Assembly: GCF_032362555.1 (NCBI RefSeq)
Contig: NC_083505.1
Coordinates: 583,001 to 647,000 of the forward strand
Direction of reading: 5' to 3'
Length of the DNA stretch: 64,000 bases
From: Amyelois transitella
Taxonomy: Eukaryota > Arthropoda > Insecta > Lepidoptera > Pyralidae
Below, piece after piece: positions 1 through 64,000 of this stretch. Made by a program: the position numbers and the translations under genes. Positions within the stretch are counted from its first letter, which is position 1; each line of letters begins with the position of its first letter. The notes under the pieces were generated by a model. The model saw only the letters and a list, made by a program, of their open reading frames with translations. It had not been told where the DNA came from and made no database searches.

Positions 1-29
1 CAGTAATCTTTAAGCATTTAGATACTCAC

Positions 30-1615
30 CTTTGGGTTTCCGATTTTGACCGCTGTCGGCTCTGTTTTAACCCTGAAACAAAATAATATCACTTGCTATA
101 TTTTACTTATTCGTACTATAAATTAACTAGCTGTGCCCGCGACATCGCCCGCATGGAATAGTTATTTTCATCATTGGTGGAATAGTTATTTTGGGCATCA
201 TTGAATAATGTTCCTCGTGTTTTTCTTTATCACATTTTCAATTATTTCTTCGCTCCTAATAGTTGCAGCGTGATGTTATATAGCCTAAAGCCTTCCTCGA
301 TAAATGGTTTATTCAACGCAAAAATAATTTTTCAATTCGAACCAGTAGTTCCTGAGATTAACGCGTCCAAACAAACGAACAAACAAACTCTTCAGCTTTA
401 TAATATTAGTAGGATAGATGAATATGGAAAGGCCTCATGTAAAGCTGAAAATGGCCTATCAATCATTTCAACAGATATAGATAAGGGTGTAATAATATCA
501 GACGTTAGCCTCACCTGCTATCTGGATTTCCACCACCGTCTTTGGGTCTGGAACTGCTGCTGATCTGCGCTCCCCGTAATCTTGGACAAGAAGTCTTCAC
601 GCAATGCTGCAAGGCGGCTGAAGACGCGTCCGGGACCAAAATTGGGGCTGACGTCGACTAGATATAAAATAACTTGTATTTATCAATCATACATCACGTC
701 TACAACATTTGCGGGGTGGACAGAGCCTACAGTCTCGGAAAGACTGAAGGCCACGTTCAGCTGTAGGTATGCAAATAGTGACAGGTGGAATACCCATCGC
801 CTACAAGAGTAATGTATGTATGTATATATACAAACATATACATATGTATGCTGGTATAAAAGTACTTACCTACCGATACCGGCAAGGGTATCATTAGAAA
901 CAAACTTTTTCTGATTGGCCTGGTCTTGGATATTTACCTTTTTAAGTATTTACGAGAAAATATAGTATCCTTGATTTAGTATCTCGATCTGTGTTATTTG
1001 TCCTATATGTTTATTTATTATAATAAATACCCACATTAAGTTCCTGCGATCTTCTTATTATCAGTTGGCTGGAGAGATCCCACTTAGGGATAAGCCCGCC
1101 TTCAGTGAAGCATTTACTTACTTAAGTTTTCTGTCAGACCCAATGGTTGACTGGTACTAAGCAAATGCTCCTAGCATTAAGTCCGCCAATTGTGCTATAC
1201 ATTTATATTTTTTTCAATTAAGTTTAAAGTGCCGTGTGGTTCCCGGCACCAATTCAAGAAAGAATAGGACCACTCCATCTCTTTCCCATGGATGTCGTAA
1301 AAGGCGACTGAGGGATAGGCTTACAAACTTGGGATTCTTTTTAGACGATGGGCTAGCAACCTGTCACTATTTGAATCTCAATTCTATCACTAAGCCAAAT
1401 AGCTGAACGTGGCCATTCGGTCTTTTCAAAACTGTTGACTCTGTCTACCCCGCAAGGGATATAGACGTGACCATATGTATGTATGTAAGTTTAAATAAAT
1501 AAATATTAGAACTCACATGCTCAATAATAGCAACGTCCATGGAATGCAAGCTTCCACCGTCCGGAGACAGGGCGGCGCTACTAAGCTCAGGCTTTGACGT
1601 CATCGATGGACTCCT
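30..1615 (-). CDS. Possible further exons running off the left edge
   Basis: Three exon-like blocks lie on the minus strand. Block 1517-1615 (33 codons, phase 0 at both ends, only one open frame) reads RSPSMTSKPELSSAALSPDG and is bounded by CTAG and GTGAGT. Block 515-606 starts after TTGCAG and ends phase 2 at GTGAGG. Block 30-72 starts after TTTCAG and ends at GTGAGT. All three join in one frame, ending VKTEPTAVKIGNPK. The first could follow 3471-3632 in phase, giving a longer isoform that bypasses exon 2666-2878. The middle block is ambiguous: from an acceptor at 648-650 another frame reads FSRLAALREDFLSKITG and ends at TAG just before the donor, which looks equally protein-like. They may be an extension of the coiled-coil gene or the end of another gene. 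Confidence 0.4.
127..417 (-). mobile_element. Non-autonomous Helitron-like element
   Basis: Read on minus it begins TCTATCCTACTAATATTATA and ends GCGGGCACAGCTAG. Family hallmarks are a TC start, a CTAG end, an A/T target and a short GC-rich hairpin (CGCGGACGAAGTCGCG in better copies) just before the 3' end. No transposase is encoded. Confidence 0.8.
880..1030 (+). repeat. tRNA-headed SINE, decayed
   Basis: Only the body segment (GATTGGCCTGGTCTTGGAT onward) is clear. Confidence 0.55.
1033..1215 (+). repeat. LINE 3' tail fragments
   Basis: GATCCCACTTAGGGATAAGC and AAGTCCGCCAATTGTGC landmarks of the same family. Confidence 0.4.
1229..1487 (+). repeat. CATA-tailed SINE, full-length example
   Basis: The family consensus in this window runs from GTGCCGTGTGGTTCCCGG through CCATGGATGTCGTAAAAGG, GCGATGGGCTAGCAACCTG and AGACTGTTGGCTCTGTCTA to GACGTGATTATATGTATG, about 260 bp. 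It has a 5' hairpin (GTGCCG/CGGCAC), an internal hairpin (CAGTCTTTTCAAGACTG) and a (TATG)n end, but no obvious tRNA A and B boxes. At least 36 copies or pieces occur in 64 kb, in both orientations. Confidence 0.85.
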
Positions 1616-1652
1616 CTAGAAAGAAACATCGAATAAAGTAAGTATATTTTGT

Positions 1653-1870
1653 GTGCCGTGTGGTTCCCGGCACCAATAAAAAAAAAGAATAGGACCACTC
1701 CATCTCGTTCCCATGGATGTCGTAAAAGGCGACTAAGGGATAGGCTTATAAACTTTTTGAATCTCAATTCCATCATAAAGCCAAACAGCTGAACGTGGCC
1801 TATTGGTCTTTTCGGGACTGTTTGCTCTGTCTACCCCACAGGGGATGTAGACGTGATTATATGTATGTAT
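1653..1870 (+). repeat. CATA-tailed SINE
   Basis: Lacks about 40 internal bases around the GGGCTAGCAACC segment. Confidence 0.8.
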
Positions 1871-2665
1871 TTATATTATGTGTGACAAGCGTGGTACGCC
1901 CACAAATAATACCTATTTGTATAAAGCTACGAAAAATTTCCACATTAAGCCAAGAGGATTATTTAATATATATTTAACCCTGCGAATATCATTGAAGAAT
2001 AGAATTGTTCATTATTGACGCACTAAATCAAACATTGGTCCAAATACGATTAATAATAATAGAGCAGGAACTTACTTTGACAGCCGATGGGTTCAGTTTC
2101 AAAAAATCACACTTCCTTATAAAGTCGGTATGAAAATTTCAATATCGCAAAGTTTCTTACGAGTCCATTACAAATCCCTAAACACAATCTTCTTTTTTAT
2201 TTTAAACAATGTAATAAATGCATGTTCATGATTTAGATAATATGTCTTTGTTGTTTCCAGAAATTTGTTTTTGTTTTATTTTTCTGAACATTAATAATAA
2301 TCATAATCTTTATTTGCTAATAAAACATGGTATTACAAGATGGTACAAAAAGATATAGGATACAAACATGTTTTGCTTGTAGTAAATAGCATGGAAATAC
2401 ATATAACATACTATTTGTCTCGGTAATCACTATGATTAATAAAAGTTTTTGTCAACCTGCTATTTATTATATAATTGATTATTAAATGGTACCACATTAT
2501 ATTGCAGGGACATATATATTCTCTTATGGAAAACTAAGACTACGCAACTTATTATGATTACTTAAAGTAACAAAATTAACTTACAATAAAAAAATCTTTT
2601 AGTCAAAACATTTAATACAAACTAAATTATTTAATTATCAACGCCAACATTCCTAGCCGTACATC

Positions 2666-5600
2666 TCAGTCTTGTGCCAAAGACTCCTGAGAAGCGAACC
2701 TGGACTGGCGGTCTTCCGAGCGCGCGCGCGGCGGCGTGCAGGCGGGGGCGGGCGTGCGCGCGCGCCGCGGCTGTGCGCGCACGCACGACACCGTCACGGA
2801 CTCGTAGCCGCGCACGCGCGCGTGGTCGCCGCTCACCAACTCTCTGTGGCTCGGCGGCTTCTCTGTCACTTCTCTCAGCTGCAACAAAGATTGTTAAACG
2901 TCTTTGTAAAAGCCACCAAACACAGGGGAACCCGAGACGGAATGAAACTCATTGCCTCCTGAGATACCTACGTGACGCTAAATCATTGTCTAAATTAAAA
3001 AAAAAATAATTAAAAATGATTATTTCTATAAACCTTGCTAATTTGGTATACATATATTATATATATTTTATGTAAGTTTATTATTGGGTATTTATATATG
3101 TATTTTATAATATTTTTAGTCTTAGATGGACTAGAACATTCTGTCTAATTTTAAAATAAAAGATTTTGAGACATTCTTTATAAAGTCTCAATTGAAAACA
3201 AAAGAAGATTTTAGACTCTTATAATAGGAGTCTAAATTTATATTTTTTTATATAAGATACCGTTGTCCCACGATCGTTGCAATACTAAAATATACATACA
3301 TACATGCATATGGTCACGTCTATATCCCTTGCGGGGTAGACAGAGCCAACAGTCTTGAAAAGACTTAATGGCCACGTTCAACTATTAAGCTTAATTATAG
3401 AATTGAGATTCAAATAGTGACTAAAATATACAAGAAAAACTAAGAGCAAGCATAACGACGTCCACTGTACCTTGGCCTTCGCCTGCTTCAGTTGCCTCCG
3501 CATTTCCCTGATGATGTCGTCCTTGAACAGCGCCCTGGTGCTCGCCGCCCTGCATTGCTCCTCCAGCGCCGCGCACACCTGCCGCATGGACTTCAATTCT
3601 TCAGATAACGCCACGTTCGCCACCTTTAGAGACTGCAGAAGATATATGAGTAGCCTTCTCTAAATATCTATCCTACTTGTGGCGACATCTCTACGCCACT
3701 CGTCACAACATCAAATCACACAACAACTGTCAGTCATCGCGTAGAAATTGACGCGCTCAGCCAATAGCAGCAAAGAACCCAAATCGCGATTTCAGAGATT
3801 TCACGGATTGGAGCTATAATATATACAACCTCCGACACAACATCGTTGGAGCCGCGGTTCCCCAGGCATAACACCTAGCCTGGCGGAAGATCCTCCCTTT
3901 GGTGGCGGTCGAGCCGAATCATCGCTCCCGCTACACTACTGACTATTTCACAAATCAATCAGTTGTCGTGTGGTTCCCAGTAGTACTCAAGAATAGGCAA
4001 TGCTTGCTTAGCTGTTAAGCTTAATGATACTATTGAGATTCAAATAGTGACAAGTTGCCTATCCATTGCCTAAATAAGAGTTTCAAGATTATAAGCCTAT
4101 CCCTTAGTCGCCTTTTACGACGTCCATGGGAAAGAGATGGAGTGGTCCAATTCCTTTTTTCTATTGGTGCCTGGAACCACACGGCATACTGTTTACACAC
4201 ATACATCTAGTGCAACTTTTAATATGATCCAAAAGAGTAAGGTAAGTTCCTCTGCAAATATTGCAGAGGTCAGACAGATCGTCATGTAAAAATCTGACAA
4301 CCAATCTACGATCAAGGTCAAAAGCCGCATCCTGGGCTCCTCTCCAATAAAGTTATGCTGTAAGCGGTAAAAAAGCGAATCAGTCAATCGTTTTTGCATA
4401 AATTTATTCAATCTACCTTTTCCCCATGCAGAAAGGTTTATTTAGTGTTCTATAAAAGTAATTAACACACCTTAAGACTAGCCTCTGTCTGCTGCAGCCG
4501 CTCTTCATGTCTCCGCTGCTCGTCCCGCAGCACCACGTTATAATCCTTCACGGGCTCCCAATCCCGGCACTGCAACAACCAGAGGCTCATGCCTTCATAG
4601 TAATAAAATAAAGAAGCCTTTGCCGTACCAAAATTAAAAAAAAAATACGTACAATGCAATTTAAGCCATCAACGTCAGTAAAAAATGGCGGCTGATCAAA
4701 CCAAGAAAATGATTTTTTCAAAAAAAATTTGAATTTTGAATACGTGAATTGAGCGTTCGAATGGTTCACTGAGTGAACCATTCGAACGCGAAGTTTTTCG
4801 AAGTGAACTTCACTCGGCATTCGAATGAATTGGTCTTGTAATTTTTCAGAAAATTGCCAAATTACTACTCAACCTTCACATCGTATTTGGACCAATGTCA
4901 TTTGTAATTGAATTACTAAACCAATAAATTACCTAGGAATAAAATGAGGAGGTGAAATAGAATGTAAAATGAAACCAGAATGCTTATTAAATTGAAACAT
5001 ATAATATATTATTATCAAAAAAAAAGTTTATAAAACAACACTAATATAAAACTCGCAACCCGTTTCTTCGTGGACTCATTTCTTGACAGAAAATGTGCAT
5101 GGTTTTAGTCTGTTTGGATAACGTTTTGGTTTCACGTCGCCTTGCTCCAACTTTTCTCGCCTGAAAAAAAAAATCAGTCATTTGGTACTTCAAATTGATT
5201 TGATATAGCAGTTAAATACAAAATAATGTAGCGGCAGGGACATACTGTATATAACCCACAATTAAGGCAGTAGAACACAGATGTATGGCAGAAGTCGGCT
5301 TTTATAAACCGACTTCTGCCATACATTTAAAGGATTCTATTCTAGCGTTTTCCACCAAAAAAGAAAGTGTGCCCAAACTATCCGACGTATTCCCACATCT
5401 TCCATCTTTGTCCCACATCTTTTTTATTCTAACTCTTAATATCTAAAGAAAGTACAAACTTATCAAATAAGAAACAAATGATCGTGCAATAGGCGTAGCA
5501 AAACTTAGGAAACTAAAAGTACTTAGGAATTTGGAATAAACAAAGATATGGAAACAATTAACCTTATTTATAGGCAATTTGCTTGACAAATAAATAACAG

Positions 5601-8600
5601 ACACTCACCAATCCAACGATCCGAATATATCAGACTCTGTGATCTCGTAGAAGTGTATCCCGTTGAGGGTGCAGTAGTCGAACTCTCTGAGCCTGCGCAG
5701 CACCTCCACCAGCCCGCGAATGTCCGAGTCCTTGCGCTCGAGGCGCCGGCGCAGCGACGCCGTCTCCGCGCGCAGCTCGCACAACATCTGGAGGTATATC
5801 GATCTTAAGAGGTATTGCTTGTTATAGATCGAAATAAATATTAAACTCTGAAGATGCAAACCTAACCTCAAAAACGAGTGACTAAATTGACTCGAAAGAT
5901 CACGAGCAAATGACCTGATAGCAGAAACCGGTATTAAAAAAACCTAGGAATTTAGGTAAAGTTTTCTTCCTTGTTCAAAATAAGACGACCTAATATAAAA
6001 TTTATCTCAAGAAATTGAAGATTTGGAACTAAATTATGAAGATATACAAAAGATAGATATTGTGCGAGTTGCGTAAACGGAACAGTCTACTTTTAAATTT
6101 TCGCAAACAAAAATTAATTGAAACGATTTGTAATTAAATGTATCTTAATCTTTTAAATTTTCAGATCTATAGTTCTAAACTCAAAAAACTGTATACTCGG
6201 GCAAACGTTTGACCTTTTTTGAACGGTTTGACGACTTAAGTTTTACTTTGGACGTTCAGCCGACAAATCTTGAAACCATTCGTCGACAAAAGACAGTGGA
6301 CCAATCATGAAAAGGCGAAAAGTTATGCCATCGAACCGTCCGTAGACCAAACGAATTGTCGCAGAACAGTTTCAGATACTTTACCAAGCGGAGTTTTACC
6401 AATAACTAGTAAAAATTTTTTTTATAAATTCACAAAGTTCTTCCACTTCCCCGATTTTATATGCATACCTAATTTCTGAACGAACGAATGATAATTTATT
6501 TGCAGTAAAAGTGAAAGAGCACGTGCTCCGCACAAGTAACTAAAAAAATAAATAAACAAATCGTCTTATAAAACTATTTCTATATATCGTACCTAATCAA
6601 TCACGCGTATTTCTCTTACAGTAAACTATACTTTTATTGAAAATTTGTCTCCCGAGAGAGACTAATATGCGTCACAGCTGAAGATGTACCTCGAGGTGCC
6701 TCCTTCGCTCGACCATCAGCTTGGCCGTGGCCTCGGCCTCCAAGTCTTCCACGGCTCGCACCAGCAGGGCGTTCTGCCCCACCAAGTCGCCGACCCACGA
6801 GCGAAGCAGTTCCACTTGCTTCTGTGTCAAAACATCTTATGTAACTGTCATTTCTTATGAGACATTAATGATACTAGCGAAGAAACATACAATTGGTAAT
6901 GCTAGATACATACATACATATACATACATACATACATAAACTCACGCCTCTTTCCCGGAGGGGTAGGCAGAGACTACCTCTTTCCACTTGCCACGATCCC
7001 TGCATACTTCCTTTGCTTCATCCACATTCATAACTCTCTTCATGCAAGCTCGGCGGTTTCGGGCACTTTTGACCTGACCCTTCACCAGGACGTCCTTAAT
7101 TTGATCAAGATATGTTCGTCTAGGTCTTCCCACCCCGACCTTTCCCTCCACACTCTCCTTGTATATCTGCTTAGTCAACCTGTTTTCATTCATCCTCTCC
7201 ACATGACCGAACCATCTCAACATACCCTTTTCTATTCCTGTAACTACATCTTCTTTCACATCACAACATTCCCTTATCACGCTGTTCCTTATCCGGTCAC
7301 TCAATTTCACACCCAACATACTCCTTAACGCTCTCATTTCCACTGCATTTATTTTGCTTTCGTGCTTCTTTTGCCATACCCAACTTTCACTCCCATACAT
7401 TAATGTCGGGACCAACACGCCCCTGTGCACAGCCAGTCGAGCCTTTTTGGATAGTTTCTGACTGCTCATAAAGGCATGCAAAGCTCCATTCACCATGTTC
7501 CCCGCGTTCACTCTCCTTTCAATATCACTATCACACTTGCCATCTGATGTAAACTTTGATCCTAGATATACAAACTCTTTCACTTGCTCAACTTTTTCTC
7601 CTCCAATCAAAATATTACATGCTGTCATTTCTTTCTCCATTTCAAAAACCAGTGTTTTAGTTTTACTTACGTTCACTTTCATTCCTTTCTCTTTTAAAGC
7701 TTCATGCATACAGTTTACCATCTCCTGTAACTCCTCCGCTGATGACGCCAGTATAACCTGATCGTCGGCATAGAGCAGACATTTGACGAGTAATTCATTC
7801 ATCCTTAATCCACTTTCAGACTCTTTCAAATCTGTCAAACAACTATCCATAAATAGGCTGAACAGCCACGGTGACGCAACACATCCCTGCCTAACACCTT
7901 TCTCAATCTTAAACCACTCAGTGTGCGCTCCGTTTATCCTGACACAAGCACTCGAATCCTCATATAAGGATTTCAGTGCTCGTATCAAGAGACTGCTCAC
8001 CCCATGCATAGAAAGTGCTGACCACAATTCATTCCTCTCAACTCTGTCATAGGCCTTTTCCAAATCCACGAATGTGCAATAGACTTTTTGACTCTTGGCC
8101 AAAAACTTTTCGGCTATGCACCGCAAAGAAAAGACCTGATCAGTACATCCCATTCCCTTTCGAAATCCCGCTTGAGCATCCCATATTTTGTCATCAGTAT
8201 ACATACATATAATCACGTCTATGTCCCTTGCGGGGTAGACAGAGCCAACAGTACTGAGCGGACTGATAGGTCACGTTCAGCTTTGGCTTTAAGATAGAAT
8301 TGAGATTCGAAGTGACAGGTTGCTAGCTCATCGCCTAAAAAAGAATCTCAAGTTTGTAAGCCTATCCCTTAGTCGCCTTTTACGACATCCGTGGGAAAGA
8401 GATGGAGTGGTCCTATTCTTTTTGTATTGGTGCCGGGAACCACACGGCACCATTACAAACTGTGACAAAACATCTTATTTTACTGTCATTTCTTCTGAGA
8501 CATTTATGATGCTTTTTTTTTAAAGCTAACTTATTAGCGAAGAAACATACAATTCTAATGCTTAACTACTGAAAAGTTACAGTTGTAATAGGTTGGCAAA

Positions 8601-9349
8601 GGTCAGAGGAGAGTTATACTCGTATAGCTTACTTGGCCCCACATCGCCCCATTGTCATTTACACTCAACACATTTACAAATTTGCTTTCCATACGTTTCT
8701 ATATCTCAACTAGGAGACAGCGCTTTGGTCTGGGCACCAGGCTTAGCAGATGCAGGGACAGAAAGTACTAGAATGGCGACCACATGCCGGCAAACGCAAC
8801 ATAAAACTACCCGCTATGCCAAAGCAACCTTAGAAACCACTGAATGTGTTAAACTGTCACGAGTACATAGGCCCAATACAAACCGGTTTAATTTTAAATC
8901 TTTGACCTATACTGAAGGGATCTACATACAGCTATGATAATACATACATACATACATACAATCACGTCTATATCCCTTGCGGGGTAGACAGTTCAGCTAT
9001 TTGGCTTTAAGATAGAATTGAGATTCAAATAGTGACAGGTTGCTAGCCCATCGCCTAAAAAAGAATCTCAAGTATGTAAGCCCATCCCTTAGTCGCCTTT
9101 TACGACATCCGTGGGAAAGAGATGGAGTGGTCCCATTCTTTTTTGTATTGGTGCCGGGAACCACACGGCACATGATAATCATGAACTAAAACACAATACC
9201 TGCAGTTTGTCGCAGCCCCCGCGCCTCTCCAGCAACGCCATCATCTCCTCGTACTGCCTCTGCACGTCTGTGAGCACGCTCAGGTCGGAACCCGCTTTGC
9301 AGACACAAGGGTCCCTCTCCGCTTCACACTCCACCACATTCGCATCCAT
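2666..9349 (-). CDS. Unidentified coiled-coil protein, main exon chain
   Basis: Read on the minus strand, exons are 9200-9349 (ATG at 9349, 50 codons), 6690-6821 (44 codons), 4471-4569 (33), 3471-3632 (54) and 2666-2878 (70 codons plus TGA). Every junction is phase 0 with GT donors and AG acceptors. The product is about 251 aa. It is rich in E, R, Q, K and L, with long heptad-like stretches such as QRQYEEMMALLERR in exon 1 and DEQRRHEERLQQTE in the third listed exon, so a coiled coil is likely. The last exon is very GC-rich and low in complexity (PRRARTPAPACTPPRAR), ending SQESLAQD, which looks like a disordered tail. No signal peptide or membrane segment is visible. I do not recognise the family; a cytoskeletal or centrosomal role would be a guess. 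The joint between 6690 and 4569 skips exon 5609-5787 (separate entry). An RTE LINE fills the first intron. Confidence 0.65.
3291..3421 (-). repeat. CATA-tailed SINE, 3' half
   Basis: Stops 50 bases from coiled-coil exon 3471-3632. Confidence 0.75.
3678..3935 (+). mobile_element. Solo LTR with 5-bp target duplication
   Basis: 258 bp starting TGTGGCGACA and ending CCGCTACA (TG...CA), flanked on both sides by CTACT (3673-3677 and 3936-3940). It contains a TATA-like GCTATAATATATA about two-thirds along. No internal retrotransposon region remains. Orientation follows the TATA-like box. Confidence 0.8.
4008..4187 (-). repeat. CATA-tailed SINE, 5' part
   Basis: Lacks the 3' tail. Preceded by a stray 5' piece in the other orientation at 3965-3985. 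Confidence 0.7.
4753..4789. repeat. Perfect 18-bp-arm palindrome
   Basis: GCGTTCGAATGGTTCACT, one base, then its exact complement. In the coiled-coil gene. Confidence 0.95.
5076..5787 (-). CDS. Alternative coiled-coil exons with their own stop
   Basis: Exon 5609-5787 begins in phase 0 after an AG acceptor and reads MLCELRAETASLRRR, continuing the heptad pattern of exon 6690-6821. It then leaves the coil for a non-helical segment (FDYCTLNGIHFYEITES). It ends phase 2 at a GTGAGT donor; without splicing, TGA follows immediately after SLDW. Exon 5076-5160 has a strong T-rich acceptor, starts with the one base needed, and reads REKLEQGDVKPKRYPNRLK and on to a TGA at 5076-5078. Joined, they give a shorter isoform of about 182 aa. 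Exon 5609-5787 cannot be joined directly to 4471-4569, because that reading hits a stop, so this looks like an alternative 3' end of the same gene. A weak GTGAAA donor inside 5076-5160 could restore phase 0 to the next exon; I cannot exclude that. Confidence 0.5.
5281..5326. repeat. Perfect 18-bp-arm palindrome, 10-base loop
   Basis: ATGTATGGCAGAAGTCGG and its exact complement. In the coiled-coil gene. Confidence 0.95.
6939..8195 (-). mobile_element. RTE-type LINE, 5'-truncated with open reverse transcriptase ORF
   Basis: The ORF 6942-8216 (424 codons) has AGFRKGMGCTDQ, FVDLEKAYDRV, GVRQGCVASPWLFSLF and LLYADDQVIL (YADD at residues 149-152), then a C-terminal region with FGHVERM and GVGRPRR. 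The endonuclease and first reverse transcriptase blocks are absent: the 5' end stops where a SINE tail abuts at about 8195. The 3' end is ...GGCGTGAGTTTATGTATG. The frame is unbroken, which suggests a fairly recent insertion. It is in the first intron of the coiled-coil gene, same strand. Confidence 0.9.
8196..8452 (-). repeat. CATA-tailed SINE
   Basis: Full length; its tail abuts the truncated 5' end of the RTE ORF. Confidence 0.85.
8941..9172 (-). repeat. CATA-tailed SINE
   Basis: Near full length with a small deletion after the GGGGTAGACAG box; its 5' end is 28 bases from coiled-coil exon 1. Confidence 0.85.
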
Positions 9350-9520
9350 TTGGCGCTCAGAGTAGAATTAATACTGGGTAGAATTACTATTTCATTGCAA
9401 TGTTGAAATTGGAAATTTTACGCTTATTTTGTTAGTGTCTTCTGTTTGACACGCTTTGGTGATGAACTGTCAATGGTGATTCCAGTTTTTTTTTTAAATA
9501 ACTTAACCGCAAAAAGGTTA
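9350..9520 (-). promoter_or_regulatory. Probable 5' UTR and promoter of the coiled-coil gene
   Basis: This is the short unique stretch upstream of the ATG at 9349. It contains two TGTCA/TGACA-type pentamers (near 9449 and 9469). I see no convincing TATA box. Confidence 0.3.
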
Positions 9521-9719
9521 TTTATCTGCTATAAAAAAAAACTTTAAAATAGCTGAAGCGATATACCTATGGCTGAAGATGAACATAGTAAGATTTTTTT
9601 TTTACTTCATTGTACGACACATTATGATCAGCGGCTGTATGTAGTTTCGGTATGTATTTAAACTTATTTTCCCAATTGAAAATGAGGACTTTATTACATT
9701 TTATATGGTTACATGAGCC

Positions 9720-9815
9720 GATTCATGGGAAGATTATATATAGATTCATGGGAAGATTATATATAGATTCATGGGAAGATTATATATAGATTTATGGGAA
9801 GATTATAGATAGATT
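9720..9815 (+). repeat. 23-bp tandem repeat, about four copies
   Basis: Unit ATTCATGGGAAGATTATA plus TATAG; the last copy has two changes. Upstream of the coiled-coil gene. Confidence 0.9.
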
Positions 9816-9849
9816 AAGAATTCCGAGCACACGTTATTTTCGAAAAACT

Positions 9850-11780
9850 GAAACACCGAAAAATATTTCATTACGACAAAATAACTATGGTTCAAAAAAA
9901 ATTAGGTTCCTGGTTCATTAAATAATTATTTGCAGGGACGACACAATTTATTTAATTTTAGCTTACAATTCTTTTTTATTATTAAAAGTCTGTCATTTTC
10001 TCATACATATGGTGACCGTTCTCTCTCTCAGATTTAGTCAATTAAGGGTCGACTTAATAATTAAAATAAAAAAACTAAATTAGCTATACAACGTTTATTG
10101 ATCAACAAATTATAATCATAACTCAGGAAGTCAACACTATCACTACAATTTCACAGTCGCATGAGATTTTTGTCACAAGCACTGACTTCAGTCAGAAATA
10201 ACAAAATTAATATTTCAGATTCCAAGTTCGCTTTAAATTAAGTAATAATATTTATTATAATACAATTAACAAGTAATACGGGTCGTGTAGCACAGGAATT
10301 ATATGTTATTAAAAAGAAGTAATTCTTAACTACATTTATACAGTGTGGTAGATTTATACAGAGTGGAACAATACACTTTATGTTGCGCGCCATCTATTTT
10401 AATCAATGAATAACATTAAAAAGCACCTTGATGTGCTGTTTTGGCAATAGTTCTTGTTATTTTAAATATTATTCAATGATTTCGATAAAGTACGAATATA
10501 CTATTTTTACAATATAGATATATCTCACTCCAAACAATTACATTTATTAGGTACACATTACTATGCACTTAGTATAGCTTTTATTTCTATGGTGAAATAC
10601 CGCCATAACCCCTTAGCAGTCCCACTAAGTGAAGTTTGTCCAGTTAGCCAGCCGTACAATTCTACTTATGTGGTCAATAACACATTAGTAGAATTTCAAG
10701 GTAAAGTAAATGCGAAGACTTGTATTTTGGATCTTAAGACATTTACTTTTATGATACAAAATATAACTATTGATACAAGAGTGTCACGAAACATTTGCTA
10801 AAATAATTTTAACCAATTCTTACTGAGAAATACATATTTTCACTTGAACTTAGCATTTACTTCCAATTTAAAAGAAACTGTTTAACAAACGAGTACAACA
10901 TAATCACTTATATAAGTTAAACCGATTTACATGCGCAGACGTCTAAGTTTAAGCGCGAAAATATTTAAGCCAATCACAGCGCTGCATTAAAACCCGCGAA
11001 CTGAACTGTCTGCTAACGTGCGAGATAGCACATTTTGTTTTTGTATTTTAAGTTCAATATACTTGCAATAAAGTCGTTATTATTTTGAGTTATTCGTTCG
11101 TCGTCGAATATAGCCGTGATGACTTATAAACGTGGTAGTACATTATAAAGTAACCACACTTTAATCTCTACTGATATATATATATATATTAAGTTTATAT
11201 TAAGTTTATAGACAGACAGACGACAATAACAATTAGTTTTATACTTGTAGCGATAGGTAGCGGTTTATTTCATAAGCTCCTTCCTTTTAACATCCATCAC
11301 CTCATAAAACACCTCGTATAATTTACAACACCACAATCCTGTATACCTAAGCATTAGATACCTATATAAGTAAATGCAATGGAAAATGTCAATTTTATTT
11401 TTATCTCATATAAAGAAATTGAAATTTGCATGGTTTCCTGGTGTGGAAGGGAGAGATTACATCTCTCCACTCGCCACGATACCAGTACATTAAAAGGAAG
11501 TAAATGAGAAATAAATATATAGTTATAATAAACACTTATATATATAACCAGGACTAAAGCCAGGAGGAAGAAGACTTATATAGATAAGTTCTCATTTGAA
11601 TACAAATCAAATAAAAATACAAAAAGTTAGTAAACCTTAGACAATTATCTTTAAGACATTGCTTACAAACACACTCCATAGGTACATTTAGCTAATAACA
11701 ATAATATGAACACTACGAGTTAATACCTGCTTTGGTAATATTTTAGAACTATGAATTAGATTCATTAGTTCGTACTTATA
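9850..11780. other. Repeat-poor intergenic or 3' UTR sequence
   Basis: AT-rich. Near 10970-11130 there is an LTR-like block with GCAATAAAG followed by a short GC-richer end, but I could not define both ends. The open frame 10589-10801 has no coding character. Confidence 0.35.
10094..10099 (-). terminator. Candidate polyA signal for Bmcp
   Basis: AATAAA on the minus strand, in sequence with few repeats downstream of the proposed 3' UTR exon at 12546. Assignment is by position only. Confidence 0.3.
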
Positions 11781-11785
11781 ATAAT

Positions 11786-12062
11786 CTAGCTGTGCCCGCG
11801 ACTTCGTCCGCGTGGAATAGTTATTTTGGACATCATTGAAGCCCTCAAGGTTGAATAATTTTCCCCGATTTTTTTCACATTCTCCATTATTTCTTGGCTT
11901 CTAATAGTTGCAGCGTGATATTATATAGCCTTAAGGCTTCCTCGATAGGTCTATTCAATACAAAAAGAATTGTTCAATTCGAACCAGCAGTTCCTGAGAT
12001 TAGCGCGTTCAAACAAATGAACAAACAAACAAACCCTTTAACTTTATTATATTAGTATAGAT
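11786..12062 (-). mobile_element. Helitron-like element
   Basis: Complete, with both ends intact; in the proposed long 3' UTR of Bmcp. Confidence 0.8.
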
Positions 12063-12572
12063 TGCGCTACTACTTACATTTACGAAATTTCACTATAGTT
12101 GAGACCCCGAAATTAGGAACACTAGTTTATATACTTAAAACAAAATCAATAGAAAAAATACATATATACACACAATACTTGGTATGATTCATTGATTCTT
12201 AGACACATCGTTATGCTTTTAGCATCGAGTCCGTTTATATACACTTAGTCCGCTATAGAATTGTATTTCTTACAATTGAAATAAATCTACATAGTTCTTT
12301 TATTACGCACGCTCATTTCTTGTACATATATATTTTTAAACACTTGACACAATCTGTATTTTATATTCTATGAGCGTAAAAAGTTAATGCATACAGCATT
12401 AAGTTAAACTTTTGTTTTAAGGCTAAAAAATAGGTTTAAATAAATAAAATAAATTAGTCAAACTAGTGTTCGTAATTCTGGACTATTCCTGTCTCACATT
12501 CCTCACGATCTCGGCTCAAGCTAGTTGACTATTCCCAGTGGTCGCTCTGAAAACATATAATCAAATATATCA

Positions 12573-12826
12573 TACAAACATACATACATATAGTCACATA
12601 TATATCCTTGGCAGGGTAGACAAAGCCAATACTCATGAAAAAACTAATAGGACACATTCGGCTTGATGAAAGAATTGGAATCCAAATAGTGACATGTTGC
12701 TAGCCCATCGCCTTACTGCAAAATCGCAATTTAAAAGCCTGGTCCTTAGTCGCCTGTTACGACATCCATGGGAAAGAGATGGAGTGGTCCTATGCTTTTT
12801 TCTATACATGCCGAGAACCATACGGC
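12573..12826 (-). repeat. CATA-tailed SINE
   Basis: Full-length, diverged copy close to the proposed Bmcp 3' UTR acceptor. Confidence 0.8.
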
Positions 12827-13066
12827 AAATCAAATAATTTACTTATAAGTTACTTTCTAAACGTTGATTGGTAGAGAATGCTATAAGCATTAAATTCACC
12901 TGTTTAATTTTTAATGTGCCGTGTAATTTTTCGACACATCAGAATAGAACCACTCCATATATTTCCCATGGATTGGAATCATAAATTCATTCAAATTACA
13001 ATGTCTATGGCAGCGGAAAATAACAAAAACCGCTAGTTCATTAATTTTCAAGGAAGTTTATAAAGT

Positions 13067-13285
13067 TCTAGAGGCCGCCCGCGACTTCGTCCGCGCGGAA
13101 TCATTCCCGTGGGGACTCCGGGATAAAAATATGTAGCCTATATGTTTTTCTGGGTTTTCAGCTACCTACATACCAAAATTCATCGTAGTCGGTTCAGTAG
13201 TTTTTACGTGAAAAAGTAACAAACATCCATACTGACATCCTGACATACTCACAAACTTTCGCATTAATAAAATTATTAGGATTTA
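13067..13285 (-). mobile_element. Helitron-like element, second subfamily
   Basis: The CTAGAGGCCGCCCGCGACTT end differs from the main family; the body has GGTTCAGTAGTTTTTACGTG. Confidence 0.7.
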
Positions 13286-13365
13286 GGAGGTTCATAAATT
13301 TCTTAGGAAGTTTATGAACTTTCATAAGATTCTAAACGAGTGATGAATTTTATAATTTTATGTCC

Positions 13366-13636
13366 ACATACATACATACATATAATCACGTCTATATCCC
13401 TTGCGAGGTAGACAAAGCCAACAACCTTAAAAAGACTGATAGGCCACGTTCAGCTGACCGGCTTAATGATAGAATTGAGATTCAAATAGTGACAGGTTGT
13501 TAGCCCATCGCCTAAAAGAAGAATCCCAAGTTAATAAGTCTATCCTTTAGTCGCCTTTTACGACATCAATGGGAACGAGATGGAGCGGTCCCATTCCTTT
13601 TTTTATTTATTGGTGAAACCGGGAACCACACGGCAT
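13366..13636 (-). repeat. CATA-tailed SINE
   Basis: Full length, in the proposed Bmcp 3' UTR intron. A second 5' end fragment follows at about 13665-13690. Confidence 0.85.
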
Positions 13637-13803
13637 TTTTGCGTTCACATTTTTGCTATTCTGTTTTTTATTGGTACACCACACGGCACTTTTGCGTCCA
13701 CATTTTCAAATTTGCCGCTGTAGTTTTTGTCCCAATGACAGATAAGTACATACTATATAACAATTCATATATGCACTTACCTCGACGATAGAGTCTCCCG
13801 ACT

Positions 13804-13838
13804 CCTCCCCCCCCCCCAACCCCCACCTCCCCCCTGCC
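13804..13838 (-). other. G-rich run just after the Bmcp stop codon
   Basis: On the minus strand, about 15 nt after the stop, there are runs of six, five and eleven consecutive G separated by one to three bases. This could form a G-quadruplex in the transcript's 3' UTR. Length polymorphism or assembly error in the long C run is also possible. Confidence 0.55.
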
Positions 13839-13851
13839 GGCCGGAAGCGGT

Positions 13852-16800
13852 TCAGTGCAGCTGCTTGAGCTGCTCGTACGTGAGGAAGAAGATGACGTTC
13901 CACGGGCCCATGCGCAGCCACGTCGGCACGAAGCCCTTGTACAGCGCCAGGAAGCCCTCGTTGCGGACCGTCTGCGTAAGCGCATAAAAATATATTAATA
14001 AATTCATTCATTCATTATAATCACGTCTGTATCCCTTGCGGGGTAGACGGAGCCAACAGTCTTGAAAGACTAAATGACCACTTTCAGCTATTTGGCTTAA
14101 TGATAGAATTGAGATTCAAATAGTGACAGGTTGCTAGCACATCGCCTAAAAGAAGTAAACCAAGTTTATAAGTCTATCCCTTAGTCGCTTTTGACTACAT
14201 CCATGGGAGAAGTGATGGAGGGGTCCTATTATTTTTTCTATTCGTGCCGAGAACCACACGGAAATATTATATTAATAAATGCTGAAGATATATGCTTCAT
14301 CATCATCTTTATGGCTTAGTCATATACCTAAACCAATTGACTGACGCTTTCAAGTAACACTTAGCAAAACATAATTATATACATATAATCACGTTTATAT
14401 CCCTTACGGGGTAGACACGGCCAGCAGTCCTGAAAAGACTGACGGGCCACGTTCAGCTGTTAGGCTTACTGATAGAAATGAGAATCAAATATGTAGGACT
14501 CTTATCTATACTACAAGCTTCTAGAAATTTAACTACAGTATAAAATCTTATAGCGACAATGTTTATGAGACATACCTGTAGAAAACAGTCTACGGTTCCT
14601 CTGTATATCCTCTCGTTAGGTCTGTGCACGTGGTCCTTCACCTTTCTTTGGTTCATTAGCCGAGTCTGAAACGGACACCATCAAATATAAGAAAATTCCT
14701 CTTTTCAGAAAATCCTAATGTACCGTTACGGTCGCGATGTGAGAAACATAAATATGGTGTAATGAATATGACGCAGCTCGTGACATTGACTATTGCTAGA
14801 AGAATGCGAAGTAATTCTCTCTTGCGTTACAGCGTAATCCTGGCTTTCTCAGGAGTTTATTTGAAAGATTTGAAGTTTTTGGTCGTCAAGAGTGAGGAGG
14901 AAGTGCCACTTGCAATCTTGTTGTACGAGAAACCCCTTGTTTCAATATGAGAAATCTCTTATTTCAATATGAGAAACCTCATTACGATATGAGAAACATG
15001 AGAAACGTATCATACCATTATGAAAAACCTGTAATTTTGATATGAGAAACTTCCAATGTCGTGGCTATATTATGTTATAAAGGACGAGGACTCATTCGGA
15101 TGTCGTCCAAAGGCGTACTAGCCACGGCGCTGTCTTAATTCGCGAGCAAGCTAGACGCGAAGTGATCGCTTGGGTAAAGCATAATAACACAAAGATTAAG
15201 GACGTCTGGGTAAAGGGTCAGGTCAAAAGTACCCGAGACCGCCGAGCTTGCATGAATAGAATTATGAATGTGGATGAAGCGAAGGCAGTATGCAGAGATC
15301 GTGGCAAGCGGAAAGAGGTAGTCTCTGCCTACGCCTCCGAGAAAGAGGCGTGATTTTATGTATGTATGTACATATGTAACACAAAGAACGGCCTAGCCAC
15401 GGCGCTGCCTTAATTCTCAAGCAAGCTAGTTGCGAAGTGATTGGTTGGTGTTTCCAAGAGTGGCCGTCTCACTCGGGTATACCATAACACAAAGCACTGA
15501 CTCGGACGACGTCCAGCAGCGTACTAGCCACGGCGCTGCCTTTATACGCGAGCAAGCTAAACTCGAAGTGATCGGTTGGTCCCACACGGGCAGTTCCTAG
15601 GGTATACCACAACACAAAGCACTAACCCGGACGACGTCGAGCGGCGTGCTAGCCACGGCGCTGCTTTAATTCGCGAGCAAGCTAAACACGAAGTGATCGG
15701 TTGGTCCCACACGGGCAGTTCCTAGGGTATACCACAACACAAAGAACTGACCCGGACGACGTCGAGCGGCGTGCTGGCCACGGCGCTGCCGAGGCTGGCC
15801 AGCAGGCTGGACGCCAGGTGGTTGGCGGGCGAGTCGGCCAGCGCGGGCGCCAGGCGCCGCTTGCAGGCGTCGTAGGCGGGCAGCTCGGCGGCCGCGATCA
15901 CGGCGGCGCGCTGCGACGTGGGCGCCACGCCGCGCCACAGCCCGCGCGCGCCCTCCACGCGGTACATGTCGATGAAACAACGCACCAGGTTGCGTTTCTC
16001 ATTGCCCATCTTTAAGTAAAAAAGTTATTTCATTTATAATACTTGCCGCGTGGTTCCCGGCACCAATACAAAAAAGAATGGGACCACTCTATCTCTTTCC
16101 CATGGATGTAGTAAAAGGCGACTAAGGGATAGACTTACATACTTGGGATTCTTTTTTAGGCGATGGGCTAGCAACCTGTCACTATTTGAATCTCAATTCT
16201 ATCTTAAAGCCAAATAACTGAACGTGGCCTATCAGTCTTTACAAGACTGTTGGCTCTGTCTACCCCGCAAGGGATATAGACGTGATGATATGTATGTATA
16301 TGTATGTATAATACTTACGTGAAAGATTAATGAGCGTTGATATGTTCTGTTTAAACTACTGTAAGTACATATATTTGGATGTTCAAAAAGGTTCTCTGAT
16401 GGTCGTTTGTCCAACGAACAGTTCTACGACAAACTTTTACTAATCGAGAGATTAGCCTTCAAGACTTTTTATCTATTCAAGATGCGTGGACAGAAACATA
16501 GTAGTATATGCTGACAAATGAGTCATAGACCCAACTGATTTGCGAGTTTTAAACTCCCTTTGGCTAAACCAAACCAAAGCTCATTTATAATCCAAATATT
16601 CTTTGCTAGTTAATGCCTACGATATTATATCTCATTCAGGTCATTCACCTGATGTTTGCCTCAATTGAACCTTTAACTCTCTGGGCTCCCCCAGGATACG
16701 ATCGTAACATCTGAAGCCAAGAAATTAACAGCAAATCATTTCTTCATCATACCTGCATCCGAACTTTGAGCACATCAGTAGGATTTGCGATAGCGCTGGA

Positions 16801-19800
16801 CAGACCGCCGGACAACGCCGCGCAGAAGGTGTTCGTGAGCAAATGCTCCTTGGCGCCGCCGTCAGCGCGGTACTTGCCCAGGATGTCCTTCAGCGAGTAG
16901 TAGGTGCCGAACTTTATGGTCCCGTATGTGGCTTGTCGGAGTACCGCCGGCCAGATTCTGGAAAGATGGATACAAATTTATGCTCGTTTCTTCCAATGAT
17001 AGGTAGTTAGATATTTTCTTTGGGTTAAAGAAATTATATTGTACGGCCTCTGTGGTTTGTTTGTGGCACTGGAGGTCCCGCGTTCGGATCCCGGCCAGGG
17101 CATGGTGAGAAACGAACTTTCCCTGATTGGCCTGGGTTTTGGACGTTTATCTATATAAGTACTTATTATAAAATATAGTATCATTGAGTATCACGTAAAG
17201 TCTCGAACTTTGAGACTAACTCAATCTGTGTAATTCGTCCCGTATATATTTTATATATTAGTTACAATAAAAGTTGAAAAAAAAAAAAATATTGTTTGCT
17301 TTTGAAATTTTTCTTATTTAATCCTATCACCAGTGTCGGCTTAAGACAGGTTAACAATAGTGTGAAATCGTTTCTATAGTGCCCCCTCACAAGTACCAGT
17401 TGTACATTTACGATTTATTGGAGCAGGAGTTAAAAATGATAACAGAATCGAGAAATGCACTCTTCACTCAGACAAAATACCTACAATGTGATTATTTAAG
17501 AAAACAAATCTAAAAACAATACCTACTACACACACATGACTGATAAAACAAAAGATAAGAATCGTACATCCAATTCTGTATGAAATCTATGACATACTGA
17601 CAGACCACAAAGAGGGCATTATATATAGATAATAAGAGGTGGTCGACCTTCATTGCCTTGCTAAAACATTTCGGACTATTGAACCTAGCCAATAGTCGGA
17701 TACTTTAAGATAACCAGACCTTTTATTGATGCCGAAAAAATAAAATCCTGAGGTTAGGATAACAGATTATCAGTCTTCAGGATCATTTGGCGATGACATG
17801 CTGGGCTGACAACGCTTTGTCAGTCCAAACAGTCCAACATCTTATAGTAGGATTCAAAAGAGGCAAATGACCACACTATTGCAGTTTTATTTTTGGGTAA
17901 ATTGTAGTTTGTTCCGCCGCTTCTTCTACACATGCGCTTTGAAAGCGGTAGTAGTTATAATTAGATTTAAGTTATGTGACGTCAATAAGTGATACCTTGT
18001 ATCCAATTTTGAAAATAAATCTATTCTATTCTATTCTATTCTATTCTAAGTGTAAAACAGCGTGCCGTATGGTTACCGGTACCAATACAAAAAGAATGGG
18101 ACATACCACATCTTTCCCATGGATGTCGTAAAAGGCGACTAAGGGATAGGCTTTACAAACTTAGGAATCTTTTTTTTAGGCGGTGGGCTAACAACCTGTC
18201 ACTATTTGAATCTCAATTCTATCATTGGGCCGAGTAGCTGAGCGTGGCCTATCAGTCATTTCAGGACTATTGGCTGTCTACCCAAGTGATAAGGGTAAAA
18301 CAGCGAAAAACGACATTATATCAAAATTAACTGGTGAACGAAATATAAGGTCAACCGCGTGTTCTACATTGGCATTGAGGTTATACAATATAACTTATAC
18401 TGTAAATCATAATGGCATTCACTAATCAATACCAAAGAATTATCGTGCGGTATACGGAGACATCACTACCATCCGTGTAAAAATATGAGACAAAAGTGCG
18501 GTACATTACGCAATACTTATAACTTTTACATACATACATACATGGTCATGTCTATATCCCTAGTGGGGTAGACAGAGCCAACAGTCTTGAATAGACTGAT
18601 AGGCTATACGATAACGATATAATTGAAATGCAAATAGTGACAGGTTGCTAGCCTAAAATAGAATCCCAAGTTTGTAAGCATACTATCCTTTAGTCGCCTT
18701 TTACGACATTTATAGGAAAGAGATTGGGGTGGTCCAATTCTTTTTTGTACTGTTGCCGGGAACCACACGACATATAATGGAAATTCAGCATTATTTGAGC
18801 ATGAGTGTACCACATTGTCTTCCTTCCTATTAAGATAAGAGCTTCATTTGCTCAATTTTAATTAAATAAATAGTATACCTTTCAGTCATGACTACGAGAA
18901 TTTGATAATTTTGAAGTCAAACTAAACACTAAAACCATAAGAATTAAGTCCTTATTAGTTTATTGAGTAATCGTATTTGTTTTCGCGAGAAACCCCCGAG
19001 GTCGAAAGATCAGGTGCCTCTGTTACGCCACACATGACTGTCTATACACTGAAATTACATTTTGTACTGTCTTTGCTTATAACTCCTGATAACAAAGAGC
19101 AGTTTTATGGTTTTGAAGTTTCTATACTATAAACATGCCTATGTCCTAAACCTCTAATCTATACTAATATAATAAAGCTGAAAAGTTTGTTTGTTTGAAC
19201 GCGCTAATCTCAGGTACTATTGGTTCGAATCGAAAAATTATTTTTGCGTTGAATTTTTCGATTCGAACCAGTAGTTCGTGAGATAAGCGCGTTCAAACAA
19301 ACAATAAACTCTTCAGCTTTATAATATCAGTGTAGACAAAATTTATCGAGGAAAGCTTTAGGCTATATATAACATCACGTTGCAACTAGTTATTCATCCT
19401 TGAGGGCTTCAATAATGCCCAAAATAACTATTCCACGCGGACGAAGTCGCGGGCTCAGCTAGTTAGATTATGTTGGATAATCAATAACAAGTACTTAGAT
19501 TGGCAGGAGGTATATCATCAGTTCAGAGCACTTAGATTTTTATTTGAATTCGGAATTCATACATTTTTCCTACTTATCAGTAACTTATTAAAACGCTTGT
19601 TTGCCGAATAAACACCTTCGTCTTTGTATCGCTTATCAATTTCGCCATTTCTATTCAATGTTATGTAACATTAAAGTCATATTTAACCATAAAACGATAA
19701 CGAGGCCAGATAACCCAATGAGATGGGAAGCGTCACTCATTGCGAGGGTTGCCGCCTCTCTCCTTCCCTAGAAGGACATAATATATTTTTATTGCCATTA

Positions 19801-22800
19801 ATTTACATAAACAACGAATACACAAAACATTTTTCCCGCTATAACTACATAAAATTTGCTAAATAAATCTGACTAAACGAAGTAAATAAATATTTTCGAC
19901 TTGTCATAAAACTGCGTATTATTTTACTTCCTAATAGGCGTCTTTTTTTCCTTTTTTTTTCTTCAATGACAGACTTACAAAATATGGCATCCCTACTCGT
20001 CGCTCGTTGCCCAAACAACCACGCGGACATCTCGTGATGGTAATTCGGTTAATACCGGTTCATCACCACAATCTGGACTGCATTAACGCCATAACATACT
20101 CCGCGTGGCTTGCCAAAACGCCATTCGAATTTATCCACCTCAGTATATTATGTGGATAGGTGAATCTGGGAAATTCGGGATGTTAAATTCTTTTTTTTAT
20201 ACATACATATATATAATCATGTCTACATCATGTCTATATCCCTTGCGGGGTAGATAGATCCAACCTCCTTGAAAAGACTGAAATGCCACGTTCAGCTGTA
20301 TGGCTTAATGATGGAATTAAGATTCAAGTAGTTACAGGTTGCTAGCCCGTCGCCTACAAAAAGAATCCCGAGGTTATTAGCCTATTCCTTAGTCGCCTTA
20401 TTCGACATTCTGTGTGCCGGGAACCACACGGCTTTATATTATATCCAAGTGATTATATTAAGCTTTATATTATACCTAGTAAGTAAAGTTGATGTTAGCA
20501 GGTTGGAGGAAGAAGTCGCGGGCATCACCCAGAATTTCATAAGAAAAATAATCGGAAACAAGTGACAATAACGACGTCTTTTTTTAGTCCTAAGTTATCA
20601 GGTGGGTACCCTTGGAACAGATTTTTTTTCAAAATTGGATACAAGGTGTCACTTATTGACGTCACATCATTTAAATCTAATTATAACTAACTACTACCGC
20701 TTCCAAAGCGGATTCGTTATCATATTATTGCAAAAATGCTAATTTTATTTAACTCTTGGTGTTAATTTAGTTTTCTAAACAATAAAGAGTTACGGCCTCT
20801 GTGGCGCAGCGGTAGTACGCTTGTCTGTGACATGGGCGGTCCCGGGTTCGAATCCCGGTCAGGGCATGATGAGAAAAGAACTTTTTCTGATTGGCCTGGG
20901 TCTTGAATGTTTATCTATTATAAAATATAGTATCGTTGAATTAGTATCTCGTAATACAAGTCTCGAACTTACTTCGAGGCTAACTCAATCAGTGTAATTT
21001 GTCCCGTATATATATATTTATTTAATTATTCGTCTGCACCTCGCCCCGGCTTACTTCGCACATGACTTTTCTATCGAAGACCACAGCGATAAATACACAA
21101 TATCTGATACATATGTAGCATCCTTTCCTATACGTAATTATTGTTCGCACCTTAAAATAATAATATTCAGTACTAAATGTGCCCTGTGACTTCGTCCACG
21201 TGAAATAGTTATTTTTGACATCATTGTAGCCCTCAAGGATGAATAATTTTCCCCGTTTTTTTTTTCAGATTTTCCATTATTTCTTTGCCCCTTTTAGTTG
21301 CAGCGTGATGTTATATAGCCTTAAAGCCTTCCTCGATAAATGGTCTATTCAACGCAAAAAGAATTTTTCAGATTAGTTAAACAAACAAAAAAACAAACTG
21401 TTCAGCTTTATAATATACTAGCGACCCGCCCGCGCGGGTGCAAAATTCGGAAAAAATGTATAATGTATTATACAATAAATAATACTTAGTACATTATTTT
21501 TATAAATCCTGTAAGGTTAAGCCTGCGTACGCAATGTAAGCGGCAAGAAATGTAAGAATTTACGACACCACATTAGAAACCCTGAAAATAACAGTATTTC
21601 TCCATTATTTAATAGATAATGATGATTATTATACATAAAAACCTTTCTCTTGAATCACTCTACCTGTTACAAAAAACCGCATCAAAATCCGTTGCGTAAT
21701 TTTAAAGATTTAAGCATACAGACAAACAGACTAAAATAGCGACTTTGTTTTATACTATGTAGTGATTTGTTATATAGTTTTCAAACGAGACAGAAACGTG
21801 TACGTAGTCACGCGGGGGTCCCCACTAGGCGAGGAGAGCAACGTTTGATAATACTCGACCTATTATCTTTGCGGCACTGATAACAAACAATAGATTGATA
21901 ACGATATTATAATGAAAGATTCCATCCAAACAAGGTTTTGTTTTTTATGATCCAGAGTTTACTCAAAAAGACTTTTGTAGGGATAGGCTTACAAACATGG
22001 GATTCTTTTTTAGGCGATGGGGTAGCAACCTGTCACTTTTTTAATCTCAATTCTATCGTTAAGCCAAATAGCTGAACGTGGACATTCGTCTTTTCAAGAC
22101 TGTTGGCACTGTCTACCCCGCAAGGGATATAGACGTGACCATATGTATGTATGTATGTAGACTTATGTATTTGGTCCAAAGAACAATGGACAAAATGAAA
22201 CATACATACATACACAAATCACGTCTCTTTCCCGGAGGGGTAGGTAGAGACTAAATCTTTCCACTAGCCACTACACTTCATACTTCTTTCGCTTTATCCA
22301 CTCTCTTCATGAAAGCTCGTCGATTTCGGGTACAATTGACCTGACCTTTTACCAGAACAGCCTTTTGATCATTGGCAAAAGGATATAACAAAGTAATTGC
22401 ACGATATCAGAAACATTACTCAAACGACATAGCGTGTATGCAAACGCGAAATGCGCATGAAAGTACAGATGCGTAATAAGGCTTTAGAATCCCGTGGAAT
22501 ACAGAAATCTTCATTTCAAGATAGAAGAAGATAATTTTTTCAGGGCATAGTCAAGCAGGCAAACTAATCGACCGTAAACCTTCTCCCGGCATGAAGTTTA
22601 GTCACTTTTCTTCAGTGACTTAATAGCATGATTTTTTATTTGGATAGCTATAATAAAATTAAGTGCAAGACGTAATTAAATAAGAAATTGCCATGTGGTT
22701 TCCGCCACTGTAGAATAGAACCACTCCTTTTCCCCATGGATATCGTAAAAGGCGACTAAGGGATAAGCTTTTTAACTTTGAATTCCTCTTGTAGGCGATG

Positions 22801-25055
22801 AGCTAGCAACCTCTCACTATTTGAATCTCAATTCCGTAAAAAAGCAATCAGCTGTCATGGCCTTTCAGTCTTTTCAAGGCTGTTGGCTCTGTCTTCCCCG
22901 CAAGGAATATAGACATGACTACATGTATGCAATTATGTTTATTTGAAAAAGCAATCGACTTGAAAAATACAAATTACGACGACAGAGCGAAGAGATAATA
23001 AAAATAATATGATTCTTTGTTTATATTAAATTACATCAATTCCTAGTGTTCATATATATATGTAGGTACTTTCAACGCGCGAGTCAACAGACATTTGTGA
23101 AAAACAACAATATTTACGACATCAAAACAATGGCGTATTTTGCTGCGTATGAGTTGCGTAGATACGTAAATAGAAGGACATGGACAGCGCCCTCGGACGC
23201 AGAGCCAAACTTACGCATCTATACTAATATTATAAAGCTGAAGAGTTTGTTTGTTTGTTTGAACGCGCTAATCTCAGGAACTACTAATTCATTAAAAAAA
23301 TATTTTTGCGTTGAATAGACCATTTATCGAGATAGGCTTTAAGACTATATAACATCACGCTGCAACTTCAAGGAGCAAATAAATAATGGAAAATGTGAAA
23401 AAAAACAGGGAAAATTATTCATCCTTGAGGGCTTCAATGATGCCCAAAATAACTATTCCAACCGGACGAAGTCGCGGGCACAGCAAGTCATTAATATTTT
23501 TGGATGAACTTAGTTTATTTAATTACTAGATTTCGTACGCCAAATCTCCATTAAAGTTGAACTTATTTATTCACCCATTTTGAAAACTGTGGGCTCTTTC
23601 CACCGCATAATAGATAAAGACGTGATTATATGTATATGTAAGTATGTGTGTTTAATAGTCAATTATTTAATAGTAGCAACAAGATTGTTACATAAGTTTA
23701 GTATGGCAAATATTTTATGATAATTTGTATTATCTGAGCAATTAAAATCATGTGAGTAGCATTATGAAATAACCTAATGGTATGAAATATTCTATTAACT
23801 ATTTTTGAGAATATTTTTGTGGATATTTTGCTTGGAAACAGATATTTAATAAATTGTATTATATTAAGTTTAAGAATAAAACAACTACTGGTTTGAAATG
23901 GAAAATTCATTTTGCATTGAATAGAACATTTATCGAGGAAGGCTATATAACATCACACTGCAACTATAAGGAACAAAGAAATAATGGAAAATGTTAAAAA
24001 AACAGGGAGAATTATTCATCCTTGAAGGCTTCAATGATGCCTATAATAACTATTTCATGCGCACAAAGTCGCAGGCACAGCTAGTATGAAATAAACAGGT
24101 ACCATGTTTACATGAAGTGATTTTAGAGTTGTAGGGACACAGATAAAGAGTTATTTTTTTAGTTACATATATGTAGTATCACACGAACTCACCCACAGTA
24201 CAAAGCTTTGATTCCTTCCTGCTGTGAAGTCTTCACAAAACAATCCACCATGCCAGTGTAGCGCAGGGTCACATGGCGAGGGTCAATCTTCTGACCTTGG
24301 ATTTGGAGACGAGTCTTAGTTGTGTCTATAGGGAACGTGCCTGCAAAGACGTTCACAGCAGTTGTACAATCAGGGGCCAACCCAGTCGATATAAACCAAT
24401 GTCATTGCTTAGATCTGCTTCAAAGTGTACATACAGTTCTTGTTTTTTTTTTTTTTAATAGATCAATTTAAGCCATGGCAGAAGGATGGACTGACATGAA
24501 GAGTAATATTTTATCAACTTATGTATTAGAACATTATAAATATTTACAATAATAATAAATAAGCACCTATTAACAGATAAATATAAATTGTGCAATACTA
24601 GGTTTAAACAATTCTAATTAGATTTAAAATTATAATGTGATACTAAGTAGGTACCTTTATGTATAAGTTTGTATGTCTACTAATACATAAAAATGTTTGC
24701 AACACCCGAAAGGGTAAATATGAAGATCTGTTATACATTATATTTAAGACCTTGTTGTACTCATATTATGCAAATAAAAGTTTGAATTTGAATTTGAACC
24801 TATAGAATTAAATCAAGAGAAATTTGTATAGTAGCGCTGCTAAATATCTCATTAATTTATTCCAGGATTACGTTGCGTGTAGCATGGAGAGTAGTTTAAT
24901 ATACTTATTTAAGGCCTTAAAATAGTAGAGGTATACATTTTATAGGTTAGAAATTGCACCGAAATTGAAATATAGGAAGAAATTGTCTTACCAAATTCTG
25001 CAACTATTGACGCTAAGCCGCCGTAAATAAACGGTCTCCAATCTCTATCTCCCAT
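13852..25055 (-). CDS. Bmcp: Mitochondrial carrier, Bmcp/SLC25A14-SLC25A30 type
   Basis: Six exons on the minus strand: 24992-25055 (ATG at 25055), 24193-24340, 16753-16957, 15752-16009, 14576-14665 and 13852-13971 (TGA at 13852-13854). Total 885 nt, 294 aa, the usual length of the family. The start [21 protein letters not shown] is the N-terminus of brain and kidney mitochondrial carriers. All three carrier repeats are complete. The PxDxxKxR signatures are P25-D27-K30-R32 (PIDTTKTR), P130-D132-K135-R137 (PTDVLKVR) and P220-D222-R225-R227 (PLDVVRTR, arginine in the lysine place as in human SLC25A30). The C-terminus [17 protein letters not shown] is also diagnostic. By family knowledge it is an inner-membrane transporter with six helices, probably of small anions; the substrate cannot be read from sequence. 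Exon 15752-16009 is much more GC-rich than its surroundings. Phases agree at every junction. Confidence 0.95.
14012..14265 (-). repeat. CATA-tailed SINE
   Basis: Begins 40 bases upstream of the last Bmcp exon's acceptor. Confidence 0.85.
14378..14492 (-). repeat. CATA-tailed SINE, 3' half
   Basis: Tail and hairpin segment only. Confidence 0.75.
15061..15751 (-). repeat. Tandem copies of the end of Bmcp exon 4
   Basis: Four units of about 125 bp sit directly next to the real exon end. Starts on plus are about 15061, 15385, 15496 and 15620. Each repeats the last 70-80 bases of exon 15752-16009 (GCCGTGGCCAGCACGCC, then CTCGACGTCGTCCGG) plus the first 45-50 bases of the following intron. The two units nearest the exon keep GT(T/C)AGT donor-like ends; the outer ones are more decayed, and an RTE fragment splits the array at about 15177-15378. 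The copies carry stop codons and are more AT-rich than the exon, so they are not coding. Confidence 0.8.
15177..15378 (+). mobile_element. RTE LINE 3' fragment
   Basis: Encodes the same C-terminal residues ([19 protein letters not shown]) and ends GTGATTTTATGTATGTATGT. It is inserted in the Bmcp exon-tail repeat array. Confidence 0.85.
16043..16312 (+). repeat. CATA-tailed SINE
   Basis: Full-length copy starting 34 bases upstream of Bmcp exon 4. Confidence 0.85.
17038..17275 (+). repeat. tRNA-headed SINE
   Basis: The A box is mutated and the B box kept (GTTCGGATCCC); the body is complete and ends in an A run. Confidence 0.75.
17885..18045 (+). repeat. Retroposon tail ending in (ATTCT)n
   Basis: TGTTCCGCCGCTTCTTCTAC ... 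GAAAATAAATC followed by at least five CTATT units. Further copies at 20600-20715 (minus) and 53790-53937 (plus). Confidence 0.7.
18060..18285 (+). repeat. CATA-tailed SINE, 3' end lost
   Basis: Begins GTGCCGTATGGTTACCGG and stops after CTGTCTACCC. Confidence 0.75.
18530..18775 (-). repeat. CATA-tailed SINE
   Basis: Near full length in Bmcp intron 2. Confidence 0.8.
19158..19462 (+). mobile_element. Helitron-like element with internal foldback
   Basis: Both ends are present. The first roughly 100 bases are followed by their own inverted copy (TTTGAACGCGC against GCGCGTTCAAA). Confidence 0.8.
20200..20433 (-). repeat. CATA-tailed SINE
   Basis: Has a duplicated GTCTATATC segment near the tail and lacks part of the CCATGG region. 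Confidence 0.75.
20600..20715 (-). repeat. Retroposon tail of the (ATTCT)n family
   Basis: Reverse copy, lacking the tail itself. Confidence 0.6.
20788..21025 (+). repeat. tRNA-headed SINE, complete
   Basis: The head has an A box (GTGGCGCAGCGGTAG) and a B box (GGGTTCGAATCCC). The body runs GATTGGCCTGGGTCTTGAAT, ATAGTATCGTTGA and TGTAATTTGTCCCGTATA. Pol III type. Confidence 0.85.
21175..21417 (-). mobile_element. Helitron-like element, one end lost
   Basis: The terminal CTAG is missing; directly followed by another element. Confidence 0.7.
21418..21765 (-). mobile_element. Helitron-like element, third subfamily
   Basis: Begins CTAGCGACCCGCCCGCGCGG on plus; the body has AAAATCCGTTGCGTAATTTT. 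Confidence 0.6.
21978..22162 (+). repeat. CATA-tailed SINE, 5' end lost
   Basis: Starts at AGGGATAGGC and ends (TATG)n. Confidence 0.75.
22200..22370 (-). mobile_element. RTE LINE 3' fragment
   Basis: Tail and last roughly 40 codons of the family, decayed; its start abuts a SINE end. Confidence 0.7.
22690..22935 (+). repeat. CATA-tailed SINE, diverged
   Basis: Recognisable throughout despite many substitutions. Confidence 0.7.
23218..23488 (+). mobile_element. Helitron-like element
   Basis: Complete, with the last CTAG changed to CAAG. Confidence 0.75.
23925..24084 (+). mobile_element. Helitron-like element, 3' half
   Basis: Ends GGCACAGCTAG, 109 bases from Bmcp exon 2. Confidence 0.75.
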
Positions 25056-25600
25056 TACATATGCACGGTTAGAACTTTAAAATTTATAAAATTACGTTTT
25101 TCAATGTTGGAATCAACCAATGGAAGAAAAATGATCTAAAGGCTATCCAAATACTAACACTGTAAAAAATTACGAATACTTTACACCGACAGTTGTTAAT
25201 TTAATAGAGTTAGTTAAAATCAAAAAAAAACATTTATAACGATCGTACGTAATTTCTCAATAATCCCAAAAAAACACACCGCTCCAGACAGCTGCTGGAG
25301 ATATCACTGATTTTTTTTATAGTTAATTTTTTTATGCTCCTTGTAATGTGATTAGGAATGGATACTAGCGCATTTGCCTACCTATTTTGTATGCTCAGTG
25401 CTATTTGCCTATGCCTATACTAGTCGGTCGTTCAATAACTAAAATGTCAGTGTCATAATGTGAAATTAACAATTTATCAACAAGACAATTTTCTTCATTT
25501 TGTTTTTTTTATCACATTTTTGAGAATTACTTGGTTGCTGATTTTCGGATTATCTCTATATACTAAAAGATAACAAGTTTTCCTTTTATAAATAAAGGAC
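25056..25600. promoter_or_regulatory. Divergent promoter region, Bmcp and MARVEL gene 1
   Basis: The two genes are transcribed away from each other with about 550 bases between the Bmcp ATG and the proposed first exon of gene 1. It is AT-rich, holds no recognisable transposon, and contains TGTCAGTGTCATAAT near 25445, a string that recurs upstream of MARVEL gene 2 at about 41758. Confidence 0.4.
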
Positions 25601-25719
25601 ACCAAAACTGCCAAAGCCAAAACTTGTTCAATTACGAAGTGGAAGAAAGCATGTGAAAATTGCATAGGTACCCATAAAAATTGTGTTAGTACCAAGTGTA
25701 ACAGTGTGAAGAGTAAAAG
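25600..25719 (+). other. Probable noncoding first exon of MARVEL gene 1
   Basis: Unique sequence ending in an AAAG/GTAGGT donor about 500 bases before the coding exon's acceptor. The 5' limit is a guess. Confidence 0.4.
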
Positions 25720-25856
25720 GTAGGTACCTTACATATTTTTGCAATATTAATAATTTTACATCGATTAAAAAAAAACAGTTATGTTTAAGTTAATGTGTTA
25801 TTAAATCTACGGATTATCTGTAATTAAATCTAATAAAATCAAAATAATATGCTCTA

Positions 25857-26086
25857 GAAAGGTGTGGTTACAATTGCCCTTACAGGGTAGACAGAGCCAA
25901 AAGTCTCTAAAAGACTAATAGGCCACATTCAGCTGTTTGGCTTAATGATATAATTGAGATTCAAATAGTAACAGGTTGCTAACCTTTCGTTAAAGCCTTT
26001 CCCTTGGTCGCCTTTTACGACATCCACGGGAAAGAGATGGAGTGATCCTGTTTCTTTCTATTTGTGCCAAGAACCACACGGCACAT
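25857..26086 (-). repeat. CATA-tailed SINE
   Basis: In the 5' UTR intron of MARVEL gene 1; the tail is lost. Confidence 0.75.
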
Positions 26087-26221
26087 TATTAATAAGTTCC
26101 ACAAATAAACTTAAGTAACATAAAAGTTTATTGGTTCTCTCTGAAAAAAGGAAAAATACATTACAACTATAATTTTAAAAATATTGTTTATTTTCTTATT
26201 ATTTCAGAAGTGTAGATAAAC

Positions 26222-28564
26222 ATGTACGACAACTATGGAAATAACCAGGCGCAGGCACCTCCCCAGCCTACTCAGAAGGTGCTCCGTTTCGACAAAAACT
26301 ATATCAAGACACTGCCTGGAATACTCAAGATAGTCGAATTGGTAAGATCAGAATAGTTTACCTAATTTAACAATATTGCTTTTAATTATCTGTCTGCAGT
26401 ATTTTTTACACAACAAAATGTGATCCTTTGAGCTGCCGAACTCGCGATCCTATTTACACCCGCATCTGTCATGAGTGAGAAAGGAGTATTACCAAACTTA
26501 TAGTAATACATTTTTTAAAAAAAGAATGTGTCCGGTAGGGCGAGGGCTGATCAGAGCTTAAGCAGTTGAGGCCAGTGCACTGATCAGTGCTTTAAGCAGC
26601 TGAGAAGTTAAACTTTGTTGTGGTCATTTTGGATTGATGTATCACTTAACTCAGATATTCAGTAGTTGCAATGATAAGTGGTGAGAAATTTACAAGCAAT
26701 TGAGAGTAATAAACTGATGACTAAAAGATTACTGATGACTAATAGATAACTGATGACTCATAGGTTGATACCGTTAGTGGGACTGTTACATAATGCTATT
26801 AGCTTTTAATCTGCCTATTGTACAATACAGATTATATTTTGTGCCGTGTGGTTCCCGACATGGATGGATGGATGTCGTAAAAGGTGACTAAGGGATAGGC
26901 TTACAAACTTGGGATTCTCTTTTAGGCGATGGGCTAGCAACCTGTCACTATTAGAATCTCAATTCTATCATTAAGCCAAATAGCTGAACATGGCCATTCA
27001 GATCTACCCCACAAGGGATATAGACGTGACCATATGTATGTATGTAGATTATACGCAAGGGATATTCACGTGACTATTTGTATGTATTAATGTGAGATCA
27101 ACTGATGATCTAGTGAAGTATGCATGAAAATTTTTAATGCAGGTTGACTCCAACAGAGCTAGGTGGAAATCATAACGTGAGACCTGTGTTCAGCTGCGGA
27201 CATCCTATGACTGATATGTTAATGATATTATGGATATCATCAAGAAAAAATGTTAAAAAATATAACATTCAGATATATGTTTGAAGGGAAAAAATCCCTC
27301 ATAAGGATAAGTCTGCTGTGCAGTAGTTTTTTTGTCGTACATACTATGTTTTCTGTAATTCTACACATTCATTCATATAGTCACATCTATATCCCTTGCG
27401 GGATTGATAGAGCCAGCATTTATATTAAATAGATTTAGCTGTATGGCTTCATGATATCTGTCATTCTGTTATGTACATTAAAGTAATTACAAACAAACAA
27501 ACTTCTAGCAGTTCATCATCATTATTCTAGTGTACATATATCTAAGTTGCATTCTCCCTGGAAAGAAACCCATTCTTCCACAATTTTAAGAATGTAGAGA
27601 TAAAGAAATACATACATAAAATCACGCCTCTTTCCCGGAGGGGTAGGCAGAGACTCCCTCTTTCCACTTGCCATGATCTCTGCATACTTCCTTCGCTTCA
27701 TCCACATTCATAACTCTCTTCGTGCAAGCTCGGCGGTTTCGGGTACTTTTGACCTGACCCTTTACCAGGACGTCCTTAAGTAATGAAATAACAGTGAAAA
27801 TTTTATATGTTTACAAAGATTCTTTATCCCGTTCCAGCTATGCAATTTCATCGGCTTCATCTGCATAAAGGTGTCATGGAGCATGTGGGTGTCAGCCATC
27901 TTCTTCAACATCCTGTACTGGGTGGGGAACATCATCACGTGCTTCCTGTTCGTCATGTACATGTTCCACTTTGTGGAGAAGTATGACAAGTGGCCGTGGC
28001 TGAAGCTGGAGTTCTTCTTCTGCTGCGCCATGGCCCTCGCTTATATCTGCTTCTCGATTTTTGCTGCCACTATCGGTGAAGGTGTTGGATATGCTGTTGG
28101 GGTATGTAGTTTTCCTACTAGTTTTAAAGATTTCTTGCCATTTGCTGACTAAGAATTAAGTATTACTCTTTATGAAAAAATATTGGTCAGGAGTTGGCTT
28201 AATTTTTTTTATTAGAACTGCTCAGAAGTTATGATGAATCTTTGTGACTGTTGTAAAAGGAGAATTTACTTTGGGTTGTTTTTGTAAGAATGCAATAAAA
28301 TAATAAACATGTTTAGGAGGCAGCAAACAGCAAAATCATTGTCAAAACTTTAGCAGCTAGTATCAATTATAGTTTCTTTAGTACCCTGAAGAAAATAACG
28401 CTAAAAGATGAGTGCTATTCATTTTTCATTTAGGTAAAACTGAACTTTTTAATTTATTTGTTTTTTTTCTTTTTCAGTTTTTCGGCCTGTGCGCAATCAT
28501 AGCATACAGCATTGACGGCTACTTGAAATACAAAGGCTGGCGGCGGGGCCTGCCACCGCAGTGA
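26222..28564 (+). CDS. MARVEL-domain (CMTM-like) membrane protein, gene 1
   Basis: Exons are 26222-26341 (ATG at 26222), 27838-28101 and 28478-28564 (TGA), all joined in phase 0, giving 156 aa. Residues 1-25 are a Q/P-rich cytosolic head. KTLPGILKIVE is the start of the first membrane segment, completed by exon 2, which then carries a second (NIITCFLFVMYMFHFVEKY) and a third. Exon 3 opens FFGLCAIIAYSIDGYLKYKG, the fourth. The length, four-helix plan and the VEK(Y/F)-W-LK-E motif after helix 2 fit insect CKLF-like MARVEL proteins, which act in membranes and traffic; the specific role is unknown. A noncoding first exon ending at 25719 (AAAG/GTAGGT) probably splices to AG at 26206-26207. Unlike gene 3 it lacks the VSKQTTT tail; the stop overlaps a GTGAGT donor, so a longer isoform is possible. 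Confidence 0.85.
26838..27047 (+). repeat. CATA-tailed SINE
   Basis: Internal deletion near the 5' end; in intron 1 of MARVEL gene 1. A small second tail follows to about 27085. Confidence 0.75.
27366..27455 (-). repeat. CATA-tailed SINE fragment
   Basis: Tail and GCGGGATTGATAGAGCC segment only. Confidence 0.55.
27605..27779 (-). mobile_element. RTE LINE 3' fragment
   Basis: 5'-truncated copy ending 58 bases before exon 2 of MARVEL gene 1. Confidence 0.8.
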
Positions 28565-30260
28565 GTGCCCTGACCTATAATGTTTTCTTGTTGACCAAAT
28601 GTGTTTTTTTTTATGTATGTAAGTTAAAGAATTTTATCACATAAGGTATATTGCGTAAAGATCTACTTTGGTTTTAAAAACCAAAAAAATGTTGATAATG
28701 TATTTATCAATTTAATAATCAATCATGATTATAGAATACATGATAATTTATGAACGAGCAGGTTGATAACTGATAAGTGCCTTACATAATGTTTACTTGT
28801 GTTGGGGGGTGTGAGATAAATCGCGTCACATATTGAAAAGCACTTTTGATACTTATTCCAAATAATACAAAAATGGGCGGTTAAAACTTTACCTATTTAT
28901 CCAACCAAATCAAGAACTGTGGGATGTGTGTGTGTTTGTGTGTCGGCGCGAATTAAAACGACGTGTCACGAGCGCAGCCGAGCGTACGGTCTCCACACAT
29001 TCGGAGAATTTATTTTATGATCTAGTTATTATTATGGCGATTTTATTAAGTTAAGCTTGTTCATCATTTACTATGTCCTTAAATATGTAACGCGATTTAC
29101 CAAACACCCTGTAGACAACGATTGATAAGTCTATTTTAGAAACTTTATATAAATGCAATTATGTATATTTTTGAAAGAAAATTTTAACCATTTGACTAAG
29201 AATCCATTAGCTCCAATAAGGCCCCTATATGTGGCAAAAGTTTAAAATTGTTTCTTATAGAAAATAGTTTTAAGCTTTTATTCCAAAGTCAACGGCTTCA
29301 TAGGTTTAACATCTATATGTACCCAAATTATATGAGTAGTTTAAGTTTTAATATAATGGGTGAGACTTTTACCCATATTGGGGTGGCAAAACACAGACAC
29401 AGATACAGAGGCACCCTAATTGAGGAGGTCATAACACTGAAATCGACTAAAATTGGAGATACTTTTTTGATCAACGGGAGTCATGTCGCTATGTTTTAAC
29501 TAAAGACTTCTCGAGATAAATCATAGTAATATTTTTCTTAAACGCTCAAGACTAATTTTACTTAATAAGAAAAATATGTTATTCATGAGATGGGTCCATT
29601 TTCGCATTTTATTCATAATAACTATTTTATAGACAGAGTTAGTGCTTGGATTTGGATAAAGCATTGAAAGGGTTAAATTTGTGATTATTTCTTTAAATGC
29701 CACCATTACTGAGTGACCTTTTTTGATAGATAAGTCTCTTATTAGTTACTTTTAATTTAACTAACAGTTTGATAACGTTTATAGTGAAAAATATCGCTAG
29801 GTTAGATCTTGTAAAAGGTTAGGTTCGCTGCATATAATTTAAGTTTTGTATAATTTACGTTAACTAAGTACCTAACCCAAAGAAGAGACATTGATCCCCG
29901 TAACGAAATAGGATCCAATTAAATATTTCCTTAGTGCCTAACTATATTCTTACATTTCTACATATAACCTATATCATATTTTTTTCCAAAACATTTTGTA
30001 TAAAAAATCTGTAATAAATTTTTGTAATTAACAAACGTTTATCTTTTCCACTGTTAAAATCGAATAATCATCCTATCAGTCCGCTATTTATTTATTGTTC
30101 GTATTGGATCGGACTTATAGAAATAAGCTAAGATAAAGCTAGATAATAAGTTTCTATTTTTACTATAAAATATTATATAATATGTTTGTGACCATTTTAT
30201 ATACAGCCCATTGTTCTATACTTATACAAAATATAACATTTTATAATTGTGTTCAATAAA
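28565..30260 (+). other. Probable 3' UTR of MARVEL gene 1
   Basis: Repeat-poor AT-rich sequence running from the stop to an AATAAA at 30255-30260. It includes a short GT run near 28926. Open frames in it (such as 29248-29499) have no coding character. Confidence 0.4.
30255..30260 (+). terminator. PolyA signal, MARVEL gene 1
   Basis: AATAAA at the end of the unique stretch following gene 1. Confidence 0.45.
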
Positions 30261-30282
30261 AGACGGAAGACGATTTATGCAT

Positions 30283-30288
30283 TTTATT
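30283..30288 (-). terminator. Opposing polyA signal, candidate for MARVEL gene 2
   Basis: AATAAA on the minus strand 23 bases beyond the gene 1 signal. It would let the two convergent genes overlap tail to tail. Confidence 0.3.
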
Positions 30289-31405
30289 TGACACATAAAT
30301 AAATAAAATTTGACGTGTACGAAAATATAAATATGTGATACATATACAATAAGAAAATACTATCTTCAGTAACAGTTATACAATGTGCACACTATACAAA
30401 GTGCACTTTACATGTCCTTTTAATAAAGAAAAATGTGGTCGATTGATCAAAATTATATATTCGCAAATAATTTTATTTCTGTCTGAACCGTAAGGGACAT
30501 AGACGTGATTATATGTATATATGTAGGACCCATTCGAATACATGACCAATCTTTTTCTGCTATTCCGTTGGCACGATTATGAGCAGGCATACATTACAAG
30601 AATGAGCAGCGTAATATTTCGAGCAATATTATATCAGTATCAAGTTAAGACTAACCTGTATGCTTAAGGTGCATACAACGTACTACAGTACTACCACATT
30701 TATAAGTCGAATTTGACAAACCTATCGCCGATTCAAACCGAATGTAACCTCAAAGAAACAACGACCTTATTACATGAACAATAAATGTTAAATCCAAAAA
30801 CACAATTTCTTCTGCTATCTCACTCATAATAGCGGATAGTTCATTGGGCGCGCTTCGAGAGGCTCAAATGTTTCTGCGCCATACAAAAATCAGACTTCTG
30901 CGCAGGTAAATAGGTGTTAATTTAAAAAAAAAAACGGTAGTACTGTTTTAGCTCATTCATGGAAGTCGTTAACAACTGACAAACAACATAACATGATTAT
31001 TATATTTGACAAAATACACAATATGTCGGTGCTAATTTTAATAAGGCTAGTCACATAAAACCTCACTTGAGATTTTTCCACATTATATATGTATACCAAT
31101 ATCGCAATACATATAAGATAAATATATAATTCTGATTTAAAAAACTAATACATCTAAAATATTTAAAAATCTTATTAATAAATAAACAATGTAGGTTTAA
31201 AAAATATCCTAACATTGTGATCATAATAAATTACATATATCACAAAAGATTAAAACTTACATAAGTACACAACGAGGTAACAAGAAAAAAACAATTGATA
31301 ATAATAAGTGCCCAATAATAATGCCAATTAAGGACATTGACCTATGGCCCATATCGCATTCCTTACAATATACCTACCTAATGGTTGGTACTGACTGCAG
31401 CCTCG

Positions 31406-31514
31406 GTAGCATGGCACGGGCAACCCCATTTTTTTGGCGCGAAAAACTATCGCCGTTTCACTATTTATTATGACGTGAAGCGGGACATCGATAGTAAAGC
31501 GCGTGCTATGCTAC
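31406..31514. mobile_element. Small foldback element (MITE-like)
   Basis: 109 bp with terminal inverted repeats GTAGCATGGCACGGGC and its near-complement GCGCGTGCTATGCTAC, and an inner ACTATCG/CGATAGT pair. A related core is at 45228-45290. Confidence 0.6.
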
Positions 31515-32504
31515 TTACACGTATAGGTATATGTCACATTTAGCGTCATTGATTTGGATATAGCCGACATATAAGATGTGATACGCTGTCTAAGTAAAAG
31601 GATTAACCACATTGATTGTAGGTACAGTGGGTGGTAGAAGTCCACTTTCGTAAAATTTATAGGCTAAATAGAGATGAGACGTTAACAGCGTATGACCGAT
31701 AAACGGTTGCGGTAGACCGCCTTAATTTGAGGTCCTAGGTCCTAGTACCCTTTAATATAAATCCACTGTTCACACAGGTCAATGGCCTCAGGCATAATCT
31801 GGCTATTAGTACAAATATTACACCTAAACATAATGAACAATATTTTTTTATTTCTCTAACATATAGGTGGGTTATTTAAAACTAACAACAAAAATACTGA
31901 CATACAAGTAATTCCTTTTTTTAAGGGTTTCCATAATCAATAAAGAACCCTTGTATTTAAATTAATAAATCACTTGTGCTGTTTCGTATTTTTCTAAATA
32001 ATATTGTTTTAAATAGGTAGTAGGTACAGTCAACCGCATATCAAGTTACCCGGATAGAAACAGATGACGCGGTGATTTAGGCGAATTTCCAGTAAATTTG
32101 ATGTACCGTTGACTACAGGAGAGCATTGTATCGATACCCCAATGACATGACTAAACTATGCTATTTATAACAAATACACTTCATCGGCAATGACCTTGAT
32201 CGGCCTTGACCATCGGGTGATGACGTCAAACAAAGGAAGAGGTAATGAGAATGTCTGCAGTTCGTTTTTATTTTTTACAATAATAAAATATCTAGCGGCA
32301 AAGCTATAATCTCATTTGATGTGCGATATTTGACTTTCAGCTTCATATGTATATCTTTTTCAAAATATCTTCTAAAGGACAGCAGGTTATTGTCAGACAT
32401 AAAAAACATATTCAAGCACCACAACAATATATATACATATATTATAATAATTATTAGAAATATTCAATGATTATTCAATTCAATTCTCTCATCAAGCCCA
32501 ACAG

Positions 32505-32644
32505 CTGAGCTATACTGAACCGATTACGACGAAATTTGGTATTTAGGTAGCTGAAGACCCAGAAAAACATATAGGCATATACTTTTTATCCCGGAGTTCC
32601 CGCGTGGTTGATTCCACGCGGACGAACTCGCGGGCGGCCTCTAG
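32505..32644 (+). mobile_element. Helitron-like element, 3' half, second subfamily
   Basis: Ends CGCGGGCGGCCTCTAG like the copies at 13067 and 54471. Confidence 0.7.
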
Positions 32645-32797
32645 TTAATGAATAAAACAATAGTATGCACTACGCTACCACAAACCACAGATAAACAAAT
32701 CACGTCGGCCTAAATTCCTATCGGCGACAACCTTGAGTTTAACATGAAGCATATAGCATACATGCACAATATGATATTATCTTTATTGTATCTACTG

Positions 32798-32970
32798 GTG
32801 CCGTGTGGTTCCCGGCACCAGTACAAAAAAGAATAGGACCACTCCATCTATTTCCCATGGATGTCGTAAAAGGCGACTAAGGGGTAGGCTTACAATCTTG
32901 GATTCTTTCTTAGGCGATGGGCTAGCAACCTGACACTATTTGAATTTTAATTCTATCATTAAGCCAAATG
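32798..32970 (+). repeat. CATA-tailed SINE, 3' end lost
   Basis: Good 5' two-thirds, ending in the AAGCCAAAT segment. Confidence 0.75.
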
Positions 32971-33562
32971 TGATGATGTGACCGGGACTAGCGCTAGGAG
33001 GAAGAAGTATATTTTCCTTATTGATCCTAACCTAAAAAAAATATATATCTACATTTCTCGATGTACTAAAATTACCGCTTCAAATGTACCAGCAACTCAC
33101 ATAATATGTAGATTGCATCATTAAAAAATTACTATTATTAAACACAAATCGAAACGAATTTTTACGAAGCCTTAGGAACAGTCTTATGTCATCAACAGTT
33201 CTATGTAAATGTTTGAGAAATATATACATATACAATGCCTTTATACGTCTAATGACTTTGTCACGAGGTCGCACCAACGTTTGTAATATACAAGAATTTT
33301 ATGCAATATACATGTATTACAAATATATTTCATTTGTAACATTCATATAAATATGTAAGTTATATATGTATATTCAATTTTGGTTTAAACAAATGTTAAA
33401 CTTTAGTTCACTTTTATAATCATAGATGGCGTTATCCAATATTGGAACGCGATAAGGTTTTGATATCTGGACAAGCATATAGAGTAACTTGAGATTTGAG
33501 GTTCTTCCAAGCTGCCGTGCTCGATATACAAATTTGTCTACAATATAACTAACGTATTTTTA

Positions 33563-33768
33563 CATACATACATACATAAAATCACGCCTCTTTCCCGGAG
33601 GGGTAGGCAGAGACCACATCTTTCCACTTGCCACCGATCTCTGCGCATACTTCCTTCGCTTCATCCAAATTCATAACTCTCTTCATGCAAGCTCGGCGGT
33701 TTCGGGTACTCTTGACCTAACCCTTTGCCAGGACGTCCTTAATTTGATCAAGATACGTTCGTCTAGGT
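33563..33768 (-). mobile_element. RTE LINE 3' fragment
   Basis: Starts with (CATA)n on plus and covers the last roughly 60 codons, with small indels. Confidence 0.8.
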
Positions 33769-34125
33769 AATTCGTCTAACATATTTATATTATACACAAT
33801 AGACGTATGCGCAGTTGATACCACTCAACTTTTTAAATCCAATATTTAACCTTAATCCCTCAAATTGCAGTTTTGTTAAGGGCCTTTTCATACCAATTTT
33901 TTTTAATTGTAACATTATTATTTCAATCATTGTCTTCCTAGATTTTGGCATAAAACAAACAATTAGATACTAAATTTGAGCAACATCTTGGTATTGCCTT
34001 CGAAATTAAACGTTAACACAAGTGATTAGGTACGCATACTTACAATAAAAGCTAAGCCCTTTTTAATTTTTAAAAATTAAACCGAGCTTCTTAATTCTCG
34101 ACTATTTTATATACAACTATGTATA

Positions 34126-35662
34126 GGGTAAGTCCGGGGTAGATGGCCATAGGGGAGAGATGGCCTATGGAAATATTTCAGGGACTCGTTGACTAGATTT
34201 CATTGTTAATTGTTTATTTCGCCGCGCGTCGTCCGTGACAGCAACAGTACGGCAAAAGATTTGGCGAAAAAAAAGAAAAAGTAAGTAAATCCTTTGTTTT
34301 TTCTTTCGACTACTGTGAATATTATTTTGATGTCAATTGTTTTATACAACTGTGGTGTCAGTTTCTGAAAATAATGGTGATATTTGTATTTGTTGCAAAG
34401 TATACAAACAATGCTAAGTTATTACCTCAAAATTATTTGTTTCGTGTCATGAATTCTTTTAGTTTTAGTTGTGGCCATCTTGCACGGAAAAGAAGGAGAG
34501 ATGGCCAATTGTAATCGGTGTATGATAGCCATATGGCCATCATATACCGACTGCAATTAGCACTATTGCCATGGTACAGAAATGATGTTTATCAACTGGA
34601 TATCCTCTCAACCCAGAAGCGGTGTCAGATTACGCATTTATTCAAGAATCTAGTGACTCAACGAATACTTCTGCTACACGAGAGCTTTCCCAATGTGCAT
34701 CTGCTGTGGACAATGAAAAGGAACCTGCACCAGGGTGTTCTCATGAATCAAGAAGTAAAACATACCATAGCCCTGTAATCAGTTCTAAAAGATCAAAAAT
34801 CTCCGTAAGAACTGCCAAGACTAGACGTCTTGGCAGTTCTTACGGAGATCTTTCACATCCGAGCACTCCGAAAGAGGTTTCATCCAGTAAAGATCCAGAT
34901 TACACCATTACCACACCATTACCACATATTCCACAAAAATTTATTAAGTGCGTAAACGAGCAAAGCAAATTGGAACACTATTGAAATCGGAAGAACACAT
35001 CAAAACTAGAAAAAATGCTGCAGAAAAAAGGCAAAAAAAAGGAAAACGTAAAAAAATGTGTTTAAATAAAGAAGGAAAAGGAAGAGACAAGAAAAGTTAC
35101 TATTCAATGTGTAAAAAGAAAAGCCATTCGAATATTATCTGATAATAGTGACGATATTCCATTAAAAATGTTGTCAGATAAGAATAAAAACAGAAAGTTA
35201 GACAAAAAAGGCAACTGCCATGGATGTGGTGAGAACTACTACGAAACACTTCTCATCGAAGACTGGCTTCAATGTACAGTGTACCAGTTTTGGGTTCACG
35301 AACACTGTACTGCATTTGAAACCGCCACAACTGAAGTGCTCCAGATGTAGCGAAGAGAAAAGAAGACTTAAAAGTAAAAATGAGACCAAAAAGTAATTAT
35401 AAGCCTAGGGTTAAGTTATGGCCATCTTACCTCTAATGCCTTGGCCATCACACCCGGACACCTCGGGAGAGATGGCCACTTGTGATTTTAAAAAAACTTT
35501 AATTAGTAAGGTGTTCTCATTAGAAGTTGTTACTTTTATGTTTGTAATATCAAAGTTGATTGTTTAAAGTTTAATAAAAAATAAATATAATTATAAAAAT
35601 ATAAGTATTTGATTTCTAGTAGAGCTAAGAAAAAACTATGGCCAACTACCCCGGACTTACCC
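34126..35662 (+). mobile_element. Pogo/Tigger-like DNA transposon, internally deleted
   Basis: Terminal inverted repeats GGGTAAGTCCGGGGTAG at 34126 and its complement ending at 35662 match for about 27 bases, with one mismatch (GATGGCC against GTTGGCC). TA flanks both ends, as expected for this superfamily. Inside are only the C-terminal parts of a transposase: YPLNPEAVSDYAFIQE at about 34598 on plus, a serine-rich linker, a lysine-rich stretch near 35000, and a zinc-binding tail (CHGCGENYYET, DWLQC, HEHC). The DDE catalytic core is missing and at least one frameshift lies near 34950. Confidence 0.8.
34799..34849. repeat. Perfect 23-bp-arm palindrome, 5-base loop
   Basis: Starts ATCTCCGTAAGAACTG; lies within the transposase remnant and is part of its open frame. 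Confidence 0.95.
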
Positions 35663-35792
35663 TAATAAGTCCGTGAACTTATAAAGGTTCACACTTTGGC
35701 TTACGTTAAAAAATATCTTCAGACTTTTTTCCACTATCGATGCTAAGGCATCGCCGGCGGAGTGACCATGTGGACCTTGAAAAAGAAGAATT

Positions 35793-35860
35793 CATTCATT
35801 CATTCATATAATCACGTTTATCTCACTTGCGGGGTAGACAGAGCCAGCAGCCTTTCAGCT
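35793..35860 (-). repeat. CATA-tailed SINE fragment
   Basis: Tail-end piece directly before the next copy, which points the other way. Confidence 0.6.
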
Positions 35861-35871
35861 TTTATCTTTTA

Positions 35872-36131
35872 GTCGTTTGGTTACCGGCACGATAATTAAA
35901 AACGAATAGGACCACTCCATCTCTTTCCCATGGATGTCGTAAAAGGCGACGAAGGGATAGGCTCACAAACTCGAGATTCTTCTTTTAGGCGATGGGCTAG
36001 CAACCTGTCATTATTTTTAATCTCAATTCTATCATTAAGCCGAATAGCTGAAACGTGACCGTTCAGTCTTTTCAAGACTTTTGGCTCTGTCTACCCCGCA
36101 AGGGATATAGACGTGACCATATGTGTATGTA
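35872..36131 (+). repeat. CATA-tailed SINE
   Basis: Full length; its tail lies about 10-17 bases from the donor of MARVEL gene 2 exon 3. Confidence 0.85.
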
Positions 36132-36147
36132 ATTCACAATATGGTAC

Positions 36148-39100
36148 CTGTTTGGAGACAGTCCGGTGCCCCTGAGCCAGCTGGCCGTCGCGAAGCGCAC
36201 GCGCTTTCAAGAAAGCGTCTATTCCGTATAGCACCATCGTTAGGTACGCGAAGAACTGCAAACAAAAGGAAAATAAATAAATAATATTATAACTATCGTA
36301 TAGTAAGTATGTTTATCATATATTATTATTATCACCCACACAAAGGTTCTCCGCTTAACCCAATGGTAGACTTAGATAATGCTATTGGCATCAAGTCCGC
36401 CTATTGTACTTTACAAATTGTAATTGTTACAATAAAGAATAAATAAATAAACTATTGACGGCCTCTGTGGCGCAGCGGTAGTACCTACGCTTGTCTGTGA
36501 CACCGGAGGTCCCGGATTCGAATCCCGGCCAGGGCATGATGAGAAAAGAACTCTTTCTGATTGGCCTGGGTCTTGGGATGTTTATCTACTTACGTACATA
36601 AGTATTTATTACTAGCTTCGCGGATGTCGGTCTTCGCGTGGATGGTTTATTTCTCCATTTTGAATAACTGTGACAATGACATCTTATAAATATCTATTGG
36701 ACCCAAATACGGGTAACGAAACCTTTGTTCGCGGTTCCACAGAACAACGTCTATGGATAAAACTGAAAAATTAAGATTTATTCTTTTTCTACGTATTTTT
36801 CGCGGTCAGGCGGTCACGCGTATTAGAAAGAACGCTGGTTCGCCGTATTAAATGTTTCTCTGCAAATTGCTTATAACGACTATATCTCAAAACTTATTCG
36901 TCTGATTTATATACTGTAAATGGCAATTTTAGTCTACATGAAAAGCCGAAAGTAATAAACATATTTATTTGGATAAGGATTAATACTGAATTAAAGAAAA
37001 TTGGTTTCAAAATAACTTATGTTTATAATTAAAAAAAATAATCTTAAAAAATGAACAGAAATGTTGTTATTGTAAGTAAACCTTAAGAGATAGATATATG
37101 CTCTCGCGGACTTTTTTGTGGCAAAAAATGAGTACTTCACATCTTTAGTACATTGTTTTACTATATCTTTGTTGGTTTGCGCAGCGTTCGCGTGGAAAGC
37201 TCGCAGATGGCCGACTCATTCAACTTTCACCTGCATTGTTGACGTTTCCCGTAGGAAATCCGGGATAAAATGTAGCCTATAGCCTTCCTCGATAAATAGA
37301 CTATCTAACAGTGAAAGAATTATTCAAATCGGTTCAGTAGTTTCTGAGATTAGCGCGTTTAAACAAACAAACAAACAAAACAAACTCTTCAGCTTTATAA
37401 TATTAGTATTAGTATAGATAAAATATAGTATCGTTGAGTTAGTATCTTGTAACACAAGTCTCGAACTTACTTCGAGGCTAACACAATATGTGTAATTTAG
37501 GTACATACCTACATACATATAATCACGTCTCTATTCCTTGCGGGGTAGACAGTGCCTACAGTCTTGTAAAGACTGATAGGCCACGTTCAGCTATTTGGCT
37601 TTAAGATAGGATTGAGATTGAAATAGTGACAGGTTGCTAGCCCATCATCGCCTAAAAGAAGAAACCCAAGTTTATAAGCCTACACCTACCTATCTGTAAT
37701 TTGTCTTGTATATATTTATTTATTTCTATTTATTTCTCACTATTCCTTATTGCCGGAAACCACACGGCATATAAGTATAGTACAGTGTGAGTGACGTCAA
37801 TCAGAACCCATCTGAATCAGAACAATTTGCAGTAATCAGACGTTCATCAGAGCTTGCAAATTGTGGACTAATGGGTAGTGTTAACTGATGTAATTGTTCC
37901 GGTGAGTTGGCGCCCTGGTAGCAACCTGACGGACAGACAAGGTAACCCATCCATCTATACTAATATCATAAAGCTGAAGAATTTGTTTGTTTGTTTGAAC
38001 GCGCTAATCTCAGGAACTACTGGTTCGAATTGAAAAATTCTTTGTGTTGAATAGACCATTTATCGAGGAAGGCTTCAGGCTATATAACATCACGTTGCAA
38101 CTATTAGGAGCGAAGAAATAATGGAAAATGTGATTTAAAAAAAAACGGGAAAATTATTCACCCGTGAGGGCTACAATGATGGACAAAATAACTATTTCAC
38201 GCGGACGGAGTCACGGGCACACCAAGTGTTACGTAAACGTAAACGAAAAAATACATTTTTCTTTTAGTGCCGAGAACCACACGGCATCAATATAAATTGA
38301 AAAAAAAAATAAGACCACTCCATCTCTTACCCGTGGATGTCGTTAAAAGGTGACTTAGTAAGAAGCTAATAAAGTTGGCTTTCTCCTTTTAGGCGATTGG
38401 CTAGCAACTTATCACATTTTAATTCTAAATTATATCATTAAGCCAAACAGCTGAACGAGGCCTGTTGGTTCTCTCAAGACTGTCGGCCCTGGCTGGCTAC
38501 CCCGCAGGGGCTAAGGACGTGATTATATGTAATATGTATGAAACAATACACAGATTAGGCTAAGCATATTACGATTCTAAACTCTCCTAAACTGGCCTAT
38601 AAGAAAATTTCGACAACCTACATATTTTTTCGTCATCCGAGCAATTCATCTCTTCATCTTTAAAGTGCCGTGTTGGTTTTGTCTACCTTGCAAATGATAA
38701 AGACGTGATTATATGTATGTATAATTAAGCGATTAATCGACAGATAAATAGAAGTCCTTTCTGTCGCCAAATGGTTTGAAGATCTATGAAAAGTGCGGTG
38801 GACCGCTAAACGCACGTACATGTAAAATTATGTCCTTGTAAGATGATGATGTATGGCATCATCTTACAAGGACATAATGCACTACTCTTCTCCTTCCACC
38901 CGGCTTTAGTCCCGGTTGCATCCTCACGTATCTTAATCAAATTAAGGAAGTCCTAACAAAAGGGTCAGGTCAAGAGTAGGTACCTGAAACCGCCGAGCTT
39001 GCATGAAGAGAGTTATGAATGTGGATGAAGCGAAAGAAGTATGCAGAGATCGTGGCAAGTGGAAGGATGTAGTCTCTTGCTTACCCCTTCGGGAAAGAGG

Positions 39101-41179
39101 CGTGATTTTATGTATTTTATGTATGTATGCATCCTCACCACTCTGGAGAGGAGCCTGGGGTGCACCTTTGACCCTGGATTGGAGAGAGAGCTATACCATG
39201 GGGATTAAATAGCGTATTAGTCACTTTCTTTGTGAAACTAAAGTAATCACATACCTTACCTGTAGTTTGAAACATGCGATAACAAATAGATGCGTCATTA
39301 TTAGCATAAAGAAACTAGATTTACTATTGATACTAATACGTTTTAGTCGGCTCACGTACGCCATAGTAATTTGAATGCGTCACATTTATTGAAATCTATA
39401 CTACCTAATATTACAAAGCTGAAGAGTTTGTTTGTTTGTTTGAACGCGCTAATCTCAGCAACTATGGAAAAAATATTTTTGCGTTGAATAAGACCATTTA
39501 TCGAGAAAGGCTTTAAGGCTATATATCATCACGCTGCAAGTATAAGGAGCAAAGAAATAATGGAAAATGTGAAAAAAAAAAACGGGGAAAATTATTCATC
39601 CTTGAGGGCTTCAATGATGCCCGAAATAATTAATCCACGCGGACGAAGTCGCGGACACAGCTAGTATTATACAGCTTTATAGCTAATGATGTTTGCTATA
39701 GAAATAACTTCGTACATGTTAATATTAAACGCAGTAACATTATCACAGGTGGCTTCTAACGTGTGTTTATAATGACGTTGAGTCATCCCACAAGGGCGCT
39801 GCAAGTAACATTGCTTTTGATTGACTGACGGTTCTTTAACGACTTTATGACGTAATTGGTTAATATCGCCAGACTGCTGATCCGCAGGTCTTGAATTCAA
39901 TTCGGATCCCAAGAAAATTTATTTTAATACATGCATTCATACATTTAATCATGTTTATATCGCTCGTGGGGTAGACAGAGTTTTTAAGACTGTTGGTCCT
40001 AAAAAGACTGATCTGTGACATGTTCAGCTTTTTGGCTTAATGATAATATTGACATTCAAATAGTGACAGGTTGCTAGATTATCGCTTACAAGAAGAATCC
40101 CAAGTTTATTAACCTTTCCCCTAGTCCTGTTTAACAACATCCATGGGAAAGATATGGAGTTGTCCCATTGTTAAATGCAAGGAACCACATGACACCATGA
40201 CAATATAGTTAAGGGGAGACAATGGTATCTCCTTCTTCTTCTTCAGCCCATATTCATCCACTGCTGGATGTAGGCCTCTAGTAATGCACGCAATTCTCCA
40301 CAGTTTTGTGCTTTTCTCATCCACCTCCTTCCAGCAATCTTGACCAGATCGTCCGTCCATCTAATAGGTGGTTTACCCACATTTCGGCGACCAGTTCTGG
40401 GTACTAGACAATGGTATGCTAAAATAATAATATCAACATTAATAGCACTCACCCCAGCTGCTGAATAAGCCGCTGATCCAAAAGCAACGGCCACCGTTGC
40501 AGCTATAAGGTACAGGAACACGAACACTATGTACGTGATCATCTCAATCTTCAGCCACTTGATGTTGTGGTACTTCTCTACCGCGTGGTACAAGTAGAGA
40601 ATCAGCATGGTGCCCGTGAACAGGAACGCACAGAACACCACTATGCAGAAGTAGACACCACGACCGTTAGAACTGAACGCGGAGGAGACAATGCAGATGA
40701 AACTGATTATGTTGAATGCCTGTTGATAAAAGAAAATGTGATATCATTTTTTATACCTTTATGGTTTAGGTCAAAAATTGATTGATGGTTAACTTTCTTA
40801 TAATAAAATTTAATCTAATTAAAATAAACTAAACCTGGACTTTTGAAACTATCAAATTTAATTTAATGTGTTGAGTGATATTTCTATAAATTTCTTTATT
40901 TTAAACATTAATTTGCAGCATTAAAGATGTGCAAACACAGAGACAAATTAATTGATAATCAAATAACAGTTTTGAGCTCAACTTCTAAGACTAATTATAT
41001 TTTTATCATAGAAAAAAAAAATTACAAGTAACTTCCATACTTACAATCACTACAGCTTTGATGATACCAGAGGGAGTGGTCAGATAGGACAGGTCAAGTC
41101 GTGTCTCCGTAATGAAGACTGTGTTGGACGAGCCCATCGTCTGCGCGGGCGGCGGTGGCAGTTGGTTTGGAAATGCCAT
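36148..41179 (-). CDS. MARVEL-domain (CMTM-like) membrane protein, gene 2, last exon not found
   Basis: Exons on minus: 41045-41179 (ATG at 41179, 45 codons), 40453-40719 (89) and 36148-36255 (36), all phase 0. They give 170 aa without a stop. The intron positions equal those of genes 1 and 3, and exon 2 has the same length as in gene 3 (267 nt). The head is proline-rich (FPNQLPPPPAQT). Exon 2 covers helices 1-3 with FTGTMLILYLYHAVEKY; exon 3 covers helix 4 (FFAYLTMVLYGIDAFLK) and the GQLAQGHRTVSKQ tail that parallels GGLAQGSRVVSKQ in gene 3. It ends at CAG/GTACCA, so a small terminal exon must lie between about 30.3 and 36.1 kb; I could not pick it with confidence. A SINE ends about 15 bases past this donor. 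The acceptor TTCAACAG at 41184-41191 implies a further noncoding first exon. Confidence 0.8.
36335..36450 (+). repeat. LINE 3' tail with AATAAAG end
   Basis: ATCAAGTCCGCCTATTGTAC ... ACAATAAAGAATAAATAAAT. Confidence 0.5.
36458..37500 (+). repeat. tRNA-headed SINE split by a Helitron
   Basis: Head and first half at 36458-36611, second half from 37419. Joining them restores the ATTATAAAATATAG seen in the copy at 20788. Confidence 0.85.
36612..37418 (-). mobile_element. Long Helitron-like element inserted in a SINE
   Basis: 807 bp, ends CTAG and TC, inserted exactly between A and T of a tRNA-headed SINE. The internal part matches 43871-44548 in reverse. Confidence 0.85.
37503..37770 (-). repeat. 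CATA-tailed SINE
   Basis: The middle is interrupted by a short piece ending TTTATTTATTTC, probably another SINE tail. Confidence 0.7.
37954..38227 (+). mobile_element. Helitron-like element
   Basis: Complete, with the end decayed to CCAAG. Confidence 0.75.
38266..38545 (+). repeat. CATA-tailed SINE, rearranged 5' end
   Basis: The first 20 bases (GTGCCGAGAACCACACGGC) are the 5' end in inverted orientation; the rest is in normal order. Confidence 0.7.
38827..38878. repeat. Perfect 22-bp-arm palindrome, 8-base loop
   Basis: ATTATGTCCTTGTAAGATG and onward, with its exact complement; in intron 2 of MARVEL gene 2. Confidence 0.95.
38930..39125 (+). mobile_element. RTE LINE 3' fragment
   Basis: Reads RVMNVDEAKEVCRDRGKW as in the long copy and ends GGCGTGATTTTATGTA. 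Confidence 0.8.
39395..39664 (+). mobile_element. Helitron-like element
   Basis: Complete copy with a short deletion after the AATCTCAG segment. Confidence 0.8.
39935..40195 (-). repeat. CATA-tailed SINE
   Basis: Diverged, near full length. Confidence 0.75.
40236..40412 (-). mobile_element. C-terminal fragment of a second LINE family
   Basis: On minus it reads GRRNVGKPPIRWTDDLVKIA and AGRRWMRKAQNCGELRALLE, then AYIQQWMNMG and a stop with a short AAG-rich tail. This is the common C-terminus of RTE/BovB-like LINEs. It lies 40 bases after the donor of MARVEL gene 2 exon 2, and the frame happens to be open from the exon through it. Confidence 0.7.
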
Positions 41180-41191
41180 TTTGCTGTTGAA

Positions 41192-42190
41192 TAAAAGTTT
41201 CATACATAAAAAGTTAACAACATAAAAAGTAAAAAATATAGATAGAAGTGTTTCACATAATGTAGGCCACATTGTGTGAAACCCTTCTACGAAGATTTTA
41301 GAAATATATAAAAATTTATCTTAATGTATTCTGCATGTTCAGTTGTTGAGGTGAAATGTAGTAAAACAATACCACTTACCAGTCTGCAAAGTAGCTTTAT
41401 TTTTTATTATTATCTTTGGAATCAGTTTAAAAACATCACATCAGTGTGTACGCCACGATCACGCCTCAACGTTGAAATCGTACTGAATAGAATTAAAAAC
41501 AATAATGACTCATTTTCGTTTGTTTACACCTGCTTGAAGGAGTTAAGTAGTTGAAGCGCTATGCTTTGCTTTGAAACCCCAAAGTGGTTTCAAATTAAAT
41601 TAATTATTACAGCGTCTCATATTACATGGTCACACAATTTCAATTATATTTTACTATAATCTATGATTTTAATTTTATCATTTTAATTTCCTCTGTGACA
41701 AACCAAGAACTTCGGACAAATAGATAGGGACGAACGAACTTGAGACGGGCGGACAAGTGTCAGTGTCATAATTTGTCAATTTCAATAACAGATTTGGATC
41801 TAGTGTTGAGCGTTGCGTATAAATAATCGACTATCGATTTTCTACAACACATGATTAAATCTACAATGTCTTGTTCTTTAAAACTTTCATACCGTACACA
41901 CTACACATTATTATTAACTTGTCTTCTCTTTTACTAAGAATACCTACTTGTTGTGATTGTTTTATTGTGTTTGTACATTTTACCAAATGATGGGGTTACT
42001 CAATGCGCAGATTTTCTCATTTGTGTTACCTGTGTTTTTTTCTTTATCTTTATGGTGCATAATAGCAGAGGAAACTATATTTTATGAAAACAAATAAAAG
42101 ACCTAATCGACTCTTTCGACAGACTACTAATGATGTGTTTCATACTCCCATCACTTTAGCTGTCACTGTCTGTCAGTTGTCACTTGATAG
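41192..42190. promoter_or_regulatory. Head-to-head promoter region of MARVEL genes 2 and 3
   Basis: About 1 kb of AT-rich sequence without a recognised transposon between divergent paralogues. It carries TGTCAGTGTCATAAT near 41758 and the TGTCA cluster near 42170. No TATA box could be assigned with confidence. Confidence 0.35.
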
Positions 42191-42334
42191 TTTTGCTCCG
42201 TGCGCTGCATATTAGTTTCGTCATAATTCTAAGCATTACTTAATATTGGCGATTTGTTCAATTTATTGACTTCTCTCACGGTATTGTAAGACTTACTAAA
42301 TCAATTACGTGAAGCATATTATAACTTTACATAG
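42190..42334 (+). other. Candidate noncoding first exon of MARVEL gene 3
   Basis: Unique sequence ending at a good CATAG/GTAAGC donor, preceded by a cluster of TGTCA pentamers at about 42168-42185. It would splice to the acceptor at 44858-44859. The 5' limit is uncertain. Confidence 0.35.
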
Positions 42335-42339
42335 GTAAG

Positions 42340-43860
42340 CTACTTTTCCAAGTGAATATTATTATCTTTAAAATTCGTGTTTATTTCTGTTGTGCTGAAT
42401 AAATTGCTATTTTAGGTGATGACGGCGCGGCAATGGATATCTAAAATGAACTATTCGCGTCCTGGAGCCGTATGTTTCGTAAAAGTTATAGTATGATTGG
42501 TAGAAAATAGTTTGAGAAGTAATATTAGTGTAGGACCGTATGATTGCCCCATTCATATCTTTATCGTGAGAAAGTTGCATGTGTTTTCTCATATATGTGT
42601 TTAATTTGTTATTCCCGAGGACAGGAGCGCTTTCTATAATAACTTAGGAACGATGTAGTATTTAGATTTGTTGGTGGTTATAAGCCAAGGTATTTATTTG
42701 ATGTTACTGCCTCAAGTTATTAGCTTTTAAGTTTTATCTACATCAATAAGTACTTATTAGAAGCTATTAGTTGTATCATAATATCAAAGATCATAAAAAT
42801 ATATAGTTTAGTTTTAGTTACAAAATTAATTATTTATTCCTATTTTTAATTATTCATACTATTAAAAAAATAAACAGGTCGGTTAACTTTTTAAAGCTTA
42901 CTTTAAATACTGAAACAATAATAGCTTATATTAAAAAAACAGATGTTTTAAAATTATAGAGGTGTTGTAAACATCAAAAATGTTAATCGGGCAAAGTTAT
43001 TAGTCATGAATATTTCTAGTTATCATCATATTAATTTTCACTGATTAGCCGGTATCAGTGACATTCAGCTTAGTTATCAGTGAGTTATGGTTTTAATGCA
43101 TGCTATGTTTTAATGTAGTTTGTAGTATTTTCATCTTAGTATATCTCTGGTTTTTTTTTTATAAAAGTTTCCATAAATATTACCTCAATCTGCCTGATAG
43201 TAAGCAAAATATGGCCTAAAATGGTGCATTCAAGCTTAAAAAAGTGCCTATTCACTCTTGCTTTGAAAATCTCTTAGTTGTACAGAGATGTGAGAAGGAT
43301 TTTCCAAATAAATTCTCCGGTTTCCTTTACTCATTGTATACCTTTCATATTTTGTTGTTATTCTATAGTTAGCCCAAAGTAAGCATTTTCCCTATGTTTG
43401 CATCATACATACATACATAAAATCACGCCTTTTTCCCGGAGGGATGGGCAGGGACTAGTTAGCAAGATTTTGTTGTTTATTAGTATTGTAAAGTAGTGTC
43501 ATGATTTAACTTTTGATATCAGTCTTTTACAGCCTTGTCATAATATCATTTATCCTTGCTTATGTTGATTGTACAATCTTGCAAGTTATTTTTGACCAAT
43601 CCATATAGAAAAAAGTAAAGTAAAAAAGCTGTTTATTTTTTTTTTCAACACTAAAAATAATGAGCATTTTTTACTTAACTTTTTACTCCATAGTTCAAAT
43701 GACGTGAAATTTTGTATACGTAGACCTATAGTTGTTGTAACAAAGCAATGTCATGAGGTCAAAGTAAATCAATAAGCTGGCCAACAAGTTTTTTTGCTAG
43801 TAAGGCTACTTTCAGTTGGATTATGTAGTGAAGATTAAAGATTTACATAGTATATATATA
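42340..43860. other. First intron of MARVEL gene 3, mostly unique
   Basis: AT-rich sequence with only a short RTE tail (about 43403-43460, minus). No exon signal is visible. Confidence 0.4.
43403..43460 (-). mobile_element. RTE LINE tail
   Basis: Only the CATA run and about 40 bases of the 3' end remain. Confidence 0.6.
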
Positions 43861-43870
43861 TAAATATTTA

Positions 43871-44548
43871 TCTATACTAATATTATAAAGCTGAAGAGTT
43901 TGTTTTGTTTGTTTGTTTGTTTAAACGCGCTAATCTCAGAAACTACTGAACCGATTTGAATAATTCTTTAACTGTTAGATAGTCTATTTATCGAGGAAGG
44001 CTATAGGCTACATTTTATCCCGGATTTCCTACGGGAAACGTCAACAATGCAGGTGAAAGTTGAATGAGTCGGCCATCTGCGAGCTTTCCGCGCGAACGCT
44101 GCGCAAACCAACAAAGATATAGTAAAACAATGTACTAAAGATGTGAAGTACTCATTTTTTGCCACAAAAACGTCCGCGAGAGCATATATCTATCTCTTAA
44201 GGTTTACTTACAATAACCACTTTTATGTTAATTTTTTAAGACCATTTTATAACCAATTTTCTTTAATTCAGTATTAATCCTTATCCAAATAAATATGTTT
44301 ATTACTTTCGGCTTTTCATGTAGACTAAAATTGCCATTTACAGTATATAAATCAGACGAATAGGTTTTGAGATATAGTCGTTATAAGCAATTTGCAGCGA
44401 AACATTTAATACGGCGAACCAGCGTTCTTTCTAATACGCGTGACCTCCGCAGCAGCTATAATTGATAAAGCCGAGGAGGATGTTTGCAAAAATAAATATG
44501 ATGCCCAAAATAACTATTCCACGCGGACGAAGTCGCGGGCACAGCTAG
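43871..44548 (+). mobile_element. Long Helitron-like element
   Basis: 678 bp, both ends intact, in the 5' UTR intron of MARVEL gene 3. Long subfamily shared with 36612-37418. Confidence 0.85.
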
Positions 44549-44644
44549 TATAGTATATATAAGGGCCCTCTATGTGAAAAAATTATTACACAGTACATAT
44601 TATGGTAATTGAAAAACATGTTTTATTAATTGAAAAAATTAACA

Positions 44645-44800
44645 TACTTACATAAAATCACGTCTATAATCCCTTACGGGGTAGACAAAGCCTAAGTCTT
44701 CAAAAGACTAAGGGGTCATGTTCAGCTGAATTGCTTCATGATGGAATTGAGATTCAAATAGTGACAGGTTGACAGCCCATCACCTACAAATGGAATCTCA
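44645..44800 (-). repeat. CATA-tailed SINE, 3' half
   Basis: Ends about 60 bases before MARVEL gene 3 exon 1. Confidence 0.75.
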
Positions 44801-44864
44801 AGTGTATCCCTTTATCACTATTTCTTTCTCTTCATTCATGCATTATTATACGATTGCAGTCAAA

Positions 44865-47800
44865 ATGGCGGAAGTGGGATTCCCCGGACAGCACACCACC
44901 ACCACCACGGTGACGTCCAGCACCACCGTCCAGACCAACCTGAGGTTTGACCCGCTGTACGTGAGGACCATACCTGGGATACTAAAAGTTGTGCAAGTTG
45001 TAAGTATTTTAATAATAAAAAAAAAGTCACTAGCCTAAGGGCTAGGCTTATGAACTTGGGATTCTTATTATAGGCGATGGGCTAGCAACCTATCACTATT
45101 TGAATCTCAATTCTATCGTTAGGCCCAACAGCTGAACGTGGCCTATAAGTGTTTTCAAGACTGTTGGATCTGTCTGCCCCGCGAGCGATATAGACGTGAT
45201 TATATGTAGGCATGTAAACTATCGCTGTCCGTTTCACGCCATAACAAGAACCGAAACAGCGATAGTTTATCGCGCGATAAAAACGACAACGCGCGTGTCA
45301 GGCTAGGGGGGCAGAATTGCCTAATTTTGTAACTTGCTCTTAATAAATACATACATAAATATAATCATGTCTATATCCCCTGCGAGGTAGACCACGTTCA
45401 GCTTTTTGACTTACTGATAGAATTGAGATTCATATAAAGTGACAGGTTCCAAGCCCGTCTTTATAATAATCATAAATAATCTTTGGTGCCGGGAACCACA
45501 CGGCACTTTAATTAATTAAGAAAGAGCTGCTTACTGGGCTGTTCCTTTGATACATTGCAGAATACTTATTACTTTCTTCAAGGGGTAGACAGAGGTCATG
45601 ATTTTCCGCAATGTTCCTCAACTCATAGATCGCTCTGTTCTTCAATTTTATTAATCTACACACCTCTTTACCAGTGGCCTGGATCACGCCTTATATGATT
45701 CACGTTATGACTACCAGATAGCGATCAAAACAGATGACCAAATATGCCTTTCGTAACATTATTTTTTATATAATATAACCAAAATATCTTTCTTATCAGA
45801 CAAGTAGGTGATTCAACACTGAAAATGTGCTATACAAATTAAAAGCAACAAATGATTAGGCGATTAGCGTATTGCAAGTCACTAGTGTTATATAGTCTAA
45901 AATCAACAAAAAATCTATAATAATATTATATAGCTGAAGAGTTGGATTGTTTGAACGCGCTAATCTCAGGAACTACTGGTTCGAATTGAATAGACAGAAT
46001 ACGTTAAATAGACCATTTATCGAGGAAGGCTTTAGGCTATATAACATCACGCTGCAACTATTAGGAGCAAATAAATAATGGAAAATGTAAAAAAAAAACA
46101 GGGTAAATTTTTCATCCTTGAGGGCTTCAATGATGCCTAAATTAACTATTCCACGCGGACGAGGTCGCGGGCACAGCTAGTTATAAATAATACAGGTTTT
46201 ATTCGCGCATGTAACGTACCTTTATTTTATCTCGGACGTTTCGAATCATGTTACAATGATCCGTGGTCACCGAGTGACAGATGACGGTGACCACGGACGG
46301 CTGAAATAAAGGTAAGGCACGCACGCGTTTAGTAAGTAAATACATACATACGGTCACGTCTATATCCCTGGCGGGGTAGACAGAGCCAACAGTCTTGAAA
46401 ATACTGAATGGCCACGTTCAGCTATTTGGCTTAACGATAGAATTGATAGTAAGTAAATACCCGTATTATTTATAAACGCCGTGTGGGTCCCGCCACCAAT
46501 AAAAAAAGGACCACTCCATCTCGTTCCCATGGATGTCGTAATCGTCGTGCCAAGGCGACAAGGATAAGCTTATAAACTTGAGATTCTTCTTTAAGGCGAT
46601 GAGCTAGCAACCTCAATTCTATCAAAAAGCCAAACAGCTGTTGGCTCTGTCTTCCCCGCAAGAGATATAGACGTGATTATATATATGTATGTATGTAGGT
46701 ATTTGTAAATAGTAAAATGTAACACCAAAGTTATAATCAGTTACCATCTTACATCTAATTTTTGTCGTAAAAAGAAGTTTTATGTTGTTTTCAAAGCGGA
46801 CATTTACATAAGCAGCATAAAGTTATTATTAAGCCGTCAACAGACTCGAAGTGCAAATAAAACTTATGAAACGAAGCGATGCTATATATAGAGCCATACA
46901 TATTTGCGTAGAAAGCGCCTGCCCTCTTATTGTTTACAAACTAAGCGAGAGTTACCGCTTGCTTTCTCGGTATGTGTTCCAGTTACATGCGATGTTATGG
47001 CTATCGCACGTGCTGGCGATCGATAATAAAGTGTTATCTGCAGATTAATTATCTTTCGTATCGTTATTTGCGCTTTTTTGATATTTTTGTTTACGACTTT
47101 AAACCACATCACAGATCTAATAATAGTGCGGAACTCGTTAAGTTTCAATTAAATTAATGATTCGGTTTCTTGAACATTTATATAAATGTACATGAAAAAA
47201 AATTAAGTTATTGAAATTGGAACGATAGTAGAATTGTGATGCATTCTTGCTACAAATAATTTATTCCATTCTATCATTAATCTAAAAATGGCCTCCAAAT
47301 ATGTGCCTAATGTTATTCCAGTTGAGCAGCCTGATCGGCTTCCTCTGCATCCAATGCTCCCGGTACAGCCACCTGTCGAAAGGTTCCTACTTCATCTGGA
47401 TCTCCATGTTCGCGTTCTGGTTCACCGGCATCTTGTTGTTCCTGTACCTGTTCCACATGGTGGAGAAGTTCTACAAGATCCCCTGGCTGAAGATAGAGTT
47501 TGTGTTCTGCGCGTTATGGACCTTGCTGTACTTGATAGCAGCTTCTTTGGCTACCACGGTGTATAACGGAGGATATTCTGCTGGCGCGGTAAGTCATACT
47601 ACATAGGTACATACATAAAATCACGCCTTTTTCCCGGAGGGGTACGCAGGGACTACATCTTTCCACTTGCCACGATCTCTGCATACTTCTTTCGCTTCAT
47701 CCACATTAATAACTCTCTTTATGCAAGCTCGGTGGTTTAGGGTACTCTTAACCTGACCTTATGCCAGGACGTCCTTAATTTCATCAAGATACGTTCGTCT

Positions 47801-49205
47801 AGGCCTTCTCATTCCGACCTTTCCCTCCACACTCTCCTTATATATTTATTTAGTCTACCTGCTTTACATACATAGGTACCCTTTTCTATTGCTGTAACAA
47901 CATCTTCTTTCTCATCACAATGTTCCCTTACCACGCTGTTTCTTATCCGGTCACTCAATTGCACATCGATTGTACTCCTTAACGCTCTCATTTCCACCGC
48001 ATATAACACTTTGATATATGTATAAGTTATTACTATGCTACATAATATGATACCTTATTCTAAATTTAAATGCGAAAGTTGTTTAAAAGCGGTCTGCCTT
48101 TTACGATTTCACGAGTACACTAATGGACCTATTTTTAGGAAGCCAGAAGGTTGAAGGTTAGAAAATTAATTATAATAATAATACAAAGGCGTCGGGACGT
48201 GACGACCCCATCGCCCTCTGTGGAAGGGTTTCCTTCCCAGTGCAGGCAGTCTCCGCGGGGCGGCTTGTGGCGAAGCCGTTGGTGAGTGGCGACACCACGG
48301 ACCCTACCTCCTGGGGAACATACAGACATGCGCCATACACACACATACACACAGTGACACTTTCCCCGCCTCTGGCTTGCCTTGGCCGGCCGGCCAGAGT
48401 GGAGTCGCAAGAGCAGATCCTATGCTCCAGGATGGAAGTGTATTGCACGTAATGGCGTAATAGCGGGGAAACCAGCACGGGGTCATGCCTCGTGCTCGTG
48501 AAACCGGGGCCGCACCTCTCGGCATCCTATAGCTGCTTTTAACGTGTTGCGCCCTGGCCGCCGCATGGTGGCTTATTTAGGGTGCCCACAGGCTGCTGTA
48601 TAGCCAATGAGCAGCGAGTCACCATCTGCCTAATCAAAATTATGTGAGAGATTTTCGAGGCAGATGTCCGTATCTCACTCCATAGCCCAGAAATCCAATC
48701 CATTAGCATCCCATCCGCATGACCCAAATTAAGTAAATCCCTTCCTGGCAATAGTTTGGCAGCTATGGAGGGCTGTCCGTTGGTGCATCCCAATGGTTCA
48801 TCAAGGGACAGATCTCCACAGCTGCAGCCATCTCACTTTAGAACAAAAGGTACCAAAGGGCCTCTTCATGTTGGCTTCGGCCCCATGAACGCCTCCCAAA
48901 TGACCGGGTCCCTATGGGCCCGTGCACATTTTACATGTACCAACATAATAATACTTATAATATAATAATAATACCGGGAAAGAGGCGTGATTTTATGTAT
49001 GTATGTATGTACTCCTTTAGTGAACATTAAAGCATTTACTCACTTATTTCTTCAGTTCTTCGGCTTCGTAGCGACGTTGGCGTACGCTATCGACGCGTTC
49101 CTGAAGTACCGCGGCGTGCGCGCAGGCGGCCTGGCGCAGGGCTCGCGCGTGGTGTCCAAGCAGACCACCACGGTGGAGTCCCCGCCGCCCCGCGAGGGCT
49201 ACTAA
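44865..49205 (+). CDS. MARVEL-domain (CMTM-like) membrane protein, gene 3
   Basis: Exons are 44865-44999 (ATG at 44865, 45 codons), 47322-47588 (89) and 49056-49205 (49 plus TAA), all phase 0; 183 aa. The head is threonine/serine-rich (PGQHTTTTTVTSSTTVQT), a feature of this insect family. Then come RFDPLYVRTIPGILKVVQV at the first helix, a second helix with FWFTGILLFLYLFHMVEK, a third with LWTLLYLIAASLATT, and a fourth with FFGFVATLAYAIDAFLKY. The cytosolic tail has RVVSKQTTTVESP. This matches proteins annotated in insects as CKLF-like MARVEL transmembrane domain-containing. The first coding exon follows ATTGCAG, so a noncoding exon lies upstream. Intron 2 is packed with LINE fragments. A polyA signal follows at 49282-49287. 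Confidence 0.88.
45020..45217 (+). repeat. CATA-tailed SINE, 5' end lost
   Basis: Begins about 20 bases after the donor of MARVEL gene 3 exon 1. Confidence 0.75.
45342..45506 (-). repeat. CATA-tailed SINE, internally deleted
   Basis: Both ends are present and the middle is missing. Confidence 0.7.
45914..46180 (+). mobile_element. Helitron-like element
   Basis: Complete, ending GGGCACAGCTAG. Confidence 0.8.
46201..46330. repeat. Imperfect nested inverted repeat
   Basis: Inner TCCGTGGTCACC/GGTGACCACGGA and outer TACCTTTATTT/AAATAAAGGTA pairs. Possibly a small foldback element. Confidence 0.6.
46338..46446 (-). repeat. CATA-tailed SINE, 3' half
   Basis: Stops at AGAATTGA. Confidence 0.75.
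46478..46700 (+). repeat. CATA-tailed SINE
   Basis: Two small internal deletions and a short insertion after GTCGTAA. Confidence 0.75.
47606..48005 (-). mobile_element. RTE LINE 3' fragment
   Basis: Begins 18 bases after the donor of MARVEL gene 3 exon 2 and includes the VEMRALRS and LSDRIRNSVVRE segments. About 400 bp with internal deletions. Confidence 0.8.
48172..48970 (+). mobile_element. LINE 3' fragment related to 58386-58870
   Basis: GC-rich block bordered on both sides by (TAA)n runs, inside intron 2 of MARVEL gene 3. Its right half matches the other tail. No reverse transcriptase motif is present. Confidence 0.5.
48973..49008 (+). mobile_element. RTE LINE tail
   Basis: CGGGAAAGAGGCGTGATTTT followed by (ATGT)n. 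Confidence 0.6.
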
Positions 49206-49281
49206 CGTGAACTAGTGCTTCTCGATATCAGTTCTTGTGTCTTGTGGTGTTCAGTTTAAATTTGAAGAGTTCCATTGTCTG

Positions 49282-49287
49282 AATAAA
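49282..49287 (+). terminator. PolyA signal, MARVEL gene 3
   Basis: AATAAA 77 nt after the stop. Another AATAAA near 50310 could give a longer 3' UTR. Confidence 0.5.
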
Positions 49288-50950
49288 ACAGGAGTACAAT
49301 GTGGCTGTCAACATCAATTCTTGTGTTTTATAATGGTTTTCATAAAGTGTAGTACTACGGAGTCAGTCAAGTGAGAAGTGTTTAAGAACTTTGTTTCTTG
49401 TGTTTAAAAGGATAAAGTTTAATGACAAGTGTTAATTTTAACTACTTACTTACCTTTAATATGTTTTTTTACTCCGAAATAGATTATGCACTATTATAAG
49501 ATAATTATATTACGAAAAAACTTTTTATCCAGATCGACAAATTCGTCAAATTATTCATCTTGTTTTATGTGAATTGATGAATTAAGTGTGTCCTCTCCTG
49601 TTATTATATTTAAAACCTAAAATAACATGACATAATGAGGTAATTTTATGTAATTTTAAGAAATTAGTTATGTATGAAATATCTACTTAATCAGAGTCAC
49701 AAATAGTTTAATGGAGATGTTCTACACCTAATATAAAACACGAAAAATATTAAAATTCATGTAGTCGTTTAGACTTCACTTGCCTTGCACCTAGTCATGC
49801 AAGAAAAGTATCTTAACTTGCACTATTGTTACGGCTCAAATAATAGATATATTGGCAAGTAATAACATAAAGAAAAAAAAAGTTTCTAGGCTTTAATTGA
49901 AATTTGACAATTGAATTTTTGACAGTTCCTCAACCAATGGAAAAGAGCCGAATTATTTGCTATATTTTAATTGGTTTATTAAGATTTGCCGCCATTTTTG
50001 CATCACAAGAAATATACAATTGATGATTTAGGATTTGGATCGATTTTAATGAGATATTTATCTATTTAATGTTTTTGTTTTTAAAGTTTATATGGTTTTA
50101 GTTTGAACAAAATGTACCTTAAAATGTTATGTAAGTACTTACCATAAATTGCTAACCTTTTATAAATAATCTTTTCTTTTTTTCTCTAATACGAATTCAG
50201 TCTAGAATATAGTTTTTATTAATATGGTTATAACACGAAGGCCAGATAACATTTTTTTGATGATATAAATTTATCTCCAGTCTTTGAAATTACTTTATAT
50301 ATATCTTGAATAAAATGCTAACTTTAGCGCGTAACGAATTTATGAAAATCTAAATGAGATTGGTCAATTAGATAAGGCGTAAAGAGGAAACAAACAAACA
50401 CATACATATTTACATTTATAATATATGAATGGAAAATGATGCCGTAAGGCGTTCATTTCATTTGTTTTTTGTTCACTTCCTTTTAAAAAACTGAAAAAGG
50501 TACTATATACTTCTGCATGGAATTACCAAAGATTCTACCAAGTAGGTATGAGAATGCATATAATATATATTTTGATTATAATTTTAGTCCGGTATATTTT
50601 TAACAACTCGTGAGATCAATGTTTGGTGTTCTGTATGAGGTCTGTACTGATAAAGTTTACATATTTGAAGGGAAAATGAAAGTTTCAATTTAATTGAAAT
50701 TACAAAAAAATAGTTTAAGATTTGCGTTGAATAATCAACTAATACTTGTACTTTAAAATTACTTTCATCATTCAAGATAATTTTAATTATATGTATAAAA
50801 AAAATAAGATTGTATAATTTTAGTGATGTGACATTTATTCACGTTTTACACAAGATTAAAATTGATTAATTTTATAACATAAGACTAAATATAAAAATTA
50901 CAAAACTATTTATACATCTTGTGTACCTATGAATGAATTTTTTTATATAA

Positions 50951-51110
50951 CTGTGCATACAGATTACATAACATTAAATAAACATACACAGATTATAAAA
51001 CATGTTATGTATTAAGTTATTTAACAGGTGATTATTGTTACAGTTCAGTATTGTTATATGTTGCAAAGTTGATGTGTTATACAACATTGTTACATAATCT
51101 GTATGCACCT
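50951..51110. mobile_element. Small foldback element (MITE-like)
   Basis: GTGCATACAGATTA on the left and TAATCTGTATGCAC on the right, about 160 bp, AT-rich centre. Confidence 0.5.
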
Positions 51111-51154
51111 TAACATCAATACTCTAAAAATAATTATGACTATTTATTTCACAG

Positions 51155-51238
51155 TCATCACATCATAGACAAAGCTGTGAAAAAACTAAATCGCAAATCA
51201 TACAGAAAGGACATGAAACGTAAACCCCTTTGCGAAAG
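51155..51238 (+). other. Orphan exon-like block
   Basis: 84 nt between TATTTCACAG and GCGAAAG/GTATGA, with one open frame (one leading base, 27 codons, two trailing bases) reading HHIIDKAVKKLNRKSYRKD. It is lysine/arginine-rich. I found no partner exon nearby. Confidence 0.25.
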
Positions 51239-51356
51239 GTATGACATCAACCTATTAAATTATAGATTTTTTTTATTTATTTCTTGAAAGCTTATTATTA
51301 AAATTTTAATAATTATAATATTCTGTAATCAAAATTTACAATGTGGATAAAGTAAA

Positions 51357-51430
51357 CTTAGTGGCAAGTGGATAGATGTGACCTCTGCCTATCCGTTCGG
51401 GAAGTGGGCGTGATTTTATGTTTATATATA
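51357..51430 (+). mobile_element. RTE LINE tail, diverged
   Basis: GTGGCAAGTGGA to GGCGTGATTTTATG; only the last 70 bases are present. Confidence 0.5.
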
Positions 51431-52559
51431 TCAAAGTATTAAATGTATAAAGTGAACTGACACAAAACCACAGTGAGTAACACATTTACATGTATATTAT
51501 GTTCTTTTTGTGTGATTTTCTATTAAGGTTAAATTATTTTTTAAATAATTTCTTAAAACAACTGCAAACATTCAATTACGCACATAATATATTTTAAAAT
51601 TAACTTAACACTTTTTATAAGTATTTTTTAATCAAGTTAAATAATTGACATTCTAATGAAAATAAGTGTTTTGCAATTTGTAACGAGGTTACGTTTGAAG
51701 TGTGCTATTAATCATATTCAAAGAATGATCGTTATTTTATGTATTAATGATTGTAATTTGTCACAAGTTTATATAGTGAAAGGAAGACATATTTAGTCTA
51801 TCTGGGGGCACGGTAGTGCACCCGCCAAGACGAGCCAAGCAAAGCTAAAAACTACCTAACTTTTTTCGAAACGTTTCGTGTTTTCGTCTAGTCTCTATCT
51901 TTATTATCGTAGCGTATGCTCGGAAAGCGATTGCGATTTATATTTAATCCGTTCAATCGAAACGAATCTAAAATGGCGGCATGTACTTGCAGTGACAGAT
52001 CGTAGGGTTAGCAAAACAATTCGTTTGTTTGGTTAAAAATATTTTTCATAAAAAAACATAAAGAACTTATTTCTACGCATTGAATATATTATTAGTTATA
52101 TAGGTTGACCGCCTATTGTACCTTTGAGGCTTAAGTAAAATAAAAACAAATATATTTACATAAAAACAATATAAGGCGATGAAGAAACAGTAGTAGAGAA
52201 AGTATTTGAGAAAATCTGTCGTGAGGTCATTTCACCATAATTTTTTTGCCTGCAGTACCGCCATTTTGGATTTGTTTATGAAAAGGGCTGTAACATTATA
52301 AATAAATAAAAACATAAATATGCAATTTATTTTTACTCAATATTTTTCTCTGTCAACTATTTCTTTTATTTTTCCAGCATTTATATTACATTCTTTAGCT
52401 TTTAATGATTAACGAAGAAGTAAAATTGTACCTTAACAAATAACACAAACTTACCCCCATCGAAAGAGTGCCTTTAGAAGTTATTGTTGCTATCACATGA
52501 TGTTGAATATTTTTCCACTGTCTAGTTTAAATATATAATATAGTATATTAACGCTAAAG

Positions 52560-52675
52560 TTGACTGAAAGGGATGGCATTAGCGATAAGTCCGCCTTTGT
52601 ACCATCTCTGTCTCTTTTGTGCTGTTTTGTGTGTTATACTCTTATGTTGCAATAAAGAGTTTATCTATCTAAATA
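52560..52675 (+). repeat. LINE 3' tail with AATAAAG end
   Basis: GCGATAAGTCCGCCTTTGTA ... GCAATAAAGAGTTTATC. Related pieces at 1033-1215 and 36335-36450. Confidence 0.5.
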
Positions 52676-53124
52676 ATAGGTTATGTTCAAGCTAGCTATG
52701 TTTTTTCAGTATTTTATTAATGCCGTAATGTATTTTAAAATAAAACTTGTTAGACATATAATTTGTTTTATTCACCTTCATAATATATTATATAATATAA
52801 TTTATTAAACATTTCGTATTACAATAATAATAAAATTAAATGCAAATTGACGGATTCCGCTTATAGTTTCAATCTTTTGATGTCTTCTATTTTGAAGTCA
52901 ATTCTGAAAAAAAAAAAAAAAAATTAAAAAGAAAATATCGTAAGCGCAGCATGAAAAAATCACTAACATTAAACGTGATGAATGATGACGATTGACAGAT
53001 GTGCTGATTGATGATTATCTGTTTGAGTTAGGCCGAGCTAAACCCCAGCTATTTTTCAGATAGGTATTCAACATATCACAGACAACTAATAAAAAATAAT
53101 TACGAAGACAGGTCACTAGGGTGT

Positions 53125-53404
53125 ACATACATACATAATACATATCATAGTCACGTCTATAGCCATTGCGGGGTATACAAGAGTCAATATTCTTGTAAAG
53201 ACTGAAAGGCCATAAGCAGCTGCATGGTTTAATGATGAAATTGTGAATCAAATGGTGACAGGTCGCTAGCCCATCGCTTACAAGAAGAATCCCAAGTTAA
53301 TTAGCCTTATTTTCTTATTTACTTTCACACACTAGTTTCTTTTACGACATCCATGGGAAGATATGGAGTGGCTCTATTCTAAACTGCCGGGAACCATACG
53401 TCAG
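53125..53404 (-). repeat. CATA-tailed SINE
   Basis: Full length, with an insertion of about 25 bases before the CCATGG segment. Confidence 0.75.
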
Positions 53405-53789
53405 TATCCTCACTTAGACGAGCCCCAGGAAATTCCTCTGAGCAGGACCAGAACAAAATGATGCGCCAGGGCGACGACCACCGAAGTATATGTTGACAGC
53501 TGTCATTGGTAGGATTTCTAACATTGTAGTGGCAACATCGCTATGTACTATTTCATATATTGTCTATGACTCTCATCTGTTGCGAGATATATGTAGGATT
53601 GACGATCCCACGTCTTTTTGTTTTTTATGCCTTGTATTCATTAAAGTGTAAATAAATTGCTGAAGACAATAAACAAAAGTGCCCGGTGTCGTGTGGTTTC
53701 AAATTATAACGTTTCCATAAAAATGTAGACAATGTGCATTCGTCCACGATTTAGACTTAAAAGATCTATATTTGTTAATTGACGTCCGG

Positions 53790-53937
53790 TGAGAATGCTG
53801 CAGTATAGCTTGTTCCGCCGCTTCTTCTAAACACGCGCTTTGGAAGCGGTAGTAGTTATAATTAGATTTAAGTGATGTGACGTCAATAAGTGATACCTAG
53901 TATCCAATTTTGAAAATAAATCTATTCTATTCTAGTG
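53790..53937 (+). repeat. Retroposon tail of the (ATTCT)n family
   Basis: Close match to 17885-18045, with two tail units. Confidence 0.7.
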
Positions 53938-53942
53938 TCACC

Positions 53943-54210
53943 TGTGCCGTGTGGTTCCCGGCACCATAACGAAAAAAAATAGGACCACTATATCTCTTTC
54001 CCACGGATGTCGTAAAAGGCGATTAAGGGGTAGGCTCATAAACTTGGGATTCCTCTTTTAGGCGATGGGCTAGCAACCTGTCACTATTTGAATCTCAATT
54101 CTATCAAAAAGCCAAACAGCTGAAAGTGGCCTTTCAGTCTCTTCAAGACTGTTGGCTCTGTCCACCCCGTAAGGGATATAGACGTGACCATATGTATGTA
54201 TGCTCTTCCA
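53943..54210 (+). repeat. CATA-tailed SINE
   Basis: Full length, its tail 46 bases past the COG4 stop codon, so it probably lies in the COG4 3' UTR in antisense. Confidence 0.85.
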
Positions 54211-54256
54211 GCAGAGCCATGAGCGGATGATTTTAGAGCGGTTATAACGATCAGTA

Positions 54257-57200
54257 TCACCTCCTGGCGAGCACGTCCCTGACGAGCTGCGGGCCCAGCT
54301 TGTGCGGCACGTCCGCCGCGTGCGCAGCGCTGTCCAGCGCCAGCAGCGCGCCCAGCGCCGCCAGCCGAGCGCAGCGCTCGCGGGCCGCCGCCGCGCCGCC
54401 GCCGCACCACGCCGCGAGGCGACGAGCTCGGCGCTCCACCAGGAATCCGCCCATCTATATATAATAAAAACTAGAGGCCGCCCGCGACTTCGTCCGCATG
54501 GAAACCCTATCAATCCCGCGGGAACTCTGGGATAAAAAGTAGCCTATGTGTTATTCTGGGTCTTCAGCTACCTACATACCAAATTTCATGGTAATCGGTT
54601 CAGTAGTTTTTGCGTGAAAGAGTAACAAACATCCATACATCCATACAAACTTTCGCCTTTATAATAGTAGTAGGATAGGATAGGGGACAACTCATGTTTA
54701 ACACATTCACTGCCACTGTTGTTCGTTAAATCGTTTTAAGTTGATTCACGAAGTTAGCATTAAATGAAGAAGACGTCACTCTATTAGGTCATAATGGTTT
54801 AGAGAAATCATACTAAAAAATATTATCAAATCAAAAATATATTTATTTTTCTCTTTGACAGTACGTTCACAATTCATTTCTTGACTCATGACGGAACCTA
54901 TAAGTTTTTTAAACGAAGACATTACTTTTCATACAACATACATTCATACATACATTGACGAGCCATCAGTCTCATCATCTGCCTCGCGGCTCCTCCTGTA
55001 CCTCATGCTGTCTCACTCACCCTGGTGTAGTGGTGGAGCAGCACCCTGGCCTCGGCCCGGGCGGCCACATCGCTGACGAGCGCGGACAGCAGGCGCTCCG
55101 CAGAGCTCGCAGACAAGGCCTGCCTCGCGGCTTCGCTCAGCGTCTCCAGAGCTTGTGGCAATGCGCCCGCGTCGCAATCATCTTCCGCTTCATCTGTATT
55201 CACATATTGAAAAAAATATTTCAAAAGATTTGTCTCTCTGTTACGCTTTTACGACTAAACCGCTGAACTGATTTTCTGATAAATTAATAAATACATACGG
55301 GACAAATTACACAGATTGAGTTACCCTCGAAGTAAGTTCAAGACTTGTGTTACGAGATACTAACTCAACGATACTAATTTTATAACAAATACTTATATAG
55401 ATAAACATCCAAGTCCCAGGCCAATCAGAAAAAGTTCTTTTCTCATCATGCCCTGGCCGGGATTCGAACCCGATACCTCCGATGTCACGGACAAGTATAC
55501 TACCGCTGCGCTACAGAGGCCGTCACATAGATAAAATAAATAAGCTATATTTACCACCATCGCGGCCCGGGTCGGCGAGGTACTCGGCCCACGCCACGAC
55601 CTTGTGCTTGAGAGCGGCCGCCAGCGCCGCCAGCGACAACTCGTGCGCAGCCACGAACGCCGCTGCGGCGGAACCCAGGCCTGTACCCATTTATATTTAT
55701 TTATTTTATTTTATACATTGGATTATATGATCAACTGAAAATATTACAATGATTAGATTATAAAATAAACATTTAAAAGCCAATTTCAGGTCTTCTCTAA
55801 TAAAAACATTATAAAATAAGAACCCCTCAGACCCTCACTTCTCCCTTCTCCCCCTCTGACCCCTCACATCTCCCTTCAACCCCCCTGACCCCTCACATCT
55901 CCCTTCACCCCCTCTGACCCCTCACTTTTCCCTTCAACCTCTCTAACCCCTCACATCTCCCTCCAACCCTTCTGATCTCTGTCTACCCAGTAAAGGATAA
56001 AAAAAGTATAATTATGTAGACAAACATACCCGCGGCACACGACTGCAGCTTGTCGAGTTCCCGCCGCGAGCGACACAGCGGCGCGGCCTCGGCGACCGCT
56101 TCGGCCGCGAGCCGCTCCGCCCACTCGCCGCCCGCTTCCGCTTCGTTCATGTGCGCCTGCGCACGGTATAGATAAATCACATTGAATTGGTAAAAAAAAG
56201 TGGCGATAAAAATGAGAACTTTACCGCACCCTGTATGTACCCGAAATTCTAAAACAAGACAGACTTATCGATCGGTGATCAACCAATAGCAGTGAAGAGT
56301 CTAAATCGCGCAAGTAAAGATTTCACGGATTGGAGCATAAATAGAATTTCCGGTTCAACGTCGTTTCGACGTCGTCTGTCGTGCGGTTCCTTAGGCGTCA
56401 CACCAGCCTACAGGAAGATCTTTCCTTTGTGGCGGTCGAGCCGAAACATTGCTCCCGCTACGAGTAGTTTCAAGTCCTCTCTTCACCGACAAGGGTTAGC
56501 TCTTAAATTTAATTAGGAAAGTTTTCAAACTTAATGAATTAACACCAAAAACAAGAATGAAGTCATCACGCCTATTACAAAGTCGCTAGAGAAGAATAGC
56601 TCACCAAGAACAGACTCCTTTGCGCCTCCACATCCCTGTTGAGCCGGCTGTTGAGCGCGAGCGCGGGCGCCGCATCCGCCGGGCCGCGCGCGGGCGGCGC
56701 GGGCAGCGGCAGCGCGTCGGGCGGCGCGGCGCGCACGCAGCGGCGCAGCGCCGCGCACGCGCGCTCCAGCAGCGCGCCCGCCTCGTTCAGCACCGCGCAC
56801 GCGCCGTCCACGCTGCCCGTGGAGATGCTGCGTCTACGGCAAACGGATTGCTTTCAAATATATTTTTTGAAACTTTAATTGAGGTTGGGATTAGCGAGAT
56901 CAGCATGATTTTATATGCAATTTGGTTTGGTTCTTGTCGTGTGGTTTCCGGCACTAGGCCCATTCCGTATCTTCGCCTTATGGATTTAGATCTGGTAGAA
57001 GCACCGAGGACGCTGTAGCTGCTTTCACAAAATTAGTCGTATCCCAAATTGATGCAGGTAAAAAATGTATCTCTGTTTTTCTTGATCTTAAAAACGCATT
57101 TGACACTGTCTCGGTTCCCGCACTTATTCAAAAGCTCGAGCACATAGGCATTCGGGGTACGCCCCTAAAATTATTCTCAGACTACCTCGGTGATCGTAGA

Positions 57201-60200
57201 CAGAGAGTTAAGTTGGGAGAATTCGTGAGTGGAGATGAGCCTATTACCCACGGAGTACCGCAAGGTAGTGTGCTTGGTCCAACACTGTTCCTGATATATG
57301 TATATAAACAGTCTCTGCGAGTTAAACATAGAAGGAGGTCAAGTGTTTTCCTATGCGGATGACACGGCGCTTACTTTTTATGGTGACACTTGGAAAGAAG
57401 TATACCATATTGCTGAACAGGGACTTAAAAGTGCACAAGATTGGTTGAGATCGAATTTGCTTACACTAAATAAAAATAAAACTAATTTCATCAGTTTCTC
57501 TATTCGAAACTCAACTCAACCTCCTCCGGAACTTTCTCTAAAATTACATACGTGTCAAAGGGATCGGGAACAGTGTGACTGTTACACTATTAATAAAGTT
57601 AGTTCTGTAAAATACCTTGGTGTAAATATTGATCAAAATTTTAACTGGTATTCTCATATTGAACTTATAATATCTAGAATAAGAAAGCTCACATGGATTT
57701 TCAAAAATCTTAGGTATGTTGCAAACGTTAAACTAGTCCGTAATATATATGTTGCACTGGTTCAATCTGTCATTGTCTATTGTATCCCTATCTGGGGTTG
57801 TGCTGCAAAATCCAAATTAATCGAATTAGAGCGTGCTCAGCGATCCTTACTTAAAATTATGCATTTCAAACCTTACCGATATCCAACTGACATGCTCTAT
57901 GCAGACACTAATCTACTTACAATTAGACAGCTATATATACTACACTCAGTATTAAGACAACATAAGACATTAGACTATGACAATACCATACTGAACAAAG
58001 AAGAATAAATATTATATTTCATCATGAACCAGCAAGGACTGCATTTGCATCTAATCAAAATTTCAGATTGTCCTCTTACTTATATAAACAGCTAAATAAT
58101 AAGCTAGATATATATAATAAAACTTACTATGATTGTAAACGCACATTGATATCTTGGTTGCAGAAACTTACTTATGAAGAAACTGAAGCACTTTTAACAC
58201 GAATAACTTAATACTGTATTGAAATAAATTACATATTGTAGAATTGTTTAAGCACAGATTAATACATAAATTATATCATAATAATTAAATTAATAATAAT
58301 ACCAAATGTTATTTTTAATAAAATATAATATTGTATATTTACAACTATGTTTAAATATAGCGATATATGTATGTTAGGAATCATAATAATAATATTAAGT
58401 GAGTGGCGAGTCACCACCTGCCACATAATAGTCACGTATTCATGATTATGGCAGGTGTCCGAACTTCTTCAGCAATAGCCCAGTTTAAATCCATCCAAAC
58501 GTCAACTCCATAACCCATCATCCTTTTCCTTATTTTGTAATAGCTCCACCTCCTGCCGAGACTTGTTCATGGACATATTGTCTATTGATATGGCCGGGAA
58601 CGGGTTTTGGCAGGAGAACAACATAACATCAACTTCTCCAAAGGGCCTCTACGTGTTGGATTTATATCCCCACGCAAGCCTCTCAAAAATCCGGGGTGTA
58701 TAGACCCGTGAAATCCAAGCGGAGAAACATAATTATTAATTAAATATCTAAACTTTGCATGTAATGCCATTATATTTAAAGAGCGGATCTCACCTAACAC
58801 AGGTTTTTGTAAACTTAAATGGTGAGACCCTGCTACCCACTTGTACTGCACTTGTTAAAAGGAATAAATGAATTTTGAATGGATGCCGTAAAAGGCAACT
58901 GAGAGCTTATAAACTTGGTATTCCCATTCTAGACGATGAACTAGCAACCTGTCACTACACAATTCCATCATAAAACCGTACAGCTAAAAGGAACCTACAT
59001 AATCTCTCCACCCCGCAAGGAATATACAGGGTGACATTTAAAACAACTGCATCCTTTTAAACATAGACTATACCCATGCTTCTGAGCCGTTTGAGCCTAT
59101 TTTTACTACGCTTTTATTAGCTTGGGTTGTATGTATGTATGTATGTATGTATGTAACGGAATCTTTGAGCTTAATTTTCACTGATTTCTAAACGTCTGAT
59201 CAACTTGAAACTTTGCACACGTATCAAGGACCGATGACAATGCAATATTTTGATAAGAGTTTCTCATTATCCTTATTAAAACTGCCAGGATTAATAAATT
59301 CATTTTTAGATCCTTCGTATGAGAGTAAGAGAGACAGAGATAGCACCAGTGCCAGTAATCTCCATACAAGAAACCAAGAAGTTCTGACGTATAAGGAGTC
59401 CAAAAAGAGATGTAATATATTTCCATATAATGTTACTATTAACCTGAGGCTTTTTTATTTCATCGCATCGCTCCATTTAGAATTACCATTAGAAACAATA
59501 GTAGAATTAGTAGAATATTTTAAAACAATAAAAAATATATAAGTAATAAAACAAAAGTAATAAATGAAAATTGAACACAAATTTACAACAATACAAGAAT
59601 AAAGTTACTACTTACAGAACTTTGCGATATTTAATACGTATTTAAGATATTAATGCGATTATGTAACTTTTGCATATTTATAATAGCAACACTGTAATAC
59701 TCGCTTGGAAAATGAGTGACAGTTTGTTTATTTATGTAAAATAAGTTTTGCAGTAAGTTTTGAATTCGATTCTAACACCTGTAAACTTTCTTTCTGTTTT
59801 TTTTACCGGTGCCTGTGTATTTACCTATTTGCACTTTGTTTTGTGCTGATAACTTGTCGTTATTTGGAGTTTGGAATCTTCCGTTGAGTCGAGCTTTGTT
59901 CTTCCGGATATTCGTGTGATTTTATCATCTGAGATTGGACTCTGACTGTGTTCACTGTGTTGTGCAGATATTTTGAGATAGGACTCCTGTAAAAAGTACC
60001 TGATTATTTGAGATAGGAGTCCCAAGTTTGTGTTTGTTTTTGTGAAAGACAGATTTTACTACAAAAGTGCCACGATGTCTTCAGATAAACATTGTTGCGT
60101 TCCTGGTTGTAAAGGCAGTGGAGGTATGTTTGAAATATTTTTGTTCCTGTATCAATCTGCCTCTTAATCTTGTGGTTTGATTCCTGGCAAGGCCACAATC

Positions 60201-63200
60201 GAAAATTGTTATGTTTGCTGGATAGTCAAAAATATTATTAACAGTGATTTATCACTATAAAATTCTTTTCAACTGGGTTTAACAATCATCATACATACAT
60301 GCATACATATAATCACGTCTATATCCCTTGCGGGGTAGACAGAGCCAACAGTCTTGTAAAGACTGATAGGCCACCTTCAGCTATTGGGCTTTAAGATAGA
60401 ATTGAGATTCAAATAGTGACAGGTTGCTAGCCCATCGCCTAAAAAAGAATCATGATGATGAGAATATTATGAGATTTAATCCAATCAGGCCACATATAAC
60501 TTTAAGAAAGTTAGTTGTGAAAACCTCCGGCGATGGGCGCATGGTTGCGAAAGTCATTTCTAGTAAGATAGTTATACAGCGTAGTAGAAGTAGTAGGAAG
60601 TTAACACTTCTACCAAAAAATAATTGTATAAAAAAACTAAAAAACTAGGCGTTTTATTGCTAATCAAACTAAAAAATAGAAAATAAATAATAGTTTAAAA
60701 AAAACTAAAAAACTACGCTTTATTGCTAATCAAACTAAAAAATAGAAAATAAAATTTAAAGACAAAGGAATTATAAAACAGTAGTAGCAAGTCGAACAAT
60801 CGGTTATAGTCAATTACCTCCGATTAAAATTATAACAAAATTAAATTTATAAACAAAACAATTTAAATCAGAGTAAAAAGCGTGGGGTGCATTTTACTTC
60901 ATTTTCATAACTCTCTTGTCATAAATATATGCTAATAGAATGATTTTAATATTTACTACATCAGGCACCCCACGCTTTTTACTCAGATTTCAATTGTTTT
61001 GTTTATAAATTTAATTTTGTTATAATTTTAATCGGAGGTAATTGACTATAACCGATTGTTCGACTTGCTACTACTGTTTTATAATTCCTTTGTCTTTAAA
61101 TTTTATTTTCTATTTTTTAGTTTGATTAGCAATAAAGCGTAGTTTTTTAGTTTTTTTTAAACTATTATTTATTATTTAAACGTCATCATTTTCACATTTA
61201 AAAAACCCTCAAATACTACGTCACACGCTTTATTAAAGACCAATACTACAAAAAGAAATTAAAACTAAACATGTAAATAAATGTCTGAAAAATAAATTAT
61301 TTTTCTAGTATCAAGATCAAGTAAAGTATAGTTGTCGAAATCGCTCAGCTGAATGAATTGTGTCGTTTACCTTTGAATCTTACGCGTCGCTTTTCCGCCG
61401 GCCGGAGTGATATTACGTATTTAGGATCGTGGATTTTGATACTTTAATTTTTTTTTCGTACTTTCTAAAATATGAACCGATATTTTTCTTTTAACGTTTT
61501 TTAGTATCCTTTAGATGAGTACACTTATCAGTTAAATTTATGCAGTTGAATTAAAAGTCACCATGTAGACGTCATCATTTAAATAAATAAATAAGACAAT
61601 CAAGCCAACCATCCCAAAGTTCTTACCTGATGACCTTCCTGGCGATGAAGAACACGTCGTCCACGAGGCTCGAGGTCACAGCGCCCGCACTCGGCGCGGC
61701 CAGCTTCAGCGCTTTGTTCACGCTCTCCTCTAAGAAGAATCTAGAACAAGTATTATATAGCGTTTCGATAGAACATCCGAGTAAAATCTATACTAATATT
61801 ATAAAGCTGAAGAGTTTGTTTGTTTGTTTGAACGCGCTAATCTTAGGAACTACTGGTTCGAATTGAAATTCGAGTAAAATCTATACTAATATTATAAAGC
61901 TGAAGAGTTTGTTTGTTTGTTTGAACGCGCTAATCTCAGAACTACTGGTTCGAATTGAAAAATTGTTTTTGCGTTGAATAGACCATTTATCGAGGAAGGC
62001 TTTAGGCTATATAAAATCACGCTGCAACTATTAGGAGCAAAGAAATAATGGAAATGTGAAAAATATCGGGGAAAATTATTCATCCTTGAGGGCTTCAATG
62101 ATGCCCAAAATAACTATTCTACGCGGACGAAGTCGCGGGCACAGCTACATACATACATAATTACATACATATAATCACGTCTTCATCCCTAGACAGAGCC
62201 AACAGTCTTGAAAATTCTGATGGGCCACGTTCAGCTATTTGAATTACTGATAGAATTGAGATTAATATAAAGTGACAGATACTTAATTTTATTGTGGCGA
62301 CATCTCTTAGCCAAACGTCACAACAGCCAATCACACAACAAATGTCAATCATCGCGAAGAAATTGACGCGCTCAACCAATAGCAGCGAAGAATCTACATC
62401 GCGCAAGCAAAGATTTCATGGATTGGAGAATAAATACAACCTCCGACTCAACATCGTCTGTCGCGCGGTTCCCCAGGCATCACACCAGCCTGGCGGAAGA
62501 TCTTCTCTTTTATTATTAAAAAAGCGATTGAAAGAAGTATATTATAATTTACATAATTTCATTTGAGAAATAAAAGGATTCCATTGAATTGAATTCAATT
62601 AATATCCTTTATTTGATTTTTACACTTTAAACAAATTACCTTCTTCTCTCACATTTGGCGATGTTCTACACCTAGATATTGACTGACTGACCAGTTACCT
62701 CTCTAAAGCTAAGTACTGCCCCAGCAGGTCTTGCGCAGTCCTCGTCAGCTCGCACTTGGCGATCGTCTTCTCAATTTGTTCTGAAGCCGCCTTCTGATTC
62801 GCTTCATCCAGGGTTGACGCATCGGCCTAGATTACAATTTTAAACATTTGTAAATTATTATTTTTTAATTTAATAAAAAAGAACTAAGTATATTTACATA
62901 TAAATCTACAAATAAGCCTAAATATAAAACTAACACTTATTTACAAAAATGCACATCCCGGCAGATCAAAGACAAGTGCCCAGAAGGCTGGCAGCAAAAG
63001 ATAAGCATTGCCACGTTGAATGGCAATGCTTATCTTTTGAGCGAGCTAAAAACCAGCCTTCTGGTCACGAGTAACCTCGACAATTTCCGGGCGACGACGT
63101 CGTAAATTATTTATAACTAAAAATACCATGTAAAACAAAACCAACTGTGTGGCAAATACCATCAAAATAGGTCCCAGTAGCTTAAAGTCTTCTTCTTTCT

Positions 63201-64000
63201 TCGAAGTATGAATTGAACTCGACCACAGATTACGCCCATAGATAAAACCAGTCATCATTAATAAATAAATAAAAAAAACTCTTTACATAGGTAACACAGT
63301 TGTAGATTGGTGCTTCCTTTTAAGCTTTACGCCTGTGCCAGGAGTCATCATTAAATACTCACCTCCACTTTCCTGGTGAGGAAGTCGAAATACAGCCTAA
63401 TTCTGTTGAGACACAGCGCCAGTTCGAGGAGAACAGGTTCAGCCGCCAGGGCGTTCCGCTTGGAGCCCGCGGGGCTGAGCACGTCCGCGCGGGCGCTCCG
63501 GAGGGCGGCGCTCACTCGGGAGGCTCCGGCGCACACCTGGAACATATACGTTACACCTAACCTTTTGCTATACATTTAAAAAGGGATTAAGACATTTTAA
63601 GACTAAGGAGCCCTTTTTTTTTTTGGTTATCGAAGGGGAAATCCCTTTTACGGACAACCCCCTGGGTCTTCACCCGGGAGAGTGTGGGACTCCTGGCAGC
63701 TAGTATACCAGCCTACCCACTAAAACCCCTCCGTTCGCCCTTAGACTAAGGAGCCCTTCAACCGTGCCGTGTGATGTCCGACACGTTAGAATAGAATTCC
63801 TGTTGATGTCGTAAAAAGCGAAAAGGTATATAGGCTTGTAAAATGGGTTAGCAACCTGTCACTATTTTAATCTCAATACTATCATAAAGAAGCCATACAG
63901 CTGAACGAGACCTAGCAGTCTTTTCAAGACTATCAGCTTTGTCTACCCCTCAAGGGATATAGACGTGACTATATGTATGTATGTATGTGGAACTCACCAC
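54257..64000 (-). CDS. Cog4: Conserved oligomeric Golgi complex subunit 4, C-terminal part
   Basis: Exons on minus: 63998-64000 (edge), 63363-63536, 62699-62826, 61627-61740, 56605-56833, 56030-56156, 55555-55680, 55021-55193 and 54257-54454 (TGA). They total 1272 nt, 423 codons plus stop, with every phase matching. The order and motifs follow human COG4: RFFLEESVNKAL, then GAVTSSLVDDVFFIARKVI (human GQLTSSMVDDVFYIVKKCI), RRSISTGSVDGACAVLN (human RALSSSSIDCLCAMIN), EAQRSLFLAHMNEAE, a final RMGGFLVERR (human RLGGLQFDKE) and the C-terminus LVRDVLARR. Human COG4 is 785 aa, so roughly the N-terminal 45 percent lies beyond the right edge. COG4 is part of lobe A of the COG tether and works with Sly1 and SNAREs in retrograde Golgi traffic. 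The exons are extremely GC- and alanine-rich against AT-rich introns. The 4.8-kb intron 56834-61626 holds several nested elements. Confidence 0.93.
54471..54682 (-). mobile_element. Helitron-like element beside the COG4 last exon
   Basis: Second subfamily (CTAGAGGCCGCCCGCGACTT). Its 3' end is 16 bases upstream of the acceptor-exon junction at 54454. Confidence 0.8.
55292..55526 (-). repeat. tRNA-headed SINE
   Basis: Complete copy in reverse, in the COG4 intron between exons 55193 and 55555. Both promoter boxes are present. Confidence 0.8.
55823..55977 (+). repeat. Pyrimidine-rich minisatellite, about five units
   Basis: Units of about 31-33 bases around CTGACCCCTCACATCTCCC, almost free of G on plus. 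In the COG4 intron 55681-56029. Confidence 0.85.
56268..56470 (+). mobile_element. Fragment of the same LTR family
   Basis: Matches the solo LTR from AACCAATAGCAG to GCTCCCGCTA with changes; the 5' part is lost. In a COG4 intron. Confidence 0.65.
56982..58385 (+). pseudogene. Non-LTR retrotransposon reverse transcriptase, frameshifted
   Basis: The frame opens GFRSGRSTEDAVAAFTK and runs through FLDLKNAFDTV, GVPQGSVLGP and FLIY. It then shifts near 57300 into a second frame with FSYADDTAL (the catalytic YADD), and shifts again near 58005 to finish with LISWLQKLTYEETEALLTRIT at about 58211. The domain order is that of a Jockey/CR1-like LINE whose 5' half (endonuclease) is missing. At least two frameshifts make it inactive. 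It lies in the COG4 intron, antisense to the gene. Confidence 0.85.
58386..58870 (+). mobile_element. 3' untranslated tail of the LINE
   Basis: Follows the reverse transcriptase directly and shares GCGAGTCACCA, ATAGCCCAG and AAAGGGCCTCT landmarks, in order, with 48600-48930, so both are tails of one LINE family. Confidence 0.6.
58882..59032 (+). repeat. CATA-tailed SINE fragment
   Basis: Diverged middle and 3' portion (GGATGCCGTAAAAGGC to CCCCGCAAGGAATATA). Confidence 0.6.
59040..60074 (+). other. Sequence upstream of the THAP exon
   Basis: Unique-looking, with a (GTAT)n run at 59128-59155 and a GAGTGACAGTTTG near 59713. It may be the left part of a THAP-carrying transposon, but no terminal repeats were found. 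Confidence 0.3.
60075..60123 (+). CDS. First exon of a THAP-type zinc finger gene, rest missing
   Basis: ATG at 60075 opens MSSDKHCCVPGCKGSG and ends phase 1 at a GTATGT donor. M-x(5)-CCVPGCK is the usual start of a THAP domain (the first two zinc-binding cysteines). THAP domains occur in host DNA-binding proteins and in P-element-like transposases. It is antisense to COG4 within its 4.8-kb intron. The expected second exon with the remaining Cys and His ligands was not found. A SINE fragment occupies 60288-60450, and an open stretch to 60648 (PIRPHITLRKLVVKTSGDG) may be a remnant of the same gene. Probably a broken transposon. Confidence 0.45.
60288..60450 (-). repeat. CATA-tailed SINE, 3' half
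   Basis: Inserted between the THAP exon and the large hairpin. Confidence 0.75.
60683..61173. repeat. Large near-perfect inverted repeat (hairpin)
   Basis: Left arm 60683-60890 and right arm 60965-61173 are reverse complements over about 205 bases. I count two mismatches, both near the loop end (TTTAAATCAGAG against TTGAAATCTGAG). The spacer is 74 bases. A partial direct copy of the outer left arm precedes it (about 60640-60690). It lies inside the long COG4 intron, so it is transcribed with the COG4 pre-mRNA and would fold into a long duplex. Confidence 0.9.
61787..62148 (+). mobile_element. Helitron-like element with duplicated 5' end
   Basis: A first copy of about 93 bases including 11 bases of flank (CGAGTAAAAT) is repeated in tandem before the full element at 61880-62148. 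Confidence 0.75.
62150..62274 (-). repeat. CATA-tailed SINE, 3' half
   Basis: Abuts a Helitron end on one side and the LTR fragment on the other. Confidence 0.7.
62294..62515 (+). mobile_element. LTR fragment, 3' end lost
   Basis: Starts TTGTGGCGACATCTC and follows the solo LTR as far as CTGGCGGAAGATC. Confidence 0.65.
62980..63064. repeat. Interrupted palindrome after the small membrane ORF
   Basis: Outer 12-base arms CCAGAAGGCTGG/CCAGCCTTCTGG and inner 19-base arms around a 7-base loop (63014-63020), with unequal gaps of 3 and 13 bases. Confidence 0.9.
63046..63258 (-). CDS. Small single-pass membrane protein ORF inside a COG4 intron
   Basis: 70-codon ORF with a charged N-terminal part (SKKEEDFKLLGP), one clear membrane segment (ILMVFATQLVLFYMVFLVI) directly followed by NLRRRR, and a basic/acidic tail ending DQKAGF. 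The positive cluster after the helix suggests the C-terminus is cytosolic or matrix-facing. It lies on the same strand as COG4, between exons 62826 and 63363, without any intron of its own, so it may be an intronic gene, a retrocopy or an unusual exon. I do not recognise the family. An inverted copy of its 3' end follows the stop codon (62980-63064). Confidence 0.45.
   Translation of the reverse strand: MMTGFIYGRNLWSSSIHTSKKEEDFKLLGPILMVFATQLVLFYMVFLVINNLRRRRPEIVEVTRDQKAGF
63616..63742 (-). mobile_element. Short LINE 3' end with target-site duplication
   Basis: On minus the element ends CTTCGATAACC plus an A run. It is flanked by a perfect 16-base direct repeat, AGACTAAGGAGCCCTT, at 63600-63615 and 63743-63758. 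This is a 5'-truncated target-primed insertion. Confidence 0.85.
63762..63988 (+). repeat. CATA-tailed SINE
   Basis: Near full length; its tail reaches to within 4 bases of the donor of the COG4 exon at the window edge. Confidence 0.8.

Follow-up and report, generated by a model that had tools for sequence, protein, structure and literature searches.

The long, nearly perfect hairpin in an intron of COG4 of Amyelois transitella, within the 64,000-nucleotide stretch of DNA analysed here (the window), is very probably the 3′ end of a young, non-autonomous transposon of the Helitron2 type, whose two arms would have been kept matched by template switching.

The hairpin and its copies in the genome

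The inverted arms, as delimited by self-comparison and copy alignments, lie on the plus strand at 60682-60890 (left arm, arm 1) and 60965-61173 (right arm, arm 2, whose outer end is the 3′ terminus of the element), measure 209 nt each, differ by two mismatches (60864 and 60870), and flank a 74-nt spacer (60891-60964, plus strand) that is inverted in some other copies. With looser ends, the pair extends to 214 nt at 98%. The preliminary description of this DNA had given about 205 bases, two mismatches, and a separation of 74, which these measurements bear out. The predicted RNA fold of the region has a free energy of −309.9 kcal/mol versus −75.4 ± 5.3 for 100 shuffles (z = −44.6); the hairpin is hence real and far beyond chance, an origin that the comparison with shuffles rules out. 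Next to it, at 60615-60681 on the plus strand, the outer end of arm 1 is partly repeated in direct orientation (75 nt at about 91%); neither this duplicate nor the 2.07-kb repeat that starts at 59100 is mentioned in the preliminary description.

The setting of the hairpin in COG4, also proposed there, is upheld by peptides from the flanking minus-strand exons: cut and joined by eye, they give a match to Pfam COG4_m (PF08318) that crosses the intron (E = 4e−16); five single-exon readings taken alone gave no Pfam match. The exon upstream, in the sense of the gene, of the intron bearing the element was placed by translation and COG4_m at 61627-61739 on the minus strand, with boundaries drawn by eye. 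Pieces of a reverse transcriptase (RVT_1) in overlapping frames are found in the same intron at 56958-58008 on the plus strand.

Further copies of an arm, for which the preliminary description had advised a search, are plentiful. The arm search covered the A. transitella genome (327 Mb in 33 contigs) and gave at least 118 matches; among 504 candidates, 40 were scored, and all 40, the window included, hold a perfect arm, while a search with the spacer gave 448 first-look candidates, of which 40 were scored. The dispersed copies with a perfect arm rule out the hairpin as a unique feature of COG4. In the 28 loci compared (L001-L028), similarity continues beyond the hairpin, from window positions 59094-59128 to its outer end; L009-L028 align with the window from these positions to the hairpin at 97.9 to 99.0% identity (L011 in two pieces, and with right ends that vary). 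The copy alignments thereby delimit an element of 2.07 kb at 59100-61173 on the plus strand, the window copy of which we classify as a probable non-autonomous Helitron2-type element. Junction sequences differ among the copies, with the exception of L007, which has its right flank in common with the window up to 61567. In the body of 30 aligned copies, 66 of 42,931 sites (0.15%) depart by substitution from the majority letter of their column, the copies being biased to young ones because 28 were chosen by arm identity. For the same reason, the low divergence between the arms of L001-L028, which were picked among the 40 scored of 504 candidates, is partly built in.

Searches that did not use the arms gave a broader picture. 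The left terminus, allowing up to two mismatches, occurs at 528 places in the genome (276 + 252), and a reversed-pattern control at none. Among five loci fetched by it, two (L043 and L046) have the palindrome, L047 has a single arm, and the stretches read of L044 and L045 do not reach that far; among the first seven loci fetched by the spacer, five have both arms, and L048 and L049 lack the left arm. In L047 (C2:1818800-1821300) the body is joined directly to a single right arm without a long palindrome, which could reflect either a deletion or an older form, with nothing to favor one over the other. L048 (C3:1762100-1762574) and L049 (C1:2126400-2126850) are miniature copies from which the left arm is gone, their left part being fused at short homologies to the spacer and right arm. 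Because these three loci lack the left arm, the palindrome may not be essential. At L006 (C13:1537060-1540264), two copies stand head to tail, with the 3′ end of one followed by a few T/A and then by the TTACTACGC of the next; a copy here has a 206-nt stem without the two usual mismatches.

Termini, internal parts, and class of the element

The 5′ terminus, located by anchor search, consists of TTTTT followed by ACTACGCTTTTATTAGC (59100-59121, plus strand). The ACTACGCTTTTATTAGC segment (59105-59121) is the 5′ member of a pair of asymmetric terminal inverted repeats, whose complementary 3′ member, GCAATAAAGCGTAGT, was read directly from the sequence at 61129-61143 (plus strand), ending 30 nt before 61173. 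Of 29 loci, 22 showed a left junction when (TT)ACTACGCTTTTATTAGC was used as an anchor, and 7 were not long enough to include it; at least five T residues precede ACTACGC in 19 of these 22 junctions. Downstream of the 3′ repeat is a short hairpin, TAGTTT-TTTTT-AAACTA (61148-61164, plus strand), with a weak 6-bp stem (TAGTTT/AAACTA; DNA fold, −2.5 kcal/mol). A DNA fold of the 5′ end did not reveal the 5′ hairpin that is a feature of Helitron2, the predicted fold involving the 5′ inverted repeat having −0.8 kcal/mol.

The outer end point of arm 2 differs among copies. Among 29 loci (the window plus L001-L028), 16 follow the window sequence through the right arm as far as 61169-61173 and 9 as far as 61155-61160, and in the other 4 this agreement breaks off within the arm (at 60998, 61000, 61097, and 61123); the short 3′ hairpin is without its right half in the 9 ending at 61155-61160 and in the 4 truncated loci. 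The right end points that we looked at fall in T-rich places. In the available text on Helraiser (PMC4778049), the 3′ hairpin is described as a terminator and 3′ ends as truncated or bypassed at some rate; the variable and truncated right ends seen here therefore fit a rolling-circle element. No target-site duplication was noticed by eye at the copy junctions or at the only usable empty site, that of L023, a paralogous site of 76% identity that fits insertion into a T tract without such a duplication.

Within the element, just inside the 5′ end, lies a (TATG)n microsatellite (59127-59155, plus strand) whose length differs between copies. Farther in, translation indicates the start of a short exon-like open reading frame followed by GTATGT (60075-60123, plus strand), which the copy alignments span; this had been described as a THAP-type exon. 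It is indeed exon-like, lies inside the element, and is carried by the copies as cargo; the THAP name is unconfirmed, as the 30-aa reading of 60075-60123 gave no Pfam match. A copy of an abundant repeat, which we take to be SINE-like, occupies 60290-60451 on the plus strand and is present in element copies. The same repeat, recognizable by CATACATA..CACGTCTATATCCC..GTAGACAGAGCC, is represented by dozens of partial copies in the 64 kb (e.g., 16147-16309 and 37502-37663 in addition to that inside the element).

The ends, the position of the junctions at T tracts, and a RepHel gene next to the palindrome (see below) together point to a non-autonomous Helitron of the Helitron2 type. Helitron1 was considered and set aside, its 5′-TC and CTRR-3′ ends being absent; the ends here are TTTTTACTACGC and ..ATTATT(TATT).

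RepHel genes and a related palindrome

Locus L041 on contig C11 has an intact RepHel open reading frame of 1,897 aa, whose product matches, in Pfam, STPR repeats, DUF6570, Helitron_like_N (4.7e−25), PIF1 (2.7e−31), and Pif1_2B (1.4e−7); its helicase part matches 7lcc. We also read in it, by eye, SPHLHMVVW, presumably an HUH-like motif, and HYIGKYISK, presumably Y2-like. The C-terminal endonuclease domain that marks Helentrons gave no Pfam match in the 1,897-aa protein. Some 70 nt beyond the end of the open reading frame begins a match, at 95%, to window positions 60638-61176, the 3′ part of the element. The stem of the palindrome at this locus runs for 206 nt without interruption, although both of its arms have 8 changes with respect to the window in the range counted (defined below). 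A non-autonomous copy that breaks off in arm 2 lies just upstream of the gene; for the RepHel copy itself, no left end was found. From the shared end, we infer that the element is most likely mobilized by a RepHel such as the 1,897-aa C11 protein.

The genome has 73 matches to Pfam Helitron_like_N, 59 of which are on a single contig, C32; such a concentration could mark a W chromosome or heterochromatin, though this is a guess. Twelve other Rep loci (L029-L040) were read over some 3.5 kb each, and none contains the ends or the palindrome of the present element. The C-terminal half of the RepHel, used as a query, gave at least 56 matches (530 candidates), including the one intact copy of L041 and, on C32, a decayed relative; the others are more distant helicases, together with 27 fragments of the last 63 to 75 residues or so at 76 to 79% identity. 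Searches of viral contigs with three patterns found nothing, and for the RepHel one stretch of a viral contig matched the pattern and encoded no relative.

A different palindrome occurs downstream of a RepHel C-terminal fragment at L060:235-621 (C1:858014-858400). Its arms of 37 nt are 100% complementary, with a 313-nt spacer, and reach the end of the stretch read. Its inner CGTGGGGCACG core resembles the CGTGGGGTGC core of the window element, and a 38-nt match lies outside the palindrome; there is otherwise little similarity between the two. This one locus suggests that the palindrome architecture may be older than the present element family.

Matching of the arms

To avoid the bias that comes with selection by arm identity, we counted paired changes in 12 hairpins that were not chosen in that way, having been found via the left terminus (L043 and L046), the RepHel gene (L041), or the spacer (L050-L058, of which L055-L058 were chosen because of their inverted spacer). 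Omitted from the count were the first hairpin of L041 (truncated), L047-L049, L059 (rearranged), L044, and L045. The counted range, cut by hand, comprises arm positions 28 to 178 (to 172 in L055 and 138 in L058). In these hairpins, 23 distinct change entries with respect to the window are paired identically in both arms, and 6 are unpaired. Among the paired entries are an insertion of 12 nt and deletions of 6 nt and 1 nt, each mirrored exactly, the last in L052 alone among the 12 hairpins; the 23 are not independent, as several are common to copies and 6 of them are the one 6-nt deletion, and the changes of L043 and L054 are present in other subfamilies too. Nine paired entries occur in a single copy. 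When 24 changes were placed at random, a null whose inputs are these nine hand-derived entries and the 6 unpaired ones, at most 2 pairs arose in 100,000 runs.

In the counted range, all 6 unpaired entries have the changed letter in arm 1, a term defined relative to the window arm that carries no direction of change. A confinement of unpaired changes to arm 1 failed a recount over the whole stem; such a bias is not general because L046, L055, and the first hairpin of L041 show other differences. Thus, beyond the counted range, 8 nt are deleted from arm 2 of L055 but not from its arm 1, and small differences near the outer end occur in L046, L056, and the second hairpin of L041. Arm against arm over the whole stem, there are 0 differences in 207 nt in L052, 0 in 140 in L058, 1 in 209 in L057, and 1 in 203 in L051; in the second palindrome of L041 (210), the sole difference is 2 inserted nt at the outer end. 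The arms of L046 differ in 7 of 210 columns, and those of the truncated first hairpin of L041 (L041:1-287, C11), upstream of the RepHel gene, have 4 differences in 55 nt. Near the loop, 32 of the 47 spacers tabulated show mismatches at positions 21 and 27. Correction of the arms is hence not complete.

The preliminary description held that inverted arms so alike are young or selected. This pair of options is incomplete, given that in most of the copies not chosen by their arms, the arms are matched through diverged subfamilies. The copying of one arm onto the other apparently keeps them matched, and the hairpin would be nearly perfect because its arms appear to copy each other.

Inversion of the spacer

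In 33 of 41 scored spacer matches (from the 40 scored of 448 candidates), a listed left terminus lies within 4 kb. The spacer has the same orientation as in the window in 28 of these 33 and the opposite orientation in 5, one of which is in L059, a locus that holds both orientations. In the flipped loci L055-L058, which represent at least three arm subfamilies, the spacer is the exact inverse of that in the window, and L046, a locus retrieved via its left terminus, has a flipped spacer too. At position 21, A/T takes the place of T/A in L046, L055, and L057 (3 of 5 readable flipped copies), where it was flipped along with the centre; it reads T/T in L056 and A/A in L058. In L059, arm 1 and the spacer are followed by some 50 nt of arm 2, after which come an inverted spacer and then arm 2 in full, an arrangement that looks like a frozen template switch. 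Taking these observations together, the paired changes, the flips, and the one rearranged copy strongly indicate that arm copying occurs.

Proposed mechanism and alternative explanations

By analogy with the family to which the element would belong, Rep would nick its 5′ terminus, the helicase would peel off a single strand, and the 3′ subterminal repeat and hairpin would act as a terminator, giving imprecise ends in T-rich places. The further step that we propose is that a polymerase may switch template between the 209-bp arms, copying one onto the other and at times flipping the spacer. Polymerase template switching predicts just this combination of arm homogenization with spacer flips, and the available text of a study in yeast (PMC8604942) describes inverted repeats that are homogenized in their arms and inverted in their spacers by this means. 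We would guess that the copying takes place in a single-stranded transposition intermediate, not at ordinary replication forks. A more speculative and rather unlikely version is a self-renewing end, in which the folded-back 3′ end of the single-stranded intermediate would prime on the left arm and rebuild the right arm in a cycle like that of parvoviruses; the failure of the arm-1 confinement in the recount makes it somewhat less probable. Fold-back priming of this kind would heal truncated ends, equalize the arms, and flip the centre; it fits because the right-arm ends vary and the commonest uncorrected mismatches are near the loop, and also because of the spacer flips and the palindrome in the relative L060.

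The chief competitor for the matching of the arms is natural selection on the paired structure, in its function as a terminator, without any copying. The 3′ hairpin that ends transposition in Helraiser, according to the available text of PMC4778049, and the palindrome of the relative L060 speak in its favor. We nevertheless regard it as unlikely, since the 12-nt insertion, the 6-nt deletion, and the 1-nt deletion are mirrored exactly in both arms, and selection would neither flip the spacer nor produce L059. Still less probable is a dedicated hairpin-RNA (hpRNA) locus, in which the COG4 pre-mRNA or a transcript of the element would form a 209-bp duplex from which Dicer-2 would generate small interfering RNAs (siRNAs) acting in trans. 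The fold is very stable, the hairpin lies within a COG4 intron, and the palindrome would be transcribed whichever strand is read; indeed, siRNAs are possible because a transcript through the intron would fold. The hairpin is, however, part of a dispersed repeat and hence no dedicated locus, and the homogenization and flips are explained without RNA. With dispersed copies, a transposon end suffices as explanation and nothing points to a dedicated hpRNA gene, so that the siRNA source considered in the preliminary description is not supported. The wealth of dispersed copies is also one of the two observations that, taken together, would count against such a source according to that description.

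The preliminary description had also entertained the foldback end of a DNA transposon, and in this it came close: the hairpin does appear to be a transposon end, but one of an element that looks rolling-circle and whose palindrome is confined to one of its ends. A cut-and-paste element of the foldback or MITE type, moved by a DDE transposase, e.g., a THAP-bearing P or Kolobok element, might be read from the long inverted repeat and from the THAP-like exon, as that description called it, inside the element. We consider it highly improbable, as the palindrome is one-ended, no target-site duplication was noticed, the THAP assignment is not confirmed, and the gene found beside the same palindrome encodes a RepHel. 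Candidates of this sort were accordingly rejected, those with foldback or terminal-inverted-repeat structure because both arms are at the 3′ end and no duplication was noticed at the junctions, and P/Kolobok because the THAP-like exon lacks Pfam support and the palindrome is at one end only. Because assembly errors are known to arise at long inverted repeats, the perfect palindrome might be an artefact; the chance of this is close to negligible, since dozens of loci have the palindrome, with changes particular to individual copies and with junctions that differ in sequence.

Comparison with known systems

In the available sections of Bao and Jurka 2013 (PMC3627910), Helitron2 elements have short asymmetric terminal inverted repeats, the 3′ one lying 15 to 30 nt from the end and followed by a short hairpin, and a 5′ end that begins with T after a T tract. 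The present element is similar in its inner 3′ inverted repeat with a short hairpin after it, in its start at a T tract, in the lack of a noticed target-site duplication, and in its many non-autonomous copies. Unlike the short terminal hairpins of Helitron2 in those sections, its whole 3′ terminal region is half of a palindrome with 209-bp arms and a spacer that flips. Again unlike Helitron2, it has no clear 5′ hairpin, the class being assigned from termini and domains rather than from a RepHel tree. With the Helentrons, DINE-1, and HINE elements, as portrayed in the available text of Thomas 2014 (PMC4067079), it shares subterminal inverted repeats, an internal microsatellite, a 3′ palindrome, and T-rich insertion with variable numbers of T. 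The 3′ palindrome of a mite HINE in that text is 5 to 10 bp, versus the 209-bp arms here, and Helentron proteins are depicted with a C-terminal endonuclease, none of which was found in the C11 protein. Helraiser, a Helitron1 (PMC4778049, in the text available), is comparable in its 3′ hairpin, its truncated and diversified 3′ ends, and its RepHel protein; it has a 19-bp palindrome and 5′-TC and CTAG-3′ ends, which the present element lacks.

Identical arms with inverted spacers are also the outcome of the template-switch homogenization of inverted repeats in the available text of PMC8604942 and PMC8794818. Those precedents concern short repeats in yeast genes and RNA hairpins, whereas here it would act on the terminal palindrome of a mobile element, in several copies. 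The available literature gives Helitron 3′ palindromes as short terminators of about 5 to 20 bp, and among the titles and abstract beginnings listed by a search of the open-access literature in PubMed Central, none described a Helitron with a long terminal palindrome, which is a weak sign of absence. In the present family, such a hairpin would have expanded into a long palindrome, homogenized and flipping, in several subfamilies, and the relative L060 seems to have a palindrome as well. The terminal hairpins of parvoviruses, which have a different replication system, occur in flip and flop forms. Like them, the element ends in a palindrome with a centre that is found facing either way.

These features have several consequences. 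An siRNA gene should not be assumed wherever an intron holds a long perfect hairpin, and in elements of this sort the identity between the arms is, even when high, an unreliable guide to age. With its many copies, of which a fair share are young, the family amounts to a natural experiment on arm copying in an animal genome, and it offers a test case for whether arm copying occurs during rolling-circle transposition.

Other features of the window

The element may itself lie in a host repeat. Possible terminal repeats of the latter are found on the left at 59025-59060 (plus strand) and on the right at 61532-61567 (minus strand), a pair of 81% over 36 nt whose outer right limit is also where the flank common to L007 ends. 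Six pieces of the sequence gave no match in published papers. Rfam over the window gave nothing except a tRNA, just above the threshold, which ARAGORN predicted as tRNA-His(gtg) at 20795-20866.
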